Source: Gammaproteobacteria bacterium | Lineage (GTDB): Bacteria > Pseudomonadota > Gammaproteobacteria > SZUA-229 | Direction of reading: 5' to 3' | NCBI GenBank assembly: GCA_030148865.1 | Contig: JASBSR010000019.1 | Span: 1-64,000, forward strand | DNA: 64,000 nucleotides | Shown here: positions 1-64,000 of the stretch, piece after piece | Layout: every line of letters starts with the position of its first letter | How positions within the stretch are numbered: position 1 is the stretch's first letter | Made by a program: the position numbers and the translations under genes | The notes under the pieces: generated by a model | Told to the model about the DNA's origin: nothing | The model's database searches: none | Seen by the model: only the letters and a program-made list of their open reading frames with translations

Positions 1-80
1 AAAAAGGGTCAGGTCTTTGATTTATGATTAGCGCTATGCTAGTGTTTTGCTCTGTCAGCTATCATTGAATAGGGTAAATT

Positions 81-926
81 ATGAGCAGACCCCTAAGACT
101 AGAATTTGCAGGGGCCCTGTATCATGTGACCTCACGGGGAGATCGCCGAGAGGATATCTATGAGGATGACGAAGATAGAAGGGCTTTTATATCCATTCTG
201 GATCAGGTCTGCGAAAGTTACAACTGGCGTTGTCATGCCTATTGCCTGATGAACAACCACTATCATCTCTTGATAGAAACACCTGATGCGAACCTGTCTA
301 AAGGTATGCGACAGCTTAATGGGGTCTATACCCAGCGCTTCAATCGAGCGCATCGACGCGTTGGACACGTATTTCAAGGGCGTTATAAAGCGATCCTGGT
401 CGAAAAAGACAGTTATTTACTGGAACTAGCACGCTATATCGTACTGAATCCAGTGCGCGCCGGCATGGTGCGTTCGGCAAAAGACTGGCCATGGAGCAGC
501 TATCGAGCGACAGCGGGGCGAACAAAAGCAGGAGAAAGCCTGACAGTAAACTGGTTGCTGGCAGCGTTTGCAAAACGTAGAACCAGTGCAATAGAGCGTT
601 ACAAAAAATTTGTCGCAGAAGGTAAGAGTCAGCCTTCGCCATGGACGCAGCTTAGAAACCAGATATTTCTGGGTACAGATGAATTTATAGAACAGATGCA
701 ATCGCTGGTTGACGGGGAAAAAGAACTGAGCGAGATACCGTCAAGCCAGCGGCGACCTGAACCGAAATCACTAAAGGAGTATGAAGTAGCCTGTCAGGAC
801 CGAAATGCATCCATATTGACGGCTTATCGAAGTGGCGGATATACGCTGAAAGAAATCGGGGATCATTTTGAGCTGCATTACTCGACGGTGAGTGGGTTGA
901 TTAATAGTCATAAACCAAAGACCTGA
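81..926 (+). CDS. REP-associated tyrosine transposase (Y1_Tnp/RAYT)
   Basis: This 281-residue protein has the Y1 transposase fold signature. The HUH-type metal-binding motif reads NNHYHLL at about residues 58-64. A downstream helix with Tyr112 and Tyr119 runs into YIVLNPVRAG, the usual position of the nucleophilic tyrosine. Members of this family cut and join single-stranded DNA at short palindromic repeats. Residues about 235-275 look like a helix-turn-helix (GYTLKEIGDHF...STVSGLI), common in RAYTs that carry an added DNA-binding tail. Such proteins are sometimes mislabelled RelE toxins in databases. The ATG at 81 follows a short AT-rich leader. The reading frame is intact, so the protein may be active. 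The repeats on both sides are its likely substrate; that link is inferred from position. Confidence 0.85.
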   Translation: MSRPLRLEFAGALYHVTSRGDRREDIYEDDEDRRAFISILDQVCESYNWRCHAYCLMNNHYHLLIETPDANLSKGMRQLNGVYTQRFNRAHRRVGHVFQGRYKAILVEKDSYLLELARYIVLNPVRAGMVRSAKDWPWSSYRATAGRTKAGESLTVNWLLAAFAKRRTSAIERYKKFVAEGKSQPSPWTQLRNQIFLGTDEFIEQMQSLVDGEKELSEIPSSQRRPEPKSLKEYEVACQDRNASILTAYRSGGYTLKEIGDHFELHYSTVSGLINSHKPKT

Positions 927-1013
927 CCCTGATCTCTTGACTGATCTCTAAGACCTGACCCTGATCTCTATTCTGATCTCTATACTGATCTCTAAGACCT
1001 GACCCTGATCTCT
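918..1013 (+). repeat. three direct REP-like repeats 3' of the transposase
   Basis: AAGACCTGACCCTGATCTCT occurs exactly at 918-937, 950-969 and 994-1013. Extra partial units CTGATCTCT lie at 941-949, 973-981 and 985-993. The first copy overlaps the last codons of the transposase gene. The core is the inverse of the left-end motif at 6-18. Unit spacing is 32 and 44 bp, so this is not a CRISPR array. Confidence 0.9.
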
Positions 1014-1235
1014 TCTTGGGGAAAAGAAATCCCGGATCGAATACCAGTTTCTTCTAATGTTAGCGAACCTGGCTTCTGCCCCGGGCTTTCTAACAATTCA
1101 GTCAAGGCAAGGCCAGATTAAAGAAGTCCAACAAGTTACCTGCACATTACCAAATGGTCATGTTGCTATCTCAGTGTCCCCTGTAACCTTCGGATTACTT
1201 GTTTCTAATCTGCTGTGTTGGGAGCCGATATTGCG

Positions 1236-1766
1236 ATGTTTCAACGAGATGGGCGTATAGAGTCAGTGCGCAGTAGTGAGCAAAGTCCACCAAATTCCAT
1301 GTTTATCCAGGAAGATGGTCGTAGAGGTGATAGGACAGCGAATGGTCCGATGATCCCACCAGAAACACCTTGCTCATCGGTGAATAGTCCTTCAGGGCGG
1401 TACCTGGCGTTTGTTCGATATACCTCGATTGGCGGCTTCGCGACCGCAGTGCACTATCTTGTTCTGATAATGCTGGTGGAGTGGCTTGATCTTGCTCCTT
1501 CACTGGCGGCAACGTCAGGCGCGGCCTGTGGCGCACTTATTGCCTATGTAGGGAATCACCGGTTCACTTTCGGTAGCCGCTCTCGTCACCACATAGCCCT
1601 GCCTCGGTTTCTGTTCGTCGCAGCCCTGGGCGCTGTACTGAACGGCGTCATTGTGTGGCTTGGAACAGAAGCCTTGTCCTGGCATTACCTGATTGCCCAG
1701 GTCGTAGCGACTTTCGTTGTGCTCCTGATGAGCTATCATTTTAACCGCACCTGGTCGTTCTCATGA
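1236..1766 (+). CDS. GtrA family membrane protein
   Basis: This is a small polytopic protein of the GtrA/DPMS family (about 176 residues from this start). The C-terminal 115 residues hold four hydrophobic helices typical of the family, starting at FVRYTSIGGFATAVHYLVL and ending with the conserved SYHFNRTWSFS tail. GtrA proteins are thought to flip or present polyprenyl-phosphate-linked sugars across the inner membrane. The N-terminal 60 residues are polar and not conserved. The start is uncertain: GTG 1215, ATG 1236 (GGGAG about 11 bp upstream) and ATG 1299 are all in frame. The gene overlaps the downstream glycosyltransferase by an ATGA, so the two are translationally coupled and probably work on the same lipid-linked sugar. 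Confidence 0.8.
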   Translation: MFQRDGRIESVRSSEQSPPNSMFIQEDGRRGDRTANGPMIPPETPCSSVNSPSGRYLAFVRYTSIGGFATAVHYLVLIMLVEWLDLAPSLAATSGAACGALIAYVGNHRFTFGSRSRHHIALPRFLFVAALGAVLNGVIVWLGTEALSWHYLIAQVVATFVVLLMSYHFNRTWSFS

Positions 1767-2785
1767 GTGCGGATAACATCCCCTGTAATCGAGATAATGC
1801 AGGGTTGCCGACCTGTGTCGTTACCATTGTCGTGCCGGTATACAACGAAGAGGAAGTATTGCCTGCGTTCCATCGCCGGCTTATTACGGTGCTTGAGACT
1901 GTTGCCGGCGGATTCGAGGTAATCTATGTTGATGATGGTAGTCGTGATGCCACGCCAGAGATTCTTCAACAATTTCATGTGCACAATCCTGCTATTGGCA
2001 TAGCCTTACTTAGCCGGAACTTCGGCAAAGAGCAGGCAATGAGTGCGGGTCTGCGTCTTTCCCGGGGCGCATGCGTCATCGTGATAGATGCAGATCTCCA
2101 GGATCCGCCCGAGCTAATTCCGTCGATGATTGACGCATGGCATCAGGGTGCAGACGTGGTAAACATGCGCCGTCGTAGTCGAGAGGGGGAAACCTGGCTG
2201 AAGAAAGTAACCGCCCACGCCTTTTATCATGTGATCAATCGACTTAGTGATGTGCCGATGCAGAAAAATGTTGGCGACTTTCGGCTGTTGAGTCGCCGCG
2301 CAGTAGATGCGCTGAACACGCTCCAGGAGCAAAACCGTTACATGAAGGGGCTGTTTGCCTGGATCGGATTTCGTCAGGTGTCGCTGGACTATGACCGCAA
2401 TGCCCGTGTTGCGGGTGAAAGCAAATGGCACTACTGGCGGCTGTGGAATTTCGCCCTCGAAGGTATTACCGGGTTCTCAACGGTTCCGCTCAAGGTGGCG
2501 ACGTATGTAGGCGTCGCCAGTGCGGCTGGTGCGTTTGCTTATGCTGCGTATTTCTTCATAAAAGCGTTAACTGTCGGCGATTCAGTAAGCGGATTTCCGA
2601 CGCTCATCGTGACCATACTATTTTTTGCAGGGCTTCAATTAATGGCACTCGGCGTGATCGGCGAATACCTGGGCCGACTGTTCATCGAAAGCAAGCGCCG
2701 CCCGCTCTATTTCATCGAGAATTATCAATCTTCAGTTCCAGCTGCGCGACAGGATACGGACAACAACAAAGTGGATATTATCTGA
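1763..2785 (+). CDS. polyprenyl-phosphate glycosyltransferase, GT2 (DPM1/GtrB/ArnC-like)
   Basis: This is a 340-residue family 2 glycosyltransferase. The GT-A nucleotide-binding start TIVVPVYNEEEV lies near residue 22, VDDGSRDATPEI near 57, and the metal-binding DADLQDPPELI near 111. Two C-terminal membrane segments (about 235-258 and 268-297) anchor it, as in GtrB and ArnC. The family transfers a sugar from a nucleotide donor to undecaprenyl or dolichyl phosphate on the cytoplasmic face. It is coupled to the GtrA gene upstream and overlaps the ArnT-like gene by one base (TGATG). The three together form a charge-flip-transfer module for an envelope glycan. The sugar cannot be named from sequence. 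Confidence 0.88.
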   Translation: MSADNIPCNRDNAGLPTCVVTIVVPVYNEEEVLPAFHRRLITVLETVAGGFEVIYVDDGSRDATPEILQQFHVHNPAIGIALLSRNFGKEQAMSAGLRLSRGACVIVIDADLQDPPELIPSMIDAWHQGADVVNMRRRSREGETWLKKVTAHAFYHVINRLSDVPMQKNVGDFRLLSRRAVDALNTLQEQNRYMKGLFAWIGFRQVSLDYDRNARVAGESKWHYWRLWNFALEGITGFSTVPLKVATYVGVASAAGAFAYAAYFFIKALTVGDSVSGFPTLIVTILFFAGLQLMALGVIGEYLGRLFIESKRRPLYFIENYQSSVPAARQDTDNNKVDII

Positions 2786-4293
2786 TGAGAGATAATCAGG
2801 CGCGCATTAATCGTGTGCTATTGGTGACTATTTTAGTGGCAATGCTCGGGCGGCTATTGATGCTCAGTTTCTACCCCCTGATGGATACCACTGAAGCACG
2901 TTATGCTGAGATCGCACGAAAAATGCTGGAACTCAATGACTGGATTACGCCCTGGTTTGATTACGATGTGCCATTCTGGGGTAAACCGCCGCTTTCGTTT
3001 TGGTTGACTGCCGCCAGTTTTAAACTTTTCGGGATCAACGAGTTCACTGCCCGTTTGCCGCACTGGCTTGGTGGTCTGCTGGTTGCCTGGCTGGTTTGGA
3101 GCTTGAGCGCTCGCCGTTCTCGCCGGGAAGCGTTATATACCGTGGCACTGCTTTTCGGCTCAATACTGTATTTTATAGCTGCTGGTGCGGTCATGACTGA
3201 CATGACCCTGGTAATCGGTACCACACTGGCGATGCGTGGTTTCTGGCTCGGATTGCACGGCATTGACCAGGATCGGCGACGTGAGCGTTGGCTGCTTTTT
3301 GTCGGCCTCGGTATCGGCTTGCTGGCCAAGGGGCCTGTTGCAGTGGTGCTCACTATGTTGCCGATCGCTGCCTGGACAGTTATGACGCGTAATCTGGCCG
3401 CTGTCTGGCGTGAATTGCCGTGGCTACGAGGCTTCCTGGTGGTTCTTGCGATAGCGCTGCCGTGGTATGTTCTGGCCGAGTTGAATACGCCCGGATTTCT
3501 GAATTACTTTCTGATAGGAGAGCACTTTCAACGATTCGTGACGTCTGGCTGGAGTGGTGATCTGTACGGTAGTGCCCACGACTATCCACGCGGCACGATC
3601 TGGCTGTTTCTGTTCGCGAACTTGCTACCGTGGATCTTTCTATTACCTTTTGCAGTTCTGTACTGGAAAAAAAATCAGGGCATTAATGGATATCTGCCCA
3701 AAGATCAGGATTGGCGCAATTATTTATTGTTATGGGGACTGACGCCCGCCGTGTTTTTTACCGCAGCAGGCAATATTCTCTGGCCCTACCTGTTGCCCGG
3801 TATTCCGGCACTGGCTCTTTGGGCGAGCGGCTGGCTCGTGCGACAACAGGATCGAAGGCTCATTGAACGCTTGTTGATAGGTGGAGTGGTCTTTACTTTG
3901 CTAATAACTTCAGCGCTACTTGTGAGCCTGCTGAACTCCGAGCAAAGTGAAAACAGTTCGGCCAGGGCGCTGGTTGGTGATTATGAATCCCGCCGTACAC
4001 CTGAACAAGCCCTGATTTTTCTTGGCAAGCGCCCATTTTCGGCTACCTTCTATACTCAGGGCAGGGCAGAGCAGGTCACTGAAATCCCTGCACTCACCTT
4101 GCGGCTGAAACAGGAATCCGCGTTCGTCGCGATTGAAACCACAAAGCTACATGATTTACCGATAGTGCTTACCAGGATGCTGAGTCCGGTAACTGTACGT
4201 GGTCATTTTACGCTTTTCATCGCGGAACACGACGGCAGTCATAAAACGAAACCTTTGCTCCGGAGACAGCTGGATGAATTAAAGGCGAATTAA
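2785..4293 (+). CDS. ArnT-like glycosyltransferase family 39 protein
   Basis: The start chosen is the ATG at 2785, overlapping the previous stop (TGATG); the longer open frame from 2425 only runs antiparallel to the coding sense of the upstream gene. The 502-residue product has a periplasmic acidic motif after the first helix (MDTTEARYAEIARKM), the hallmark of GT39/ArnT/PMT enzymes, then about ten hydrophobic helices (for example LLFVGLGIGLLAKGPVAVVL) and a soluble C-terminal tail. These enzymes take a sugar from a polyprenyl-phosphate donor and attach it to lipid A or another periplasmic acceptor. The donor is presumably made by the GT2 next door. The acceptor is unknown, and no ArnA/B/D genes are present. 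Confidence 0.85.
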   Translation: MRDNQARINRVLLVTILVAMLGRLLMLSFYPLMDTTEARYAEIARKMLELNDWITPWFDYDVPFWGKPPLSFWLTAASFKLFGINEFTARLPHWLGGLLVAWLVWSLSARRSRREALYTVALLFGSILYFIAAGAVMTDMTLVIGTTLAMRGFWLGLHGIDQDRRRERWLLFVGLGIGLLAKGPVAVVLTMLPIAAWTVMTRNLAAVWRELPWLRGFLVVLAIALPWYVLAELNTPGFLNYFLIGEHFQRFVTSGWSGDLYGSAHDYPRGTIWLFLFANLLPWIFLLPFAVLYWKKNQGINGYLPKDQDWRNYLLLWGLTPAVFFTAAGNILWPYLLPGIPALALWASGWLVRQQDRRLIERLLIGGVVFTLLITSALLVSLLNSEQSENSSARALVGDYESRRTPEQALIFLGKRPFSATFYTQGRAEQVTEIPALTLRLKQESAFVAIETTKLHDLPIVLTRMLSPVTVRGHFTLFIAEHDGSHKTKPLLRRQLDELKAN

Positions 4294-4375
4294 GGTGACG
4301 CTGTTAAAATGGTTGAAGCAAGTCCGCACATGTTTTCCTTGAAATCTGGGGAAGTTCAAACGGCGATTGCCTCTA

Positions 4376-6643
4376 CTACAATGACGCCTCAAACAGCTCA
4401 ATCGGCAGTGGTCTGCCAAACAGATACCCCTGGTAGTGAGCGCATCCATTGTCGAGAAGAAATTGTCGATTCTCTTCCGTCTCGACCCCTTCGGCAATGA
4501 CGGAAATGCCGAGGCTTTGTGCCATCACAATGATGGTGCGCACAATCACTTTGTCGTTGTTATCGGTAGCAATATCCCGCACGAACGACTGGTCAATCTT
4601 GAGTTGATTCAGGGGCAGTCGTTTGAGATATTGTAGTGATGAATAACCGGTGCCGAAATCATCCATTGAAAACTGGATGCCAATTTTGGTTAATGTCGTC
4701 ATGGTTACGATGGTGTCTTCAATGTTTTCCAGTAACATGCTTTCAGTCAGTTCTAGCTTGAGCAGCGTCGGGTTGATAGCATAGTACTGCACGACAGCTT
4801 GCACCTGTGCTACGAAATCAGCTTGACGCAATTGTTTTGCGCTGATGTTTACTGACAGAATCAGGTCACGGGTTAGCGGATTTTGCTGCCATGTCTTGAG
4901 CTGTGCGCAGGCTGTTTCCAGCACCCAAAGGCCTATGTGCAGGATCAACCCGGTTTCTTCAGCCAGCGGAATGAATTGTGCAGGCGATATTATTCCCCGT
5001 TCTGGGTGAGCCCAGCGTATCAATGCTTCTGCACCCAATGGTCGATGCGTGCTATCCACCTGGATCTGGTAATGCAGTTGAAACTGTTGCTTGTCAATCG
5101 CTTTGTGTAATTCTGCTTCCAGTGCCGCACGGGCCGTGATACTGGCTTGCATTTCTGGATCAAAAAATCGCAAGGTATTACGTCCCGATTTTTTGGCCTG
5201 ATACATGGCGATGTCAGCCTGTTTAAGCAGTTCATTGGTTGTTTGCGAGTTGCTATTGAACAGGACGGCGCCAATGCTGCATGAGTAGTGATGCTTGTTG
5301 GTGACGAGCTGGCAAGGTTGATTGATGGCAGCAAGAATTTTCTCGCCAACGATTTCAGTATATGCTGCCGCTTCAAGCGCATGTTGACTCAGGTTTTCCA
5401 GAATCACCACAAATTCATCGCCCCCCAAACGAGATATTGTGTCGTCTTCGCGTACACAGGTGGTCAGACGTAACGCAACCTGTTGCAAGAGTAGATCGCC
5501 AACTTGATGACCGAGTGTATCATTGAGGGTCTTGAAATTATCCAGATCAATAAGCAGCAATGCACCTTTTCTGCCGATGCGTGAACTAGATGCTAATGCT
5601 TGCTGGAGCCGATTCATAAGCAGGCGCCGGTTAGGCAGATTAGTGAGTGGATCGTAGAACGCCAGACTATTGATTCTTGCTTCGGAATTTTTGCGTTCAG
5701 TGAAATCTTGAACTATGCCAATACCACCTGTTACATTTCCACTGCCATCACGGGAAGCTGTGCAGGTCAAATCTAGCCACAAGTCTGCATTGCAAAGCGA
5801 GCTGGAAAATGGCCCTTCATGATGGACTACTTGTATATCAAAAGCCTTTCTCAAAATCGGTAATAAAGTCTGGTCGTTGAGAAGCTTCATATCCAGCTCG
5901 ATAATGTGTTTAGTTGTGCTTTGTAGAATGTCAGCCAAATGATTGTTGCAATAGGTGATAATGAGATCGGTATTGTAGTGAAAAATTCCAACCGGCGAAT
6001 AGTTCAACAGCAAGCGATGGTGCTCCTCACTTGCCCTGACTAGCTCCTTGTGCTTAATTGCCTCCAGACGCAAGGTGATATTGTCGGAAATGTTCCGGTT
6101 GATGAGCCGCAAACTCATGATCATAAAGACGAGATACAGCATTACTGCCATGCCAAGAATTACCAGCAATCTGTCTCCAGAAACAAACAGACGAATCGTG
6201 ATTGGTGTAATAATCGATACTGAAAATACAAGGGCACTGATCAGGTCGGCTGAAAATGAAATCACGCCTCCAGCCGTCATTCCGGCAAGCATAAGAATCA
6301 GAAATACCTGGTGTTGAGGGTTGTTTTCCGGGAACAGCAGCCAACCAGCGGCTCCCCACACCAGAGATGAAATCAGAATAACCAGACGAAAACGCACCAG
6401 TCGGGTATGGATGACGACAGCCTCATCCGATGGGTGACGTTGATAGCTGATAATCTGGCTGGCACGTAAAATTGATGCCAGTACCATGAAGGAATACCAG
6501 GTCAGGAGTACCTGGGGGGAAATCACTTCTCGCTGTACATAAGCAAGAGTTGTGGCGATGAGTATGCTAGCTAGCAGCGATATATTGCTGATGGAAAGCA
6601 TCTGCCGCAGCTGCGCAGATTGTGTGGCCAACCTTTTGTCCAA
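4376..6643 (-). CDS. membrane PAS-GGDEF-EAL c-di-GMP enzyme under riboswitch control
   Basis: The 755-residue protein begins with about six membrane helices (residues 15-185), then a PAS domain (about 208-315), GGDEF (about 330-490) and EAL (about 500-750). The cyclase site SRLGGDEF is intact. An inhibitory RxxD site (REDD) sits exactly five residues before GGDEF. EAL residues are also intact: AEALIRW, SVNIS, LELTES, SMDDFGTGYSS, KIDQSF and AEGVE. The protein could therefore make and break c-di-GMP, with PAS or membrane signals setting the balance. The start is TTG 6643, with AGGT about 8 bp upstream; ATG 6601 is an alternative. Its roughly 350-nt leader holds a c-di-GMP-I riboswitch, giving a plausible feedback loop. 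It stands alone and converges with the ArnT-like gene. Confidence 0.9.
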   Translation of the reverse strand: MDKRLATQSAQLRQMLSISNISLLASILIATTLAYVQREVISPQVLLTWYSFMVLASILRASQIISYQRHPSDEAVVIHTRLVRFRLVILISSLVWGAAGWLLFPENNPQHQVFLILMLAGMTAGGVISFSADLISALVFSVSIITPITIRLFVSGDRLLVILGMAVMLYLVFMIMSLRLINRNISDNITLRLEAIKHKELVRASEEHHRLLLNYSPVGIFHYNTDLIITYCNNHLADILQSTTKHIIELDMKLLNDQTLLPILRKAFDIQVVHHEGPFSSSLCNADLWLDLTCTASRDGSGNVTGGIGIVQDFTERKNSEARINSLAFYDPLTNLPNRRLLMNRLQQALASSSRIGRKGALLLIDLDNFKTLNDTLGHQVGDLLLQQVALRLTTCVREDDTISRLGGDEFVVILENLSQHALEAAAYTEIVGEKILAAINQPCQLVTNKHHYSCSIGAVLFNSNSQTTNELLKQADIAMYQAKKSGRNTLRFFDPEMQASITARAALEAELHKAIDKQQFQLHYQIQVDSTHRPLGAEALIRWAHPERGIISPAQFIPLAEETGLILHIGLWVLETACAQLKTWQQNPLTRDLILSVNISAKQLRQADFVAQVQAVVQYYAINPTLLKLELTESMLLENIEDTIVTMTTLTKIGIQFSMDDFGTGYSSLQYLKRLPLNQLKIDQSFVRDIATDNNDKVIVRTIIVMAQSLGISVIAEGVETEENRQFLLDNGCAHYQGYLFGRPLPIELFEASL

Positions 6644-6920
6644 TTTTCTACCTATAAACAGCGGTAAAACGTGGCCACCATGGCCTGAGTGGAGCTAAAA
6701 CGGCAGCTGTGAAATTATCTGATTCGCTCATCATTTGTCTGCACGGTGCCTTTATAATTGCTCGCTATGTAGCGATATCTTTATATGCACAGGAAGTACG
6801 CGTGCAACTAATCTTGTTTGATAACAGACGTCCAGTCAGGATTATTAAGGATGAAACGGATCATGCAACGACAAAATGGGAAAAGTGGGCCGGAAGAATA
6901 CAGGTGTGGGGTGAGAAACC
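6644..6920 (-). other. long leader between riboswitch and GGDEF-EAL gene
   Basis: These 277 bases lie between the aptamer and the TTG start. Just after the aptamer is an inverted repeat (ACAGGT at 6900-6905 and ACCTGT at 6918-6923), which could be part of the expression platform, but no U-tract follows it. A 28-codon open frame (6734 down to the TAG at 6648-6650) ends four bases before the TTG start and could couple translation. It lacks a clear ribosome site and may be chance. Plus-strand open frames through this stretch look spurious. Confidence 0.4.
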
Positions 6921-7000
6921 TGTGTTGCAATCCCGCTGCCATAGTTGCCATTAGGTCGGAGACTTTGCGTCCATACTTTTCAATATGTTTGCCTGGTGTC
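6921..7000 (-). promoter_or_regulatory. cyclic di-GMP-I (GEMM-I) riboswitch aptamer
   Basis: Read on the minus strand, the segment shows the conserved blocks of class I c-di-GMP riboswitches in order. They are AGGCAAAC (6994-6987), a P2 hairpin closed by a GAAA tetraloop, GGACGCAAAG (6972-6963), CCGACCTAA (6959-6951), and the P3 strand GGCAGCGGGATTGC (6940-6927). Spacing matches the Vibrio Vc2 aptamer as I remember it. A promoter lies directly upstream and a GGDEF-EAL gene follows on the same strand, a classic regulon member. Ligand class is assigned by family resemblance. Whether binding turns expression on or off cannot be read, because no clear terminator follows. Confidence 0.9.
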
Positions 7001-7005
7001 GAATG

Positions 7006-7033
7006 ATACTAGTCTATTATTGAAACAAGTCAA
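7006..7033 (-). promoter_or_regulatory. sigma70-type promoter of the riboswitch transcript
   Basis: On the minus strand TTGACT (7033-7028) is followed after 16 bp by TAGTAT (7011-7006). The predicted start falls around 6998-7001, at the 5' edge of the aptamer. This position agrees with the riboswitch being the very start of the mRNA. Confidence 0.7.
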
Positions 7034-7406
7034 ACATCACCCAGCCAAAAAATTGACTCGCAGGCGATATTTCATGATGTCGTTGGCACTTCATGACATC
7101 GTCTTTATCCACGAAAGTAAATCTGATGTTTGTACCTTGTCTAAATGTTGCAAGAAAAATCAGGGTCAGGTTCTGAGAAATATGGGGGCAAACCACGTTT
7201 TCATCACAAGCCTGCCGAATAAAAACATGGGCTCAGACTGAGTTTATGATTCCCTGAGCAGCGACGCATAGAGGTTCTTCGCAAATGGCGGCGTTCTTTC
7301 ATTGCTTTCGGCATACTGCGCACATAAAGACGCTCCTGGTTCCGGATGAGCGCGTACTGAATGCTGACAGAAATTAGCTGATGGCAAACGACTCAGGCGG
7401 AATTTT
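7034..7406. other. intergenic stretch without recognisable gene
   Basis: This gap holds only a solitary REP-like motif (7159-7177) and a few short open frames with no ribosome site or family resemblance. It separates the GGDEF-EAL leader from the end of the minus-strand hydrolase gene. Confidence 0.5.
7159..7177 (-). repeat. solitary REP-like motif related to the RAYT repeat
   Basis: On the minus strand this reads TCAGAACCTGACCCTGATT. It shares the 12-base core CCTGACCCTGAT with the three repeats beside the transposase at 918-1013. It could be a dispersed copy left by RAYT activity, or a chance match. Confidence 0.45.
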
Positions 7407-8303
7407 TCAGGCATTTGCCCGCCACCAGTCAGCTATTGTCTTCGCGACCACATCATTCACCAGATAACCATAGGAACGATGCGCGTTTAAACCGGTATCG
7501 TTGCGGTACCAGTTGTACACTTTATTGTGTCTGTCTGTAATAGATTCGAGCAGTCCGAGTTTTAGCATGATCTGATAATCGTTGTGGATGTCTTTATCCA
7601 GTGCGGTGATGTCACCATGTGCGGCGATGTTGATCCAGTGGCGAATCGTATCCGGGTAAGCGGCTTTGCCTTCGAGGTAGTGTCCGAGCATTCGATGCTG
7701 GACAAACTTCATACCTAAGGGGCTACCGATGCTGAGAAAGTCGAGCTTGCCTTTAAGTTTTTCCTGGTGCGTGAGTTCCCATAGTGTGTCGAAGGCAATC
7801 ACCGAGCCCATGCTGTGACCAATGAGCAGTACCGGATAACCTTTGGCTAGTAGTGCGCGTAGTTGCGCTTTGATCGGTGCGCGTATTTTGTGCGCGATGT
7901 TGTGTGTGTTTTCAAAATAGCGCTGGGTTTCGCATATGGTGGCGCAGGCAGGGCCTGGTAGCCAGCGAACGATGAATGGTATCAGATCGGCAATCGAATA
8001 TAACAGCCAGTTAATTTTATTGTGCCAGTGGCGAGCTTCGCGGCGATCACGGCGGTTGGCGCGTCGTTTTTGTAAGGTGGTCTCTATCCACGGCAGTTCT
8101 GCTTCAACATCAGCATGATTATGGTAATAAGCAAAATTCCAGGCGATGAGTGAAAATGCCCGTTCTTGTTCGAGTTCGTCGGCGGATTGCGGGTCAATGC
8201 GGCGGAGACCGGTGAGCAGGGCGCGCAATAACAGAGCGTGATGTTGCTCTGGTGGTGGTTTGGGGTTTTTGCCGGGGATGAAAATGATGTGTCTTTTACT
8301 CAT
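7407..8303 (-). CDS. alpha/beta hydrolase family protein
   Basis: The product is about 298 residues from the ATG at 8303; a TTG at 8339 would add 12. It opens with a strand typical of alpha/beta hydrolases (HIIFIPGKNPKPPP). The nucleophile elbow GHSMG is in LLIGHSMGSVIAFDTL, so Ser is the likely nucleophile. A late HGD in NIAAHGDITALDKD, or the HRSYG near the C-terminus, may supply the His/Asp. Substrate is unknown; the long helical insert and GHSMG context resemble lipase-like or acyl-protein hydrolases of the cytoplasm. It is a single gene transcribed away from the divergent gpsA-like gene, 86 bp apart. Confidence 0.72.
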   Translation of the reverse strand: MSKRHIIFIPGKNPKPPPEQHHALLLRALLTGLRRIDPQSADELEQERAFSLIAWNFAYYHNHADVEAELPWIETTLQKRRANRRDRREARHWHNKINWLLYSIADLIPFIVRWLPGPACATICETQRYFENTHNIAHKIRAPIKAQLRALLAKGYPVLLIGHSMGSVIAFDTLWELTHQEKLKGKLDFLSIGSPLGMKFVQHRMLGHYLEGKAAYPDTIRHWINIAAHGDITALDKDIHNDYQIMLKLGLLESITDRHNKVYNWYRNDTGLNAHRSYGYLVNDVVAKTIADWWRANA

Positions 8304-8389
8304 GTCGTGGCATAGTAAGGCATTGTTCGAGGCTGTCAATTAAAGTCTTGCCCATCAGCCGTGTTATGCAACTGTAGAGTCGGATTACT

Positions 8390-9298
8390 ATGTCAGTGAC
8401 TGCGAGTAATGTATTGATTCTTGGTTATGGAGAAATGGGGCACGCCATGCAATATTTGCTGGCAGAACGTCATTCACTTTATATCTGGGATAAGTTTCCA
8501 GCACTGGGCGTGACAAGCGTCGCACTGGAGGTCGCCGCACCGTTGGCTGATTTCGTGATTTTTTGTCTGCCGGTGAAGCCGCATTTTGAAGTTGCGCACG
8601 AACTGGCGTCGTTGCTGAAAAAAGATTGTATTTGTCTCAGTATTGCCAAGGGACTGGACGCATCCGGGCGTAGTGCGGCGCAGGTATTTGAGGCGGTGCT
8701 GGCGCCGGCGGGTCTGGCCTATGGTTTGCTTTATGGGCCGATGATTTCGGAAGAGCTTCGCGCTGGTCGCTCGGGGTTTGCACAAGTTGCCGGCTCGTCG
8801 CCGCAATTGTTGGCTGTGGTAGCCGATCTGTTTGTCGGTTCGAATTTGCAGCTCACCGGCAGCAATGACATCACTGGTATCAGCTGGTCGGTGATTCTGA
8901 AAAATGTTTATGCGATTGCTTTTGGTATCGCCGACGAACTTGGCCTCGGCGACAATATGCGCGGTTTTCTCATGGTGGCTGCGCTTCGTGAGCTGGAAGC
9001 GATTGTGCTCCGCCTCGGCGGTGCCCCGGGCAGTCCTTTTCATCTCGCCGGGCTCGGCGATCTGGTGACTACGGCTACCAGCGAGGATTCGTACCATCAT
9101 GCTCTGGGCCGGCGTCTGGCGCGTGGTGACCGCAGCGAGAGTCGCGGTGAAGGCGTGCATACCTTGCAAATGGTAGCGAAGCACAATATTTTTCCAGTCC
9201 CGGCGTACCCGCTGTTCGCGCTGCTGCACGCGGTTGTGCTGGAACAGGCGGAACCGGCTGCTGCACTCCGGGGTTTCAGCCGTCGCTGGCTGGATTAA
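8390..9298 (+). CDS. NAD(P)-dependent glycerol-3-phosphate dehydrogenase-like protein
   Basis: The 302-residue protein carries an N-terminal Rossmann motif (LILGYGEMGHAM, GxGxxG at 12-17). It also has CLSIAKGLD, equivalent to the ATKGL segment of GpsA, and a C-terminal catalytic region with LKNVYAIAFGIADELGLGDN and HLAGLGDLVTTATS. GpsA reduces dihydroxyacetone phosphate to sn-glycerol 3-phosphate for phospholipid synthesis. The protein is some 30 residues shorter than typical GpsA and its Rossmann loop is unusual (GYGEMG rather than GAGSWG), so it may be a paralogue with shifted cofactor or substrate preference. It is divergent from the hydrolase and followed 53 bp later by the TrhA gene. Confidence 0.75.
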   Translation: MSVTASNVLILGYGEMGHAMQYLLAERHSLYIWDKFPALGVTSVALEVAAPLADFVIFCLPVKPHFEVAHELASLLKKDCICLSIAKGLDASGRSAAQVFEAVLAPAGLAYGLLYGPMISEELRAGRSGFAQVAGSSPQLLAVVADLFVGSNLQLTGSNDITGISWSVILKNVYAIAFGIADELGLGDNMRGFLMVAALRELEAIVLRLGGAPGSPFHLAGLGDLVTTATSEDSYHHALGRRLARGDRSESRGEGVHTLQMVAKHNIFPVPAYPLFALLHAVVLEQAEPAAALRGFSRRWLD

Positions 9299-9351
9299 TA
9301 GCATTAATAATGTGATGGTAATCCAGATGCTAAGGTGTCTATACTAGCGAT

Positions 9352-10020
9352 ATGAAGCCAAATTCAGTGAATTCCGCCCTCTACAGCTTTGGTGAAGAAG
9401 TCGCCAATACCGTCACCCATGGTCTGGGTGCTTTACTGAGCATCGCAGCACTGGTGTTGATGGTGGCGTTTTCTGCGATGAATGGCGATGTCTGGCACGT
9501 CACCAGCGTGAGTATCTACGGCGCGACCCTGGTCATGCTGTATAGCGCTTCGGCACTGTATCACGGGATCCCGGTGCCGAATGTCAAAAGTCTTCTGCAA
9601 AAAATTGATCATGCTTCGATTTATCTGCTGATCGCCGGCACCTATACGCCATTTACCCTGGTGAGCCTGCGCGGCCCTTGGGGCTGGACTCTATTCGGCC
9701 TGGTCTGGGGTATTGCGCTGCTGGGAATTGTGGTCGAGCTGGCCAGCCGACGCCGCCGTCACAAACTCTCACTGGCACTGTATCTGGGGCTGGGCTGGAT
9801 AGTTTTGATCGCCATCGACCCAATGCTGAGCAAGGTCGAAACCGGCGGTCTGGTGCTGCTACTGCTCGGTGGCCTGAGCTATTCGCTGGGTGTGATCTTT
9901 TATGTGCGCAATTCCATGGCGTATCATCATGCCATCTGGCATGTGTTTGTCATGTTCGGCAGTCTGCTGCACTTTTTTTCGATTTTTTATTATGTTATCC
10001 CCAGCTCCAGTCTGGCCTGA
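9352..10020 (+). CDS. trhA: hemolysin III / TrhA family membrane protein
   Basis: This 222-residue seven-helix protein is of the PAQR-like hemolysin III family (YqfA/TrhA). Conserved landmarks are EEVANTVTHGLGALLS at the N-terminus, SALYHGIP, KIDHASIYLLIAGTYTPF, and the C-terminal HAIWHVFVMFGSLLHFFS with the HxxxH pair that binds metal in relatives. Family members are inner-membrane proteins; in E. coli TrhA is linked to membrane energetics and lipid homeostasis. The hemolysin name is historical and no toxin role should be inferred. The gene seems monocistronic and lies just upstream of the large oxidoreductase gene (71 bp gap). Confidence 0.88.
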   Translation: MKPNSVNSALYSFGEEVANTVTHGLGALLSIAALVLMVAFSAMNGDVWHVTSVSIYGATLVMLYSASALYHGIPVPNVKSLLQKIDHASIYLLIAGTYTPFTLVSLRGPWGWTLFGLVWGIALLGIVVELASRRRRHKLSLALYLGLGWIVLIAIDPMLSKVETGGLVLLLLGGLSYSLGVIFYVRNSMAYHHAIWHVFVMFGSLLHFFSIFYYVIPSSSLA

Positions 10021-10091
10021 ATTGGTCTGCAGGGCGGCGTCAACATCGGTACAATAAGCGCTTTCAAATCTGAGGTCATCTGAGTTGTTCC

Positions 10092-13000
10092 ATGCCTGAG
10101 CGCATCCGCGAAATTCCCTACAACTATACCTCTCTGTCTGATCGCGAAATCGTCATTCGTTTTCTCGGCGAGCCGATGTGGCACATGATCGAAGAGTTGC
10201 GCGAAGAACGCAACACCGGAATTTCGGCGCGCATGTTGTTCGAAGTGCTGGGTGATATGTGGGTGGTGACTCGCAATCCCTATTTACAGGAAGACCTGCT
10301 CGAAGACCACAAACGCCGTGATGCCCTGATCAGCGCCATGCGCCATCGACTGGCTCAGATCGAGACCCGCGCTGCGGGTAATTCGCGCGCACTGGAATTG
10401 CATCGCGCCGCGCTGGATGCGGTAACCCGCTTTGCCGACCAGTTTGCGCGTGATCGCGAACTACGCGAACGCGTGCGCAAACGTTTTAAGCGTATCACCG
10501 CCAAAGACAATGTCGATTTCGGTGGTCTGGCGCGGGTTTCGCACGCCACCGACGCCACTGACTGGCGTGTGGAATCGCCATTTGTGGTGCTCACCCCCGA
10601 CAGCGAAGCCGAAGTAATCGCAATCGTGCAGGCTTGCATCGAACTGGGTCTGACCATTATTCCGCGCGGTGGTGGCACCGGGTATACCGGTAGTGCGGTG
10701 CCGCTGGATGCGCGCTCGGCAGTGATCAACACCGAAAAACTGGAGGACCTGGGCAGCGTCGAACAGCGACAGCTCGACGGTGTGACGAATAAAGTGCCGA
10801 CGGTGTCTTGCGGTGCCGGCGTTGTCACCCGACGCGTATCAGATCTGGCAGAACAAAACGGTCTCGCCTTTGCTGTGGATCCAACCTCGCAGGACGCCTC
10901 CTGCATTGGCGGTAATATCGCGATGAATGCCGGTGGCAAGAAAGCGGTGCTCTGGGGCACGACGCTGGATAACCTGGTGTCCTGGCGCATGGTGACACCG
11001 GATGCAGAATGGCTGGAGATAGAGCGCCTGGATCATAACCTCGGCAAAATTCATGAGCAGGCAGAAGTGCGTTTTCGTCTGACCCGAACGACTGCTGCCG
11101 GAGTGAAAATAGCGGAGCCAGAAATGATTTGTATGCCGGGAGGCAGCTTTCGCAAACTCGGTCTCGGCAAAGATGTCACCGATAAATTTCTTTCCGGCCT
11201 GCCCGGTGTGCAAAAAGAAGGCTGTGACGGCATCATAACCTCGGCACGTTTTATTTTGCACCGCATGCCCGATCACATCCGAACGGTGTGTCTTGAATTT
11301 TTTGGTGCCGACCTGTCACAGGCGGTACCTGCGATTATCGAAGTTAAAGATTATATTGATGCGCAGAAAGGGATTGTGCTTGCTGGGCTGGAACATCTTG
11401 ATGAGCGTTATGTAAAAGCGGTGCGCTATACCACCAAGGCGACTGGGCGCGAGCGACCGAAGATGGTGCTGGTCGCCGATATCGCGGGTGATGATGAAAC
11501 TGCCGTTGCAGACAGCTGTTTAAAAGTTGTTGCGATTGCCAATGCCCGCGAAGGTGAAGGTTTTATCGCCAGCAGTCCGGAAGCGCGCCGTCGTTTCTGG
11601 CTGGATCGCGCGCGCACCGCTGCAATTTCGGCCCATACCAATGCATTTAAAGTGAATGAGGATGTGGTGATACCATTACCGCGTCTCAATGATTACAACA
11701 GTGGCATTGAACGTATCAATATTGAACAGTCGATCAGTAACAAGCTGGAAAGTATCGACGCGTTTATCGATCATCTGCGCAGTGGTCTGGCGCAGGAAAA
11801 AGTTGATGCTATATATGAGGCCAGTGAAGAAAGTACTGCAATTTTTCATGCCAAGATCGATTTGGCCTGCGAGCATCTTGCCCATGTACGAACTCGCTGG
11901 CGCGGTTTACTCGCGCACATGGATGCGCCAGCACAGTCACATCTCGACCTGTTGACAGCAGCGGAGCAGGAAAAAGTTTGCGAGCATGATTGTGTGCTGG
12001 ATTTGTTGCTGCGGCGTGATGTCCGGGTCTCGTATCGCAATGAAATCAAACAGCGGTTGCGTGAGATATTTCGCGGTCATGAAACGGAAGCGCTCAGAAC
12101 CACCTTGCGTAACAAACATCTGGCGATAAAAAATAATCGTTTATTTATCGCGCTGCATATGCACGCCGGCGATGGCAATGTACACACCAATATCCCGGTG
12201 CATTCCGATAATTATCGCATGCTACGTGATGCAGATGCCCTGGTCGACCGTGTCATGCAACTCGCACAGCAACTCGGCGGTGTAATTTCCGGTGAACACG
12301 GTATTGGCATTACCAAAATACAATATCTTGATGATGCCAGGATTGAAGCATTTGCCAAATATAAAAATCTGGTTGATCCTGAAGGGCGTTTCAATAAAGG
12401 CAAACTCATGCCCGGCTCGGGTCTGGAGTCTGCCTATACGCCTTCGCTAGCATTGGTGCAACAAGAGGCGCTGATCCTGGAAGAGAGCGAGCTTGGCCTG
12501 CTCAATGATGATATTAAACATTGCCTGCGTTGTGGCAAATGCAAGCCAGTATGTATGACACATATTCCGCGCGCTAATATGTCGTACTCGCCGCGTAACA
12601 AAATACTCGCGACGGGTTTGATTATTGAGGCTTTTCTCTATGAAGAGCAGACGCGACGTGGCCTCTCGATCAGGCATTTTGATGATTTGAATGATGTTGC
12701 CGATCACTGCACCGTGTGTCACAAATGTTTATCGCCATGCCCGGTGAACATAGACTTTGGTGATGTTTCGATACGTATGCGCAAGATTCTGGTGGATCGT
12801 GGTAAAAAGAAATTTAATCTTGGCAGCTGGGCAGCGATGAAGTTTTTGAATGTCAAAGATCCGGCAGCGATCAAATTACTGCGTGTGGCTATGGCTCGGA
12901 TTGGTTTTGGTGCGTTAAATATCGGCCACCGAGTGGCGAAAATGACTGGCCTGCTGGGGCGTAAACATCGTGTGCCGCCAGCGACCACAGGCAAAACGCA

Positions 13001-13934
13001 GGCGCACGAGCAAATCGTCAATCTGGTGCGTAAGCCGATGCGGGCAAAGGTGCCAACAAAACCGATGCGTGTTTTGCTGGGCGCGGAAGATGCCACCCAG
13101 GTTGTTATCGTGCGTGATGCTGAGAAAACCAGCAACGACTCTGATGCAGTGTTTTATTTTCCGGGCTGTGGATCAGAGCGTTTATTCAGCCAGATTGGTC
13201 TGGCAACACTGGCGATGCTGAATCACACCGGGGCGAAAACGGTATTACCGCCGGGATATTTGTGCTGTGGTTATCCGCAAACTGCTGCGGGTGATGCTGC
13301 CCGTGGTCAGGCGATTACGACAGAGAATAGAGTGCTATTCCATCGCGTTGCCAATACACTAAATTATCTTGATATTAAAACAGTTATCGTGAGCTGTGGT
13401 ACCTGCATGGATCAGCTACTGAAGTATGAATTTGAAAAAATATTCCCCGGCTGTCGCTTGCTGGATATTCACGAATATTTGATGGAAAAAGGCATCAGTT
13501 TAAAAAATGCTGATGGCACGCAATATCTCTATCACGACCCCTGTCATACCCCGATGAAAACCTACAACCCTGGTACAGTGGCGTCGACATTATTGCAGCA
13601 GGAAGTTGTGCTTTCGGATCGCTGTTGTGGTGAATCGGGTACTCTGGGCACGGCACGGCCAGACATTGCTGATCAGTTGCGCCATCGCAAACAGGAAGAG
13701 CTGCATAAAAGCCTTGAGCAATTAACCGGTAGTCCGATAGCACAAAAAGGCAAGGTGAAATTATTGACGTCTTGTCCGGCCTGCCAACAGGGTTTATCGC
13801 GCTATACTGATGATACCGGTCTGGATACGGATTACATTGTGGTCGAGTTGTGTCATCACAATCTCGGTAGCAACTGGCAAAATGAGTTTGTCGAAAAAGC
13901 CAAAGCTGGTGGTATTGAAAGAGTTTTACTCTAG
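10092..13934 (+). CDS. giant FAD/4Fe-4S oxidoreductase (DUF3683, D-2-hydroxyacid dehydrogenase type)
   Basis: This is a single 1280-residue chain with modules often split over several genes. After an N-terminal DUF3683-like region (about 1-130) comes a PCMH-type FAD-binding domain (about 150-370; [15 protein letters not shown]). Next is the FAD-oxidase C-terminal domain, with the conserved [12 protein letters not shown] and [11 protein letters not shown] ferredoxin-like pair follows ([11 protein letters not shown] near 811; [12 protein letters not shown] near 872). Last are two CCG cysteine-rich modules ([11 protein letters not shown] near 1057; [14 protein letters not shown] near 1177), as in GlpC and GlcF. 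It probably oxidises a D-2-hydroxyacid such as D-lactate or D-2-hydroxyglutarate and feeds electrons to quinone. No membrane helix is evident, so it is likely peripheral. It is longer than Ydij-type relatives (about 1000). Confidence 0.88.
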
Positions 13935-14091
13935 CTGTTGTACCGTTTTCACGGGTGCGAGTTTATGATGACAAAGATATTAATTAAAGCTAAGGAACAA
14001 GATCCGGAGCCGTTGACTGATACCATGGCCTCGCTTGAACACACCAGACCCGTTAACTTCTGGAAGCCGGGCAAAGTTGCCTGATCGTGTA

Positions 14092-14589
14092 ATGAACAGG
14101 CGAGTGTGGCTGTACCGGCTGATCTGGTGGCTGATAAGCATAGCGCTGGTGATGGGAATGATTACGCCGATGCTGACATTTACCATGTTTTACATTTTCG
14201 ACGACACGTATTCACTGGCGGCGGGCATTTTTCATCTGCTGGATGAGGGCGAGCCGGTATTATTCGTGCTTGTGTTTAGCTTCAGTATGTTGATGCCAGC
14301 GTACAAGATGTACTTATTGTACAGACTCATACCGTTTGCCAGCGTGACGCCAGACAATAGTCATCATAGACGCATGAGACGACTCGATTGGGTCGGAAAA
14401 TGGTCTATGCTTGATGTATTCGTTATCGCAATTCTTGTTGTTACTATTAAACTGGCCACCGTTGCCAGTATTCAGATTCACTATGGACTTTACGTGTTTA
14501 GCGCGGCGGTTGTTGCCAGCATGGTTTTCGCCCAAACGCTGAATTCAATAATGGTAAAGAAGCATGCGCAAAAGCTGTCAATACGGTAA
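14092..14589 (+). CDS. single-domain PqiA-like membrane protein
   Basis: The protein has about 165 residues and four hydrophobic helices. The diagnostic stretch is GKWSMLDVFVIAILVVTIKL followed by a GLYVFSAAVV helix, as in PqiA (paraquat-inducible protein A). Full PqiA has two such domains and zinc ribbons; this form has one and no cysteine ribbon. PqiA-like proteins support the MCE proteins PqiB/YebT in lipid traffic between membranes, but no MCE gene lies nearby. ATG 14092 is preferred; a TTG at 14035 is also in frame and neither has a strong ribosome site. The gene overlaps the acyltransferase gene by 26 bp, which suggests a shared role in membrane lipid handling. Confidence 0.75.
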   Translation: MNRRVWLYRLIWWLISIALVMGMITPMLTFTMFYIFDDTYSLAAGIFHLLDEGEPVLFVLVFSFSMLMPAYKMYLLYRLIPFASVTPDNSHHRRMRRLDWVGKWSMLDVFVIAILVVTIKLATVASIQIHYGLYVFSAAVVASMVFAQTLNSIMVKKHAQKLSIR

Positions 14590-15172
14590 AAAAATCCGGA
14601 CTGGTATTATTAAGTACTGGTTTGGTCGTAGTCTATTGACACTGTTTGGCTGGCACGTAGAAGGTGAAATACCACATACTGGAAAATACATTCTTATCGG
14701 TGCGCCTCATACCAGTAACTGGGATTTGCCGCTTGCCATTGCAGCCAGCTTTGTATGTCGTACAAAAATACACTGGTTAGGCAAGGCCGCGCTATTTCAT
14801 TGGCCTTATGGCTGGTTTATGCGCATGCTAGGTGGTATTGCTATTGATCGAAGTCGCCCACACGGTATGGTGGAACAGTTAAAATCTCTGCTTGATGAAT
14901 GCGATAATCTGGTGGTTGTGGTTGCTGCCAAGGGCACACGCAAGAAAACACAATACTGGAAGTCAGGTTTCTACTGGATTGCATATACTGCGCAGATCCC
15001 GGTTTTATGCAGTTTTTTTGATTACCGAAATAAACGCGTCAATATAGGCCTGGCATTGATGTTATCAGGAAATGTAAAAGCTGATATGGACATTATTCGT
15101 GATTACTTTAAGGAAATGAGTGGTTTACGACCAGAGTGTGAAGATATTATACGCTTAAAAGAAGAAGATTAA
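14564..15172 (+). CDS. PlsC-like 1-acylglycerol-phosphate acyltransferase family protein
   Basis: The product has 202 residues with the HX4D acyltransferase motif (APHTSNWDLP, near residue 45) and a second block FMRMLGGIAIDRS. The third block, usually PEGTR, here reads AAKGTRKK, with Lys in place of the conserved Glu. The subfamily-typical YWKSGFYWIAYTAQIPV follows. Enzymes of this group acylate lysophosphatidic acid or related lipids at the inner membrane. The Glu-to-Lys change falls in the acceptor-phosphate binding loop and could alter substrate. The start lies inside the pqiA-like gene, and the amidase gene follows 23 bp downstream, so the three form an operon. Confidence 0.8.
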   Translation: MRKSCQYGKKIRTGIIKYWFGRSLLTLFGWHVEGEIPHTGKYILIGAPHTSNWDLPLAIAASFVCRTKIHWLGKAALFHWPYGWFMRMLGGIAIDRSRPHGMVEQLKSLLDECDNLVVVVAAKGTRKKTQYWKSGFYWIAYTAQIPVLCSFFDYRNKRVNIGLALMLSGNVKADMDIIRDYFKEMSGLRPECEDIIRLKEED

Positions 15173-15195
15173 ATCTGGTATTACACGGAGATTCA

Positions 15196-15954
15196 ATGTT
15201 TCTATCGAGAACAATCGGCAAGCGGCTTGCTAGGTTCCTTTCCAGACCACGAGATGAGTTTAGTTTTAGTACGCATGAACCGGGTCAATTGGAGGCTACC
15301 CTACAGAAGGGTGATGTTCTATTAGTTGAAGGTACGAGTCGAATCAGCAGTGCAATTAAATATCTTACTCAGTCAAACTGGTCGCATTCTACTATTTACA
15401 TTGGTGATGCGTTAGGTATGCAAAGCGGTGAACTCGAACTTGTAGAAGCTGATATCAATGAAGGTGTGCGCATCGTGCCATTGAGTATGTATGCCTCGAT
15501 GCATACGCGTATCTGCCGTCCAGTGGGCTTGTCAGAGGCTGAGATAAGCCAGCTACTCAATCACGTCCTGAGCAGGGTTGGGCATAAATATGATCTGAAA
15601 AACATTTTTGATCTTGCTCGCTATTTAATCAGTACGCCACCAGTCCCGCTTAGCTGGAAGCGCAGACTGTTGTCATTTGGTAGTGGTGATCCAACCCGCG
15701 CAATTTGTTCGTCATTAATTGCTGAGGCGTTCCAGGCGATGCATTATCCAATTTTACCGGATATTATAATGCATGAAGAAGAAAACGAGGATGGTGGCCA
15801 CTATTTGCAGGAGCTAATGCGAATACGGCACTATAGTTTATTTGTGCCACGTGATTTTGACGTCTCACCGTATTTCGAGATTATCAAGCCTACTTTGTGT
15901 CAGGGTTTTGACTTCCATGATTTACGTTGGGTGAAGTCGATGCCAGAAGCATAG
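15196..15954 (+). CDS. YiiX-like permuted papain-fold amidase
   Basis: This 252-residue protein matches the circularly permuted NlpC/P60 (YiiX/YaeF, C92) pattern. The early KGDVLLVEG strand leads to a catalytic His in WSHSTIYIGD (about residue 67). An acidic residue follows in LVEADINEGV, and the nucleophile Cys is in RAICSSLIAEAF (about 175). Such enzymes hydrolyse amide or ester bonds in lipids or peptidoglycan-linked substrates. No signal peptide is seen, so it is cytoplasmic or membrane-associated. As last gene of the PqiA-like/acyltransferase set, it may deacylate a related lipid. A ribosome site CGGAG precedes the ATG at good spacing. Confidence 0.8.
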   Translation: MFLSRTIGKRLARFLSRPRDEFSFSTHEPGQLEATLQKGDVLLVEGTSRISSAIKYLTQSNWSHSTIYIGDALGMQSGELELVEADINEGVRIVPLSMYASMHTRICRPVGLSEAEISQLLNHVLSRVGHKYDLKNIFDLARYLISTPPVPLSWKRRLLSFGSGDPTRAICSSLIAEAFQAMHYPILPDIIMHEEENEDGGHYLQELMRIRHYSLFVPRDFDVSPYFEIIKPTLCQGFDFHDLRWVKSMPEA

Positions 15955-16057
15955 GGGAATGACGGAAAACACAAAAAATATTCTTAAGTAAGTGCCATTC
16001 GGCTCAGGTCTGAATTATTGCGGATGAGTCGTATGCTAAGCGAGCAGTGCAAATGGT

Positions 16058-16864
16058 TTATTCGCGGTCTTCAGCCCATTTTTGCTGTTGTTTCAGTATC
16101 AGCTCTTCTTCTTTGAGCTTACGCATGACTTCTTCGTAATGTCTGCGTTTTTCTTCAGCAATTTGTTCTTTTGATTTTGCGGCAGCGGCAGCTTTTGCTT
16201 TGGTCTGTGCCTGCGCTGTGGCTTTTGCCAGTGCGTCTTCCTGTTTTTGTTGCTCGGCTTCCTCTAATTGTTTCTGACGTTCAGCTTCGGCACGTTTCTC
16301 GGCTTCAGCGCGTTCTCTGGCCTGCTGTTGTTCGTGTTTTTTACTGGCACGAATTTCAGCGTCCAGTAGCGAGATCTCGTTATCAATACTCATGTTGCCG
16401 GAGATACTAAGTGTGTCGAGTATGTCTTTTGCGGCAGTGTAATCTTTTTTAACACCCAGTCCTTCGCGATACATCTGCGCTAATAAAAACATAGAGTCAC
16501 GATCACGTTTTTTTACATCAGCTTTAATGCTGGCGACCCAGTCAGCATATTTGGCAGCATCGTAGCCATTAGTGATGATGTCGAGATGGATGAGTCGATT
16601 CTTTGCGGGTTTATAACCTGCATCCGCAGCTTTTTTATACCACTGTCTTGCCTGGTCGATATTCTGTTCTACGCCGTTACCGGCTTCCAGCATTTCACCC
16701 AGCTTGGTTTGTGAATGGACATTGCCGTTATTTGCCAGCTTTTGTTGAAAGGTAAATACATTGGAGGTCAGACTATCTAACTCGGATGCATTGGCCAATT
16801 GCATAGCTGTGACCATAACGCAGCCAAGAAAAAGTGCGGTAGTTGTTAGTGTCCGATGTGTCAT
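16058..16864 (-). CDS. exported Sel1-repeat protein with long charged coiled coil
   Basis: The protein has 268 residues. A signal peptide (TTTALFLGCVMVTAMQLANA) is followed by Sel1-type repeats (HSQTKLGEMLEAGNGVEQNI, then ARQWYKKAADAGYKPAK; a second at MFLLAQMYREGLGVKKD). The final 100 residues are almost only Glu, Lys, Gln, Ala and Arg and should form one long helix or coiled coil. Sel1 repeats mediate protein binding, and the charged tail resembles TolA-like or scaffold segments, suggesting a periplasmic linker. No enzyme motif is present. It is transcribed alone, 252 bp downstream of hflD; that gap shows nothing obvious. Confidence 0.75.
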   Translation of the reverse strand: MTHRTLTTTALFLGCVMVTAMQLANASELDSLTSNVFTFQQKLANNGNVHSQTKLGEMLEAGNGVEQNIDQARQWYKKAADAGYKPAKNRLIHLDIITNGYDAAKYADWVASIKADVKKRDRDSMFLLAQMYREGLGVKKDYTAAKDILDTLSISGNMSIDNEISLLDAEIRASKKHEQQQARERAEAEKRAEAERQKQLEEAEQQKQEDALAKATAQAQTKAKAAAAAKSKEQIAEEKRRHYEEVMRKLKEEELILKQQQKWAEDRE

Positions 16865-17116
16865 TACTGAATCCCCATTATGGCTAAATCACTTGAAACG
16901 AGCACGTGTCCTGTATTCCTGGCGAACACTGCTGTATGAGCATAGACCAGAGACACTGCTCCTGCATCAGTCTGCCAGATTTTTTAGCACTAACTGGTGG
17001 TGAATATACGATAAAGCGAAGCGCGAGCGGCTGAATAGTAGCCAGAAACCATGTCCCCCACCTGAGGCAGGGTGATGCAATGTGCGATTGTGAGGCCTGC
17101 TGGACGCTGATCGGGC

Positions 17117-17740
17117 TTAAATGGCCTGCAGTAGCTGGTTGCAGATTGATAGATACTGACGACGGTTAAACAATATCTGCCAGCGGGTTCCGCCACACTG
17201 GCGCCAGAGCACAGCTGAACGGATGCCTGCGAGCAAAATAGCCCGAACTCGACTTGCATTGTGTGCGTTACTGAGATATGGCTGTTCGCCATTGACCATG
17301 ACGCGCGGGCCCAGTGTGCTGATCGTATCCTGGTAGATGTCGCCGAGGCGAGCAAAAATATTGTCATGACTCAGGCTGAAGTACTCCAGCGATGTTTCTG
17401 TTGCCTGCAGCCGGGTGGTGATTTCTCCGAGCATGGCCCTGTTTCTGCTCAGTTTGCGCTCTAGCACTAAAAGCGTAATAACATAACGTGTAATGTCGAT
17501 GTCGCGCCGGTTTCGCGGCGAAGTTAGCTGTTCTTTCAGACTGCGCAGTCCTGTGCTAATACCGGCAAGGCCGCCATAGACATCTTCAGTGCTGGTAGCA
17601 TCAAAGCGAAACAGGGTTTCGAGACTGACCTCGATGACGGCGCTGTTCGCCATGCCTTTATTGGCAATTTGTTGTACCAGTGAACAGGCCTGAAATACGC
17701 CCGCGAGTGCTATGCAACGATCGCGCATGGTGTATTTCAT
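17117..17740 (-). CDS. hflD: HflD homologue, high-frequency lysogenization protein
   Basis: This 207-residue all-helical protein has the family start ([21 protein letters not shown]) and conserved [19 protein letters not shown] and the C-terminal [20 protein letters not shown]. In E. coli HflD is a peripheral membrane protein that lowers DNA binding by phage lambda CII; its cellular role is unclear. The start at 17740 is set by an ATGA overlap with the mnmA stop, the arrangement seen in most gammaproteobacteria. The usual next gene, purB, is absent here. Confidence 0.88.
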
Positions 17741-18852
17741 TGTTCTGGATCTGTGTTGTACATGCTTTCTATAATAGCGCCACCCAGGCAAACCTCATCC
17801 TGATAAAACGCAATGGATTGTCCGGGGGTAATGGCGCGCTGCGCATGTTCGAAGCTGACCTGCACGTGGTCGCCCCTCGATGTGTTCAGATGGCAGCTCT
17901 GATCCGGTTGTCGATAGCGAATTTTTGCAGTCAGAGCGCCCTCGGCAGGCGCCTGATCGGCTATCCAGTGGAGCTGGGAAGCATCGAGATAGTGATGATA
18001 AAGTTCGGGGTCATCCTGTCCCTGAACCACGGTAAGCACATTGGTTTCCAGATTCTTGCCGGCAACGTACCACGGGCTCTCATTACCTGCCTGCATACCA
18101 CCGATGCCCAGCCCCTTGCGCTGACCGTAGGTGTAGTACATCAGACCATTGTGCTGACCGATAAGCCTGCCGGAAGTGTCGTGTATTTCGCCAGGCTTTG
18201 CCGGCAGGTATTGCTCTAAAAAATGTTCAAAGCGGCGTTCACCGATAAAACAGATTCCGGTGCTGTCTTTTTTGTCATGCGTGGCCAGATGATTATCTTT
18301 TGCCAGGGCGCGTATTTCGGGTTTATCGTATTCGCCGACAGGAAATAATGCATGTGCCAGTTGTTGCTGGTTTAGTGTGTGTAAAAAATAGGATTGATCT
18401 TTATTGGCGTCCAGGCCGCGCAGTAATTGCCAGTGATGGTCTGCGTAGCGGTTGCGACAATAATGCCCGGTGGCGATTTTGTCAGCACCCAGTGTCAGTG
18501 CGTGGTCGAGAAAGGCGCGAAATTTTATTTCTTTGTTGCACAAAATATCCGGATTCGGTGTCCGCCCGGCGCTGTATTCGTCGAGAAAATGACTGAACAC
18601 GCGATTCCAGTACTCTGCAGAAAAGTTAACGCTGTGCAGTTTGATGCCCAGAGTCTCACACACAGCGCTGGCATCCTGTAAGTCCTGTTGCGCGGCGCAA
18701 TAATCCGCGTCGTCATCTTGTTCCCAGTTTTTCATGAACAGGCCTTCGACCTGATAGCCCTGTTCGATTAATAATAGTGCAGCGACAGACGAGTCGACGC
18801 CGCCGGACATGCCGACTATGATTTTTGTCTGTTGCTGACGACGGGTGTTCAC
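17737..18852 (-). CDS. mnmA: tRNA-specific 2-thiouridylase MnmA
   Basis: The protein has 371 residues. The PP-loop SGGVDSSVA near residue 14 binds [15 protein letters not shown] is the family signature. The catalytic cysteines are in LCNKEIKF (about 105) and [12 protein letters not shown] (about 203). MnmA puts sulfur on U34 of Lys, Glu and Gln tRNAs, using sulfur delivered by the Tus relay. The gene is third in a minus-strand run DUF2062-nudJ-mnmA-hflD, with a 30-bp gap after nudJ. All functional motifs are present. Confidence 0.96.
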
Positions 18853-18882
18853 GTGATCTGGTGACGCAAAAGGCAGGCCGGA

Positions 18883-19332
18883 CTAACTGGCTTCATCGCG
18901 TAGAATATCCAGCGGATAGCGCTTACCCGCGAGATAATCGTCGATACAGCTGATCACCATGGGACTGCGAATTTTGTTCGGCATAGCGGCAAGATCATCG
19001 CGGCTTAGCCAGAGCGTGCGCAGAATGCCGTCATCAAGTGCCTGTTGGGTATCGTGATCGACCGCCTCGCCACAAAATGCAAAGCGCAGAAATGTACGTT
19101 TCGTGTCGGGCTGTTCCCATAAATAAATACCCACCATCGCCTCGGCTCTGAACTGCCAGGCGGTTTCTTCCCGGGTTTCACGCACCGCAGCATGAATCAG
19201 ACTTTCGCCCGGGTCTAAATGTCCGGCCGGCTGGTTATACACCACCGCACCTTCGACATCTTCTTCCACCATTAAAAATTTGCCATCGCGTTCGATTATG
19301 GCGGCGACAGTTGCGTGTGGTTTCCAGATCAC
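18883..19332 (-). CDS. nudJ: Nudix hydrolase NudJ-like
   Basis: This 149-residue Nudix protein has a complete Nudix box: GHLDPGESLIHAAV followed by RETREETAW (GX5EX7REUXEEXGU with Trp ending). It begins WKPHATVAAIIERDGKFLMV. The genes nudJ-mnmA-hflD are neighbours in E. coli as well, which supports the assignment. NudJ removes phosphate from nucleoside di- and triphosphates and from the thiamin precursor HMP-PP. It lies 10 bp after the DUF2062 gene, in the same operon. Confidence 0.9.
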   Translation of the reverse strand: MIWKPHATVAAIIERDGKFLMVEEDVEGAVVYNQPAGHLDPGESLIHAAVRETREETAWQFRAEAMVGIYLWEQPDTKRTFLRFAFCGEAVDHDTQQALDDGILRTLWLSRDDLAAMPNKIRSPMVISCIDDYLAGKRYPLDILRDEAS

Positions 19333-19342
19333 AGGGGTTCCA

Positions 19343-19858
19343 TTAGTTGTTTTGTTGGCGGCGTTTATTACGGCGTTTGATAATGGAATAGCGCCACATG
19401 AGTTCGATGCAGACGTAACCCAGTATGGCGCTTAGTACAGCGAGAGTGAAGCAGCCGGTGAGAAACGGTTTCCAGATATAGTGCAGTTCGTTGAGTAACC
19501 AGGTGGCGCTGGCCTCGAACTCGAAGACTCGCTCAGGAGCACCCACAATCCAGACCCCGATCAGGTAGGCGAAATAAAACATCGGCGGCATGGTCAGCGG
19601 GTTGGTCACCCAGACCAGGCCGACCGAGATCGGCAAGTTGGAACGAAACACGATGGCGCCACCAGCAGCGAGCAACATTTGAAACGGTACCGGCCACCAG
19701 GCGAAAAACAGACCGACAGCAAATGCGCTGGCAACCGAGCGTCGGTTGAGATGCCAGAGGTTGGGATCGTGCAGCAGGGTGCCGAACACCTGTAGTGTTT
19801 TGTTGTTTTTAATATCATGCGCTTTTGGCATGTATTTATTGAAAAACTTGCGTGGCAT
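19343..19858 (-). CDS. DUF2062 membrane protein
   Basis: The protein has 171 residues and three hydrophobic segments: SVASAFAVGLFFAWWPVPF with MLLAAGGAIVFRSN, then GLVWVTNPLTMPPMFYFAYL, and a C-terminal helix followed by a basic tail (IIKRRNKRRQQ). The TNPLTMPPMFYFAY stretch is the DUF2062 signature. Function is unknown. The gene usually sits divergent to comEC in gammaproteobacteria, as here, and opens the nudJ-mnmA-hflD run. The 158-bp region to comEC must hold both promoters. Confidence 0.85.
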   Translation of the reverse strand: MPRKFFNKYMPKAHDIKNNKTLQVFGTLLHDPNLWHLNRRSVASAFAVGLFFAWWPVPFQMLLAAGGAIVFRSNLPISVGLVWVTNPLTMPPMFYFAYLIGVWIVGAPERVFEFEASATWLLNELHYIWKPFLTGCFTLAVLSAILGYVCIELMWRYSIIKRRNKRRQQNN

Positions 19859-20016
19859 GGGGTTGAATCGTTGTGCGCTATTCCTGAAGAGGGTAGATTA
19901 TCGGTGTTGTACGGGGTATTGGCAAACGCAATACGGCTGGCGGGCCTGTTTGTTGGTGCTGCTGGTGATTACCGACCTTAAAGGACTGCAACTGGCATGG
20001 ATGTTTTCTGCTTCTC

Positions 20017-22431
20017 ATGAATCTGTTAGCACTGGCGCTGGTGTTTTTGCTCGGTGTTTGTCTGGTGTCGGCGGCGATGACACTGTACACCCAGTTCTGG
20101 TTGCTGGCGCTGATATTGACGCTGGTGCTGGGTTATCTGCTGCGTCAACGACGCCTGTTTCGGCTCTGCCTGATACTGGGCTGGCTAGTGACCGCTGCGC
20201 TCTGGGCCTCCTGGCGCGCCGAGCTGTATCTGGCGCAGCGCCTGCCGGAGACATTGGCAGGCAAAGACGTACTGGTCAGCGGCCGGGTGGTGGGCTTGCC
20301 TGTGGTGATGAATCATGTGCAGCGTTTCGAATTTGTGGTCGAGCAGTTTGATATTGAGCACAGCCTTGATACGATGCCGACCGCGCCGGGTAAATTGCGT
20401 CTCAGCTGGTATTACGGCAGCCGGGTTCAGTCTGGAGAGCGCTGGCAGTTACGTCTGCGGCTCAAGCCACCGCATGGTTTTTTCAACCCCGGTGGTTTTG
20501 ACTATGAACGCTGGCTGTATGTGCAGGGCATTCATGCCACCGGCTATGTGCGCAAGGCGGGTGTGAATCGCCGGCTTGCTGTGGCATCTGCCGGTTCGCT
20601 GGACGCGCTGCGCCAGCGCCTGTTGCGCCGTATCACCGCCGTGCTGGCCGGGCAGTCTCAGGCAGGGGTGATTGCTGCGCTGGCTGTGGGCGAGCGCGGT
20701 GGTATCGACCGCCAGCAATGGCAGCAACTGCTCGCCACCGGCACCAATCATCTGGTCGCAATTTCCGGGTTGCATATTGGTCTGGCGGCAGCCTTTGCCT
20801 ATGTGTTCGTTCGCCGTTTGCTGGTGAAAGTGCTACCGGCAAGAGTGCTGCTATGGCTGCCAGTGCAGCAGCTGGCGATTCTCGCCGGGCTGCTACTGGC
20901 GCTGAGCTATGCGCTGCTGGCGGGGATGTCGATCCCCACCCAGCGCGCCTTGCTCATGTTGCTGAGTTTTGGCATCGCGCGTTTGCTGCGGCGCAACCAG
21001 TGGGCGTTTGATGCGCTCGCGCTGGCGCTGCTCACGATCCTGCTCTGGCAGCCGGCATCGATACTGGCACCGGGGTTCTGGTTTTCATTTCTTGCTGTTG
21101 CGGTAATTTTTTATGTGTTTGGCAATTCGGCTGCTACCCAGTCGGGGCCAGGGTTCGAGTCAGCGCCGAATCCCAGATCGGCGCGCTGGCTGCGCTGGGG
21201 CGGGGTGCAACTGGCGATCACACTGGCGTTGTTGCCGCTGTCATTATTTATGTTCCAGCAAAGTTCGCTGGTGGCACCGCTGGCCAATCTGATTATGGTG
21301 CCATTTGTGAGTCTGCTGGTGGTGCCACTGGTGCTGCTGGGCTTGATGTTCATGCCGCTATGGAGCTGGGCGAGTGAGCATTTGCTGTGGCTGGCGGCGA
21401 GCTGCATGCAGTTCATCTGGCCATTTATCGAGTTTCTCGCCAGTCTGAAGTTTGCCGCCTGGGTGCAGCCTCAGCCGCCACTGTGGAGCGTGTTGCTGGC
21501 AATGCTCGCGATTGCCTGGGTGCTGGCACCGCGCTCGCACCTGCCCGGTTATTACTGGCGTGCTGCCAGTCTGCTACTGCTACTGCCGGTATTCGTATTG
21601 CGGCCGCCAGTGCCGGCGACGGGCGATTTCGAGCTGCATCATCTCGATGTCGGGCAGGGGCTGGCGGTGGTGATCCGCACCCGGCAGCATAGTCTGGTGT
21701 TCGATAGTGGTGCTCGATTCGGTCAGCGGCTCGATGCCGGGGCCGCCGTGATCGTGCCGTTTCTGCGCCAACTCGGAGTGCGTCAGCTGGATCGGCTGGT
21801 GGTGAGCCACGGCGATGCCGACCATATCGGTGGCGCAGCATCGCTGTTGCAGGCGTATCCCGAGAGTCAGTTGCTGGGGCGTGATATCGCAGCGCTGGCG
21901 GCACCGCTTAAAAGTGAATGCGTTCGCGGTCAGCGCTGGCGCTGGGATGGCGTCGATTTTGAGTTTTTGCACCCGGCGGCGAGCACGCAGGCCGCCGCAA
22001 ACGCACGCAGTGCGCGCAATAATCATTCCTGTGTGCTGCGTGTCAGCAACTCTGCCGGCGCGGTTTTACTGCCAGGTGATATCGAACGCCCGGTGGAGCA
22101 ATCACTGCTGACACAGGCGGCTGATCAACTGCCAGCGGCTGTGCTGCTGGTGCCACACCACGGCAGTAAAACCTCGTCGAGTCCGGAATTTATCGCTGCG
22201 GTCAGGCCGCAATATGCCCTGATCGCGGCCGGCTATCGCAATCGCTACCGCCTGCCGGCGGCGGCGATTGTCGCCCGTTACCGCGCTGCTGGAGTGATAC
22301 CGCTGATTTCCGGGCTGGAAGGCACGCTCAGCTTTGTGTTTTCGGGACGCGAGGGTGTCCAGTTGCACAGTCGTTATCGCCGTGAGCAACATCATTACTG
22401 GAACCATTTGCCCACCAGTGGGGACGAATAG
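20017..22431 (+). CDS. comEC: DNA internalization channel ComEC/Rec2
   Basis: The 804-residue protein starts with hydrophobic helices and the ComEC N-terminal domain. The competence domain spans about 200-480 (LLATGTNHLVAISGLHIGLA, the family hallmark, near residue 245). A C-terminal metallo-beta-lactamase domain (about 540-780) has HLDVGQGLAVVI, SHGDADHIGGA and PHHGSKTSSS. ComEC carries single-stranded DNA through the inner membrane during transformation; the metallo domain may degrade the other strand. All metal ligands appear present. Codon use is GC-rich like neighbouring genes. It is followed by a perfect hairpin and then the exbBD-lpx genes. Confidence 0.95.
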   Translation: MNLLALALVFLLGVCLVSAAMTLYTQFWLLALILTLVLGYLLRQRRLFRLCLILGWLVTAALWASWRAELYLAQRLPETLAGKDVLVSGRVVGLPVVMNHVQRFEFVVEQFDIEHSLDTMPTAPGKLRLSWYYGSRVQSGERWQLRLRLKPPHGFFNPGGFDYERWLYVQGIHATGYVRKAGVNRRLAVASAGSLDALRQRLLRRITAVLAGQSQAGVIAALAVGERGGIDRQQWQQLLATGTNHLVAISGLHIGLAAAFAYVFVRRLLVKVLPARVLLWLPVQQLAILAGLLLALSYALLAGMSIPTQRALLMLLSFGIARLLRRNQWAFDALALALLTILLWQPASILAPGFWFSFLAVAVIFYVFGNSAATQSGPGFESAPNPRSARWLRWGGVQLAITLALLPLSLFMFQQSSLVAPLANLIMVPFVSLLVVPLVLLGLMFMPLWSWASEHLLWLAASCMQFIWPFIEFLASLKFAAWVQPQPPLWSVLLAMLAIAWVLAPRSHLPGYYWRAASLLLLLPVFVLRPPVPATGDFELHHLDVGQGLAVVIRTRQHSLVFDSGARFGQRLDAGAAVIVPFLRQLGVRQLDRLVVSHGDADHIGGAASLLQAYPESQLLGRDIAALAAPLKSECVRGQRWRWDGVDFEFLHPAASTQAAANARSARNNHSCVLRVSNSAGAVLLPGDIERPVEQSLLTQAADQLPAAVLLVPHHGSKTSSSPEFIAAVRPQYALIAAGYRNRYRLPAAAIVARYRAAGVIPLISGLEGTLSFVFSGREGVQLHSRYRREQHHYWNHLPTSGDE

Positions 22432-22432
22432 G

Positions 22433-22455
22433 CGCGGTATCGCTTCGATACCGCG
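22433..22455 (+). terminator. perfect 10-bp hairpin after comEC
   Basis: CGCGGTATCG and CGATACCGCG are separated by only CTT and begin two bases after the comEC stop. No T-run follows (GGTAAATAC), so this is not a canonical intrinsic terminator. It could be a partial terminator, an mRNA 3'-end stabiliser or a protein-binding palindrome. Confidence 0.5.
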
Positions 22456-22538
22456 GGTAAATACAGTATCATTGGCACAGTTTTGCGAAGCTGCCTCTTA
22501 AAATAGCGATTAATAACGATAATCATAAAGGTGAGAAT

Positions 22539-23150
22539 GTGTTTGAGTTGGTAAAATCGGGCGGCTGGTTGATGCTGCCTATCATTCTCTGTTCCATTAT
22601 TTCCATTTCGATCATAGCCGAACGTTTCTGGAGTTTGCGCAAGGACAAGGTGCTGCCAAAACATCTGGTCGCCGAAGTCTGGAATCGCGTCAAACAGGGG
22701 ACATTCAAAAAGGCCGATATGGACGCGCTGGGCAATGATTCGGCGCTGGGACGGATACTGGTCGCGGGACTGTTGTGCCGTGGTCAGGGGCGAGAACGGA
22801 TCAAAGAAAGCATAGAAGACCGTGGCCGCGAAGTCGTGCATGAACTGGAACGTTTTCTCGACACGCTGGGTACCATTGCTGCGATATCACCATTGTTAGG
22901 GCTGCTCGGTACCGTGATCGGGATGATTAGTGTGTTCAGCGCGATTACCACACATGGTGTTGGCAATCCGGCTGTACTTGCCAATGGGATTTCACAGGCA
23001 ATGATTACCACCGCAGCGGGCCTGAGTACAGCGATACCAAGTTTGGTGTTTTATCGTTATTTCAGCCGTCGTGTCGATTCCATCGTAGTTGAAATGGAAC
23101 GCGAAGCGATCAAAATGGTGGATGTACTGCACCGCGAAGGCAAGGTTTGA
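22539..23150 (+). CDS. exbB: MotA/TolQ/ExbB proton channel protein
   Basis: The protein has 203 residues. The start is GTG 22539, with AAGGTGAG about 8 bp upstream. Helix 1 is GGWLMLPIILCSIISISII. The conserved core is FLDTLGTIAAISPLLGLLGTVIGMISVF, followed by ITTAAGLSTAIPSLVFYRYF, which forms the channel helices. ExbB-ExbD harvest the proton motive force for TonB-type or transport machines. Located before exbD, msbA and lpxK, this copy belongs to the conserved lipid A gene block rather than to an iron-uptake cluster. No tonB gene is present. Confidence 0.92.
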   Translation: MFELVKSGGWLMLPIILCSIISISIIAERFWSLRKDKVLPKHLVAEVWNRVKQGTFKKADMDALGNDSALGRILVAGLLCRGQGRERIKESIEDRGREVVHELERFLDTLGTIAAISPLLGLLGTVIGMISVFSAITTHGVGNPAVLANGISQAMITTAAGLSTAIPSLVFYRYFSRRVDSIVVEMEREAIKMVDVLHREGKV

Positions 23151-23161
23151 GTTAGCCGTCA

Positions 23162-23584
23162 ATGAACCTGCGCCCCGGTCACCACAAAGAAGATCACATC
23201 GATGTCAATCTTACGCCATTGATCGATGTGGTTTTTCTGTTGCTAATATTTTTTATGGTGTCGACTACTTTTGATCGCCACGCCAGTCTCAAGGTGCAGC
23301 TGCCCGAAGCCAGCAACAAAATGCAACCGAGTGCTGAACAACCTCTGGTGTTATCAATCGATGCTCGAGGAAAATATTTTATCAACCAGCGTCAGGTAGT
23401 GAATACCTCGTTTGAAACGCTCAAAGCTGCGTTGCAGCAAACGCTTGGTGAGCACAGGGATATTTCCATCGTATTGCGCGCTGATGCGAATACACCACAT
23501 CAGGCGGTGGTGCGTGCGATGGATGCGGCCGCGCAACTCGGTATCACTCGGCTCTCGATTGCCACCGTTGAATCACAAAAATGA
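23162..23584 (+). CDS. exbD: ExbD/TolR biopolymer transport protein
   Basis: The product has 140 residues with a short cytoplasmic lead and one membrane helix, VNLTPLIDVVFLLLIFFMV. The helix contains the Asp conserved in ExbD/TolR as proton carrier (LIDVVF). A periplasmic domain follows with the typical DISIVLRADANTPHQAVVRAMDAAAQLG. It partners the ExbB-like protein 11 bp upstream. The end overlaps the msbA start (ATGA), showing tight coupling. Confidence 0.93.
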   Translation: MNLRPGHHKEDHIDVNLTPLIDVVFLLLIFFMVSTTFDRHASLKVQLPEASNKMQPSAEQPLVLSIDARGKYFINQRQVVNTSFETLKAALQQTLGEHRDISIVLRADANTPHQAVVRAMDAAAQLGITRLSIATVESQK

Positions 23585-25365
23585 CAGACAAAATTCCAGA
23601 CGTAGATCAAAAAAAGCCTGGCGTAGTGATTTATCGACGTCTGCTTAAATACGCGCTGAAATACTGGAAAGTATTTATTGCCGCTGTGATCAGCATGGCA
23701 GTGGTGGCGGCGACCTCGACATCGTTTGCCGCTTTAATGAAGCCCTTGATGGACGGCAGTTTTGTTGAACGAGATCCCGAAACCATCAAATTTATTCCGA
23801 TTGCTTTAATAGGAATTTATCTGGTTAGAGCAGTTGCGATGTTTGTTTCGATGTATGGCATGAGCTGGGTCGGGCGAACCATTATTCTTGAATTACGCAA
23901 TGAGATGTTTCGTAAGCTGGTAACTCTACCAAAAGGTTTTTACGATAAAAGTACGACTGGTGAAATTATTTCAAAATTTTCTTTCAATGTTGAGCAGGTG
24001 GCGACAGCATCAACCTCAGCAATTACCGTGCTGGTACGCGATTCGCTCACTGCTGTTGGCCTGTTGGGCTGGATGTTCTATCTAAATGCTACCTTGGCCA
24101 CCATATTTATTATTGTCGGCCCATTTATCGCGGCACTAGTTGTTTATGTATCAAAACGATTTCGTGTTATTAGTCAGCGCATTCAGGGCAGCATGGGTGA
24201 TGTCTCACGGGTTATCGAAGAAGCCATAAAAGCCCATCTAGTGGTAAAAATATTTGGTGGCCAGAAATATGAAGTGCAGCAATTTGAAAATGCAAATCAG
24301 ACCAACCGCCGACAAAATCTTAAAATGACTCTGACCTCGGCGCTGAGCACTCCCATTGTGCAGCTGATTATCGCGCTTGCGCTGGCGGGAATTATCTACA
24401 TCGCTACCCGTAAGGATATGCTGGATATCATCACAGTGGGCACTTTTGTGTCATTTATGATTGCAATGTTTATGTTGTTTGCGCCGATCCGTCAGTTGAC
24501 GTCTATTAATGCGGAGTTTCAAAAAGGCATAGCGGCAGCTGAGAGTATTTTTGAATTTATCGATATGCCATCCGAATCAGACACCGGTACGTACCAGGCA
24601 CCGCGAGTTGTCGGTGACATCGAATTTGACCATGTTGGTTTTAGCTATCCAGAGTCTGTCGATGCTGCAGTATCCGATATCAATATTAAAATTTCTGCAG
24701 GCCAGACAGTAGCCTTTGTCGGACGTTCGGGCAGCGGAAAATCTACCTTGTTAAATTTACTGCCGCGTTTTTACGAACTCGATAATGGTAATATTCGCCT
24801 TGATGGTCGTGAGGTTCGAGATTACACACTGGTCAGCCTGCGTGAACAAATTGCCTATGTTGGTCAGGATGTGATTCTGTTTAATGATACCATCGAACAC
24901 AATATTGCATACGGAGCGCTCGGTGAAGTGAGTCATCGTGACGTGGTGCGCGCTGCGAACTCGGCGCATGCGTTTGAGTTCATAGATAATATGCAGGGAG
25001 GATTCGATGCCATGGTTGGTGAGCGCGGTGTTATGTTATCAGGTGGTCAACGTCAGCGTATTGCAATTGCCCGTGCGTTGTTAAAAGATGCACCGGTATT
25101 GATACTCGACGAAGCCACATCAGCGCTGGATACCGAGTCAGAAAAAATTATTCAGTCATCACTCGAAACACTAATGCAGAATCGTACAACATTGGTGATC
25201 GCGCACCGGCTTTCAACTATCGAAAGCGCTGATTTAATCGTGGTTATGGATCAGGGCAGGATTGTAGAATCTGGTACACATCCCGAATTGTTGGCCCTGA
25301 AACAGCATTATGCCGGTCTGCATCGTATGCAGTTTGGTGAAACCGAGCAGCTTTCGAGAACTTGA
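23581..25365 (+). CDS. msbA: lipid A export ABC transporter MsbA
   Basis: The 594-residue half transporter has six N-terminal helices (about 25-330) and an ATPase domain. The Walker A is GRSGSGKST (about 380), the Q-loop YVGQDVILFNDTI, the signature LSGGQRQRIAIARAL (about 487), the Walker B VLILDEATSAL and the H-loop VIAHRLST. TM-domain motifs such as GRTIILELRNEMFRKLVTLP match MsbA. MsbA flips lipid A-core to the outer leaflet of the inner membrane. Its place directly before lpxK is the E. coli arrangement. All ATPase motifs are intact. Confidence 0.95.
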   Translation: MTDKIPDVDQKKPGVVIYRRLLKYALKYWKVFIAAVISMAVVAATSTSFAALMKPLMDGSFVERDPETIKFIPIALIGIYLVRAVAMFVSMYGMSWVGRTIILELRNEMFRKLVTLPKGFYDKSTTGEIISKFSFNVEQVATASTSAITVLVRDSLTAVGLLGWMFYLNATLATIFIIVGPFIAALVVYVSKRFRVISQRIQGSMGDVSRVIEEAIKAHLVVKIFGGQKYEVQQFENANQTNRRQNLKMTLTSALSTPIVQLIIALALAGIIYIATRKDMLDIITVGTFVSFMIAMFMLFAPIRQLTSINAEFQKGIAAAESIFEFIDMPSESDTGTYQAPRVVGDIEFDHVGFSYPESVDAAVSDINIKISAGQTVAFVGRSGSGKSTLLNLLPRFYELDNGNIRLDGREVRDYTLVSLREQIAYVGQDVILFNDTIEHNIAYGALGEVSHRDVVRAANSAHAFEFIDNMQGGFDAMVGERGVMLSGGQRQRIAIARALLKDAPVLILDEATSALDTESEKIIQSSLETLMQNRTTLVIAHRLSTIESADLIVVMDQGRIVESGTHPELLALKQHYAGLHRMQFGETEQLSRT

Positions 25366-25372
25366 TTTCACA

Positions 25373-26365
25373 ATGAAATCGCTCGATCAATACTGGTACA
25401 GCCAAAATCTGCTTGCCTGGTTGTTGTTACCCCTGTCATGGCTGTTTCGACTGGCCTCTCTGATTCGCCGCTGGATGTATCGGGTGAAACTACTGCCGAG
25501 CAAGTCTATGCCGGTTCCCGTGATCGTTATTGGTAATATCGCAGTTGGTGGTACTGGCAAAACACCTTTATTGATTGCGCTGTGTGATTTATTGCTTGCG
25601 TCAGGTTATCGCCCCGGTGTGATCAGTCGTGGCTATGGTTCGGCGCTTATCGCCGAAACCCTGGTGTCAAGTGAGAGTGTCGCCGCTGAAGTGGGTGATG
25701 AGCCTTTGTTGATTGCGCGCAGAACAGCTTGCCCGGTTGCTGTCGGTAAAAATCGTGTCGCCGCAGCAACCCTGCTGCTGCAACATCACGACTGTGATCT
25801 GCTGTTGTCAGACGATGGTTTGCAGCACTATGCGCTGCAACGTGATATGGAAGTCGCAGTGGTTGATGCAGAGCGTATGCACGGAAATGGCTATTACCTT
25901 CCAGCCGGGCCTCTGCGTGAACCGGTCGAACGTCTGCACAGTGTTGATCTGGTGGCATATAATGGGGCTGGAGATTCATTGCATAATTTCAGTCTTGAAC
26001 AAATGGCAGCCGAGAATATCAAAACTGGTGCCAGGGCTGAACTGACTGAATTTGCTACGAAACCCGTGCACGCGGTAGCTGGCATTGGTCACCCGCAACG
26101 ATTTTTTGAGCAACTAAGCGTGGCCGGGCTTACTGTCAGCGAGCATGCATTTGCTGATCATCACGTGTATGTTGATGCAGACCTGAATTTTTCTGATACC
26201 AACGATATATTAATGACGGAAAAAGATGCGGTTAAATGTGATCGTATTAAGCTGAATACGATCTGGTCAGTACCCGTTGTAGCGAGACTGTCGCCCCGGC
26301 TGGAGAAAGACTTTCTGGATCGAGTTCACTCAATTGTGGGATGCAGGAGAGGGGTAGATGCATGA
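25373..26365 (+). CDS. lpxK: tetraacyldisaccharide 4'-kinase LpxK
   Basis: The 330-residue protein starts at ATG 25373, seven bases after msbA. A hydrophobic N-terminal segment (LLAWLLLPLSWLFRLASLI) anchors it to the membrane. The P-loop reads GNIAVGGTGKTPLLIAL (about residue 53). Family motifs SRGYGSA, VGDEPLLIARR, DDGLQHYALQRD and AGPLREP follow. LpxK phosphorylates the lipid A disaccharide at the 4' position. The reading frame overlaps the Trm112-like gene by ATGA. Confidence 0.95.
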   Translation: MKSLDQYWYSQNLLAWLLLPLSWLFRLASLIRRWMYRVKLLPSKSMPVPVIVIGNIAVGGTGKTPLLIALCDLLLASGYRPGVISRGYGSALIAETLVSSESVAAEVGDEPLLIARRTACPVAVGKNRVAAATLLLQHHDCDLLLSDDGLQHYALQRDMEVAVVDAERMHGNGYYLPAGPLREPVERLHSVDLVAYNGAGDSLHNFSLEQMAAENIKTGARAELTEFATKPVHAVAGIGHPQRFFEQLSVAGLTVSEHAFADHHVYVDADLNFSDTNDILMTEKDAVKCDRIKLNTIWSVPVVARLSPRLEKDFLDRVHSIVGCRRGVDA

Positions 26366-26577
26366 ATAAAAAACCACTGGCGTTTCTGGTGTGTCCGGTT
26401 TGTCACGGCCAGCTTGTTTATCAGTGTAAACAGAATGAATTAATCTGCCACGAAGATGATCTGGCGTTCCCGATTCGTCATCGTATTCCGGTATTGATGG
26501 AGCACGATGCGCGTCGTCTAACCGGTGTTAGTGTATCGGCTAACAAGAATAAGTCATCTCGCCAGGATCATACTTAA
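26362..26577 (+). CDS. Trm112 family small zinc-type protein
   Basis: The 71-residue protein starts at ATG 26362, overlapping the lpxK stop, with AGGAGAGGGG upstream. It has FLVCPVCHGQLVYQCKQNELIC and then FPIRHRIPVLM, the Trm112/YcaR pattern. The CxxC pair may bind zinc; a second cysteine lies 15 residues on, and the fourth ligand is less clear. In eukaryotes Trm112 activates methyltransferases; in bacteria the role is open. It is nearly always between lpxK and kdsB, as here. Confidence 0.88.
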   Translation: MNKKPLAFLVCPVCHGQLVYQCKQNELICHEDDLAFPIRHRIPVLMEHDARRLTGVSVSANKNKSSRQDHT

Positions 26578-26599
26578 TCAAGCAGGATAACCAGGACCT

Positions 26600-27343
26600 A
26601 TGGCTAATGATTTTAAAATTGTAATTCCGGCGCGCTATGCCTCGGTGCGATTACCAGGTAAACCATTGCTGGATATCGCTGGTAAGCCAATGATCCAGCA
26701 TGTTTATGAGCGTGCACTCGATGCCGGGGCAGACGAAGTCATAATCGCAACGGATAATGCTGAAATATACTCGGTTGCAAAAAAAATTGGTGCGGCGGTA
26801 TGCATGACTCGTGCGGATCACAGTTCCGGTACCGAGCGACTCGCTGAGGTGGCTGAAACGCAGGGCTGGAGCGACGATGTTGTGATCGTCAACGTACAGG
26901 GTGATGAACCCATGATCCCACCGCAACTGATTACCCAGGTGGCGAATAATCTGAGTGCGTTTCCTGATGCGACCTGTGCGAGTTTGATGACCGAATTTTG
27001 TGATCGTGACTCACTGGCTGATCCGAACAATGTAAAAGTAGTCGTCGACGCAAGAGGTTTCGCGCTCTACTTCAGTCGCGCTGTTATTCCATACCAGCGT
27101 GATACTGAGCACCGTCAGGTAGTATCCTACTTTCATCACATTGGAATTTACGCCTATCGCACCGGTTTGTTAAAAGCATACCCGCAACTGCCGGTCTCAC
27201 CACTGGAAGCTATCGAAAAGCTGGAGCAACTGCGTCTGTTGTGGAATGGTCTTAAGTTGCACATGGCAGTCGCACAGGTAATACCCGCACACGGTATCGA
27301 CACGACTGAAGATCTGGAGACAATTCGACAGCTGCTTGCTTAG
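26600..27343 (+). CDS. kdsB: 3-deoxy-manno-octulosonate cytidylyltransferase KdsB
   Basis: The protein has 247 residues. The nucleotidyltransferase start IPARYASVRLPGKPLLDIAGKP carries the signature RxxSxRLPGKPL. VNVQGDEPMIPP holds the metal Asp, and YFSRAVIPYQR, HIGIYAYR and EAIEKLEQLRLL are conserved in KdsB. It activates Kdo as CMP-Kdo for lipopolysaccharide core synthesis in the cytoplasm. It closes the exbB-kdsB envelope block. Confidence 0.96.
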   Translation: MANDFKIVIPARYASVRLPGKPLLDIAGKPMIQHVYERALDAGADEVIIATDNAEIYSVAKKIGAAVCMTRADHSSGTERLAEVAETQGWSDDVVIVNVQGDEPMIPPQLITQVANNLSAFPDATCASLMTEFCDRDSLADPNNVKVVVDARGFALYFSRAVIPYQRDTEHRQVVSYFHHIGIYAYRTGLLKAYPQLPVSPLEAIEKLEQLRLLWNGLKLHMAVAQVIPAHGIDTTEDLETIRQLLA

Positions 27344-27378
27344 CCGGTTGTTGAAATTACACTGCCAGATGATATCCG

Positions 27379-29601
27379 ATGAATTTATATAATCATTTTT
27401 TTATTACCTGTCCAAAAGGTGTCGAAGATCTGCTGGCACAGGAATGCACCGCGGCGGGTGTGACTGAGTTCACGACAGCCGTAGGTGGTATAGAGTTTCA
27501 GGGCCATATCGAACAGGCATATCGTTTGTGTCTCTGGTCACGAATCGGTAGCCGTGTCCTGTTGCGGTTGACCGACTTTCAGGCGGACGACTACGATGCA
27601 CTCTATGCCGCAGTCATGACCGTCGACTGGTCGCAGCACATGGATGCGGCCAGCTGTTTTGCGGTCGACTGTTTTACTGCGCATACTGAAATTAACAATG
27701 GTCATTTTGCCACCTTACGTATCAAGGATGCGATTGTTGATCAATTTATAGAACGCACTGGTGTTCGTCCCTATATCGAACGCGAGACTCCGGACATTCG
27801 GATCAATGTGTATCTGGGTAAACAGTTTTCCGCAATTTATCTGGATCTGTCTGGTCAGCCGTTACACATACGTGGTTATCGCCAGGCGGGCGGTGAGGCG
27901 CCACTCAAGGAAAACCTGGCAGCAGCTATTTTACTGCGCTGCAAATGGCCAGCTTTGAGCGCAGCAGACAGGACTTTGTATAACCCGATGTGTGGCTCGG
28001 CCAGTTTGCTTATCGAAGCTGCCTATATTGCGCTTAATCGTGCCCCGGGGATACTGCGAAAATATTATGGCTTCTACGGCTGGAAACAACATTCTCCTGA
28101 GTGCTGGCAGACCATACTGGAACAGGCGAGGATCGCAGAACATTCGCTGGAGACTCTACCGGTACTGGTGGGCTGTGATTTATCGCCGAGCGCAATCGCA
28201 TTCGCCGAGCGAAATATTCGGGCAGCAGGATTGAAGAATTATATCCAGTTATACGCGATCGATTCCTTAAAAACGCTACCTGTATTACCACCCGAACCCG
28301 GTCTTGTGCTAACGAATCCGCCGTATGGAAAACGTCTGGGCGATATACGAGAATTAAAATCGTTATATTATCGTCTGGGTCATATGTTAAAGCATCAGTT
28401 TTCGGGATGGCAAGCAGCGGTGTTTACCTCTGAAGATGCTCTGGCAAAAACCATTGGTTTGCGTGCACATCATAAAAATACACTATATAACGGTGCGCTC
28501 AAATGTACACTGTATCAGTATCATCTGCATGGGATGAAGCAACCGTCTGCAGTTGTGGCAACTGCGGAAGACACTGCTGTAACATCACAGCAGGCTGTGC
28601 AAATAACCACGACAGTATCTCGCAGCGAAAACGCTACTATGTTTGAAAACCGTCTGCGTAAAAATATCAAACATCTGGCTAAATGGGCGCGTCGTCAAAA
28701 ACTAAGTTGTTATCGTCTCTATGACGCAGATCTGCCACAGTATGCGCTAGCGATTGATGTTTATGGTAAGCAGGCACACGTGCAGGAGTATAAAGCCCCG
28801 GCCGAGATTGATAGTTCCAAAGCTGAACAGCGTTTGCAGGAAGCACTTGAGATCATCGCAGATGTGCTCTCGTTACCGATGCATGCCATTGTGCTGAAGA
28901 CACGTCAGAAACAAAGTGGTAATCAGCAGTATTTGCGTCAGGATGAAACCGGGCGCACGCGGATTGTTGACGAACATGGTTTAAAGTTTGTGATTAATCT
29001 GCATGATTACCTCGATACCGGTCTGTTTCTTGATCATCGATCAACGCGCCAGCTGGTTCGAAAAATTTCTATCGATAAATCATTTCTCAATTTATTCGCT
29101 TACACTGGAGCTGTTAGCGTTGCCGCGGCTGCCGGTGGTGCTCGTAGCACAACCACGGTCGATATGTCGAACACTTATCTCGACTGGGCAAAAGATAATA
29201 TGGCGCTGAATGACTTTTCGAGTAGCACTAATAGGTTCGAGCGCGCGGATTGCAGACAGTGGCTTTGGGATGCCTGGAAAGCCAGGCGTAGTTTTCAGCT
29301 GGTGTTCCTTGACCCGCCGACTTTTTCTAACTCAAAAAAAATGCAGTCCAGTTTCGATGTTTCGCGTGATCATGTTGAACTCATTCAACACACGATGCGA
29401 GTAGTTGATGACGAAGGGATGTTAATATTTTCGACCAATGCCAGAAATTTCAGACTCAATGCTGATGCGCTCGCTGAATATCAGATTGAAGATTTAACCG
29501 GATTGACGACCAGTGAAGATTACCGACGGAAACCCGCGCATCGCTGCTGGTGCATTAGCTGGCAGGCTGTGACGTATCACTGGTCAGAGCTTATGCGCTA
29601 G
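27379..29601 (+). CDS. rlmL: bifunctional 23S rRNA methyltransferase RlmKL
   Basis: The 740-residue fusion begins with a ferredoxin-like and THUMP region (about 1-155). The RlmL methyltransferase follows, with NPMCGSASLLIEAA near 195 and the catalytic NPPYGKRLGD near 313. The second half is the RlmK methyltransferase, with FLNLFAYTGAVSVAAAAGG near 571 and VFLDPPTFSNSKKM near 645. It makes m2G2445 and m7G2069 in 23S rRNA. The length fits the E. coli enzyme (702). Its last 11 bp overlap tail to tail with rsd. A linker of about 35 residues rich in Thr/Ala/Val (near 390-420) separates the halves. Confidence 0.95.
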   Translation: MNLYNHFFITCPKGVEDLLAQECTAAGVTEFTTAVGGIEFQGHIEQAYRLCLWSRIGSRVLLRLTDFQADDYDALYAAVMTVDWSQHMDAASCFAVDCFTAHTEINNGHFATLRIKDAIVDQFIERTGVRPYIERETPDIRINVYLGKQFSAIYLDLSGQPLHIRGYRQAGGEAPLKENLAAAILLRCKWPALSAADRTLYNPMCGSASLLIEAAYIALNRAPGILRKYYGFYGWKQHSPECWQTILEQARIAEHSLETLPVLVGCDLSPSAIAFAERNIRAAGLKNYIQLYAIDSLKTLPVLPPEPGLVLTNPPYGKRLGDIRELKSLYYRLGHMLKHQFSGWQAAVFTSEDALAKTIGLRAHHKNTLYNGALKCTLYQYHLHGMKQPSAVVATAEDTAVTSQQAVQITTTVSRSENATMFENRLRKNIKHLAKWARRQKLSCYRLYDADLPQYALAIDVYGKQAHVQEYKAPAEIDSSKAEQRLQEALEIIADVLSLPMHAIVLKTRQKQSGNQQYLRQDETGRTRIVDEHGLKFVINLHDYLDTGLFLDHRSTRQLVRKISIDKSFLNLFAYTGAVSVAAAAGGARSTTTVDMSNTYLDWAKDNMALNDFSSSTNRFERADCRQWLWDAWKARRSFQLVFLDPPTFSNSKKMQSSFDVSRDHVELIQHTMRVVDDEGMLIFSTNARNFRLNADALAEYQIEDLTGLTTSEDYRRKPAHRCWCISWQAVTYHWSELMR

Positions 29602-30103
29602 CGTTAATACTTTCGTTGCTGCTAGCTGGCCGAGCGGCATTGACCGCGAGCAGGGTGTTGATGAACTGATCTTCAAGGTCGATGCGGGTCGCCAGCTCTT
29701 CGCCAAGTTTCGCCAGTTGCTCGGGCAGGTTGTTTAGTTTGCTACGGTCGAAATTGTCAGAACTGTCGTAAAGATCGTTGAAGTTAACTGCGATCTCGGT
29801 GGTTTGTGCGATACGCGGGAATAGCTGTCTGGAAAGATCGACAATTTCAGTGCGGCGTTCGTCGCCGTCTTCGATACGTCGGTAGATCTCAAAATGACCG
29901 GTGGCCAGATAATCGACCAGTTCCTGACAAAACTCCTGTAACTGCTCCAGAATTAAGTCTGTCTCGGTTTCGATCTGGTCGACCTGGTTGATCAGGTTAT
30001 AGTACTGAGACAGCACATTATTGCGTTCTGAGATCAGCTGCTTGATTTCTTTACGTGTGCGCGCGCGGCGCTCGTGCAGCGGCTGTTGGCTCGCAGAATT
30101 CAT
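29591..30103 (-). CDS. rsd: Rsd/AlgQ family anti-sigma70 regulator
   Basis: This 170-residue helical protein matches the Rsd/AlgQ family: LISERNNVLSQYYNLI, then LEQLQEFCQELVDYLATGHFEIYRRI, which is the most conserved part. Rsd binds region 4 of sigma70 in stationary phase and frees core polymerase; AlgQ in pseudomonads affects alginate and iron genes. GGGAG sits about 8 bp before the ATG at 30103. The upstream region on this strand is AT-rich and could hold growth-phase control. I call Rsd by pattern; the C-terminal part diverges. Confidence 0.82.
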   Translation of the reverse strand: MNSASQQPLHERRARTRKEIKQLISERNNVLSQYYNLINQVDQIETETDLILEQLQEFCQELVDYLATGHFEIYRRIEDGDERRTEIVDLSRQLFPRIAQTTEIAVNFNDLYDSSDNFDRSKLNNLPEQLAKLGEELATRIDLEDQFINTLLAVNAARPASSNESINASA

Positions 30104-30327
30104 GGATCTCTCCCGATGATTTTTTCACATATATTCAAAAGCACGCAGCGGTGTGATTTCCGATTCCGGCGTATTTTCTGAAACTATGTTTACTCGTTAG
30201 TCCCGGGTAAATCAAGCCCCGGCTGAAGGTTTTAGCTCTGATCGATGGCTCATGATCAAGACACTAATCTAGAATCAATATTATGTTTATTCTATAAATA
30301 TATGAAATATATAGATATATATTTTTT

Positions 30328-30356
30328 CTGGCAGAATTTTCTATATATCCTGCCAG
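30328..30356. repeat. inverted repeat in AT-rich region
   Basis: CTGGCAG (30328-30334) and CTGCCAG (30350-30356) are perfect inverted copies with 15 AT-rich bases between. It may be a regulator-binding site for rsd or for the RNA downstream. Confidence 0.4.
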
Positions 30357-30449
30357 TATTGTGGCAATTTGAATCAGAATAATTTCTATTACAGATTGGA
30401 AGAATTCGCCGCTGTGTCCTAGAGTCATTAATTTAGGAGAAGTCTGAAT

Positions 30450-30509
30450 AATTCCATCCTGGAATTCTCAGGCCACGAACCCCCGAAATCTGATGTTCGG
30501 TTTTTTTTT
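30450..30509 (+). terminator. tandem hairpins ending in a 9-T intrinsic terminator
   Basis: The first hairpin is AATTCC-ATCCT-GGAATT (30450-30466). The second, CCGAA (30483-30487) with TTCGG (30496-30500), is followed at once by nine T residues (30501-30509). This is a canonical rho-independent terminator for the plus strand only. The nearest plus-strand gene upstream, rlmKL, ends 880 bp away beyond the antisense rsd gene, so a local transcript is more likely. Confidence 0.75.
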
Positions 30510-30628
30510 ATTTTTAATGGCTTGCTGCCATTGAAAATGACGGCACAGCCATATGCCGCCAAAAGCACTGAATTAGTCAGTGCCTCCTTTAACAGTTGAT
30601 GTTTGTATAACGGTGCGAGGGCTGTGAC

Positions 30629-31426
30629 ATGGATAAGATCAAAACCAGAATGTCGATGATTGACAGTATTATCCGACGCGAACGGGTCACCGAGGTGAGC
30701 CCCGTCGACCATGTGGTGATGAGTGCGGATAATTATGAAGCCTTCGAGGAAAAACTGGATCCCAGACAATTGCAGCCGGCTTTTATACAGGATGACTGGC
30801 TAAAAGGCCGCTTCAGAAAATATGAAATTTATAACAAACATTATTTGTTTCAAACCATCAAGCACTACCGCGACAAAGAATGCAAAACCTATCGGCTTAA
30901 TCTTGCCTGGCTAGACCCTAAACCTGAAACGGTAGAGATCATCGCCTGGCGTTGGGTCAGTACTGCGCTCGCTACTGCAGTCTGGGCTTTATTACTGTTT
31001 TACATGGCATATTCTGGTGCAGACAAAGATGAATATGTGGCGTCAGCGACAATCCTGATGGGTACGGTAACAGTGATAGCGCTTTGCCTGCTGTTATATA
31101 GCAGGGAGAATAAGCTGGTATTCAACAGTTATCTTTCCAACGTGCCTTTGATCGAGATTGATCGCAACAAGCCTGATAAGGCGACATTCGACAATTTTGT
31201 TCACGATCTTCGCAACGGCATTTACGCGGGCTGGCAACATAAGGATATTCAGCAAATGCTGGTGGGTGAGATTCGCGAGCTGCGTCGGTTGCGCGACATC
31301 GGCATTATCAGTGAAGCAACATATCTGAATGCCCGCAGCGCCATTTTTAATCACCGTGAGTATCAGATCAAATCTTCGTTGGTCGATGAGGCACTCGAAA
31401 ACGATAAAGATTGTCTGCTGTTATAA
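30629..31426 (+). CDS. hypothetical protein with two membrane helices and SHOCT-like tail
   Basis: This 265-residue protein is not recognised. Residues 1-105 are soluble and charged. Two hydrophobic segments follow (ALATAVWALLLFYMAY and ATILMGTVTVIALCLLLY, about 112-155). Then comes a cytoplasmic domain ending in ELRRLRDIGIISEATYLNARSAIF, which resembles the short SHOCT motif (LKxLxDxGxIxExEYxxKK) that helps oligomerisation. No cysteines or catalytic pattern stand out. The gene follows the terminator region by about 120 bp; if that terminator is conditional it would control this gene. Confidence 0.6.
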   Translation: MDKIKTRMSMIDSIIRRERVTEVSPVDHVVMSADNYEAFEEKLDPRQLQPAFIQDDWLKGRFRKYEIYNKHYLFQTIKHYRDKECKTYRLNLAWLDPKPETVEIIAWRWVSTALATAVWALLLFYMAYSGADKDEYVASATILMGTVTVIALCLLLYSRENKLVFNSYLSNVPLIEIDRNKPDKATFDNFVHDLRNGIYAGWQHKDIQQMLVGEIRELRRLRDIGIISEATYLNARSAIFNHREYQIKSSLVDEALENDKDCLLL

Positions 31427-31520
31427 CTGTGAAACATTATAACGGCAAATAAGCCACATCTGCTGGGGATATATTGCAGTCTGCAAATGTCGTATTATAC
31501 AGCGCACAGGAGGTTTATAT

Positions 31521-31997
31521 ATGCCATCACCCAATCGCAGTCGACGTTCACTTTTATCTTTAGCCGGTATTACTGGCCTGGGGCTGGTGTCCAGCAAAGT
31601 TCAGGCGCACCATACCGATAGCCATTTCGACGACAAGACCAGGCACAAGCTGGTATATCAGTGCAATAAGGCTGATTACGATTATCTCGCGCATATTCTA
31701 TTTTCAGCTGGCGAAATGTTGCGAGAATACGGTGATGATATCGAACTGGTTATTACCGCTTTCGGTCCCGGTTTGCACTTGCTGGCAAAGAAACCCGGTC
31801 GTCCGATATCGCCCGTGCATCAGGATCGTGCGCAGTCACTCGCGGCGTACGGTGTCAGTTTTCACGCCTGCGGTAATACTATGAAAGCGCTGAACTGGAC
31901 TGCCAGTGACCTGTTTGACTATGCCAAAATAGTGCAGGTAGGGGCACGTGATCTGATGCTACTGCAGGAAAAAGGCTTTTCTTACATCAGCTGGTAG
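31521..31997 (+). CDS. exported DsrE-like protein with Tat-type leader
   Basis: The 158-residue protein has a twin-arginine start (SRRSLLSLAGITGLGLVSS) after a perfect AGGAGG ribosome site. The mature part resembles DsrE/DsrF-like folds: KLVYQCNKADYDYLAHILFSAGEML, ELVITAFGPGLHLL, YGVSFHACGNTMKALNW. The Cys in FHACGNTM sits where DsrE proteins hold the sulfur-carrying cysteine. Periplasmic DsrE-like proteins are found in sulfur and other stress contexts, with mostly unknown roles. No sulfur oxidation genes lie nearby. Confidence 0.72.
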   Translation: MPSPNRSRRSLLSLAGITGLGLVSSKVQAHHTDSHFDDKTRHKLVYQCNKADYDYLAHILFSAGEMLREYGDDIELVITAFGPGLHLLAKKPGRPISPVHQDRAQSLAAYGVSFHACGNTMKALNWTASDLFDYAKIVQVGARDLMLLQEKGFSYISW

Positions 31998-32085
31998 ATT
32001 CACCAGAATCAGTCCGCATTCAGGGCTATTTTTTGCGCTGGTTCTGTTATATTAGCGTTTCCTGAATATCCCTGTTGTTAAACTG

Positions 32086-32412
32086 ATGCCACATCGTACT
32101 GATTTTCTGCGCGATCTTGTGCTGTTGCGTAATGATCCAGAACTCGCTCATGATGTTCGTGCCGAGGCCATCAAGGGAAATCCACACGCGCAATATGCTA
32201 TGGGCCTGATCTGTGCAGAGGGTCGTGGTGTCGCTATCAATGGCACGGAATCTTATGCCTGGTTAACCCTGGCGGTATTACAGGGCGACAGGGCCGCTGA
32301 AACCCTACGCACTATTGTTGCTGTCGAGCTCAGCGACGATGAATTTGATCGCGGAAAAGCACTCGCCAGTCAGCTCGCACAGGAAATCGAACGTAATAAT
32401 GCTTCGCACTAG
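32086..32412 (+). CDS. small Sel1-repeat protein
   Basis: The 108-residue protein contains one clear Sel1 unit (GNPHAQYAMGLICAEGRGVAI) followed by a partial one (SYAWLTLAVLQGDRAAETL). No signal peptide is present, so it is probably cytoplasmic. Its final 14 bases overlap the start of the TolC-like gene, which suggests coupled translation, though a link to efflux is not evident. A TATATT-type -10 may lie in the 88-bp gap upstream. Confidence 0.7.
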   Translation: MPHRTDFLRDLVLLRNDPELAHDVRAEAIKGNPHAQYAMGLICAEGRGVAINGTESYAWLTLAVLQGDRAAETLRTIVAVELSDDEFDRGKALASQLAQEIERNNASH

Positions 32413-33859
32413 ATTGCAGATAACCTGGATGTTGCTGCTGATAGATTTCGCCCCGGCAGCTTTTACTGCACCACTGTCTTACAACGAAGTTCTGCAGCGC
32501 GTGGTTGATCATTATCCGTCGCTCAAAACGGCTGCTATCCAGGTCGAGCGCGCCAGTCTTAACAGCAAAAAGCTCGCGACACAGCTGGCCTGGCAACTTC
32601 AGGCCGATGCTGGCCTGGCGCGGAATGTTTCAATATTCGGCACCGGGGTCGATGTGGTCGATGCCAATGCCAGTCTCGCGCGCAAGCTGGAATCGGGTGC
32701 CACGGTTGGTCTCAATGCATCGATAAGTCGTGAGAACAACACTACGTTGCTCAGCCCGTCATTCCCCAATCCTTCGACGAGTACTCGAGTCGATCTCAGT
32801 TATCGGCAGCCGCTGGGGCAGGGCGCAGGCAATCCGGTGTATGAAGAGGGTCTAAAAAGCGCGCAGGCGCAATATCTCATCTCGCAGGCAGAACGTGCCG
32901 CGCTGTTCGATCAGATAGCGAATCAGATTATTGAACTTTATTCTGGAGCCGCCAGCCTGTATGCGCGCAGGCAAAACATAAAGCGAGCCATCGAACGTAG
33001 CCAGCGTCGTCAAAATTACATCAAGGAGCGTGCGGCTCTGGGGCTTGCTGAAGACAAGGATATACTGCAGGTCGATGCTCAGCTTAAATCACAACAGGCC
33101 GAGTACCAGGGCCTGCAAATGCAGTGGCAACAATTAAAAATTTCGCTGAATCATCTGATGGGCGCACCCGTGGATAGCGAATTTGAACCCGAGTATCAAC
33201 AACACAATACTACGGCCAATTTTGACAGTTTGTTTAAGCAGGCGCAGTCGCGTAGCCCGGATTTAAAAACTGTAGCGGCGCGTCTGCAACTGGCAGACAG
33301 CGCGATCCACAGTCGTCGTGATGCGCGTGAGGATAATCTGGATCTGGTCATGTTTGTCGGCAATCGTGATCAGAGAGGTTCAGCTGCCACCGGCAGTATC
33401 GATAATAACGTCACCGTTGGTGGCGTGCGTTTCGAATATGGCCACGGTTTTGATAAAAGCGCGCAGGACACCGAACTCTATCAGGCGCAACTGGATCGTG
33501 GTGCAGCTTTGCAGGACAAGCGCCAGTTGCTGGAAGACTTGCAATACGATATTTCTAGCCTGTTAGCACAAATTTCTGCCGGTGAATCAGCACTGTCTGC
33601 ATATAAAACAAGTGTGAGTAGTGAACAGGCCAAATTGAAAGAAGCCGAACAACGCTACCGAAGCGGGCGGACTGATACCGACCAGCTATTGCAATTTGAA
33701 ACCCAGTTGTCTTCTGCCGAGCTGGAACTGGAATTGCAGCGCGTAGAATTATTACGAAGACATCATAGTCTGAGTCTGCTCAGTGGCGAGGTCTGGCAAA
33801 AAATACAATTCCCGATCTATGATGATTTGATACCAGACGCGACCGGAGTTGCCAGATAA
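32399..33859 (+). CDS. TolC-family outer-membrane efflux protein
   Basis: The 486-residue protein starts at ATG 32399 inside the Sel1 gene. The signal peptide is QITWMLLLIDFAPAAFTA, and the mature protein starts LSYNEVLQRVVDHYPSLKTA, as in OEP proteins. Long amphipathic helices follow in two repeats (QIANQIIELYSGAASLYARR; AEQRYRSGRTDTDQLLQFETQL), the latter matching the second OEP repeat signature. TolC-type trimers form the outer-membrane duct of tripartite pumps. The stop overlaps the RND gene start by one base. Confidence 0.85.
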   Translation: MLRTRLQITWMLLLIDFAPAAFTAPLSYNEVLQRVVDHYPSLKTAAIQVERASLNSKKLATQLAWQLQADAGLARNVSIFGTGVDVVDANASLARKLESGATVGLNASISRENNTTLLSPSFPNPSTSTRVDLSYRQPLGQGAGNPVYEEGLKSAQAQYLISQAERAALFDQIANQIIELYSGAASLYARRQNIKRAIERSQRRQNYIKERAALGLAEDKDILQVDAQLKSQQAEYQGLQMQWQQLKISLNHLMGAPVDSEFEPEYQQHNTTANFDSLFKQAQSRSPDLKTVAARLQLADSAIHSRRDAREDNLDLVMFVGNRDQRGSAATGSIDNNVTVGGVRFEYGHGFDKSAQDTELYQAQLDRGAALQDKRQLLEDLQYDISSLLAQISAGESALSAYKTSVSSEQAKLKEAEQRYRSGRTDTDQLLQFETQLSSAELELELQRVELLRRHHSLSLLSGEVWQKIQFPIYDDLIPDATGVAR

Positions 33860-36800
33860 TGATGACAGGCATCATACGTTTTCTTGTCACCCGAGGACTG
33901 GTGGTTAATCTAGTGTCGGTGTTTTTGTTTGTGCTGGGTCTATACACTGCAGTGCAATTAATTCAGATTGAAGCATTTCCTAATGTGAACCTTGATCGTA
34001 TTCAGATCAACACTGTATATCCAGGTGCTTCGCCGCAGGAAATCGAACAATTAATTATTACCCCGATTGAGCAGGAGCTGCGCGCGCTGAATGGCATAGA
34101 CGAAATGACATCAATGTCGTTTCCTGGTTCGGGACGCATCAACATGGAAGTTGACCCTAATGCGAATAACCGTGAAAAACTTTCTAATGAAATCTCACTG
34201 GCAGTCGATCGCGCAAAATTACCGGCCGATCTACCGTATGACCCTTATGTAGTTGAAATCGATGGTGCGATTTTTCCGATTATCAGGCTTGCTGTATCGG
34301 CACCAATGACTAATCTCGAACTAAAGCGCCTGGGTGATAATATCAAGGATGACTTGTTGACCATCAGGGGCGTTGCGCGCGCCTTCATTCAGGGCGATCG
34401 CAAGGCCGAATATCGTGTGCAAATGAATCCGACAGCGATGCAACGCGAGCGAATTTCAGTGACAGACATTATGTCAGCTATCAGAGGTTGGAATATAAAT
34501 GTACCCGGTGGAGACATCGATACCAGTGCCGGACAGAAGTCGGTGCGTATCGTTGGCGAGTTTGCCAATGCCACTGATGCCGGCAATCTGGTGCTGCGCG
34601 CGAATGAAGTCGGTGATGTACTGCGTCTGCGCGATGTAGCCACTGTGACCGAAGCCCTGGAAGTGCCGCTGACCTTATATGATGTTGAAGGTCAACCAGC
34701 GCTATCTATGCTGGTACTGAAACGTTCGGATGCTGACATTATTAAAACAGTTGACGGGGTACGCAAATACATCGCAACCATACCTGAACGCTATGGAAAA
34801 CAAATTACGGTAAAGTCTTTTCAGGACTTTTCGCGCTTCGCTCGAGTGCGGCTCAATGTATTGACCAATAACGGGCTGGTCGGTGTTGTACTGGTGTTTG
34901 TTTCCCTATTATTGTTCCTGCGGTTCTCGGTCGCTATGACGACCACCTGGGGATTGCCAATTATTTTTATGAGTGGTATTTTTCTAATCCATAGTTTTGG
35001 TATCACACTAAATCTGATTTCCATGATGGGCTTTATTATGGTGCTGGGCATGCTGGTGGATGATGCGATTATTATTGGTGAAAATATTACCCATCACATG
35101 GAGCAGGGGCTGAATCCAGTCGAAGCCGCAGTGAAAGGTGCGGTCGAGCTGATTGGGCCAGTGACGACAACCATCATGACCACGGTGGCTGCATTTGTGC
35201 CAATGATGTTCATGTCGGGTGTGATTGGCAAGTTTATTATCGCTATTCCTGTTGTCGTGGTAACGCTGCTGATTTTGTCATGGCTGGAGTCATTTTTGAT
35301 TTTACCGAGCCATGTTGCACACGTCACAAATCCGAGCAAACATCCACCCGAACGCGCCTGGTTGCGCGGCCTGGAGAATGCCTATGTTGCAATCTTGACC
35401 CAGGCGCTACGTTTTCGCTGGTTAACCGTCATACTTTCTTTTGCATTGTTGTTCGCTTCGTTCGTACTGGCGAAAACCAGTATGTCATTTCAGTTGTTTC
35501 CGCCGGTAGGAGTGGAAGAGTATATCGCGCGAGTAACGGCACCGCCGGGCACTAGTTTAGAGGCTATGCGCCAGCATTTACGCGATATCGATTCCGAATT
35601 GCACAAACATATTAATCCTGATTATCTCGAAGCGACGATTGCCACCAGCGGAGATGTCTCGATTGATGACGGTGACCCCCTAACGCAGCGTGGTAGTCGA
35701 TACGGACAGATCCGTGCTATTTATACTCCAGCAGTAACAAGACCTGAGCATAATGCCCTGCAGGACATGCACGATCTTGCAAAAATATTGAAAAAGAAGT
35801 TCCCGCAATTCGCAATCGATATGACCGAGATTCGACCGGGGCCACCGGTCGGGCGCGCACTCGAAGCCGAAATATCCAGTTATGATGACCAGCTTAGTGA
35901 AACTGCGGCGCGTGGTTTGATGGCATATTTAAAAACCGTCAATGGTGTGACCACGGTCGACAGCGGTTTGAAAAAAGGTGATGACGAAATCCATGTTGTA
36001 CTGGATCGCAAGCTTGCCACCTATGCCGAGGTTGATCTTGCGGTCGCCTCGAATGAAATTCGCGCCGCTGCTGGTGGCCTGGTGGTATCCACAGTACGGC
36101 GCGGTACTGAAGAGCTAAATGTTACGCTACGTTATCCGATGAACACCACTGATGAGCTGGCACAGTTGAAGCAGGTGCAGGTGCCGAATAATCGCGGCGG
36201 TCTGGTGCCACTGTATAAAATTGCGCAATTTAAGCAATATGATGGTTTTACTACGATACGTCATAAAGACGGCGTGCGTGTTGTTAATGTTGTGGCGGAT
36301 ATAGATTCTGATGTAATCACCAGCAACGAACTCAATCGTCTGGTGGCAAAAAATGCAGCGAGCTGGCAAGGTGATGCGGCAGGCAAGGTGCAGGTAAATT
36401 ATGGCGGTGAAGAGGAAAAAAACAAAGAATCATTCCAGAGCCTGTTATTCGCACTAGGCTTTGCCCTGATTGCAATATTTTTTATCCTCGCTATTCAGTT
36501 TAATAATCTGAGCTACCCACTGATTGTCATGTTAGCGATTCCATTTGGTGCAATCGGTATTATCATCAGCTTTTATTTCCACAATCTTTACTGGAAGCCA
36601 ATGCCGTTGTCATTCTTTTCCAGTCTTGGTATGGTCGCGCTGACCGGGGTGGTGGTAAACAGTTCCCTGGTACTTCTGGTGTTTGTACAGCGTGCGCGTC
36701 AGAATGGTGTTGAGCTATACGAAGCAATCCTGCAGGCTGGCCGCAGACGCTTGCGTGCAGTGTTGCTTACCGCAACGACGACAATTGTTGGACTATTGCC

Positions 36801-36969
36801 GACGGCTTATGGCTGGGGCGGTATGGATAACTTTGTTTCACCAATGGCGCTGGCTTTATCCTGGGGGCTGGTGTTTGCTACGGTAATTACCTTGTTGACG
36901 ATTCCGGCTACGCTGGCAGTCGGACATGATGTTCGTGCGGGTCTGAAGCGTCTACTATGGCGCTCCTGA
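33859..36969 (+). CDS. RND-family (AcrB/HAE1-like) inner-membrane efflux transporter
   Basis: The product is 1036 residues, the standard length. Helix 1 is LVVNLVSVFLFVLGLYTAVQLI. The periplasmic start NTVYPGASPQEIEQLIITPIEQEL is the RND signature. GFIMVLGMLVDDAIIIGENI carries the paired Asp of helix 4 used for proton relay. The second half has YGGEEEKNKESFQSLLFALGFALIAIFFILAIQF. The divergent porter sequence leaves the substrate open. It is coupled to the TolC-like gene, but no membrane-fusion (adaptor) gene is found on either side, which is unusual for a tripartite pump. Confidence 0.9.
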   Translation: MMTGIIRFLVTRGLVVNLVSVFLFVLGLYTAVQLIQIEAFPNVNLDRIQINTVYPGASPQEIEQLIITPIEQELRALNGIDEMTSMSFPGSGRINMEVDPNANNREKLSNEISLAVDRAKLPADLPYDPYVVEIDGAIFPIIRLAVSAPMTNLELKRLGDNIKDDLLTIRGVARAFIQGDRKAEYRVQMNPTAMQRERISVTDIMSAIRGWNINVPGGDIDTSAGQKSVRIVGEFANATDAGNLVLRANEVGDVLRLRDVATVTEALEVPLTLYDVEGQPALSMLVLKRSDADIIKTVDGVRKYIATIPERYGKQITVKSFQDFSRFARVRLNVLTNNGLVGVVLVFVSLLLFLRFSVAMTTTWGLPIIFMSGIFLIHSFGITLNLISMMGFIMVLGMLVDDAIIIGENITHHMEQGLNPVEAAVKGAVELIGPVTTTIMTTVAAFVPMMFMSGVIGKFIIAIPVVVVTLLILSWLESFLILPSHVAHVTNPSKHPPERAWLRGLENAYVAILTQALRFRWLTVILSFALLFASFVLAKTSMSFQLFPPVGVEEYIARVTAPPGTSLEAMRQHLRDIDSELHKHINPDYLEATIATSGDVSIDDGDPLTQRGSRYGQIRAIYTPAVTRPEHNALQDMHDLAKILKKKFPQFAIDMTEIRPGPPVGRALEAEISSYDDQLSETAARGLMAYLKTVNGVTTVDSGLKKGDDEIHVVLDRKLATYAEVDLAVASNEIRAAAGGLVVSTVRRGTEELNVTLRYPMNTTDELAQLKQVQVPNNRGGLVPLYKIAQFKQYDGFTTIRHKDGVRVVNVVADIDSDVITSNELNRLVAKNAASWQGDAAGKVQVNYGGEEEKNKESFQSLLFALGFALIAIFFILAIQFNNLSYPLIVMLAIPFGAIGIIISFYFHNLYWKPMPLSFFSSLGMVALTGVVVNSSLVLLVFVQRARQNGVELYEAILQAGRRRLRAVLLTATTTIVGLLPTAYGWGGMDNFVSPMALALSWGLVFATVITLLTIPATLAVGHDVRAGLKRLLWRS

Positions 36970-37011
36970 AAGTGATATTGGCAAAGAATCATAGAGATAA
37001 AAAAGGTAATC

Positions 37012-37386
37012 ATGGCTAATCTAATGGCAGTGTTGCTCAATGGTATTGCACAACTTGAATATGACCGCGATAAATCACTGGATGACTATCAGTTGGCCTA
37101 TCTGGATAAAATGGATGCGAAAATGGCGGCGGGTGTCGAACTCGGCGAGGAGCATATTGAAAATCCGGATGAAAATCAACGCACCCAGTTTGTTGCGGCT
37201 AATCTGTATCGTGCCATCAAGGCTGCCGACGAGGCTATGTGCAGCGCACTGTGCAGTTATCTGGCGACACGCCTGCCAGAGCTGAAACAGGTCAAGCTTG
37301 ACGATAGCGAGGGTCACGTTGTGATTGAGCTGGTATTCGACCAGGCATATGGTAAGCAGGTGCCGGTGTCATTTACCAGACACTGA
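37012..37386 (+). CDS. conserved hypothetical protein
   Basis: This 124-residue acidic protein belongs to no family I can name. It begins MANLMAVLLNGIAQLEYDRDK, then helical segments rich in Asp, Glu and Ala. The last 30 residues (VVIELVFDQAYGKQVPVSF) look like a beta hairpin. It has two close cysteines (CSALCSY). No signal peptide or membrane segment. It sits 42 bp after the RND gene with an AAAAAGGTAATC ribosome site. A GC-rich imperfect palindrome (about 37390-37426) follows the stop. Confidence 0.6.
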   Translation: MANLMAVLLNGIAQLEYDRDKSLDDYQLAYLDKMDAKMAAGVELGEEHIENPDENQRTQFVAANLYRAIKAADEAMCSALCSYLATRLPELKQVKLDDSEGHVVIELVFDQAYGKQVPVSFTRH

Positions 37387-37497
37387 ACAGGATACCCGGC
37401 GGCCGCAGCTGCGCGGGCGGCGAGCATCCTTAAAATTAGCTTTCCACAATCTGTCAAATTGATCTACATTTTTTGAAAATCTACTAGTATCCGTGTT

Positions 37498-38733
37498 ATG
37501 TCACTAAAAGAAGTTAAAGTCCGAATACCCGATATTGAACTGGGCATGTATGTCACGCGTCTGGACAGGCCGTGGCTGGAAACGCCGTTTTTATTACAGG
37601 GCTTCCATATTAAAACCCAGGAAGATATCGATGAATTAATGAAATACTGTGATTACGTTTTCGTTGATGTTGAACTGAGCAAAACTATCGAAAAAAAGGC
37701 CCCTGAGTTCAGTGCCATTGTGCAGTCAGACGATGCAGAAAAGCGACTTCTCATCAATGGCAGACCCAAAATATATAAAGATGAGACCACGCGCGAAGCC
37801 GAGCTGATTACTGCGCGGGAAAGTCATCAGGCACTGAGCAATGTTGCTGAAGATATCATGAAGCATATCTCCAGCAATAAAAAGCTCAATCTACCCATGT
37901 TGCAGCAGGCGATCAATCCGATGGTAGACAGCATCATCCGTAATCCCGATGCTTTTTCCTGGTTGACCTGGATGAAAACCAGGGATGCGTATACCTATAA
38001 CCATTCTGTGAGTGCATCAGTATGGGCGACAGCGTTTGGCCGCCACCTGGGGCTTCCGAAACAGGATCTGCAATCACTTGCCGTGGGTGCGTTGTTGTTT
38101 GATGTCGGCAAAATGAAATTACCTGACAAATTAATTAACAATACAAAACGCTATAACCAGTATGAATTTAAACTTGTAAAACAGCATGTCGATTATAGTG
38201 TTGAAATTGTAAGTTCGATAGATGGCATCAGTGATGCAGTGATTGATATGGTGAAAAACCATCATGAACGTCACAACGGAAACGGTTACCCGAAAGGTCT
38301 GAAAGGAGATGCGATTTCCATTTTTGGAAAAATTGCCGGAATTGTAGATTGCTACGATGCGATTATATCTGAAAGACCATTTGCTACGCCTTTATCACCA
38401 CATGAAGCTGTAAAAAAGTTGTATGAATGGCGCAATATTGATTTTCAGGCGGAACTGGTCGAGCAGTTTATCCAGGTCGTAGGTATTTACCCAGTGGGTA
38501 CTATTGTGGAATTAAGCGACGGCCAGATTGGCGTCATCGTAGCACAGCACAGAATGTGGCGTCTCAGGCCGCAGGTCATGGTGCTGCTAGATGAGAACAA
38601 GAAATCCTGTCAGTCATTCGATGTCGTCAATCTATTTACTAAAACCAAAGATGCTAACGGCTATTCGCTTGATATTGTGAAAAGCGTAGATCCTGGCGTA
38701 TATGGAATTGACCCGAAACAGTTTTACCTGTAG
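37498..38733 (+). CDS. DUF3391/HD-GYP protein with altered HD motif
   Basis: The 411-residue protein has an N-terminal DUF3391 domain (VRIPDIELGMYVTRLDRPWLETPF) and an HD-GYP domain (about 160-340). The GYP part is intact (NHHERHNGNGYPKGLKG) and other metal-site residues are visible (YNHSVSAS, KQHVDYS, GIVDCYDAI). The central HD motif, normally LHDIGK, reads LFDVGK, so a conserved metal-binding His is Phe. HD-GYP proteins hydrolyse c-di-GMP; loss of this His suggests weakened or regulatory function. The EAL gene starts 8 bp after it, so the two act together. A weak -35/-10 (TTGATC, 17 bp, TACTAG) lies only a few bases from the ATG. Confidence 0.88.
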   Translation: MSLKEVKVRIPDIELGMYVTRLDRPWLETPFLLQGFHIKTQEDIDELMKYCDYVFVDVELSKTIEKKAPEFSAIVQSDDAEKRLLINGRPKIYKDETTREAELITARESHQALSNVAEDIMKHISSNKKLNLPMLQQAINPMVDSIIRNPDAFSWLTWMKTRDAYTYNHSVSASVWATAFGRHLGLPKQDLQSLAVGALLFDVGKMKLPDKLINNTKRYNQYEFKLVKQHVDYSVEIVSSIDGISDAVIDMVKNHHERHNGNGYPKGLKGDAISIFGKIAGIVDCYDAIISERPFATPLSPHEAVKKLYEWRNIDFQAELVEQFIQVVGIYPVGTIVELSDGQIGVIVAQHRMWRLRPQVMVLLDENKKSCQSFDVVNLFTKTKDANGYSLDIVKSVDPGVYGIDPKQFYL

Positions 38734-38741
38734 GACTGGAT

Positions 38742-40037
38742 ATGAGTAAGGTTCCAGTATACGTCGCTGATAGAGTTGCTTTATTTAAAGACCTGGAACA
38801 TTTTGTTATTGAGCATCAGGCAGAAGAAAAAAAACTTGCGATCTTATTAATTAATATTAATCATTTCCGACGAATTAATATTGTTTATGGTTACCAGGTG
38901 GGTGATGCTTTACTGACCGAGTTTACCCGACGACTGAGGCATCTATCGCGTGCAGAAGATTACATTGCCCGCATGGGAAATTCGGAATTTATCATGGTAC
39001 TGCCCGGTATTCTCAATGAAGGTCATGCAACACTGGCGGCGCATAAATTATTAAGCAGCTTTGATGAGCCATTTGATCTCGGCGAGCACAAACATAAAAT
39101 AACAGCAGATATGGGTATCGCGCTGTTCCCTGACCATGCCGATAATATACCGGGATTATTTCAAAAAGCTGAAATTGCTTTGCTCGATGCACGTAACCGT
39201 GTGCAATCGTATTCGATTTATTCAGACAATGCAGAACAGCATAATTTTAATGCCTGGGATATCGAAGCGGCGCTGGAAAATGCTTTGGCCGGTGATGAGT
39301 TCGAGTTGTTTTTTCAGCCACAGATTTGCCTGCAAACAGGCCATGTATTCGGTGCAGAAGCATTAATCCGCTGGAATAACCATGATCGTGGCTATATTAG
39401 ACCAGACTTTTTTATCCCGGTAGCCGAGAAAAACGGGCAAATACACAGCATTACCTGGTGGACGATCAACACTGCTCTGCGTCTGATGAAAGACTGGCCA
39501 GACTCATGGGTGCCATTGAAAGTTGCGGTTAATCTTTCCACCAAAATACTGATGGATCCTGATCTTACCGACTCGGTAAACAGCGCTCTCAACCTGTGGG
39601 GAGTTAATCATCACCAGTTTACGCTGGAAGTGACTGAAAGCGCGTTAATGGATGATATGGCTGCCAGTTTTGCGGTGCTGGACGAACTGAAATCGCTGGG
39701 ATTGAATATATCAATCGATGATTTTGGTACCGGCTATTCATCCATGTCATATTTTAAATATGTACCAGCAAACGAACTTAAAATTGATCAATCATTTGTC
39801 AGGTTTATGCTGGAGAGCGACATGGACAGGCACATCGTCAATACAGTGATTAAAATGGCGCACGGTTTTGAACTCAAAGTTGTTGCCGAAGGTATTGAAA
39901 ATGAAGAGACCTATGAAGCGTTAAAAGCCCTGGGTTGTGATGTTGCTCAGGGTCATTATCTGGCCAAACCTATGCCGCAACAGGCGTTTATGCAATGGCT
40001 GGATGACTATAATCAAAAAAAACTGTCAAAAGATTAA
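38742..40037 (+). CDS. degenerate GGDEF plus intact EAL protein
   Basis: The 431-residue soluble protein has a GGDEF-fold domain (about 1-160) whose active site reads ARMGNSEF instead of GGDEF, so cyclase activity is unlikely. An RxxD sequence (RAED) remains five residues before it, so c-di-GMP could still bind. The EAL domain (about 180-425) looks active: GAEALIRW, KVAVNLS, EVTESAL, SIDDFGTGYSS, KIDQSF, AEGIENEE. It is probably a phosphodiesterase with a sensory GGDEF remnant. It forms an operon with the HD-GYP gene, giving two potential c-di-GMP degrading proteins side by side. Confidence 0.9.
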   Translation: MSKVPVYVADRVALFKDLEHFVIEHQAEEKKLAILLININHFRRINIVYGYQVGDALLTEFTRRLRHLSRAEDYIARMGNSEFIMVLPGILNEGHATLAAHKLLSSFDEPFDLGEHKHKITADMGIALFPDHADNIPGLFQKAEIALLDARNRVQSYSIYSDNAEQHNFNAWDIEAALENALAGDEFELFFQPQICLQTGHVFGAEALIRWNNHDRGYIRPDFFIPVAEKNGQIHSITWWTINTALRLMKDWPDSWVPLKVAVNLSTKILMDPDLTDSVNSALNLWGVNHHQFTLEVTESALMDDMAASFAVLDELKSLGLNISIDDFGTGYSSMSYFKYVPANELKIDQSFVRFMLESDMDRHIVNTVIKMAHGFELKVVAEGIENEETYEALKALGCDVAQGHYLAKPMPQQAFMQWLDDYNQKKLSKD

Positions 40038-40070
40038 TCTGACTTTAGCGCTGGCAGATTATGCGGGTTA

Positions 40071-40100
40071 GTGTATTGTAAAAAACAGGCTGCAATACAC
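40071..40100 (+). terminator. hairpin after the EAL gene
   Basis: GTGTATTG (40071-40078) and CAATACAC (40093-40100) are perfect inverted repeats with a 14-base loop, 34 bp after the EAL stop. No T-run follows, so it may be a weak terminator or an operator. The rest of the 321-bp gap up to ygiQ holds the promoter at 40325 and nothing else I recognise. Confidence 0.4.
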
Positions 40101-40324
40101 TCGTCGTTTCACTCCAGTGTGCGCGATTGTTAATTATTAATTCATTTCTTGCTACGACTGATTTCACGGCGATCATATCAGTGGCTAAAGACCTACCGGT
40201 CGGGCGTGCAGGACATAGTTAATCTGCAGGCTGGGCGGGGTAATATATGCCGGACAAAAGCGCAATTATCAGGTGATTGCAGTTGTATGGGTGCTGACTA
40301 TGCAGCTACCCAGATACTGGAGCC

Positions 40325-40333
40325 TGCTATAAT
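40325..40333 (+). promoter_or_regulatory. extended -10 promoter of ygiQ
   Basis: TGCTATAAT is a perfect extended -10 element (TGn plus TATAAT); no good -35 is seen. Transcription would begin near 40340, downstream of the in-frame ATG at 40332. This favours ATG 40359 as the true start. Confidence 0.55.
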
Positions 40334-40358
40334 GATGCTTCAATTTCAGGATTTGTCT

Positions 40359-42587
40359 ATGTCAGCTGTTTCTGTACCTGTGGCCAAAACGGCCTTATTC
40401 GATCACCCGAAATACTGGGCCGAATGTTTTGATGCAGCGCCATTTCTGCCGATGTCACGGGAAGAAATGGACAGTCTCGGCTGGGATTCCTGCGACATTA
40501 TCATTGTTACCGGTGATGCTTATGTTGACCATCCATCCTTTGGCATGGCAATCATCGGCCGTCTGCTGGAAGATCAGGGCTTTCGTGTTGGCATTATTGC
40601 CCAGCCCGACTGGCATTCAAAACACGCGTTTGAAGTGCTGGGCAAGCCCAATCTGTTTTTTGGCGTTGCCGCTGGCAATATGGATTCGATGATCAACCGC
40701 TATACTGCGGACCGCAAACCACGTTCTGATGATGCCTACACCCCGGGCGGTATGAGTGGCAGTCGTCCGGATCGAAGCTCGCTGGTGTACGCTCAACGCT
40801 GCAAAGAAGCCTGGTCGGATGTGCCAGTGGTGCTAGGCGGTATCGAGGCATCGTTGCGTCGCATTGCACACTATGATTACTGGCAGGACAAGGTGCGGCG
40901 ATCGATTCTGGTCGATGCTACTGCTGATATCCTGCTGTACGGTAATGCCGAGCGTGCCGTGGTCGAAGTTGCGCATCGTCTTTCGCGTGGTGAAACAATC
41001 GAGACTATGACCGACATACGCGGTTCGGCCTTTATTCGTCGCGACACTCCCGCTGGCTGGATGGAAATCGATTCCACCCGTGTCGATCGTCCCGGCAAAA
41101 TTGATCGTATCGTCAACCCATACATTAACACTCGGGAAATGAGCGAATGCGAACTTGAGCGTCGTAATAATGCATTTCCTGGCATCCAGTATAATGAACA
41201 GGGTGAGCAGGTGGTCGAGCTTAAGCACCCGAAGCTGGAGCGCAGTTTGAGTGTAGTGCGTCTGCCGTCTTACGAAAAAGTCGTCAACGATGCTGCGCTT
41301 TACGCACACGCTAATCGGATACTGCATCTCGAAACCAATCCAGGTAATGCTCGTGCCCTGGTACAAAGGCATGGCGACGTTGATGTCTGGTTCAACCCGC
41401 CGCCGATTCCACTCAGTACAGAAGAAATGGATTACGTGTTTGCGATGCCGTTCGCTCGCGTGCCACACCCGGATTATCAAGGTAAAAAAATTCCCGCATA
41501 CGAAATGATTCGGTTTTCAGTCAATATTATGCGTGGCTGTTTCGGCGGTTGCACTTTTTGTTCAATTACCGAACACGAAGGTCGAATTATCCAGAGTCGT
41601 TCGCAAGAGTCCATCCTTCACGAGATTGAACAGATTCGCGACAAAGTGCCGGGTTTTACCGGTGTGATTTCGGATCTTGGTGGCCCGACTGCGAATATGT
41701 ATCGTATTGCCTGTAAAAGCACGACGATTGAAGCTGCTTGCCGTAAACCCAGCTGCGTATATCCCGGTGTTTGTCCTAATTTAAATACCGATCATTCTGC
41801 CTTAACGCAGTTATATCGTGATGCGCGCGCATTACCGGGAGTGAAAAAAATCCTGATCGCATCAGGTTTACGTTATGACCTGGCGATACGTGACCCGGAG
41901 TACGTTAAAGAGCTGGTGACACACCATGTCGGCGGTTATCTCAAGATCGCTCCTGAGCATTCAGAGGACGGTGTTTTATCAAAAATGATGAAGCCGGGCA
42001 TGGCTGCTTATGATGAGTTTAAACAGCTGTTTGAAAAATTCTCCAGGCAGGCAGGCAAGGAGCAGTATCTAATTCCATATTTTATTGCGGCGCATCCTGG
42101 TACCAGCGATGAAGATATGATGAATCTGGCACTGTGGTTAAAGCGCAATGGTTTTCGCGCCGATCAGGTACAGGCGTTTTATCCATCGCCGATGGCGACG
42201 GCGACGGCGATGTACCATACTGGTAAGAACCCGTTACGCAAGGTGACATATAAGAGTGAACAGGTTGAAAGTGTTAAGGATCCCGAGCAGCGTAAATTGC
42301 ATAAGGCATTTTTACGTTATCACGATCCGAAGCACTGGCCGGTGTTGCGCAGTGCCCTGACTCGCATGGGGCGTGCTGACCTGATTGGTGATAGTGAAAA
42401 ACACTTAATTCCGAAAAATCAGCCGAAAAACACTGATTACCACTCACCACGAAGAAAAAACTCTGCGCCGACTCATTCGTATCGTACGGGTAGTAAAAAA
42501 ATTCTCACCCAGAATACTGGTCTGCCGCCGCGTGATAACGGCTCAGCACGCAAGAAAGGTACTGGACGAAATAAAATTAAAAACTAG
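40359..42587 (+). CDS. ygiQ: YgiQ family radical SAM protein
   Basis: From ATG 40359 the protein has 742 residues and aligns with the E. coli YgiQ N-terminus as remembered ([20 protein letters not shown] begins at residue 16). The open frame runs further upstream, but the promoter and CAGGA ribosome site support this start. Conserved blocks are [35 protein letters not shown] and the radical SAM cluster site [15 protein letters not shown] near residue 393. A basic, low-complexity tail (about 690-742) ends the protein. YgiQ enzymes are widespread radical SAM proteins of unknown substrate with a B12-binding-like N-terminus. A MITE-like element begins right at the stop codon. Confidence 0.92.
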
Positions 42588-42750
42588 CCGCGAAATACGC
42601 AAAGGACGCAATCAACGTAAAAATATTGAAGGTCGACATCCTGAGCCGCTTTTGCGAAGGATCCTGACTCTCGGTGGCTTCAGGTTCTTCTGCCTGGAAA
42701 TATGCATCAGAATGACATTTTTAGATTCGCGTTATTTGCGTATTTCGCGG
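42588..42750. mobile_element. 163-bp MITE-like element with terminal inverted repeats
   Basis: CCGCGAAATACGCAAA at 42588-42603 and its exact reverse complement at 42735-42750 form 16-bp perfect terminal repeats. They extend imperfectly inward (GGACGCAATC versus GATTCGCGTTA read in reverse). The interior has no ORF and can fold. The left end directly follows the ygiQ TAG. CGCGAAAxACGCGAAA-type ends occur in non-autonomous elements of many proteobacteria as far as I recall; no transposase for it is in the window. Confidence 0.7.
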
Positions 42751-42767
42751 ACAGGTTTTAATATGAC

Positions 42768-43565
42768 CTATTTCAACAAAGTCTGCAGCTCCTGCGCGCC
42801 AAACATAACGATTTCAATTGCGATCAGGATAATAATAATCCATTCTAGAAACGAAGAGTGCTGATGCTTCATTTCGTCTGCCAGCATTTCAAATAACTCG
42901 TGAATAGTTTCTAGTTTTTTTGAGAGCAGGTCGATGCGCTGGTGTATTTCAAGATAGCGCGCAGCAATATTATAAGTGGTCTCGTATTCGGGGTACTCCC
43001 AGAAAAACTCAGGTGTATCAAGCAGGCCGTAATGCAAAATAATATCACTCTTAGTGCTGAACAGGCGGCCGCGAATTTTTGCAATTTCACGTCGACTGAT
43101 CGATATTTTACCGCTGTTTGCCAGTGCCCGTGGTAAATCAGAGTGGTCCTGTATCGTGCACTGCGCCTGCCACTCATACTCAGCAAGCTTCAATGACTGT
43201 GCGATTGCATGGCTGACAGCAAGACGTGTCAGTGGGTTGTCGTCGATTAATGTGATGGTGTCACGGTTAATGCGGATTTCTTTCCCGTTTGTGATAAAGC
43301 GAAAATGCTCCTGCTGGCAGCCTTCATTTTGTTTGCCATCTATATTGAGTCTGTTCAATAAGGCTTTGCGCTCATCTTCATCAACCGCCCAGAATACAAC
43401 TACGCCGTAATCAAAAACCCAGGCTTCACCGCTTGGCAGGCTGATATGTACGGCATCACGATAACGTACCCCGCGTTCATCATTTAAGAAATCAGATTCA
43501 TCGGCTGGTGCAAGATAAACATCGCCGAAGTTAAATGCAGATAAGCGATCATTTCTAAAAGTCAT
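42768..43565 (-). CDS. RMD1/YagE (DUF155) family protein
   Basis: The 265-residue protein is of the RMD1/DUF155 family. It has AWVFDYGVVVFWAVDEDERKALL, then LAVSHAIAQSLKLAEYE, and a helical part ETTYNIAARYLEIHQRIDLLSKKLETIHE. A C-terminal membrane anchor (SSFLEWIIIILIAIEIVMFG) closes it. In yeast RMD1 relatives act in mitochondria or meiosis; bacterial function is unknown. The gene follows the RimK-like gene on the minus strand with a 12-bp gap, so it is likely co-expressed. The tail-anchored topology would place the domain in the cytoplasm at the inner membrane. Confidence 0.85.
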   Translation of the reverse strand: MTFRNDRLSAFNFGDVYLAPADESDFLNDERGVRYRDAVHISLPSGEAWVFDYGVVVFWAVDEDERKALLNRLNIDGKQNEGCQQEHFRFITNGKEIRINRDTITLIDDNPLTRLAVSHAIAQSLKLAEYEWQAQCTIQDHSDLPRALANSGKISISRREIAKIRGRLFSTKSDIILHYGLLDTPEFFWEYPEYETTYNIAARYLEIHQRIDLLSKKLETIHELFEMLADEMKHQHSSFLEWIIIILIAIEIVMFGAQELQTLLK

Positions 43566-43577
43566 AATTTACACGTC

Positions 43578-45086
43578 TTAATTGAGTGATGCGGTAGTCC
43601 CATTACGTCGGGCTTCCATGCGATGCATTATTTCTGAAATAATAATTTTATAGAGTTTGTCACCGAGGTAGGCGTCTTCGACACCGTGGTCGATATTGGG
43701 GTTGTCGTTGACCTCGATGACATAACCGACACCGTTCTTCTCTTTAATGTCAACACCGTAAAGACCGTTACCGATAGGCCGTGTTGCTTTCATCGCGGCG
43801 TCGAGTACGGCTTTTGGTGCTTCGAAAGTAGGTAATGTCTCAAAATTTCCAGAGGCGGTTTTAGTCGCGCCATGCTGATAAATTTGCCAGTGATTGCGTA
43901 CCATATAATATCGACAGGCGTAGATAGGCTCATTATTGAGTACGCCGATACGCCAGTCAAAGTTGGTGTAAAGAAATTCCTGTGCGAGCAGTAATGTCGA
44001 TTTTTGAAATAGTCTATCCAGTACCACATGTAACTCGGCACGATCTTTTACTTTTTCTACACCAACTGAAAATGAGCCATCTGGAATCTTCAATACCATC
44101 GGGTAGTCCAGAGTCGCTTCCAGATTTTCGATTTGTTTGGGTTTGCCTTTGTGGAGTAGTACTGTTTGAGGTGCCGGCACTTTGTTGGCCTTGAACAAGT
44201 CGGCCAGATAAATTTTGTTGGTGCAGCGTAAAATCGAGGTGGGGTCATCGATTACGACCATACCTTCAACTTCTGCACGTTTCGCGAAGCGATAGGTGTA
44301 ATGATTAATCGAGGTCGTCGCTCGAATAAACAGACCGTCGTACTCCGGCAGGCGCAAATAGTCACGTTGATTGATTAACTCACAGTCGATGCCCATGGCC
44401 TTGCCGGTTGAAATGAAGCGTTTCAGCGCGGTTTTATTTGACGGCGGCATCTTTTCGTCAGGGTCGACCAGGATGGCGAGGTCGTAACGAAACTGTTTTC
44501 TGGATTGTCTTTTGCGCCAGACCTTGCGGCTAAAGTCATCCAGCGCTTTTGCAAACACGGTTTCGTTTTCATCGTCGAGTACGCTGTGGCTGCGAATCTT
44601 CAACATTTCGACTTTCCAGCTTTTGTCGTGGCGTAGAGTAATCTCCAGCACTGGGCAGGGAAATAGCTCGAACAGCTTGCGCGCCAGCTCACTATATTCG
44701 GTATCTACGGTGGTGCCGAAGAAGCTCAGTATCTGGGTCTGGCCATCACCTTCAACCGGTGCCGGTTTTTTGGCGAGCATGGCGGGCATGTAATTAATCT
44801 GCAGGCGGTACAGCGAGCGTTTGCTCAGATCATTCAGGGTTCGCACCGAAGGAATCACCCCCTGACCGCGGGCTTCGGCAAACAAGGAACAGTAATAGCC
44901 CGTCGACAGATAGTTATTGTTGCGGCACAGGTTGATAATGCGCAAACGCACGCCTTTGGCGTCTGAATTGTTGATCTTGTCCGGGTAGCCGCCATCGAGA
45001 TATTCCTCGAAAGTGAGGACATTTTCACTGGGATAGTATGGCTCCCAGGCGGCTTTGTTATCTATAATAATCAGTGTATCGGACAT
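43578..45086 (-). CDS. RimK-like ATP-grasp ligase with RLAN N-terminal domain
   Basis: The 502-residue protein has an N-terminal RimK-like ATP-grasp leader domain (about 1-200; GVRLRIINLCRNNNYLSTGYYCSLFAEARGQ). A canonical ATP-grasp follows (about 290-490): CTNKIYLADLFKANKVPAPQT, DYPMVLKIPDGSFSVGVEKV with the ATP Lys, and GYVIEVNDNPNIDHGVED with the metal-binding Glu/Asn. RimK-type enzymes add amino acids (often glutamate) to the C-terminus of proteins or small peptides. The substrate is not evident; the linked peptidase-like and GNAT-C39 genes on the opposite strand suggest a peptide product that is also cleaved or modified. Confidence 0.88.
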   Translation of the reverse strand: MSDTLIIIDNKAAWEPYYPSENVLTFEEYLDGGYPDKINNSDAKGVRLRIINLCRNNNYLSTGYYCSLFAEARGQGVIPSVRTLNDLSKRSLYRLQINYMPAMLAKKPAPVEGDGQTQILSFFGTTVDTEYSELARKLFELFPCPVLEITLRHDKSWKVEMLKIRSHSVLDDENETVFAKALDDFSRKVWRKRQSRKQFRYDLAILVDPDEKMPPSNKTALKRFISTGKAMGIDCELINQRDYLRLPEYDGLFIRATTSINHYTYRFAKRAEVEGMVVIDDPTSILRCTNKIYLADLFKANKVPAPQTVLLHKGKPKQIENLEATLDYPMVLKIPDGSFSVGVEKVKDRAELHVVLDRLFQKSTLLLAQEFLYTNFDWRIGVLNNEPIYACRYYMVRNHWQIYQHGATKTASGNFETLPTFEAPKAVLDAAMKATRPIGNGLYGVDIKEKNGVGYVIEVNDNPNIDHGVEDAYLGDKLYKIIISEIMHRMEARRNGTTASLN

Positions 45087-45202
45087 GACCTTTCCAGTCG
45101 GTAATCAGCTGGCAATTGTGCGGCTTGGGCGGTGGTCAGACAATCATTTTTTAAAAATATTTTCGTAAACTAAATATTTATTCGATCACGCGGAGTATTC
45201 TT

Positions 45203-45236
45203 AGCGCTCTCGGGTCTGAGCCCGCGCTGACTTTTT
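45203..45236 (+). terminator. terminator-like hairpin 12 bp before the DUF2817 gene
   Basis: The stem pairs AGCG and CGGG with CCCG and CGCT around the loop TCTGAG. After GAC comes TTTTT (45232-45236). It points along the plus strand within the 161-bp divergent gap, so it could attenuate the DUF2817/GNAT-C39 transcript. The pairing is interrupted (CTCT bulge), so strength is uncertain. Confidence 0.45.
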
Positions 45237-45247
45237 GAGATGTAGCC

Positions 45248-46345
45248 ATGTCCCTGCCTGTTGCCCTGAATGTCGAAGCCCTGAATGTCTTTCCGGGCAG
45301 TTACCGGCAGGCACGCGCCCGTTTTCTTGAACGCGTCAGCAGCTGCTCTCTGACTCAGGAGCAGCAGAGTTACCCGGTCTCGGGTGTATTGACCCGGCCG
45401 GACACTGTGCTCAGTACGGAACTTGCCTGGCTGGGATCACGCCAGGCAGCCAGGGTGCTGGTGCTGATATCGGCCACCCATGGGATCGAAGGATTTGTTG
45501 GTGCGGCGGTGCAGAATGATCTGCTGGCGCGATTCCAGGAGGGCTATGCGTTAGCGAACGATACTGCGGTGTTGCTGGTGTTCGCGCTCAATCCCTATGG
45601 CTTCGCGTATCATCGCCGTTGTGATGAAAAAGGCATTGACCTGAACCGCAATTTTGTCGATTTCAACAAAGCGTTGCCGGCCAATCCAGGCTATCAGGAT
45701 CTACAGGCGAGTATCTACCAGCACGATCCCGGCTTACGAGACATGGAATTTCAACGCTATCGAGACATCTGCGGGCGAACTGCATTTGAGATTGCGATTA
45801 GCGGAGGTCAGTATACGGATCCAGACGGACCTTTTTTTGGTGGCCATGAACCGGCGCACGGTAGACGGGTCATAGAGCACCTCAGTGAACTGTATCAGCT
45901 GGACTCACGGCAGCTGGCGATAATCGATGTTCATTCTGGTCTGGGGCCTTACGCACACGGCGAGGTCATCAATGATCATCCACTGAAAACGCCTGGCTAT
46001 GAAGTGGCGAATCTCTGGTATGGTGCCAGTGTGACAGCGCCAGCGACAGGCAATTCCAGTTCGGTGAATAAGCAGGGTTTGCTGGATTATCATTGGCATG
46101 CTCTGATGCCGCAACGCGGCTGCTGTGTCACGCTTGAATTTGGTAGCTATCACACTGAGCGTTTATTTGACGTGATACTAGAAGACCACCGTGCCTGGAA
46201 AGCATTTGATACAGACGCGATGCGTGACAGCGCGGTAGCGATGCAAGAACATTTTTGTCCACGGGACAGTTACTGGCAGGAGTTAGTGTTGATTAAGGCC
46301 AGGCAGGTGATACAGCAGGCATTGGATGGTCTCCGACATGGTTAA
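45248..46345 (+). CDS. DUF2817 zinc carboxypeptidase-like protein (M14-related)
   Basis: The 365-residue protein has the zinc-site pattern of M14-type hydrolases. SATHGIEGFVG provides His and Glu, LNPYGFAYHRRCDEKGIDLNRNF supplies the substrate-binding Asn-Arg region, and IIDVHSGLGPYAHGEV gives the next His. TLEFGSYH, late in the chain, has a candidate catalytic Glu. DUF2817 proteins have unknown substrates but look like peptidases or amidohydrolases. It lies divergent to the RimK-like gene and overlaps the GNAT-C39 gene, suggesting one peptide-handling unit. No signal peptide is seen. Confidence 0.85.
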   Translation: MSLPVALNVEALNVFPGSYRQARARFLERVSSCSLTQEQQSYPVSGVLTRPDTVLSTELAWLGSRQAARVLVLISATHGIEGFVGAAVQNDLLARFQEGYALANDTAVLLVFALNPYGFAYHRRCDEKGIDLNRNFVDFNKALPANPGYQDLQASIYQHDPGLRDMEFQRYRDICGRTAFEIAISGGQYTDPDGPFFGGHEPAHGRRVIEHLSELYQLDSRQLAIIDVHSGLGPYAHGEVINDHPLKTPGYEVANLWYGASVTAPATGNSSSVNKQGLLDYHWHALMPQRGCCVTLEFGSYHTERLFDVILEDHRAWKAFDTDAMRDSAVAMQEHFCPRDSYWQELVLIKARQVIQQALDGLRHG

Positions 46346-47462
46346 GCAGACGTTTATTATTGAATCGGCAACACTGCTGCATCTGGATGAATTGCTGGAG
46401 CTGGAACAGAAATGTTTTAGTACCGACCGCTTGAGTCGCCGTAGTATGCGTCGCTTCCTCGTTAGCGAGCAGAGCGTATTTCTAGTGGCGAAAAATAATG
46501 ATCATGTCCTGGCTTATCTGCTGGTCATATTTCATCGTGGTACACGTCTGGCACGACTATATTCGATTGCTGTGCACCCGCAATGGCAGGGGCAGGGTAT
46601 CGCACGTGCCCTCATGGACAGTGGCGAAGCTGAGGCACAGACACGGGGTGCCTTGCATTTTCGTCTCGAAGTGAGTCGTAATAATCATAATGCCATACGC
46701 CTGTATCACTCGTTGGGATTTATCGATTTTGGTTTATTGCCAGATTATTACGATGATCACAGCGATGCGCTGCGGATGCAAAAGCGCATCCGTTATCACG
46801 ATCACGCTTTAGTTAACTCGACCATGTCATGGTATCAACAAAGCACCGCGTTCACCTGTGGCCCCGCCGCGCTGATGATGGCAATGAATGGATTAAACGC
46901 ATCGTATACACCAGTGCTGAGCGAAGAACTGGAAATATGGCGCGAATCAACCACGATATTTATGACTTCGGGTCATGGTGGCTGCCATCCTTTAGGACTG
47001 GCATTGGCGGCAAAAAAACGTGGTTACAACGCAGAAGTCTGGATGAGCCAGCGTGAACCATTGTTCACTGAAGGAGTACGTAGTGAGGAGAAAAAATCTA
47101 TCATTGCGACAGTGCATAATGATTATGCCAAACAAAGCAAAGCCGAAGGTATCATCATACACTACGCTAATATTAACCAGAGCACCTTAATTGATGCCTG
47201 TAAGCACGGCGCAATTCCAGTTGTTTTGATTAGCACCTATCGTATGGATCGTAAAAAAGCACCGCACTGGGTGACAGTCAGTGGATACGATGAGCAATGT
47301 TTTTATGTGCACGACCCTGATCCCGATAAAAAACATCAGGATATTTTTGATTGCCAGCATTTACCGATAGCGCTGGAAGATTTTGATCCTATGTCTTCCT
47401 TTGGTAGTAATCGTCTGCGCACGGCAGTAATTTTATCGCCTGCTAGCAATAATAAAGCCTGA
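46338..47462 (+). CDS. GNAT acetyltransferase fused to C39-like peptidase
   Basis: The protein has about 374 residues; ATG 46326 is an alternative start. Residues 1-150 form a RimI-like GNAT domain with the acetyl-CoA loop AVHPQWQGQGIARALMDSG and LHFRLEVSRNNHNAIRLYHSLGF. Residues about 160-370 form a papain-like C39 domain. Its nucleophile Cys is in STAFTCGPAALMMAM, the His in KAPHWVTVSGYD, and an Asp in YVHDPDPDKK. C39 peptidases typically cut after double glycine in leader peptides. Fusion to an acetyltransferase and linkage to a RimK-like ligase suggest maturation or disposal of a small modified peptide. No substrate gene is recognised. Confidence 0.88.
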   Translation: MVKQTFIIESATLLHLDELLELEQKCFSTDRLSRRSMRRFLVSEQSVFLVAKNNDHVLAYLLVIFHRGTRLARLYSIAVHPQWQGQGIARALMDSGEAEAQTRGALHFRLEVSRNNHNAIRLYHSLGFIDFGLLPDYYDDHSDALRMQKRIRYHDHALVNSTMSWYQQSTAFTCGPAALMMAMNGLNASYTPVLSEELEIWRESTTIFMTSGHGGCHPLGLALAAKKRGYNAEVWMSQREPLFTEGVRSEEKKSIIATVHNDYAKQSKAEGIIIHYANINQSTLIDACKHGAIPVVLISTYRMDRKKAPHWVTVSGYDEQCFYVHDPDPDKKHQDIFDCQHLPIALEDFDPMSSFGSNRLRTAVILSPASNNKA

Positions 47463-47478
47463 TTCCGGGTTTTACTTA

Positions 47479-47949
47479 TTAGCGGTCGAGTGTACCCAGA
47501 TCTAGCACCGGTGAGGCATCAAGGTGTTGTGCATCCATCATCTGAGCGACGCGTTGCAGAGCGGAGACTATCATCGTTTGTTCCCACTGCTGTAGTTCTG
47601 AAAATTGCATGGCGAACTGTTCCTGCAGTGGGATTGGTGCATTTTTTAAAGTATTGCGTGCGGCCACTGTCAGGTGTGCATGTACTTTACGCTTGTCAGT
47701 GCTCGAGCGTTCACGATACACCAGCTGGCGGGCTTCGAGACGATCAAGAATCGTTGTCACCGTTGACTGACTCAGGCTCATTTCGTTGGCGAGCTCACCG
47801 ATCGTGACTTCGCCCTTATTCTGGATGGTCTGCAGCAATAATATCTGGGGCGCCGTCAGCCCCGTGGTCTTCGCCAGATGCCTGGAATGCAGGTCAGTGG
47901 CGCGGATTACGCGTCGTAATGCAACCAGGACTTCATTTATCTGATCCAT
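47479..47949 (-). CDS. ectR: MarR-type ectoine operon repressor EctR
   Basis: The 156-residue protein starts at ATG 47949 with CGGAG upstream; ATG 48012 is an in-frame alternative adding 21 residues. The winged helix-turn-helix shows TGLTAPQILLLQTIQNKGEV, IGELANEMSLSQSTVTTILDRLEARQLVYRE and the wing SSTDKRKVHAHLT. It is divergent to ectABC, as in methylotrophs where EctR1 represses the ectABC promoter and is relieved at high salt. Assignment as EctR rests on family plus position. Confidence 0.85.
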   Translation of the reverse strand: MDQINEVLVALRRVIRATDLHSRHLAKTTGLTAPQILLLQTIQNKGEVTIGELANEMSLSQSTVTTILDRLEARQLVYRERSSTDKRKVHAHLTVAARNTLKNAPIPLQEQFAMQFSELQQWEQTMIVSALQRVAQMMDAQHLDASPVLDLGTLDR

Positions 47950-48026
47950 CGCAGCTTTTCTCCGAGCTGGTTGATCTTCGTAAACACCGCTGTGCCGCCC
48001 TGCCAGGGGCATGATGCCTGTATATA

Positions 48027-48050
48027 TTTAGTGTCGAATATAGTTCTAAA
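48027..48050. promoter_or_regulatory. candidate EctR operator palindrome
   Basis: TTTAG (48027-48031) and CTAAA (48046-48050) are inverted arms around 14 AT-rich bases in the ectR-ectA gap. The 24-bp size suits a MarR dimer. The match is imperfect and could be fortuitous. Confidence 0.35.
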
Positions 48051-48078
48051 GTGCAAACTGGCGGTTTAGTGGTAAATT

Positions 48079-48087
48079 TGCTATAGT
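48079..48087 (+). promoter_or_regulatory. extended -10 promoter for ectABC
   Basis: TGCTATAGT fits an extended -10 (TGn plus TATAGT) 85 bp before ectA. No good -35 is seen at 17 bp (TGGCGG). It lies about 30 bp downstream of the possible operator. Confidence 0.45.
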
Positions 48088-48171
48088 ACTGAGCTTATTC
48101 GTGGTCATTATCGTATAAATAATATATTGAGTCATAAATAATTTTAGTTATGCCAAACAGGTGCACACAAT

Positions 48172-48672
48172 ATGAAGTCTCAAGCGCTGCTATTGCGCCC
48201 AGCCAGGCTCGAAGACGGCGTATCTGCCCATCGTCTGATTGCACTATGCCCGCCGCTCGACCCTAATTCTGTTTACTGCAATCTTTTGCAGTGCAGCTAT
48301 TTTGCCTCGACGTCGGTAGCCGCCGAGCTTGATGGTGAGCTGGTGGGTTTTGTCAGCGGCTATCGGGTACCTGAACGCGAAGACACATTATTTATCTGGC
48401 AAGTTGCAGTAGGCGAGGCTGCCCGCGGACAAAGATTGGCGAGCACTATGCTCAGGCATCTACTGGAGCGCGAAGTCTGTCAGCAGGTCAGGTTCATAGA
48501 AACCACGATCACAGCCGATAACCGAGCGTCCTGGGCGCTGTTTGAAGCTCTGGCCAGGGAGCTTTCGGCAGAGCTGGAGCATTCAGTATGGCTCGATCGT
48601 GACAAACACTTTGCTGGTGAACACGATTCAGAGTCATTGCTCAGAATCGGGCCGTTTAGACTGAGCAGATAA
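48172..48672 (+). CDS. ectA: L-2,4-diaminobutyrate acetyltransferase EctA
   Basis: The 166-residue GNAT enzyme opens with the EctA-specific LLLRPARLEDGVSAHRLIALCPPLDPNSVYCNLLQC. The acetyl-CoA loop is VAVGEAARGQRLASTML, and FIETTITADNRASWALFEALAREL is conserved. It acetylates diaminobutyrate in the second step of ectoine synthesis. It is first of ectABC, 65 bp before ectB. Length equals the family norm. Confidence 0.95.
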   Translation: MKSQALLLRPARLEDGVSAHRLIALCPPLDPNSVYCNLLQCSYFASTSVAAELDGELVGFVSGYRVPEREDTLFIWQVAVGEAARGQRLASTMLRHLLEREVCQQVRFIETTITADNRASWALFEALARELSAELEHSVWLDRDKHFAGEHDSESLLRIGPFRLSR

Positions 48673-48736
48673 ACTGATCCAATATAACCAATTTTAATTC
48701 AATGCTGCCGCGTGTAGTGGCGCTGGAGTAATACAT

Positions 48737-50065
48737 ATGAAAATTTTCGAAGAAATTGAGTCTGAAGTACAATCGTACGCAAGATCATTCCCGCGAGTGT
48801 TCAACAAAGCGCAGGGTGAATTTTTGTACGACGATGAAGGTCATCAGTACCTCGACTTTCTTGCCGGTGCCGGCACATTAAATTATGGACATAATAATCC
48901 TGTCTTTAAGGAAAAGCTTCTCGAGTACATCCATGATGATGGCATTACTCATGGGCTGGATTTACATACCAAGGCCAAAGGTGAATTCCTCGAAACCTTT
49001 AATGAAAAAATTCTCAAGCCACGCAGTCTGGAATACGTTATGCAGTTCACTGGCCCGACAGGAACCAATGCGGTCGAAGCGGCCTTAAAACTGGCAAGAA
49101 ATATCACCGGGCGTGAAAATGTTATTTCGTTCACTAATGGTTTCCACGGTGTTAGTCTGGGTTCGTTGGCAACAACGGGTAACTCGCATCACCGTGGCGC
49201 TGCCGGTGTCAGCCTCAATGGCAGTAGTCGTATGCCCTATGATGGCTATTTGGGTGATGATATCGATACTACCGCGTACCTCGATAAAGTGCTATCAGAT
49301 TCGAGTAGTGGTATCGACCATCCCGCAGCAGTGATTGTTGAGACAGTGCAGGGCGAGGGCGGCATTAATGTGGCCAGCTTTGAATGGTTGCGTAATCTGG
49401 ATACAGTGTGCAAAAAATATGGTGTGTTGCTTATTGTTGATGATATACAGGCGGGGTGTGGACGTACTGGAACTTATTTTAGTTTTGAAGAAGTCGGTAT
49501 TACGCCGGATATTGTTACACTATCAAAATCTTTAGGTGGTTATGGTTTGCCATTTGCGGTGGTATTAATCCGCCCTGAGCTTGATCAGTGGAAACCGGGT
49601 GAGCACAATGGTACTTTCCGTGGAAACAATTTTGCATTCGTTACCGCAAAAGCTGCGATTGATCATTACTGGAGCGATGACAAGTTTTCAAACGACGTAA
49701 AACGCAAAGGTGAATATATTTCAACGCGTCTGCAAGCAATTGTGGATAAATATGGGGAAGGAAATTTCACCACCCGTGGTCGTGGTATGTTTCAGGGTAT
49801 CAATTGTGTTAATGGTGAGATTGCAGGAAAAATATCACGCACGGCATTCAAGCTTGGTCTGATGATTGAAACCAGTGGTGCAGACGACCATGTGGTTAAG
49901 TTTTTATGCCCGCTCATTATTCGCGATGAAAATCTCAAAAAAGGTATTGATATCGTGGAAGCCGCTGTCAAGGAAGTCTGCGCTGGTGAGAAAACGATTC
50001 CCGAAGAGTACGACTATTTTGAATCAGATTCATCTGATCTGAAAGCTGTTAGCAACGGCAGCTGA
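48737..50065 (+). CDS. ectB: diaminobutyrate-2-oxoglutarate transaminase EctB
   Basis: The 442-residue class III aminotransferase has [79 protein letters not shown] and [16 protein letters not shown], with the PLP lysine near 264. It converts aspartate semialdehyde to L-2,4-diaminobutyrate, the first committed ectoine step. The gene sits between ectA and ectC; the gap to ectC is 4 bp. No dedicated aspartokinase (ask) is in the cluster, so precursor comes from the general pathway. Confidence 0.97.
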
Positions 50066-50069
50066 TTAT

Positions 50070-50474
50070 ATGATTGTCCGTAATTTGAAAGATGCAAATC
50101 AGTCAGAGCGACGCATTGTGTCACCAGATGGTAACTGGGAAAGTGCCCGCCTGCTATTGCAGGCAGATAATATGGGGTTTTCGTTTCATATCACGACCAT
50201 TTATGCGGGTGCAGACTTTCGTATGCATTATCAAAATCATCTTGAATCAGTGTACTGCATGTCGGGTGAAGGCGAAGTCGAGACTCTGGATGATGGTATC
50301 AGGCATCCAGTTCAGCCGGGGACTATTTATATTCTCGATCAGCATGACAGGCATATTTTGCGTGCATTTAGTGAGATGAAAATGGCCTGTGTGTTTAATC
50401 CAGCCTTGTCAGGTAAAGAGATACATAATGCTGAAGGTGCTTATGAGCTTGTCGCCGAGTCGGTGACCGACTAG
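50070..50474 (+). CDS. ectC: ectoine synthase EctC
   Basis: The 134-residue cupin enzyme starts [30 protein letters not shown] and has [23 protein letters not shown] and [16 protein letters not shown], with metal-site residues E, Y and H of EctC. It cyclises N-gamma-acetyl-diaminobutyrate to ectoine. No ectD hydroxylase follows, so ectoine rather than hydroxyectoine is the expected product from this locus. A 6-bp stem with loop TGA covers the stop codon (50458-50472) without a T-run. Confidence 0.97.
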
Positions 50475-50544
50475 CTATCAATAGTTTCGCGGCGAATGTG
50501 TAATGTGGCACAATATGCGTATTATTGAAGCCGAGGAAGATATT

Positions 50545-51432
50545 ATGGCCCGCCTTACTACGATGTTTCTGGCTGCATTGCTGACCTTGTTTTTTTTCTC
50601 GGCCATTGTGCACGCTGCAACACCCGCAGCAGGCCTTGCTGAAACTAAAATCGATCAGCTCGATAAACCGCTTTACACTCCTTTTGTCGAACGTTATGTG
50701 CTCGATGAACTCAGACAGCTGAGAGTGGATCTTGGGGCACAACGCAGTGAACTAATTCAGCAAATACTCGACCGTGAGCATTCCTCGGTTGATCGTGCGG
50801 TTGCTTATGCAACCGATACGGTCACTTATTTTTTCTATCTGATAGCAGCTGCAACCTCAATTCTGGTGCTGGTAGGCTGGACTTCGATTCGCGATATGAA
50901 GGAGCGAGTGCAAACGCTGGCGGATGAAGAAATTTCCGGTCTGATTAGTGAGTATGAAAAACGCCTGGAAGTGATTGAGCAACAACTCAATCAAAAAACC
51001 AGGCATATCGAAGAAAATCGTGAGGTCATCGAACTCACCCAGGATGTGCAGTCACTCTGGTTGCGTGCCGGGCAGGAAACCAGTCTGAACGGCAAGATTG
51101 CAATTTATGACCGAATTCTAAAACTGCGTAGTGATGATTGCGAAGCCTTAACCTATAAAGCCGATGCGGTGCTGGAGCTGGGCGAACCACAATGGGCGGC
51201 AAACTTATGTCATCAGGCGCTGGAGCTCGACGGCGATAATGCGCATGCATTTTATCAGCTGGCCTGTGCGTATGCGGCCATGGGACACTCTGACGAGGCG
51301 GTGCACTTTTTGGCCGAGGCGCTCTCACGTTCAGAAACCTATCGTGAAGATCTTGCCCATGATCCCGCATTAACGCCTCTGCACGACATAGCAGGCTACA
51401 AAGCGCTTCTGCAAATAAACAAAAGCAGCTGA
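50545..51432 (+). CDS. membrane-anchored exported TPR protein
   Basis: From ATG 50545 (GAGGAAG upstream) the protein has 295 residues. A signal peptide (TTMFLAALLTLFFFSAIVHA) is followed by a linker and a membrane helix (TYFFYLIAAATSILVLVGW, near residue 105). A coiled coil comes next (KERVQTLADEEISGLISEYEKRLE...). Two or more TPR units follow (AIYDRILKLRSDDCEALTYKADAVLELGE; ANLCHQALELDGDNAHAFYQLACAYAAMG), then a tail ending LLQINKSS. The TPR part would lie in the cytoplasm if the first segment is cleaved. It is 70 bp after ectC and may be co-transcribed, but no ectoine role is known. Confidence 0.7.
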   Translation: MARLTTMFLAALLTLFFFSAIVHAATPAAGLAETKIDQLDKPLYTPFVERYVLDELRQLRVDLGAQRSELIQQILDREHSSVDRAVAYATDTVTYFFYLIAAATSILVLVGWTSIRDMKERVQTLADEEISGLISEYEKRLEVIEQQLNQKTRHIEENREVIELTQDVQSLWLRAGQETSLNGKIAIYDRILKLRSDDCEALTYKADAVLELGEPQWAANLCHQALELDGDNAHAFYQLACAYAAMGHSDEAVHFLAEALSRSETYREDLAHDPALTPLHDIAGYKALLQINKSS

Positions 51433-51561
51433 ACTTGTTGTTGCAATCCGAGGCAATGAATGCTGTTCTGTGATGATCTGTTTCTTTTTAAGATCTCAGT
51501 TTAGTTATTTCGTATCAGACCGAAATGACACTTATTTAAGCGCATATCAAGGATATTCTCC

Positions 51562-51634
51562 TCATTCCCGCATGCTTCTGGCGTGGGTCCATTGTTTAAA
51601 CCAATGGATTCCGGCCAAAAACATACCGGAATGA
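51562..51634. repeat. 73-bp palindromic intergenic element
   Basis: Ends TCATTCCCG (51562-51570) and CCGGAATGA (51626-51634) are inverted with one mismatch. The centre TCCATTG-TTTAAAC-CAATGGA (51588-51608) is a perfect hairpin. This resembles the CATTCCCG...CGGGAATG palindromes dispersed in many proteobacterial genomes. It lies 60 bp before the symporter gene and could shape its mRNA. Confidence 0.6.
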
Positions 51635-51694
51635 CGATTCCCAAATCCTGTTACGCTTAAGTCGGTGCCATTCGTATCAGACAGGATATTTTCA

Positions 51695-53104
51695 ATGATA
51701 CTTACCTTTACAATTTTTTTGCTGGTGTTCACCTTAATCGGATTATCATCCGCCTGGACAAGTCGCGGCACTAAACAGGATTATTATCTTGCCAGCGGCA
51801 GTGTACAGCCCTGGCTGGTGGGATTGTCGGCGGTTGCTACTAACAACAGTGGTTACATGTTTATCGGTGTCATCGGCTATACCTATATCACCGGACTGGC
51901 GTCGATCTGGTTGATGGCAGGCTGGATTACAGGCGACTTTCTTGCGTCATTATATGTCCACGCGCGTTTACGCAAAGCCACCGAGCGCACTGCCGAAGTC
52001 AGCTATGCGGGTGTTCTGAGTCACTGGTATGGCCAGCATCATCCTGTGTTACAGCGATTGATTGCTGTAATATCAATTGTGTTTCTGCTCACCTACGCCA
52101 GTGCGCAACTGGTCGCAGGCAGCAAGGCGCTGCATGTATTGTTCGACTGGCCATTATGGTCGGGTGCTGTCATGGGTGCCGTTCTGGTCGCGCTTTATTG
52201 TATTGCCGGTGGCATACGTGCATCAATCTGGACGGATGCTGCGCAGTCACTGGTGATGTTGCTGGCTATGGCCTTGTTGCTGGTGGTGGCAACTCAGTCA
52301 CTCGGCGGTGTCAGCGCAGCGATGAGTCAAATGCAGTTCATCGATGGGTTTCTGGACTGGTTTCCGAAAGACACTATAGTACCCGGTCTCGCCGGCGGGC
52401 TGATTTTTATCCTCAGCTGGCTGTTTGCCGGCATGTCGGTGATCGGTCAGCCGCACATTATGGTGCGCTTTATGACACTAAGTGATAGCAGTTTAATGCG
52501 CCGTGCCCGCGCCTGGTACTACCTGTGGTTTACCAGTTTTTACATCATGGCTACCGTTGTGGGAATGCTGGCACGCGTGCATCTTGCCGATGTTGCCAGT
52601 TTTGATGCCGAGCTGGCTTTGCCGACTATGGCTCAGCAGTTACTTTCACCTGCGCTGGTTGGAGTGATTCTGGCGGGTATTTTTGCTGCTACCATGTCGA
52701 CGGCAGATTCACTAATCTTAAGCTGTTCGGCTGCACTTACCCACGACTTGCTGCCACAGGCGATAGAAAATACCTGGTGGCTGAAACTGGCAACGATATT
52801 AATCACACTGCTGGCACTGGCGTTGGCGCTGAGCAATACCCAAAGCGTGTTCAGTATGGTGATTATGGCCTGGTCAGGACTGGCGAGCGCTTTTGCGCCT
52901 TTGCTGATTGCTCTGTGTCTGGGGGCGCGACCGAGCCAAACAATGAGTGTGCTCGCCGTGATTGCAGGATTTTTAGTGGCGCTGGCCTGGCGCATGCTGG
53001 GCTGGCATGATTTTGTCTACGAAGGTTTGCCCGGAGTGATTACCGGATTGAGTATATTATTGCTGTCAGGCAGTCTGACGCGTGCTAAGGTTAAGCTGGC
53101 CTGA
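51695..53104 (+). CDS. sodium:solute symporter (SSS, PutP-like)
   Basis: The 469-residue protein starts at ATG 51695 with CAGGAT upstream; an upstream ATG at 51665 is less likely. About 13 helices are present. Family landmarks are TKQDYYLASGSVQPWLVGLSAVATNNSGYMFIG near the start, then YCIAGGIRASIWTDAAQSLVML and AGIFAATMSTADSLILSCSAALTHDL, which carries the Na+-site serines. Relatives import proline, pantothenate or betaine-like solutes. Next to ectABC a compatible-solute role is attractive but unproven. Confidence 0.88.
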   Translation: MILTFTIFLLVFTLIGLSSAWTSRGTKQDYYLASGSVQPWLVGLSAVATNNSGYMFIGVIGYTYITGLASIWLMAGWITGDFLASLYVHARLRKATERTAEVSYAGVLSHWYGQHHPVLQRLIAVISIVFLLTYASAQLVAGSKALHVLFDWPLWSGAVMGAVLVALYCIAGGIRASIWTDAAQSLVMLLAMALLLVVATQSLGGVSAAMSQMQFIDGFLDWFPKDTIVPGLAGGLIFILSWLFAGMSVIGQPHIMVRFMTLSDSSLMRRARAWYYLWFTSFYIMATVVGMLARVHLADVASFDAELALPTMAQQLLSPALVGVILAGIFAATMSTADSLILSCSAALTHDLLPQAIENTWWLKLATILITLLALALALSNTQSVFSMVIMAWSGLASAFAPLLIALCLGARPSQTMSVLAVIAGFLVALAWRMLGWHDFVYEGLPGVITGLSILLLSGSLTRAKVKLA

Positions 53105-53154
53105 TAACTCGCTGAACTGGCTGGTGTGTTTCGCTTGTTAATACGGAGAGTAAG

Positions 53155-53391
53155 ATGAGTAGAACCATTGTGTCACTATTCCTGATCTTTCTATCAGCAG
53201 CAGTTCAGGCGGGCGATGCCATGAATCAAAGCAGTATGGACTCTGTTATTAAGGGCATTGCTCAGCAATCAAAGGGTGGTAATGGCGTGATTGAATTTAC
53301 CTTTGATGATATCAGGATGTATCTGGTCTCAGATATTAAACACGATCGTATCGGGTACAGTAGCGGGACTTTGAGTTATGGCAAGCACTAA
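53155..53391 (+). CDS. small exported hypothetical protein
   Basis: This 78-residue protein has a clear signal peptide (TIVSLFLIFLSAAVQA, cleaved near 19). The short mature part is GDAMNQSSMDSVIKGIAQQ followed by a predicted beta section (VIEFTFDDIRMYLVSDI). No family is recognised. ATACGGAGAG precedes the ATG by about 6 bp, a strong ribosome site, so it is probably real despite its size. Confidence 0.65.
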   Translation: MSRTIVSLFLIFLSAAVQAGDAMNQSSMDSVIKGIAQQSKGGNGVIEFTFDDIRMYLVSDIKHDRIGYSSGTLSYGKH

Positions 53392-53464
53392 TATTGTATA
53401 TTCTGTCTCATCTCAGGTGGCAGCCTGATATACACTAGAGCGGCCCGGTCGCTGGTGTTAAATT

Positions 53465-54538
53465 ATGAGAACTAATATCTGCCAATGTGGCGCACGCCTT
53501 CATTTTGAAAACTCCCTGTGTATGAGCTGTCAGCGCGAAGTGGGGTTTTTGCCCGATATTCGCAGGCTGAGTGCTTTGCAGCCAGAGCAGGACGGGCATT
53601 GGCGTGCGCCTGGTAATGATGCGCTCTATCGTAAATGTAAAAACTATTTCGAATACAACGTTTGTAACTGGATGGTGCCTGAGACGGATAACCATGCGTT
53701 CTGTTATTCCTGTCGGCTGACTGAGATTATTCCTGATTTGAGCAACCCCGAAAATTTCGAGCTCTGGCGTCGTATCGAACGCGCCAAACGCCGGCTGATT
53801 TACAGCCTGTTATGGCTGGAACTGCCAATCGTGAGTAAAGAGCAGGATCCGCAGCGTGGACTGGCATTTCATTTGATGGAGGATCAGGGCTATTCAGAGT
53901 TTGCTCGCGCTGAACCTATGCTCGAAGTCATCACCGGGCATAGCAGCGGTACCATCACACTTAACATTGCCGAGGCTGACCCGGTTGCGCGCGAGCAAAC
54001 CCGCACCAGTATGTCAGAAAGATATCGCACATTGCTGGGCCATTTTCGCCACGAGTCTGGTCATTATTACTGGGATCAGCTGGTGCGAAATTCATCGTGT
54101 ATAGAAGAGTTTCGCAGTATCTTTGGTGATGAGCGCTGGGAATATGGCCCGATCATGCAGGCGTATTATGCCAATGGTCCAGTGGCAAACTGGGAAGCCA
54201 CCTGGATCAGCGCCTATGCCAGTGCGCACCCCTGGGAGGACTGGGCGGAAACCTGGGCGCATTATTTACACATTATCGACAGTCTGGAAACCGCCAGTGA
54301 TTATGGCTTTGATGTTGCGGGAACCGCTGATGACTTTGCGGACAGGCAGCAGTTTAGTGCTGACTATCTCGCTGCCATTTCGGTGGACGATCTGGTGCAT
54401 GAGTGGAGCAATCTTTCGGTTGCGCTCAATGATATGAATCGCAGTATGGGACTGGCCGATGCTTATCCGTTTATTTTATCCAGCACCATTACCGATAAAC
54501 TCGAATTCGTGCATTCGATGGTCACTGCAAACTATTAA
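53465..54538 (+). CDS. zinc-ribbon metallopeptidase (Peptidase_Mx/DUF2248-like)
   Basis: The 357-residue protein opens with a cysteine-rich zinc ribbon (CQCGARLHFENSLCMSCQ, then a second CNWMVPETDNHAFCYSC). It holds the metalloprotease motif HFRHESGHYYW (HExGH, near residues 196-200). Downstream HPWEDWAETWAHYLHIIDS, with EDWAE, is typical of the putative zinc-binding metallopeptidase family that accompanies circularly permuted ATP-grasp and alpha-E genes. It converges on the Anbu gene with only 27 bp between. No signal peptide is seen, so it is probably cytoplasmic. Confidence 0.88.
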   Translation: MRTNICQCGARLHFENSLCMSCQREVGFLPDIRRLSALQPEQDGHWRAPGNDALYRKCKNYFEYNVCNWMVPETDNHAFCYSCRLTEIIPDLSNPENFELWRRIERAKRRLIYSLLWLELPIVSKEQDPQRGLAFHLMEDQGYSEFARAEPMLEVITGHSSGTITLNIAEADPVAREQTRTSMSERYRTLLGHFRHESGHYYWDQLVRNSSCIEEFRSIFGDERWEYGPIMQAYYANGPVANWEATWISAYASAHPWEDWAETWAHYLHIIDSLETASDYGFDVAGTADDFADRQQFSADYLAAISVDDLVHEWSNLSVALNDMNRSMGLADAYPFILSSTITDKLEFVHSMVTANY

Positions 54539-54565
54539 GCCGCTATTTCGTACCGTATCACACTT

Positions 54566-55300
54566 TCATTTTTCCCAGTCAAATTTCGGCAGACGTGTGA
54601 ATGCACGTTTAATACCTTCGTTCCAGGATTTCTGCAGCGACTTGTAATAAGGTGAAGCCAGCTTCATCGAGGCCTGCCTGGGTTCATCCAGGCTGTCGCC
54701 AGTGTACATGGCCAGCTCGAAGGGCGGGCCGACTGATATATTACTGCGCATGGTCGAGTCCAGTGACACCAGCGCGCAACGCGCAGCATCATTGAGCGAG
54801 GATTCTGTGTTGATCACGCGATCAAGAATAGGTTTGCCGTATTTGTTTTCACCGATTTGCAGATATGGCGTTTCGAATGAAGAACTAATGTAATTACCTT
54901 CAGGATAGATCAGATAGGTACCCTGCTCGCGACCCTTGATCTGGCCGCCGAGAATAAAGCTGGCGGCAGCGCTGCCGCCGTTTTTTTCGACCGCAGGTCC
55001 GTGATGTTGCTGTTCCTGTTTACTTAGCTCGCCAACATAGTCGGCAATATCAAACAGGTGTTTGGCTTTTAGCAGGTTAAATTTGGCCTTTGGGGTGTCA
55101 AGGTCACGTTCAATGGCGTTAACCACTGCCTGTGTGGTCGCCAGGTTACCCGAAGACAGCAATACTACGATGCGGTCTCCTGGCCAGAAAAAACGGTGCA
55201 TTTTAGTGCTGGTGCGAACGTAGTCAACACCGGCGTTGGTGCGAGAGTCGGACGCAAAGACAATGCCTTCTTTGACATTGATGGCTACACAGTAGGTCAT
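54566..55300 (-). CDS. Anbu proteasome-like peptidase
   Basis: The 244-residue Ntn-hydrolase-type protein starts MTYCVAINVKEGIVFASDSRTNAGVDYV. Thr2 is the expected nucleophile after Met removal. The Asp and Lys of proteasome beta subunits are likely in SDSR and STKMHRF. FWPGDRIVVLLSSGNLATTQAVV is the family core. Anbu forms open helical or ring assemblies in other bacteria; peptidase substrates are unknown. It is divergent from the ATP-grasp/alpha-E genes, its usual partners. ATG 55300 has GAGGAAA upstream. Confidence 0.9.
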   Translation of the reverse strand: MTYCVAINVKEGIVFASDSRTNAGVDYVRTSTKMHRFFWPGDRIVVLLSSGNLATTQAVVNAIERDLDTPKAKFNLLKAKHLFDIADYVGELSKQEQQHHGPAVEKNGGSAAASFILGGQIKGREQGTYLIYPEGNYISSSFETPYLQIGENKYGKPILDRVINTESSLNDAARCALVSLDSTMRSNISVGPPFELAMYTGDSLDEPRQASMKLASPYYKSLQKSWNEGIKRAFTRLPKFDWEK

Positions 55301-55429
55301 GATTTTCCTCAGCTAAAACGAACGGCGATAGAATACACCTGAATGATAGCTGCCACCAATACGTTTTATTTGGCTAGTATAGATAGATGGGGTACGATGG
55401 AGTGAAATAATAACTGGTTATACGGTGTC

Positions 55430-56890
55430 ATGGCAATTCGTTGGGGTAGCTACAAAATAAAAGGTCTTTATGATGAACTCATCCGAGTAGCAGGTAAGCC
55501 ACGCTATGGCTCTGCCCCACTGTGCCAGTATTTGCGTGATCTGTCTGACAAAGAAATCGAAGAATACAAATCGGCTGCCGAAATGGCGATTGGTGTCATG
55601 GGTATCACCTTTACGGTGTATTCAGAAGAAGAGGGCTCAATCGACCGTGCCTGGCCGTTCGATATTATTCCACGTGTTATTCCCAAATCTGACTGGGACA
55701 AAGTCGAGGCAGGACTCAAGCAACGCGTTATCGCGCTCAATCGCTTTATTGACGATATTTATCATGACCAGAATATTGTCAAAGACGGCGTTTTTCCCGC
55801 CAGCCTGCTGGAAAACTCGGTCAATTTTCGTAAACAATGCGTCGGTATTGATCCGCCGGGTGGTATCTGGGCGCACATCTGTGGTTCAGATCTGGTGCGC
55901 GACAAAGACGGCACCATCTACGTGCTGGAAGATAACTTACGCGTGCCCTCGGGCGTATCCTACATGCTGGAAAATCGCCAGGTGATGAAGCGGGTATTCC
56001 CCGACTTATTCGAAAATCAGAATATTATGCCGGTCGATGATTATCCGTCCAAACTTTATGACATGCTGGCCACGCTTTCGCCACGTGCTATTGAACAGCC
56101 AGAAATTGTGGTAATGACACCGGGGATCTACAACTCTGCGTACTTTGAACACGCCTATCTGGCACAACAGATGGGTGCTGAGCTGGTTGAGGGTCACGAT
56201 CTCGTGGTGCTGGATGATAATTGTGTTTATATGCGCACGGTCGATGGTTTGTCGCGTGTCGATGTTATTTATCGCCGCATTGATGATATGTTCATTGATC
56301 CGGAAGTATTCGATAAATCATCACAGCTAGGTGTGACCGGGCTGATTCGTGCCTGGAAGGCGGGCAATGTTGCGCTGGCAAATGCGCCTGGCGCTGGTGT
56401 AGCAGATGATAAAGTTGTCTATTCATATGTGCCCGATATTATCCGCTATTATTTAAATGAAGAACCTAAAATAGATAATGTGCCGACCTACCGCTGCTTT
56501 ATACCGGAAGAAAAAAAATATGTACTCGAACACATTGCCGAACTGGTGGTCAAGCCTGCGAATGAGTCTGGTGGCTATGGTATGTTGATTGGCCCGCACG
56601 CCACTATCAAAGAGCGTGAAAATTTCAAAAAGTTGATAAAAAAAGACCCGCGTAATTATGTCGCCCAGCCTATGGTGACAATCTCGACGGCGCCCACACT
56701 GGTGAATAATCGTGTTGAGCCACGACATCTTGATTTGCGTCCGTTTATTCTGAGCTCACCCGATGATGATGTCTATGTTACTACCGGTGGCCTCACGCGT
56801 GTGGCCTTGCGCAAAGGCTCAATCGTGGTAAATTCATCCCAGGGTGGTGGCAGCAAAGACACCTGGATTGTCGACGACGGAGGTCATTAA
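55430..56890 (+). CDS. circularly permuted ATP-grasp protein (type 2)
   Basis: The 486-residue protein matches the circularly permuted ATP-grasp family of Anbu operons. Landmarks are FTVYSEEEGSIDRAWPFDIIPRVI, DLVRDKDGTIYVLEDNLRVPSGVSYMLENR, AELVVKPANESGGYGMLIGPHA and PRHLDLRPFIL with SSPDDDVYVTTGGLTRVAL. ATP-grasp enzymes form amide bonds via acyl phosphates, so it may ligate amino acids or a peptide acted on by Anbu or the metallopeptidase. It is nearly contiguous with the alpha-E gene, which starts 2 bp after its TAA. Confidence 0.92.
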   Translation: MAIRWGSYKIKGLYDELIRVAGKPRYGSAPLCQYLRDLSDKEIEEYKSAAEMAIGVMGITFTVYSEEEGSIDRAWPFDIIPRVIPKSDWDKVEAGLKQRVIALNRFIDDIYHDQNIVKDGVFPASLLENSVNFRKQCVGIDPPGGIWAHICGSDLVRDKDGTIYVLEDNLRVPSGVSYMLENRQVMKRVFPDLFENQNIMPVDDYPSKLYDMLATLSPRAIEQPEIVVMTPGIYNSAYFEHAYLAQQMGAELVEGHDLVVLDDNCVYMRTVDGLSRVDVIYRRIDDMFIDPEVFDKSSQLGVTGLIRAWKAGNVALANAPGAGVADDKVVYSYVPDIIRYYLNEEPKIDNVPTYRCFIPEEKKYVLEHIAELVVKPANESGGYGMLIGPHATIKERENFKKLIKKDPRNYVAQPMVTISTAPTLVNNRVEPRHLDLRPFILSSPDDDVYVTTGGLTRVALRKGSIVVNSSQGGGSKDTWIVDDGGH

Positions 56891-56891
56891 T

Positions 56892-57812
56892 ATGCTCTCG
56901 CGTGTCGCTGAAAATATATACTGGATGGCTCGCTATATTGAGCGTGCGGAAAATACCGCGCGTATTATCATGGTCAACACCCATTTATTGCTCGATATGC
57001 CGAAAGGTGAGCAGCTGGGCTGGAAACCGATTATTCAAATTCTCGATTGTCAGCAACCCTTCCTTGAGTGCTACGATGATTTTACCGGGCGTAATGTTCT
57101 TAAGTATCTAATCTCCGATCCAGATAGCCAGAATTCAATTTTGTTTGCACTACAGATGGCACGAGAAAATGCTCGCACCATACGTGACATTATTCCGCGT
57201 GAAGCATGGGAACATATCAATGATCTGTATCAGATTGCAAAGCGAAATGCGATCAGTGGCTACTCTAAAAAAGGTCGCTATGATTACCTTAAGCAAGTTA
57301 TTCTCGGTGCGCAGACTATGACGGGCTTGCTTGCCGGTAGTATGTTGCACGATATAGGCTACGACTTTTTGCGCATGGGGCGAAATCTTGAGCGCGCAGA
57401 AATGACCACGCGTATTATCGACGTGCGTTCAGCTAACTTGTTGCCGGAACATGACGGCCTGACCCCGTTTGGTAATATCCAGTGGATGAGTGTGTTGAAA
57501 TCTTTAACTGCATATCAGATGTATCGCCGTACCTATCAGGTGCGCATACGGCGCCCAGACGTACTCAAATTTTTATTAAAAGACAAAAAATTTCCGCGTT
57601 CTTTTTTTCATGCTTTATTGGAAGTGAAGCATTGCTTGCTTAACCTGCCACGCAACGAAGAAGCTATTATACTACTCAATGATGTTGGTAAAAAAGTGTT
57701 GCGTGCTGATCAGGCAATTTTGAAGCAGATTGAATTGCATCGTTTCATTGATGCGTTACAGCTTGGAACTGCAAATCTGCATAATGCCATTACACGTATT
57801 TATTTCCAATAA
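56892..57812 (+). CDS. alpha-E domain protein (DUF403)
   Basis: The 306-residue helical protein has the alpha-E start MLSRVAENIYWMARYIERAENTARI. ENARTIRDIIPREAWEHINDLY and FLRMGRNLERAEMTTRIID, which repeat the ER-E motif, follow. ATG 56892 is chosen because it follows the ATP-grasp stop directly; a longer frame extends back into that gene. Alpha-E proteins almost always pair with circularly permuted ATP-grasp proteins, perhaps as substrate carriers. The transglutaminase that often follows is absent here. Confidence 0.92.
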   Translation: MLSRVAENIYWMARYIERAENTARIIMVNTHLLLDMPKGEQLGWKPIIQILDCQQPFLECYDDFTGRNVLKYLISDPDSQNSILFALQMARENARTIRDIIPREAWEHINDLYQIAKRNAISGYSKKGRYDYLKQVILGAQTMTGLLAGSMLHDIGYDFLRMGRNLERAEMTTRIIDVRSANLLPEHDGLTPFGNIQWMSVLKSLTAYQMYRRTYQVRIRRPDVLKFLLKDKKFPRSFFHALLEVKHCLLNLPRNEEAIILLNDVGKKVLRADQAILKQIELHRFIDALQLGTANLHNAITRIYFQ

Positions 57813-57856
57813 GAATCCACGATTAGATATTGTTATACCGATAGTGTGAGATAGTT

Positions 57857-58396
57857 ATGAGTAACCCATTTCAGGAGCAATTGCTAAAGGCAGGGCTTGT
57901 CACCCGGCAACAAGTCAAAAAAGCAAACCAGCTAAAAGGCAAAATAAAAAAAGAGCAACACGCTAAAAAAATTACTCCGGTTGACGAAACAAAACTAAAA
58001 ATTCAGCAAGCGGCTGAGGCGAAACGAAGTCGTGATCGCGAACTCAACCAGAGAAAGCAGGTGCAGGCCAGACAGCAGGCCATCTCGATAGAGATTGACC
58101 AGCTAATTACCAATAATTTGGTAGTGCGCGACCAGTATTGTGAAATAGCTTATAATTTTGAGCATAACAAAAAAATAAAACGAATATACGTGAATGATGA
58201 TATGAAACTGAAAATCATTCAGGGCAGACTGGGTATCGCACGCATTAAAGGTTGTTATGAACTCGTGCCTCGGTCTATTGCTATAAAAATCCAGCAACGC
58301 AATACTAAACGCGTAATTTTGTTCAGCGATGAGCAGGAAGCGGGTGATGATGACCCATACGCAGACTATCAGGTTCCTTCCGATATCATCTGGTGA
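57857..58396 (+). CDS. DUF2058 family protein (YaiL-like)
   Basis: This 179-residue, highly basic N-terminal helical protein (NPFQEQLLKAGLVTRQQVKKANQLK...) has a C-terminal DUF2058 domain (AYNFEHNKKIKRIYVNDDMKLKIIQGRLGIARIKGCYELVP). The E. coli homologue YaiL is a ribosome- or nucleoid-linked protein of unclear function. It is 44 bp after the alpha-E gene and may share its transcript, but is not a known Anbu partner. Codon use is A-rich in the N-terminal half because of lysines. Confidence 0.85.
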   Translation: MSNPFQEQLLKAGLVTRQQVKKANQLKGKIKKEQHAKKITPVDETKLKIQQAAEAKRSRDRELNQRKQVQARQQAISIEIDQLITNNLVVRDQYCEIAYNFEHNKKIKRIYVNDDMKLKIIQGRLGIARIKGCYELVPRSIAIKIQQRNTKRVILFSDEQEAGDDDPYADYQVPSDIIW

Positions 58397-58603
58397 CGCG
58401 GGTCTGGTCTTTGCGCTCTGGCCAGGTCATGGCTGAAATTACTTCAATGGTGCAACTAATCGCGCAGCCAGGCGACTGATTCCAGTGTTTGTCCGCTACG
58501 GGCGTGAGATTCCTGTGGCGAGTGGATGGACAAAATTGTAATATAAGTGTCTGTGATCGGTGATCGCGTACTCAGTGATGTTCAACTTAGCAATGGTGTG
58601 TCT

Positions 58604-59833
58604 GTGAAGCTTCTTTTCCGCGTAATTGTGCTGTTTTCCCTTATAGTATTAACCGCCTGCAGCCAGGAAAATCCACCTGCCGATGCGCCTGCCAATGTTT
58701 CAGCTGCTGCGGGTGAAAATCTTGTTGCGCTGACCTGGGATAACGTGCCGGGTCGCACTTACTGGATCTACTACAAGCAGGGGGCCAGCGTTGATTTAGA
58801 CAGTCACGATGGTATTCTATACAATCACCCCTCGCCGTATCTGGTGCAAGCTCTGTCAAATGGGCTTGAATATGCATTTGCAGTGACGTCCTCGCAAAGT
58901 GGCAGCAAAGTTGGCCCGTTTTCGCCTGTGGTGACAGCCACGCCTCGTCAACTCAGCCCGACGGTTGCCTGGACTGTGGGCACATCATTAACCGCCAATA
59001 ATCTACTCAGCGTGGCTTACGGGGCGGGAATTTATGTCACAGTCGGGGATGCGGCCAGCGTTTTTGTGGCGAACTATAGTTACACCAGCCCCGGTGGCGT
59101 CACTGCCTGGAATCCGGCTACGTCTTTGCCTGTTACTGGCAGTACCAATCTGAGTGCGGTGATTTATGATGGTGCACGTTTCATGGCCCTGGGCACTGAT
59201 GGCACTGTGATCAAAAGCAGCTCGACAGATGTGCTCACCTGGGTTGCGGCGAGTGGTATCACGGGGGCTACAAAAATGAATGATATGGCTGCCGGCGCGG
59301 GTCGTTACGTTGCGGTTGGTAACGCAGGTGAGATTTATACTAACCTCGGCGACGCTGCGAGCGCCGCCTGGACGCTACAGAGCTCGGGCACAGGGTATGA
59401 CCTTTACGGTATTTCCTACCTGAATGGTCGATTTGTGGCAGTGGGTGCATTCGGCACCCTGCTCACCAGCACTGATGGTGTCAAATGGGTGTCGCCAGCA
59501 TCCGGCATTGGTGACTCGCTGCGCAAAGTTGCCTACGGAGCCAGTACCTATGTCGCTGTCGGCGATGCGGGTGCCATCACATCCAGTTCGGACGCCATCA
59601 CCTGGACCGCGCAGAGCGTGTTACCCGGCGGACAAAGTCTGCATGGCATAAGCTTTGGACCAGATAACCAGTTTATCGCTGTAGGTACTGCTGGCACGCT
59701 GGCTTATAGTGCGACGGGTGCAGATAACTCATGGCTAACAGCGAACGCTGGTTCAGTCGACCTCAATAGTATTGCCCCAAATCTGGTATTTATCGCAACG
59801 GGTGCGGCAGGTGCCAATGTCAGTGGCAAATAA
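58604..59833 (+). CDS. lipoprotein with FN3-like and propeller-like repeats
   Basis: The preferred start GTG 58604 gives KLLFRVIVLFSLIVLTAC, a textbook signal peptide with lipobox LTAC; in-frame GTGs extend back to 58547. The mature 390 residues hold a fibronectin III-like domain (PANVSAAAGENLVALTWDNV...AFAVTSS). Repeats of the YCF48/BNR type follow, such as RYVAVGNAGEIYTN, RFVAVGAFGTLLTSTDGVKWVSPA and TYVAVGDAGAITSSSDAITW, giving a partial beta-propeller. It is likely an outer-membrane surface or periplasmic lipoprotein binding glycans or proteins. Function is unknown. Its G/S/T-rich content contrasts with neighbours. Confidence 0.75.
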   Translation: MKLLFRVIVLFSLIVLTACSQENPPADAPANVSAAAGENLVALTWDNVPGRTYWIYYKQGASVDLDSHDGILYNHPSPYLVQALSNGLEYAFAVTSSQSGSKVGPFSPVVTATPRQLSPTVAWTVGTSLTANNLLSVAYGAGIYVTVGDAASVFVANYSYTSPGGVTAWNPATSLPVTGSTNLSAVIYDGARFMALGTDGTVIKSSSTDVLTWVAASGITGATKMNDMAAGAGRYVAVGNAGEIYTNLGDAASAAWTLQSSGTGYDLYGISYLNGRFVAVGAFGTLLTSTDGVKWVSPASGIGDSLRKVAYGASTYVAVGDAGAITSSSDAITWTAQSVLPGGQSLHGISFGPDNQFIAVGTAGTLAYSATGADNSWLTANAGSVDLNSIAPNLVFIATGAAGANVSGK

Positions 59834-59995
59834 CGTCGGATAAAGTTTTTGCTTATCTGAATCAAACAGTGTGTCAGACACCAGGACCAGTCACAACTAT
59901 ATCTACTACGTGTGCACAGGATTGCGTATACAACTGGCAAAATGGGATTGAATCTGAGAGTATGAGAACCATGCTTCGGACAAAACCAGCGACTC

Positions 59996-62140
59996 ATGAA
60001 CACCGATAAGCTTCATCTTGTATTAATAAGCGTTCACGGTTTAATTCGTGCTCAAAATCTGGAGCTGGGTCGGGATGCGGACACCGGCGGACAAACAAAA
60101 TATGTTGTCGAACTGGCAAGGGCGCTCGGTGAGCACCCTCAGGTCGCACGTGTAGATCTGGTGACACGAAGGCTGGTTGGAAAAACAATCAGTCACGATT
60201 ACTCCGTGCCACTGGAGCGCATCAACGACAAAACCAGCATCGTTCGTCTCGATTGTGCCGATCAGGAATATTTACCTAAAGAACAACTTTGGGATCATCT
60301 CTACAACTTCTCGGATAACCTTCTGGCTTATCTTCATGAGAACGAACTAAGGCCTCATGTTTTTCACAGTCATTACGCCGATGCTGGTTATGTTGGCACG
60401 CGCCTGTCACATCAATTGAGCGTGCCGCTGGTGCATACAGGTCATTCGCTGGGTTTGAGCAAGCGCAAACGCCTGCTTGCATCCGGTATGAAAGGCGATG
60501 ACATTGAAAAACGCTACAATATGGCGCGACGCATCAATGCCGAGGAGAGTACACTCGGCGTTGCCAGTCGTGTCATTACCAGTACCCATCAAGAGATTGA
60601 AGAACAGTATGGACTCTATGATTATTACCAGCCGGAAAAAATGCGAGTGGTGCCGCCAGGCACAGATTTAACCAGGTTTCATCCACCGCAGGGCAATGAG
60701 TTTAATAGTGATATCGCTGGTGCAATTAATCGATTTTTTAGTGACCCTGAAAAACCGATTATTCTGGCACTATCACGTCCCGATCAACGCAAAAATATTA
60801 TCACCTTGATTGACGCTTTTGCCGAGTCTGAACCATTGCAAAAGCTTGCCAATTTATTAATCATTGCGGGTAATCGTGAGGATATCCGGGACCTTGACTT
60901 GGGCGCACAGGAGGTTATGACAGATATATTGCTGGCGATTGATCACGGCGATTTATACGGCAAGGTGGCTTATCCAAAGCATCATCTAGCTGATGATGTG
61001 CCAATCATTTACCGACTGGCAGCACTCAGCGGTGGTGTGTTTGTTAACCCGGCGTTGACTGAACCCTTTGGTTTAACTTTGATCGAGGCTGCTGCCAGTG
61101 GTTTGCCCATTGTTGCCACCGAAGATGGCGGACCACGCGATATTGTCGAAAACTGTCGCAATGGTTATCTGGTTGACCCGCTGGATAAAGATGCAATTGC
61201 TAATAGTCTGATAGCAACACTCAAAGATAAAAAGCAATGGCGAAAACTGGCTGACAATGGTATCGCGGGCGTTAACCAGCATTACTCCTGGCAGGGGCAT
61301 GCGGATCGTTATATCAAAGTGATACGGCCCATCATTGCCAATGCCGAGCCTGTTGTGAGGCTGGAATTGCAACGACGTAGTCGTCTATATCGTAATCGCT
61401 CGCTATTTTCTGATCTGGATCAAAGCTTGCTTGGTGATCCGAAATATTTACCAGAATTCACCCGGGTACTAAAAGAAAACGCCAGGTGCAGCAGTTTTGG
61501 CATCGCCACTGGGAGACGGCTGGATTCTGCATTGAAATTGATTAAAGCGAATAAAATTCCACTACCCGATGCACTGGTTACTAGCCTCGGTACTGAAATA
61601 TATTATGGTACACATTTAACCCGGGATACGGCCTGGACGGATCACATCGACTACCTCTGGCGTCCGGCTAAAGTGCGCGCCGTACTCAGTGAAATACAGG
61701 GTCTGAAATCACAGCCAAAACTTGAGCAGAGCCGATTTAAAATTAGTTATTACTACGATGCTGCTATTGCCCCCGGCCTAGATGAACTCAGACACTTGCT
61801 AATGCAAAATGACCTGACTGCAAATCTTGTGTTTTCGTTCGGCCAGTATCTCGACATCGTGCCGATTCGTGCATCCAAAGGACTGGCGCTGCGCTGGTAC
61901 GCAGAACAATGGGATATACCACTGGATCATATACTGGTCGCTGGCGGTTCGGGGTCGGATGAAGATATGATTCTGGGGAACACACTGGGTGTGCTGGTGG
62001 CAAACCGGCACAACGAAGAACTTTCTGACCTGATTGATCTTGAGCGTGTCTACTACGCAAAGCGACCCTATGCTGCTGGCATTCTTGAGGCCATCGAATA
62101 TTATGATTTTTTTAGCAGTTGCCGGGTGCCAGTGAAATGA
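59996..62140 (+). CDS. sps: sucrose-phosphate synthase
   Basis: The 714-residue protein has a GT4 glycosyltransferase (about 1-460): LELGRDADTGGQTKYVVELA, VFHSHYADAGYVGTRLS, PPGTDLTRFHPP, LSRPDQRKNIITL and NPALTEPFGLTLIEAAASG, the last being the nucleotide-sugar E-x7-E motif. A C-terminal HAD-like domain (about 470-714) begins SLFSDLDQSLLG, keeping the DxD. SPS makes sucrose 6-phosphate from UDP-glucose and fructose 6-phosphate. The next gene is a separate phosphatase overlapping by ATGA. In halophilic methylotrophs this is the first gene of sps-spp-fruK-ams. Confidence 0.95.
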   Translation: MNTDKLHLVLISVHGLIRAQNLELGRDADTGGQTKYVVELARALGEHPQVARVDLVTRRLVGKTISHDYSVPLERINDKTSIVRLDCADQEYLPKEQLWDHLYNFSDNLLAYLHENELRPHVFHSHYADAGYVGTRLSHQLSVPLVHTGHSLGLSKRKRLLASGMKGDDIEKRYNMARRINAEESTLGVASRVITSTHQEIEEQYGLYDYYQPEKMRVVPPGTDLTRFHPPQGNEFNSDIAGAINRFFSDPEKPIILALSRPDQRKNIITLIDAFAESEPLQKLANLLIIAGNREDIRDLDLGAQEVMTDILLAIDHGDLYGKVAYPKHHLADDVPIIYRLAALSGGVFVNPALTEPFGLTLIEAAASGLPIVATEDGGPRDIVENCRNGYLVDPLDKDAIANSLIATLKDKKQWRKLADNGIAGVNQHYSWQGHADRYIKVIRPIIANAEPVVRLELQRRSRLYRNRSLFSDLDQSLLGDPKYLPEFTRVLKENARCSSFGIATGRRLDSALKLIKANKIPLPDALVTSLGTEIYYGTHLTRDTAWTDHIDYLWRPAKVRAVLSEIQGLKSQPKLEQSRFKISYYYDAAIAPGLDELRHLLMQNDLTANLVFSFGQYLDIVPIRASKGLALRWYAEQWDIPLDHILVAGGSGSDEDMILGNTLGVLVANRHNEELSDLIDLERVYYAKRPYAAGILEAIEYYDFFSSCRVPVK

Positions 62141-62988
62141 ATCGGTTGTTACTATGTACCGATCTGGATCGCACCCTGTTACCAAATGGTGACGAACCGG
62201 AATCAGAGCAGGCGAGAGTGATTTTCAAACATCTGGTCAGTCATGCTGATGTCACACTGGCCTATGCTACAGGACGTCATCAACAACTGGTCGAACAGGC
62301 CATTGCCGAATATCTGTTACCGCAGCCTGACTATGTTATTGCTGATGTTGGTTCCAGTATTTATCAGGTCGCACAGCAGCAATGGCAATATCAGGATAGC
62401 TGGGAAAATGTCATTAAGCACGACTGGCGAGGTAACAGCACTTCTGACATACAGGAGTTATTTTCCGGCATAGAGCATTTGCAACTGCAGGAAGACGAAA
62501 AACAAAATCGCTATAAATTGAGTTACTACATCCCGGTATATGCCGATTATCAGGCAATTATTGATCTAATGGAGCAGCGACTGAGCCAGCACTCGATAAA
62601 GGCAAATCTAATCTGGAGTGTTGTGCAACACACAAATATTGGTTTGCTGGATGTTCTACCAGCGAGTGCAGACAAACTACGGGCGATTGAATTTCTTATG
62701 CAACAGCTAGACTTTGATCTTTCTCAGACTGTGTTTGCGGGTGATAGTGGTAACGATGTCGCTGTCATGCGTAGTCCGATACAGTCGGTGCTGGTCGCGA
62801 ATTCGGATGAGGATATTCGCAGCGCGTGTTTACGTCAGGCACAGAAAAATCAGCATGAGGCAAGTTTGTATATTGCACGTGGTGGCTTTATGGGTATGAA
62901 TGGCAATTATAGTGCGGGCATTGTTGAAGGTGTTGTACATTTTATTCCTCACGCCATTGACTGGTTAACACAGGATGCCAGGGTTTAA
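62137..62988 (+). CDS. spp: sucrose-phosphate phosphatase
   Basis: From ATG 62137 (overlapping the sps stop) the protein has 283 residues and HAD motif I CTDLDRTLLPNG. Family motifs are LAYATGRH, DYVIADVGSSIY, VFAGDSGNDVAVM (motif IV) and SVLVANSDEDI. It dephosphorylates sucrose 6-phosphate to sucrose. Four bases separate its stop from the preferred fructokinase start. All HAD catalytic Asp residues are visible. Confidence 0.93.
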   Translation: MNRLLLCTDLDRTLLPNGDEPESEQARVIFKHLVSHADVTLAYATGRHQQLVEQAIAEYLLPQPDYVIADVGSSIYQVAQQQWQYQDSWENVIKHDWRGNSTSDIQELFSGIEHLQLQEDEKQNRYKLSYYIPVYADYQAIIDLMEQRLSQHSIKANLIWSVVQHTNIGLLDVLPASADKLRAIEFLMQQLDFDLSQTVFAGDSGNDVAVMRSPIQSVLVANSDEDIRSACLRQAQKNQHEASLYIARGGFMGMNGNYSAGIVEGVVHFIPHAIDWLTQDARV

Positions 62989-62992
62989 ATAT

Positions 62993-63868
62993 ATGTCGGG
63001 CCCACTTATATTCGGTGAAGTTTTATTCGACTGCTTTCCTGATGGCAGTCGTGTACTGGGCGGGGCACCATTTAATGTTGCCTGGCATTGCCATGCATTT
63101 GGTTTGCAGCCCCTGTTTGTCTCTCGAATTGGTGAAGATGAAACAGGACAGCTTGTGGCAAAGGCTATGCAGGACTGGGGGATGAATACCAGTGCATTGC
63201 AGATTGATCGCGAACATGCAACTGGAATTGTCAAAATCAGCTTCCATGAGAGCGAACCTGCATACACCATCGTTAGTGATAGCGCCTGGGATTTCATTGA
63301 TCCACAGTTGCTACCTGAGGTTGACGGGCACAGTATGCTTTATCACGGTTCATTAGCACTCAGACACGAAACTTCTGCCCGCAGTCTGCAGGTGCTAAAG
63401 GCCGGCGCATCGTGCCCAATATTTATCGATGTGAATCTTAGAGCACCGTGGTGGAACCAGACGATGGTCAAGAGCAATATAAAACAGGGAAGCTGGATCA
63501 AACTCAATGTCGATGAGCTGGCCATGCTTGTCAATCAAGGTGACACACTAAACGAACGTGTGGAATATTTATTTTTGCACTATCCTGCAGAATTGATTAT
63601 TGTGACACAAGGTTCGGCCGGGGCAAGTATTTTTAGTCGCACAGAGTTAGTTTCCGTGAAACCTGAGACAATAACTGCTGTCGTAGATACCGTTGGTGCC
63701 GGCGATGCCTTTTGTAGTGTACTATTATTAGGCTTAGATCGGAGCTGGCCGCTACAGACAATGCTAGATCGAGCGCAGCAGTTCGCTAGTGCGGTTGTCG
63801 GGCAAAGAGGCGCGACAACTCAGAATGAGTCATTCTATAGTGATTTTATCAAGCACTGGAATCTGTAA
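62993..63868 (+). CDS. fruK: PfkB-type fructokinase
   Basis: From ATG 62993 (AGGG 8 bp upstream; ATG 62975 is an alternative) the protein has 291 residues. It has the PfkB sugar-kinase signatures LIFGEVLFDCFPDGSRVLGG with GGAPFNVAWH, VSRIGEDETGQL, and the catalytic DTVGAGDAFCSVLLLG with Asp base. It phosphorylates fructose, probably salvaged from sucrose cleavage by the next gene's product. Operon position in sps-spp-fruK supports a fructose-specific enzyme rather than ribokinase. Confidence 0.92.
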   Translation: MSGPLIFGEVLFDCFPDGSRVLGGAPFNVAWHCHAFGLQPLFVSRIGEDETGQLVAKAMQDWGMNTSALQIDREHATGIVKISFHESEPAYTIVSDSAWDFIDPQLLPEVDGHSMLYHGSLALRHETSARSLQVLKAGASCPIFIDVNLRAPWWNQTMVKSNIKQGSWIKLNVDELAMLVNQGDTLNERVEYLFLHYPAELIIVTQGSAGASIFSRTELVSVKPETITAVVDTVGAGDAFCSVLLLGLDRSWPLQTMLDRAQQFASAVVGQRGATTQNESFYSDFIKHWNL

Positions 63869-63889
63869 TATTTTTTTATTGCTAGTCTT

Positions 63890-63906
63890 CTGAGGTCACA
63901 CCTCAG
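63890..63906 (+). terminator. short hairpin between fruK and the next gene
   Basis: CTGAGGT-CAC-ACCTCAG is a perfect 7-bp stem with a 3-base loop in the 60-bp gap. An earlier T-run (TTTTTTT from 63871) lies upstream, not downstream, so it is not a standard terminator for the plus strand. It may modulate expression of the last gene. Confidence 0.4.
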
Positions 63907-63928
63907 CCAAATAAATGTTGCCACTATC

Positions 63929-64000
63929 ATGTATGAACAAGTTTCACATTCGCTACTAAACGAGATCATGACCCGGCTTAATCCCGAGATTAAGCAGCAG
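63929..64000 (+). CDS. ams: probable amylosucrase, N-terminus only (cut by window end)
   Basis: Only 24 codons are visible: MYEQVSHSLLNEIMTRLN and then PEIKQQ. The LL-x2-I-x2-RLxPE pattern fits the start of amylosucrase, and in halophilic methylotrophs ams follows fruK in the same operon. The product would split or polymerise sucrose (glucosyl transfer, releasing fructose). Too little is present to be sure of the family. Confidence 0.5.
   Translation, partial: MYEQVSHSLLNEIMTRLNPEIKQQ

Follow-up and report, generated by a model that had tools for sequence, protein, structure and literature searches.

A c-di-GMP-I riboswitch aptamer was found on the minus strand of the window (the whole 64-kb stretch of DNA that was analysed) upstream of a gene for a membrane PAS-GGDEF-EAL protein, and the riboswitch probably controls this gene. 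The aptamer matches its family over the full length, and the protein retains its catalytic and inhibitory motifs. In the proposed mechanism, the riboswitch would be transcribed from its own promoter, sense c-di-GMP and set the expression of the downstream gene, giving a feedback loop at the level of the transcript.

To identify the RNA, which an earlier note had named as a c-di-GMP-I riboswitch on the minus strand, the sequence was searched with the Rfam covariance models (cmscan). RF01051 (c-di-GMP-I) matched at 7003−6923 (minus strand) with 62.7 bits (gathering threshold 35), and the match was complete (model positions 1−87 of 87), with E-values of 6.8e-10 for the 64-kb window and 9.8e-12 for the region 6500−7420. 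No other Rfam family was found in that region down to an E-value of 1. All the conserved blocks listed in the note, namely AGGCAAAC, the GAAA loop, GGACGCAAAG, CCTAA and GGCAGCGGGATTGC, were present in order on the minus strand, and its span of 6921−7033 was correct as given. The GAAA tetraloop lies on P2, and the conserved GCAAAG, CUAA and UAUG elements were also all present. By the covariance model, the RNA at 7003−6923 is a bona fide c-di-GMP-I aptamer, which would be expected to bind the ligand. In common with the Vc2 riboswitch of V. cholerae and the c-di-GMP-I (GEMM-I, RF01051) family, it has the full-length match, the GAAA loop with the receptor elements and a G at the selectivity position; it differs in its short 5' side without an obvious long P1, and in that its regulatory output is not recognisable. 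In our own alignment, the selectivity position was placed at what we take to be the equivalent of Vc2 G20.

The next gene on the strand of the aptamer is an ORF at 6643−4376 encoding 755 aa from a TTG start. Both the GGDEF domain (168.9 bits, E 9.5e-50) and the EAL domain (242.9 bits, E 3.7e-72) scored above the Pfam cut-off, in agreement with the GGDEF-EAL gene of the earlier note, and a weak PAS domain fell below it. Hydrophobic segments were located within residues 15−177, and the REDD, GGDEF and EAL motifs lie at residues 398, 407 and 539, respectively. The RxxD inhibitory site, described in the note as intact, reads REDD-TISRL-GGDEF at residues 398−411, placing REDD five residues ahead of GGDEF. 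The nearest solved structure was MorA (PDB 4rnh, E 6.2e-113), and the alignment spans both domains. From this alignment and a motif search, the catalytic signatures GGDEF, EAL, DDFGTGYS, KIDQSFV and EGVE were found to be intact, and the EAL catalytic segments agree with those of MorA by eye. The N-terminal region differs from that of MorA, and the RxxD site aligns to SQDD in MorA. With REDD before GGDEF and the EAL signatures aligned with MorA, cyclase activity, phosphodiesterase activity and product inhibition are each possible by sequence, and the protein is predicted to make and/or break c-di-GMP. That two layers of feedback, one through the RNA and one through RxxD, may act on one enzyme is a reasonable inference.

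Relatives of the GGDEF-EAL part reached approximately 69−70% identity in Gallionella, with other Nitrosomonadales also among the best, and for the N-terminal region the best family relatives showed only about 30% identity. The genomes searched yielded no close relative over the full length. A Gallionella contig carries a c-di-GMP-I-GGC riboswitch (RF03167; L027, 188−268, plus strand), and a related GGDEF-EAL gene lies approximately 4.7 kb downstream of it.

The riboswitch had also been assigned its own promoter. The putative sigma-70 promoter TTGACT-16-TAGTAT was located at 7033−7006 (minus strand) and matches 9 of 12 consensus bases. Three promoter-like sites this good were found in 950 bp compared to 1.7 expected; the match is therefore near chance frequency, and the sequence of the site proves little by itself. 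Its position was compared with those in 108 riboswitches of the taxonomic class, using promoter-like pairs scoring 9 or more. In 13 of the 25 cases reaching that score, the −10-like box clustered 12−17 nt before the aptamer GGC, and the box of the present putative promoter, ending 12 nt upstream of GGC, falls inside the cluster. A promoter belonging to the riboswitch and directly upstream of it is thus plausible by position. Transcription would be predicted to start at approximately 6999−7000, some 7 nt ahead of the conserved core.

The genome (2.68 Mb, 44 contigs) was found to hold about 35 GGDEF and 24 EAL domains, four PilZ matches and a single copy of RF01051. Chance placement would seldom put the sole copy before a gene for a c-di-GMP enzyme. 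Within the window, a second c-di-GMP locus is formed by a gene pair at 37498−40037 (plus strand), comprising a DUF3391/HD-GYP-like gene (37498−38733) in which FD replaces the usual HD, followed directly by a GGDEF-EAL gene (38742−40037) with a degenerate GGDEF (GNSEF) and an intact EAL. A Y1 transposase gene (IS200-like, RAYT-type) lies at 81−926 (plus strand).

At the family level, RF01051 matches were found in 10 of 54 genomes, the others preceding different kinds of genes, and linkage of the riboswitch to a GGDEF-EAL gene was found in none of the 53 relatives; the order-level search covered the same 54 genomes. One family match (L010) is longer and odd. At L006, L007 and L008, from two genera, the riboswitch precedes a conserved gene pair of which the second encodes a small GTPase (MglA-like by eye), and the three leaders share CTTCCTC. 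Five further loci (L012, L013, L015, L017 and L018; in L013 at 180−264, minus strand) carry, past the aptamer, a CTTCTGG-like element able to base-pair with the aptamer 3' end (CCAGA).

In the class sample, RF01051 was present in 63 of 370 genomes. At least 3 of the 107 other class sites (L152, L192 and L132) precede a GGDEF/EAL gene, a lower bound because some loci are incomplete, the comparison was limited to ORFs whose start lay within 600 nt and the window's own domains served as queries. These three share with the present locus the placement of a sensor RNA before a gene for the metabolism of its own ligand. At L152, a cyclase gene (GGEEF) starts 75 nt after the riboswitch, and at L192 and L132 degenerate GGDEF-EAL genes start 28−117 nt after it, whereas here both the GGDEF and the EAL domain appear to be active and the gene starts after a leader of 279 nt. 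The products of L132 and L192 are membrane proteins that resemble each other; their GGDEF and EAL domains are degenerate, and the proteins are perhaps c-di-GMP receptors rather than enzymes.

The leader between aptamer and gene (6922−6644, minus strand) compares with a class median of 97 nt, although leaders as long occur at some other class sites; neither the leader nor the TTG start of the gene figures in the note. The claim that the riboswitch regulates a gene acting on its own ligand was supported by co-location (same strand, next gene), but not by a recognisable expression platform, and the long leader counted against it. No intrinsic terminator was found on the minus strand of the leader by two scans, and the leader contained no further Rfam element at an E-value of 1 and no repeats. 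Given the distance from the aptamer to the start codon, it is less easy to envisage translational control through masking of the ribosome site. A 28-codon ORF read from the leader (MMSESDNFTAAVLAPLRPWWPRFTAVYR, 6734−6648, minus strand) ends 4 nt before the TTG start; it has a weak ribosome site and may be a chance ORF. The motif CACTTTTCCC is common to this leader and that of L002, with one apparent compensatory change (by eye, in these two sequences only).

Immediately after the aptamer, a C-rich and G-poor segment was identified at 6917−6838 (minus strand), where C minus G equals 20 in 80 nt. This value is reached by 0.05% of the 80-mers of the 64-kb window, which served as background, and a segment this strong occurs in 1.1% of random 280-nt stretches; the latter figure is uncorrected, the test having been chosen after the sequence was read. 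Unstructured, C-rich RNA is where Rho loads (PMC10907184), and the segment is thus a candidate loading (rut) region that may support a Rho-dependent output. The rarity of the segment and the blank minus-strand terminator scans favour an output of the Rho type. On this view, transcripts would end early within the long leader, probably through Rho acting at the C-rich segment, whose accessibility would change when ligand binds; the switch could be ON or OFF. Both outputs are available to the c-di-GMP-I fold by strand exchange (PMC9262584), and the class I switches of C. difficile are mostly OFF (PMC6200980). The specific step in which the aptamer gates a rut segment, and thereby exerts feedback on a GGDEF-EAL enzyme with both activities, is postulated as a speculative one, with the odds against it, and no description of Rho-dependent termination for c-di-GMP riboswitches was found in the portion of the open full-text literature covered. 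Tandem GGDEF-EAL proteins are often phosphodiesterases. As both catalytic signatures are also intact here, the simplest homeostatic version would be an ON switch, with high c-di-GMP increasing the amount of a phosphodiesterase.

A doubtful alternative is that the output relies on intrinsic termination, the mechanism of the Geobacter pilM riboswitch (PMC9262584). Without ligand, the 3' half of the aptamer would pair with the leader and transcription would stop; ligand would prevent this, giving an ON switch. The pairings required (CGACCUAAUGG with CCAUUUUGUCG, and GGC with GCC) are exactly those adopted when the transcript to 6864 is folded without constraint; this fold breaks the aptamer with 9 outer pairs and is approximately 10−11 kcal/mol (10.5) more stable than the one in which the aptamer is enforced. 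The family relative L013 also has a clear terminator (GCCAGA...TCTGG followed by a T run) that shares the aptamer 3' end, and there the CTTCTGG-like element likely serves as an ON-switch platform. Against this, the energy gap was equalled by 170 of 1000 shuffled flanks (17%) and is within chance, and the stem lacks a T run of standard strength. The competing fold was accordingly rejected as an expression platform, as was an intrinsic terminator of the pilM or Cd1 type, neither scan having shown a G+C stem with a U run on the minus strand.

It is unlikely that the aptamer, while real, is uncoupled from the gene, which would then be served by a promoter of its own in the leader and leave the riboswitch without a target or with only a short RNA to act on, as the leftover of a rearrangement. 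The length of the leader and the absence of the linkage from all family relatives would fit such a history, as would a second, weak promoter-like site in the leader (CAGACA-16-GATAAT, 6741−6714), and in C. difficile some c-di-GMP-I riboswitches have no detectable downstream gene (PMC6200980). However, the aptamer is intact, has no second copy in the genome and adjoins a gene of the same pathway; equally long leaders exist in the class, and the alternative promoter is not better than chance. Sensing of 3',3'-cGAMP in place of c-di-GMP, as by the Geobacter GEMM-Ib riboswitches, is very improbable, for although the same fold binds cGAMP after a few changes (PMC8835794; PMC9262584), G20 of Vc2 is a selectivity position (PMC9262584) and its equivalent here is G by our alignment.

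Riboswitch control of the PAS-GGDEF-EAL gene is favoured by the full RF01051 match, the promoter position, the same-strand gene with intact motifs and the class sites before GGDEF/EAL genes. Counted against it were the leader length, the chance-level alternative fold, the missing linkage in the relatives and the promoter-like site at 6741−6714.

The placement of c-di-GMP-I riboswitches before genes of c-di-GMP synthesis and degradation was part of the discovery of the ligand (Sudarsan et al. 2008, as reviewed in PMC7266159). Feedback of this kind is already known, and the locus is a real, functional-looking but ordinary example. A published case of a riboswitch combined with an intact RxxD site on one enzyme was not found in the part of the open literature covered, which is no proof of absence. 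The locus adds an instance rather than a new principle, unless its output proves to be Rho-dependent. It does offer a clean case, in which a genome with a single c-di-GMP-I riboswitch uses it, judging by position, on one of about 35 c-di-GMP enzyme genes, and it would be a handy test of whether feedback at the RNA level and at the protein level (RxxD) act on one enzyme.

Follow-up and report, generated by a model that had tools for sequence, protein, structure and literature searches.

A recurring gammaproteobacterial module of RLAN-RimK ligase, GNAT-papain-like, DUF2817 and RMD1 proteins, probably acting on a small peptide

The ATP-grasp ligases LysX, ArgX and RimK join glutamate-like residues at protein carboxyl ends. 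The arrangement of an RLAN-RimK ligase beside a GNAT-papain-like protein is another known theme, reportedly described through comparative genomics by Iyer et al. in 2009. The genes for N-acetylglutaminylglutamine amide (NAGGN) follow a logic of GNAT, ATP-grasp and hydrolase, and microviridin clusters contain ATP-grasp, GNAT and C39 genes. The GCS2 and FGase families are small-molecule enzymes. Fusions of DUF3335 to GNAT are frequent according to one paper, which refers to Iyer et al. 2009 (PMC10318531). Another presents the proposal that RMND1 tethers mitochondrial ribosomes (PMC7564844). Here, we compare with these systems a locus that unites an RLAN-RimK ligase and a GNAT-DUF3335 protein with a bacterial RMD1 protein and a DUF2817 hydrolase.

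Organization of the locus and its core pair

The analysed window is a stretch of 64,000 nt of contig JASBSR010000019.1 (GCA_030148865.1; Gammaproteobacteria SZUA-229), and all positions are coordinates within it. An ORF check and Pfam profiles showed that the four ORFs are uninterrupted and belong to the families already assigned to them in the first-pass annotation. On the minus strand, the gene of a 265-aa RMD1/DUF155 (RMND1) protein (42768-43565; PF02582, E 7e-49, 166.7 bits, cut-off 27) starts 12 nt past the stop of a 502-aa RLAN-RimK ATP-grasp amidoligase (43578-45086; PF14401 for RLAN, E 6.6e-43, together with RimK/ATP-grasp), which exceeds the Pfam cut-offs for both PF14401 (146.4 bits) and PF08443 (34.1 bits). 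On the plus strand, the gene of a 365-aa DUF2817 protein, a predicted M14/aspartoacylase-like zinc hydrolase (45248-46345; PF10994, E 1.1e-80), overlaps by 20 nt that of a 378-aa protein, in which GNAT is fused to a DUF3335 papain-like (C39-like) domain (46326-47462; PF00583, 6.5e-19; PF11814, 'Peptidase_C39 like', 2.1e-86). The two tight gene pairs diverge out of a 161-bp gap (45087-45247), where scans for ORFs and promoters found neither a conserved small ORF nor a sigma-70-like site, the promoter scan giving no excess of sites.

The locus is followed by the gene of a MarR-type regulator adjoining ectABC (47479-48012, minus strand; PF01047, 8.3e-19), which does not recur beside RLAN in the fetched RLAN loci and which we judge to be a member of the ect locus, outside the module. 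Upstream of the four genes, HD-GYP (DUF3391) and GGDEF-EAL genes are present at 37498-40037, and their proximity may or may not matter for the module; regulation of the Pseudomonas RimK by an EAL protein has been proposed (PMC12239564). When the four proteins were compared with the PADLOC models at E 0.01, no family was matched (0 families), and a role in anti-phage defence was rejected.

Conservation was assessed in two samples of gammaproteobacterial genomes, one of 143 genomes with nearly one per family and one of 369 genomes without this spacing, every count including the window's own genome. RLAN is widespread, being present in 34 of the 143 and 81 of the 369 genomes. Strong DUF3335 matches (>200 bits) occur in 23 of the 143 genomes, all of which also contain RLAN (Fisher 1.3e-18, a value that, like all Fisher and binomial values given here, disregards phylogeny). 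The two genes are adjacent in 22 of these 23 genomes, the exception being G060, where they lie on separate contigs; four weak DUF3335 matches (21 to 25 bits), two of them in genomes with RLAN (G004 and G116), were excluded from the count. Both genomic marks of the RLAN-RimK/GNAT-papain neighbourhood, namely the RLAN-RimK fusion and a GNAT-papain fusion nearby, are thus present in the window. This core pair is already described and is not new, so that the first-pass view of a ligase, capping and hydrolase peptide system, which still offers the best reading, loses the epithet 'undescribed' as far as the core is concerned.

The ATP-grasp residues K291, K333, D446, E458 and N460 of RLAN-RimK are invariant in 67 sequences; peptide ligase activity is a predicted feature of RLAN-RimK/GNAT-papain neighbourhoods. 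In the predicted ligase structure (pLDDT 89), the ATP-grasp part (residues 201-491) best resembles LysX (Z 28.0), ArgX (27.9) and RimK (26-27); the ligase rows of VIA-align cover residues 199-499, i.e. the likeness concerns the ATP-grasp part and hardly the RLAN part. The models of canonical RimK, the S6 glutamate ligase, remain below their cut-offs (NF007764, 33 of 331 bits; TIGR00768, 69.9 of 143.4), as does the LysX model TIGR02144 (70.5 bits, cut-off 275.6). In GNAT-C39, Q172, C178 and H314 are invariant and D330 is conserved in at least 90% of 56 sequences. By sequence, the nearest relatives of its GNAT among known structures are the N-terminal acetyltransferases Ard1 and RimI, and its score with the RimI model TIGR01575 (84.3 bits) is just under the cut-off of 86.4. 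The papain-like domain had been taken for a leader-peptidase fold; it reaches only 14.9 bits with PF03412, the leader peptidase of ABC exporters (cut-off 22), and DUF3335 is a family of its own, close to the C39 peptidases that cleave leaders for exporters.

RMD1 and DUF2817 beside the ligase

RMD1 is a real partner of the module, beyond chance. Indeed, matches to the window RMD1 occur in 48 of the 369 genomes, 27 of which also carry RLAN (Fisher 2.1e-8), and DUF155 exceeds its cut-off in 22 of the 143 genomes, 13 of them with RLAN (p 1.1e-4). RMD1 lies within 5 kb of RLAN in 10 of the 27 genomes carrying both, where random placement expects about 0.1. These ten genomes come from eight families (G000; G004 and G293; G094; G101 and G340; G265; G272; G323; G357), and a further case with a distance of about 7 kb is found in G022 by the Pfam-model match alone. 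The linked cases cover three architectures, with RMD1 at differing ends of the cluster. GNAT-C39, RLAN and RMD1 are consecutive in G265, G357 and G340, GNAT-C39 is divergent from RLAN-RMD1 in G323, and all four families follow each other on one strand in G272 (locus L248), in the Pfam-confirmed order RLAN, DUF2817, GNAT-C39, RMD1. All four families are also united in the window and in loci L159, L149, L051 and L054, giving six such loci with L248. A quick tree built from 73 RLAN proteins, its leaves enriched for linked cases, requires at least 10 changes of RMD1 linkage. Furthermore, the RMD1 subfamily nearest to that of the window (at least 233 bits) occurs in seven genomes, all seven with RLAN and four with linkage. 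Since the families recur together, a chance neighbourhood was rejected for both RLAN/GNAT-C39 and RMD1, on the adjacency and linkage counts.

The RMD1 model (mean pLDDT 84) displays an N-terminal alpha/beta domain followed by helices, one at 207-264, that lead into a C-terminal hydrophobic segment, a putative tail anchor. Comparison of this predicted fold over its full length with CorA/Mrs2/ZntB gave Z 6-9 across about 160-220 residues, a range that, as the tool warns, may reflect a common arrangement alone; the best Foldseek E with CorA was 3.5e-3. On the other hand, hhalign of RMD1 against 23 CorA sequences returned a probability of 0.2%, similar to that of unrelated controls, and the RMD1 sequence contains neither a GMN motif nor a second transmembrane helix. 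Because of the hhalign result, and despite the suggestive fold comparison, we do not claim CorA homology. It would be a rather doubtful extension that the RMD1/RMND1 family started out in bacteria by anchoring an ATP-grasp peptide-ligase module to the membrane; what RMND1 does in mitochondrial translation would in that case go back to the attachment of a peptide-modifying enzyme, or of that enzyme's ribosomal target, at the inner membrane, perhaps via a CorA-like oligomer whose channel was lost.

The second partner, DUF2817, comes and goes. Among the 120 RLAN loci fetched, 40 of which stem from the class sample and its relatives and 80 of which are the nearest in named genomes, it adjoins RLAN in 22, is divergent from RLAN in all 22, and is next to GNAT-C39 wherever the contig extends that far. 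Of the 143 genomes, 5 have strong matches, which lie beside RLAN in 3; with a p value of 0.087, the co-occurrence by itself is not significant, seven weak-match genomes, one of which (G025) has RLAN, having been excluded. The tree of 73 RLAN proteins requires seven changes in the presence of DUF2817. One strong match, L161 (G107:C1:709620-710651), carries an internal TAG and belongs to a genome without RLAN. Since both DUF2817 and RMD1 are missing from most RLAN loci, neither is essential.

DUF2817 also gives weak matches to the AstE/AspA and M14 profiles of Pfam. Its residues H78, E81, N133, R134, H229 and E297 are invariant in an alignment of 21 sequences and presumably correspond to the residues that bind zinc, bind the carboxylate and act in catalysis in M14-type enzymes (HxxE, H, E). 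A search of solved structures gave no hit better than E 0.4 for either DUF2817 or RMD1.

Variant architectures and the probable chemistry

A GNAT without the papain-like part stands beside RLAN in 28 of the 120 loci, mostly from Rhodanobacteraceae, Lysobacteraceae and some Pseudomonas; in G040, the sole such genome of the 143-genome sample, DUF3335 was found nowhere. Since GNAT and RLAN occur without the papain-like part, the ligase and the capping enzyme look like the core. In a sister clade, a standalone C39-like protein is encoded together with RLAN, the ligase GCS2 and the hydrolase FGase. Of 40 sampled loci, 6 have the whole set and 2 others a part of it; GNAT-C39 is never beside this set in these 40 loci. 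The RLAN proteins of the C39/GCS2/FGase loci form one clade on the quick tree, and RMD1 is linked there as well (G004 and G293). The replacement of GNAT by GCS2 indicates that the N-capping enzyme appears exchangeable, with an acetyl or a glutamyl cap, and this swap restricts the probable chemistry to the N-capping of a small peptide; the zinc hydrolase likewise appears exchangeable, with FGase in the place of DUF2817.

The C39-like, RLAN-RimK, GCS2 and FGase genes of the sister clade form a single row in L139, L249, L133, L135, L138, L144 and L150, some with RMD1. In 5 of the 40 loci (L120, L126, L134, L142, L146), GNAT-C39 and the gene of an M20/ArgE-like peptidase point away from each other. 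In L140 (2869-5750), a class-III aminotransferase directly follows RLAN-RimK, and GNAT and C39 are not next door.

The four genes are part of a recurring module whose probable task is the synthesis, capping and degradation of a small peptide. From the co-occurrence, the linkage, the intact active-site residues and the predicted folds, we infer the chemical steps, the product and what RMD1 does, and tentatively favour a module in the cytoplasm, anchored to the membrane, for the production and recycling of a small, N-capped and acidic-residue-rich peptide. RLAN-RimK would spend ATP on attaching a most likely glutamate-like amino acid to an acceptor carboxylate, and the GNAT domain would acetylate the amino end; in the sister clade, GCS2 would add a glutamyl group instead. 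The papain-like domain and DUF2817, or FGase in the sister clade, would trim or break down the product, and RMD1 would tie the enzymes to the inner membrane. We prefer a small N-capped peptide because ligase and capper constitute the minimal core, because GCS2 and FGase, present in the sister clade, are small-molecule enzymes, and because no gene for a target protein or precursor recurs among the neighbour families and the largest small-ORF clusters near RLAN. Several points count against this preference: RMD1 often occurs without RLAN (21 of 48 genomes), the core genes of G060 are on separate contigs, and both the kinship of the GNAT and the tie of RMND1 to ribosomes would fit a protein target better.

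Such a target defines the main rival, the editing of protein tails, which we regard as somewhat unlikely but serious, given the N-terminal-acetyltransferase kinship and RMD1. Here, RLAN-RimK would extend the C-terminus of a cellular, perhaps ribosomal, protein whose N-terminus the GNAT would acetylate, DUF2817 and the papain-like domain would remove the tail, and RMD1 would bring the ribosome or the target to the membrane. The nearest ligases, LysX, ArgX and RimK, do work on protein carboxyl ends, and the GNAT is closest to Ard1 and RimI. The tether role proposed for RMND1 points the same way (PMC7564844). However, no recurrent target gene accompanies RLAN. After clustering of 1629 small ORFs near RLAN, the 15 largest clusters were inspected, and all but one are confined to one genus or close kin (e.g. 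Marinobacter); the sole cross-genus cluster, present in three loci, consists of what we take to be a cold-shock-like protein, and no other widespread neighbour family was seen. Furthermore, the small-molecule substrates of GCS2 and FGase disagree with a protein target.

A second rival, quite unlikely in our view, is a NAGGN-like osmolyte, in which ligase and acetyltransferase would supply an N-acetyl dipeptide as solute, to be removed by the hydrolase when salt falls. The kinds of parts are similar (ATP-grasp, GNAT, metallo-hydrolase), ectABC adjoins the locus, and EctC, found in 14 of the 143 genomes, weakly co-occurs with RLAN (7 of 14, p 0.023). However, among these 14 genomes EctC adjoins RLAN in the window's genome alone, EctB was not found within the 16 kb surrounding L159, the locus of the closest relative, the NAGGN synthetase model TIGR03103 stays below its cut-off with 23.2 of 569 bits, aligned with the GNAT part only, and Pfam detects no asparagine synthetase or M42 gene in the cluster. 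The link to ectABC was therefore rejected, and the connection with salt stress raised by the first-pass annotation has little support.

That RMD1 is a bystander in a shared expression slot, outside the chemistry, is improbable: its absence from the 5-kb vicinity of RLAN in 17 of the 27 genomes carrying both, and of RLAN itself from 21 of the 48 RMD1 genomes, would suit such a role, but the spread of linkage over eight families, three architectures and differing cluster ends, its repeated changes on the RLAN tree and the confinement of the closest subfamily to RLAN genomes argue otherwise. A graspetide-like RiPP, in which ATP-grasp, GNAT and C39 enzymes would process a precursor peptide, is highly improbable, since, although these three terms occur in two microviridin papers (PMC7823629, PMC13039773), no TxRxPSD motif was found near RLAN and the 15 largest small-ORF clusters contain no cross-genus candidate precursor apart from the cold-shock protein, the precursor being rejected on this ground, and the papain domain lacks a fused ABC transporter.

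Comparison with known systems

Compared with the first-pass annotation, the real partnership of RMD1, the intermittent presence of DUF2817 and the replacement of GNAT by GCS2 in the sister clade are additions. In a literature search covering few subscription journals, we found no report linking RMD1 or DUF2817 to RLAN-RimK, nor any on an experimental function of the cluster or on the product of the core pair; Iyer et al. 2009 may already list some of the DUF2817/RMD1 partners. RMD1 is a bacterial cousin of the human mitochondrial disease protein RMND1, and its link to RLAN offers a simple bacterial setting for tests.

The NAGGN osmolyte genes share with the window module the logic of GNAT, ATP-grasp and hydrolase, whereas the families of the window differ, with neither a GNAT-ATP-grasp fusion nor an amidotransferase. 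LysX and ArgX, which act with the carrier protein LysW, are the closest folds to the ATP-grasp part (Z 28), but the window ligase falls under the LysX cut-off and no carrier gene is seen at the cluster. The neighbourhoods of Iyer et al. 2009 have the same ligase architecture and adjacent GNAT-papain protein, with a GCS2 variant among relatives; the window locus additionally contains DUF2817 and RMD1. RimK/RimB (RloABC) of Pseudomonas likewise combines a RimK-fold ligase with a trimming peptidase, the latter being the aspartic peptidase RimB, whereas an RLAN extension, a GNAT-papain partner and an M14-like hydrolase are present here (PMC12239564). Finally, the mitochondrial translation proteins RMND1/RMD1 have their Pfam family and a C-terminal membrane segment in common with the window protein, which, unlike them, is bacterial and connected with an amidoligase module through its gene order.
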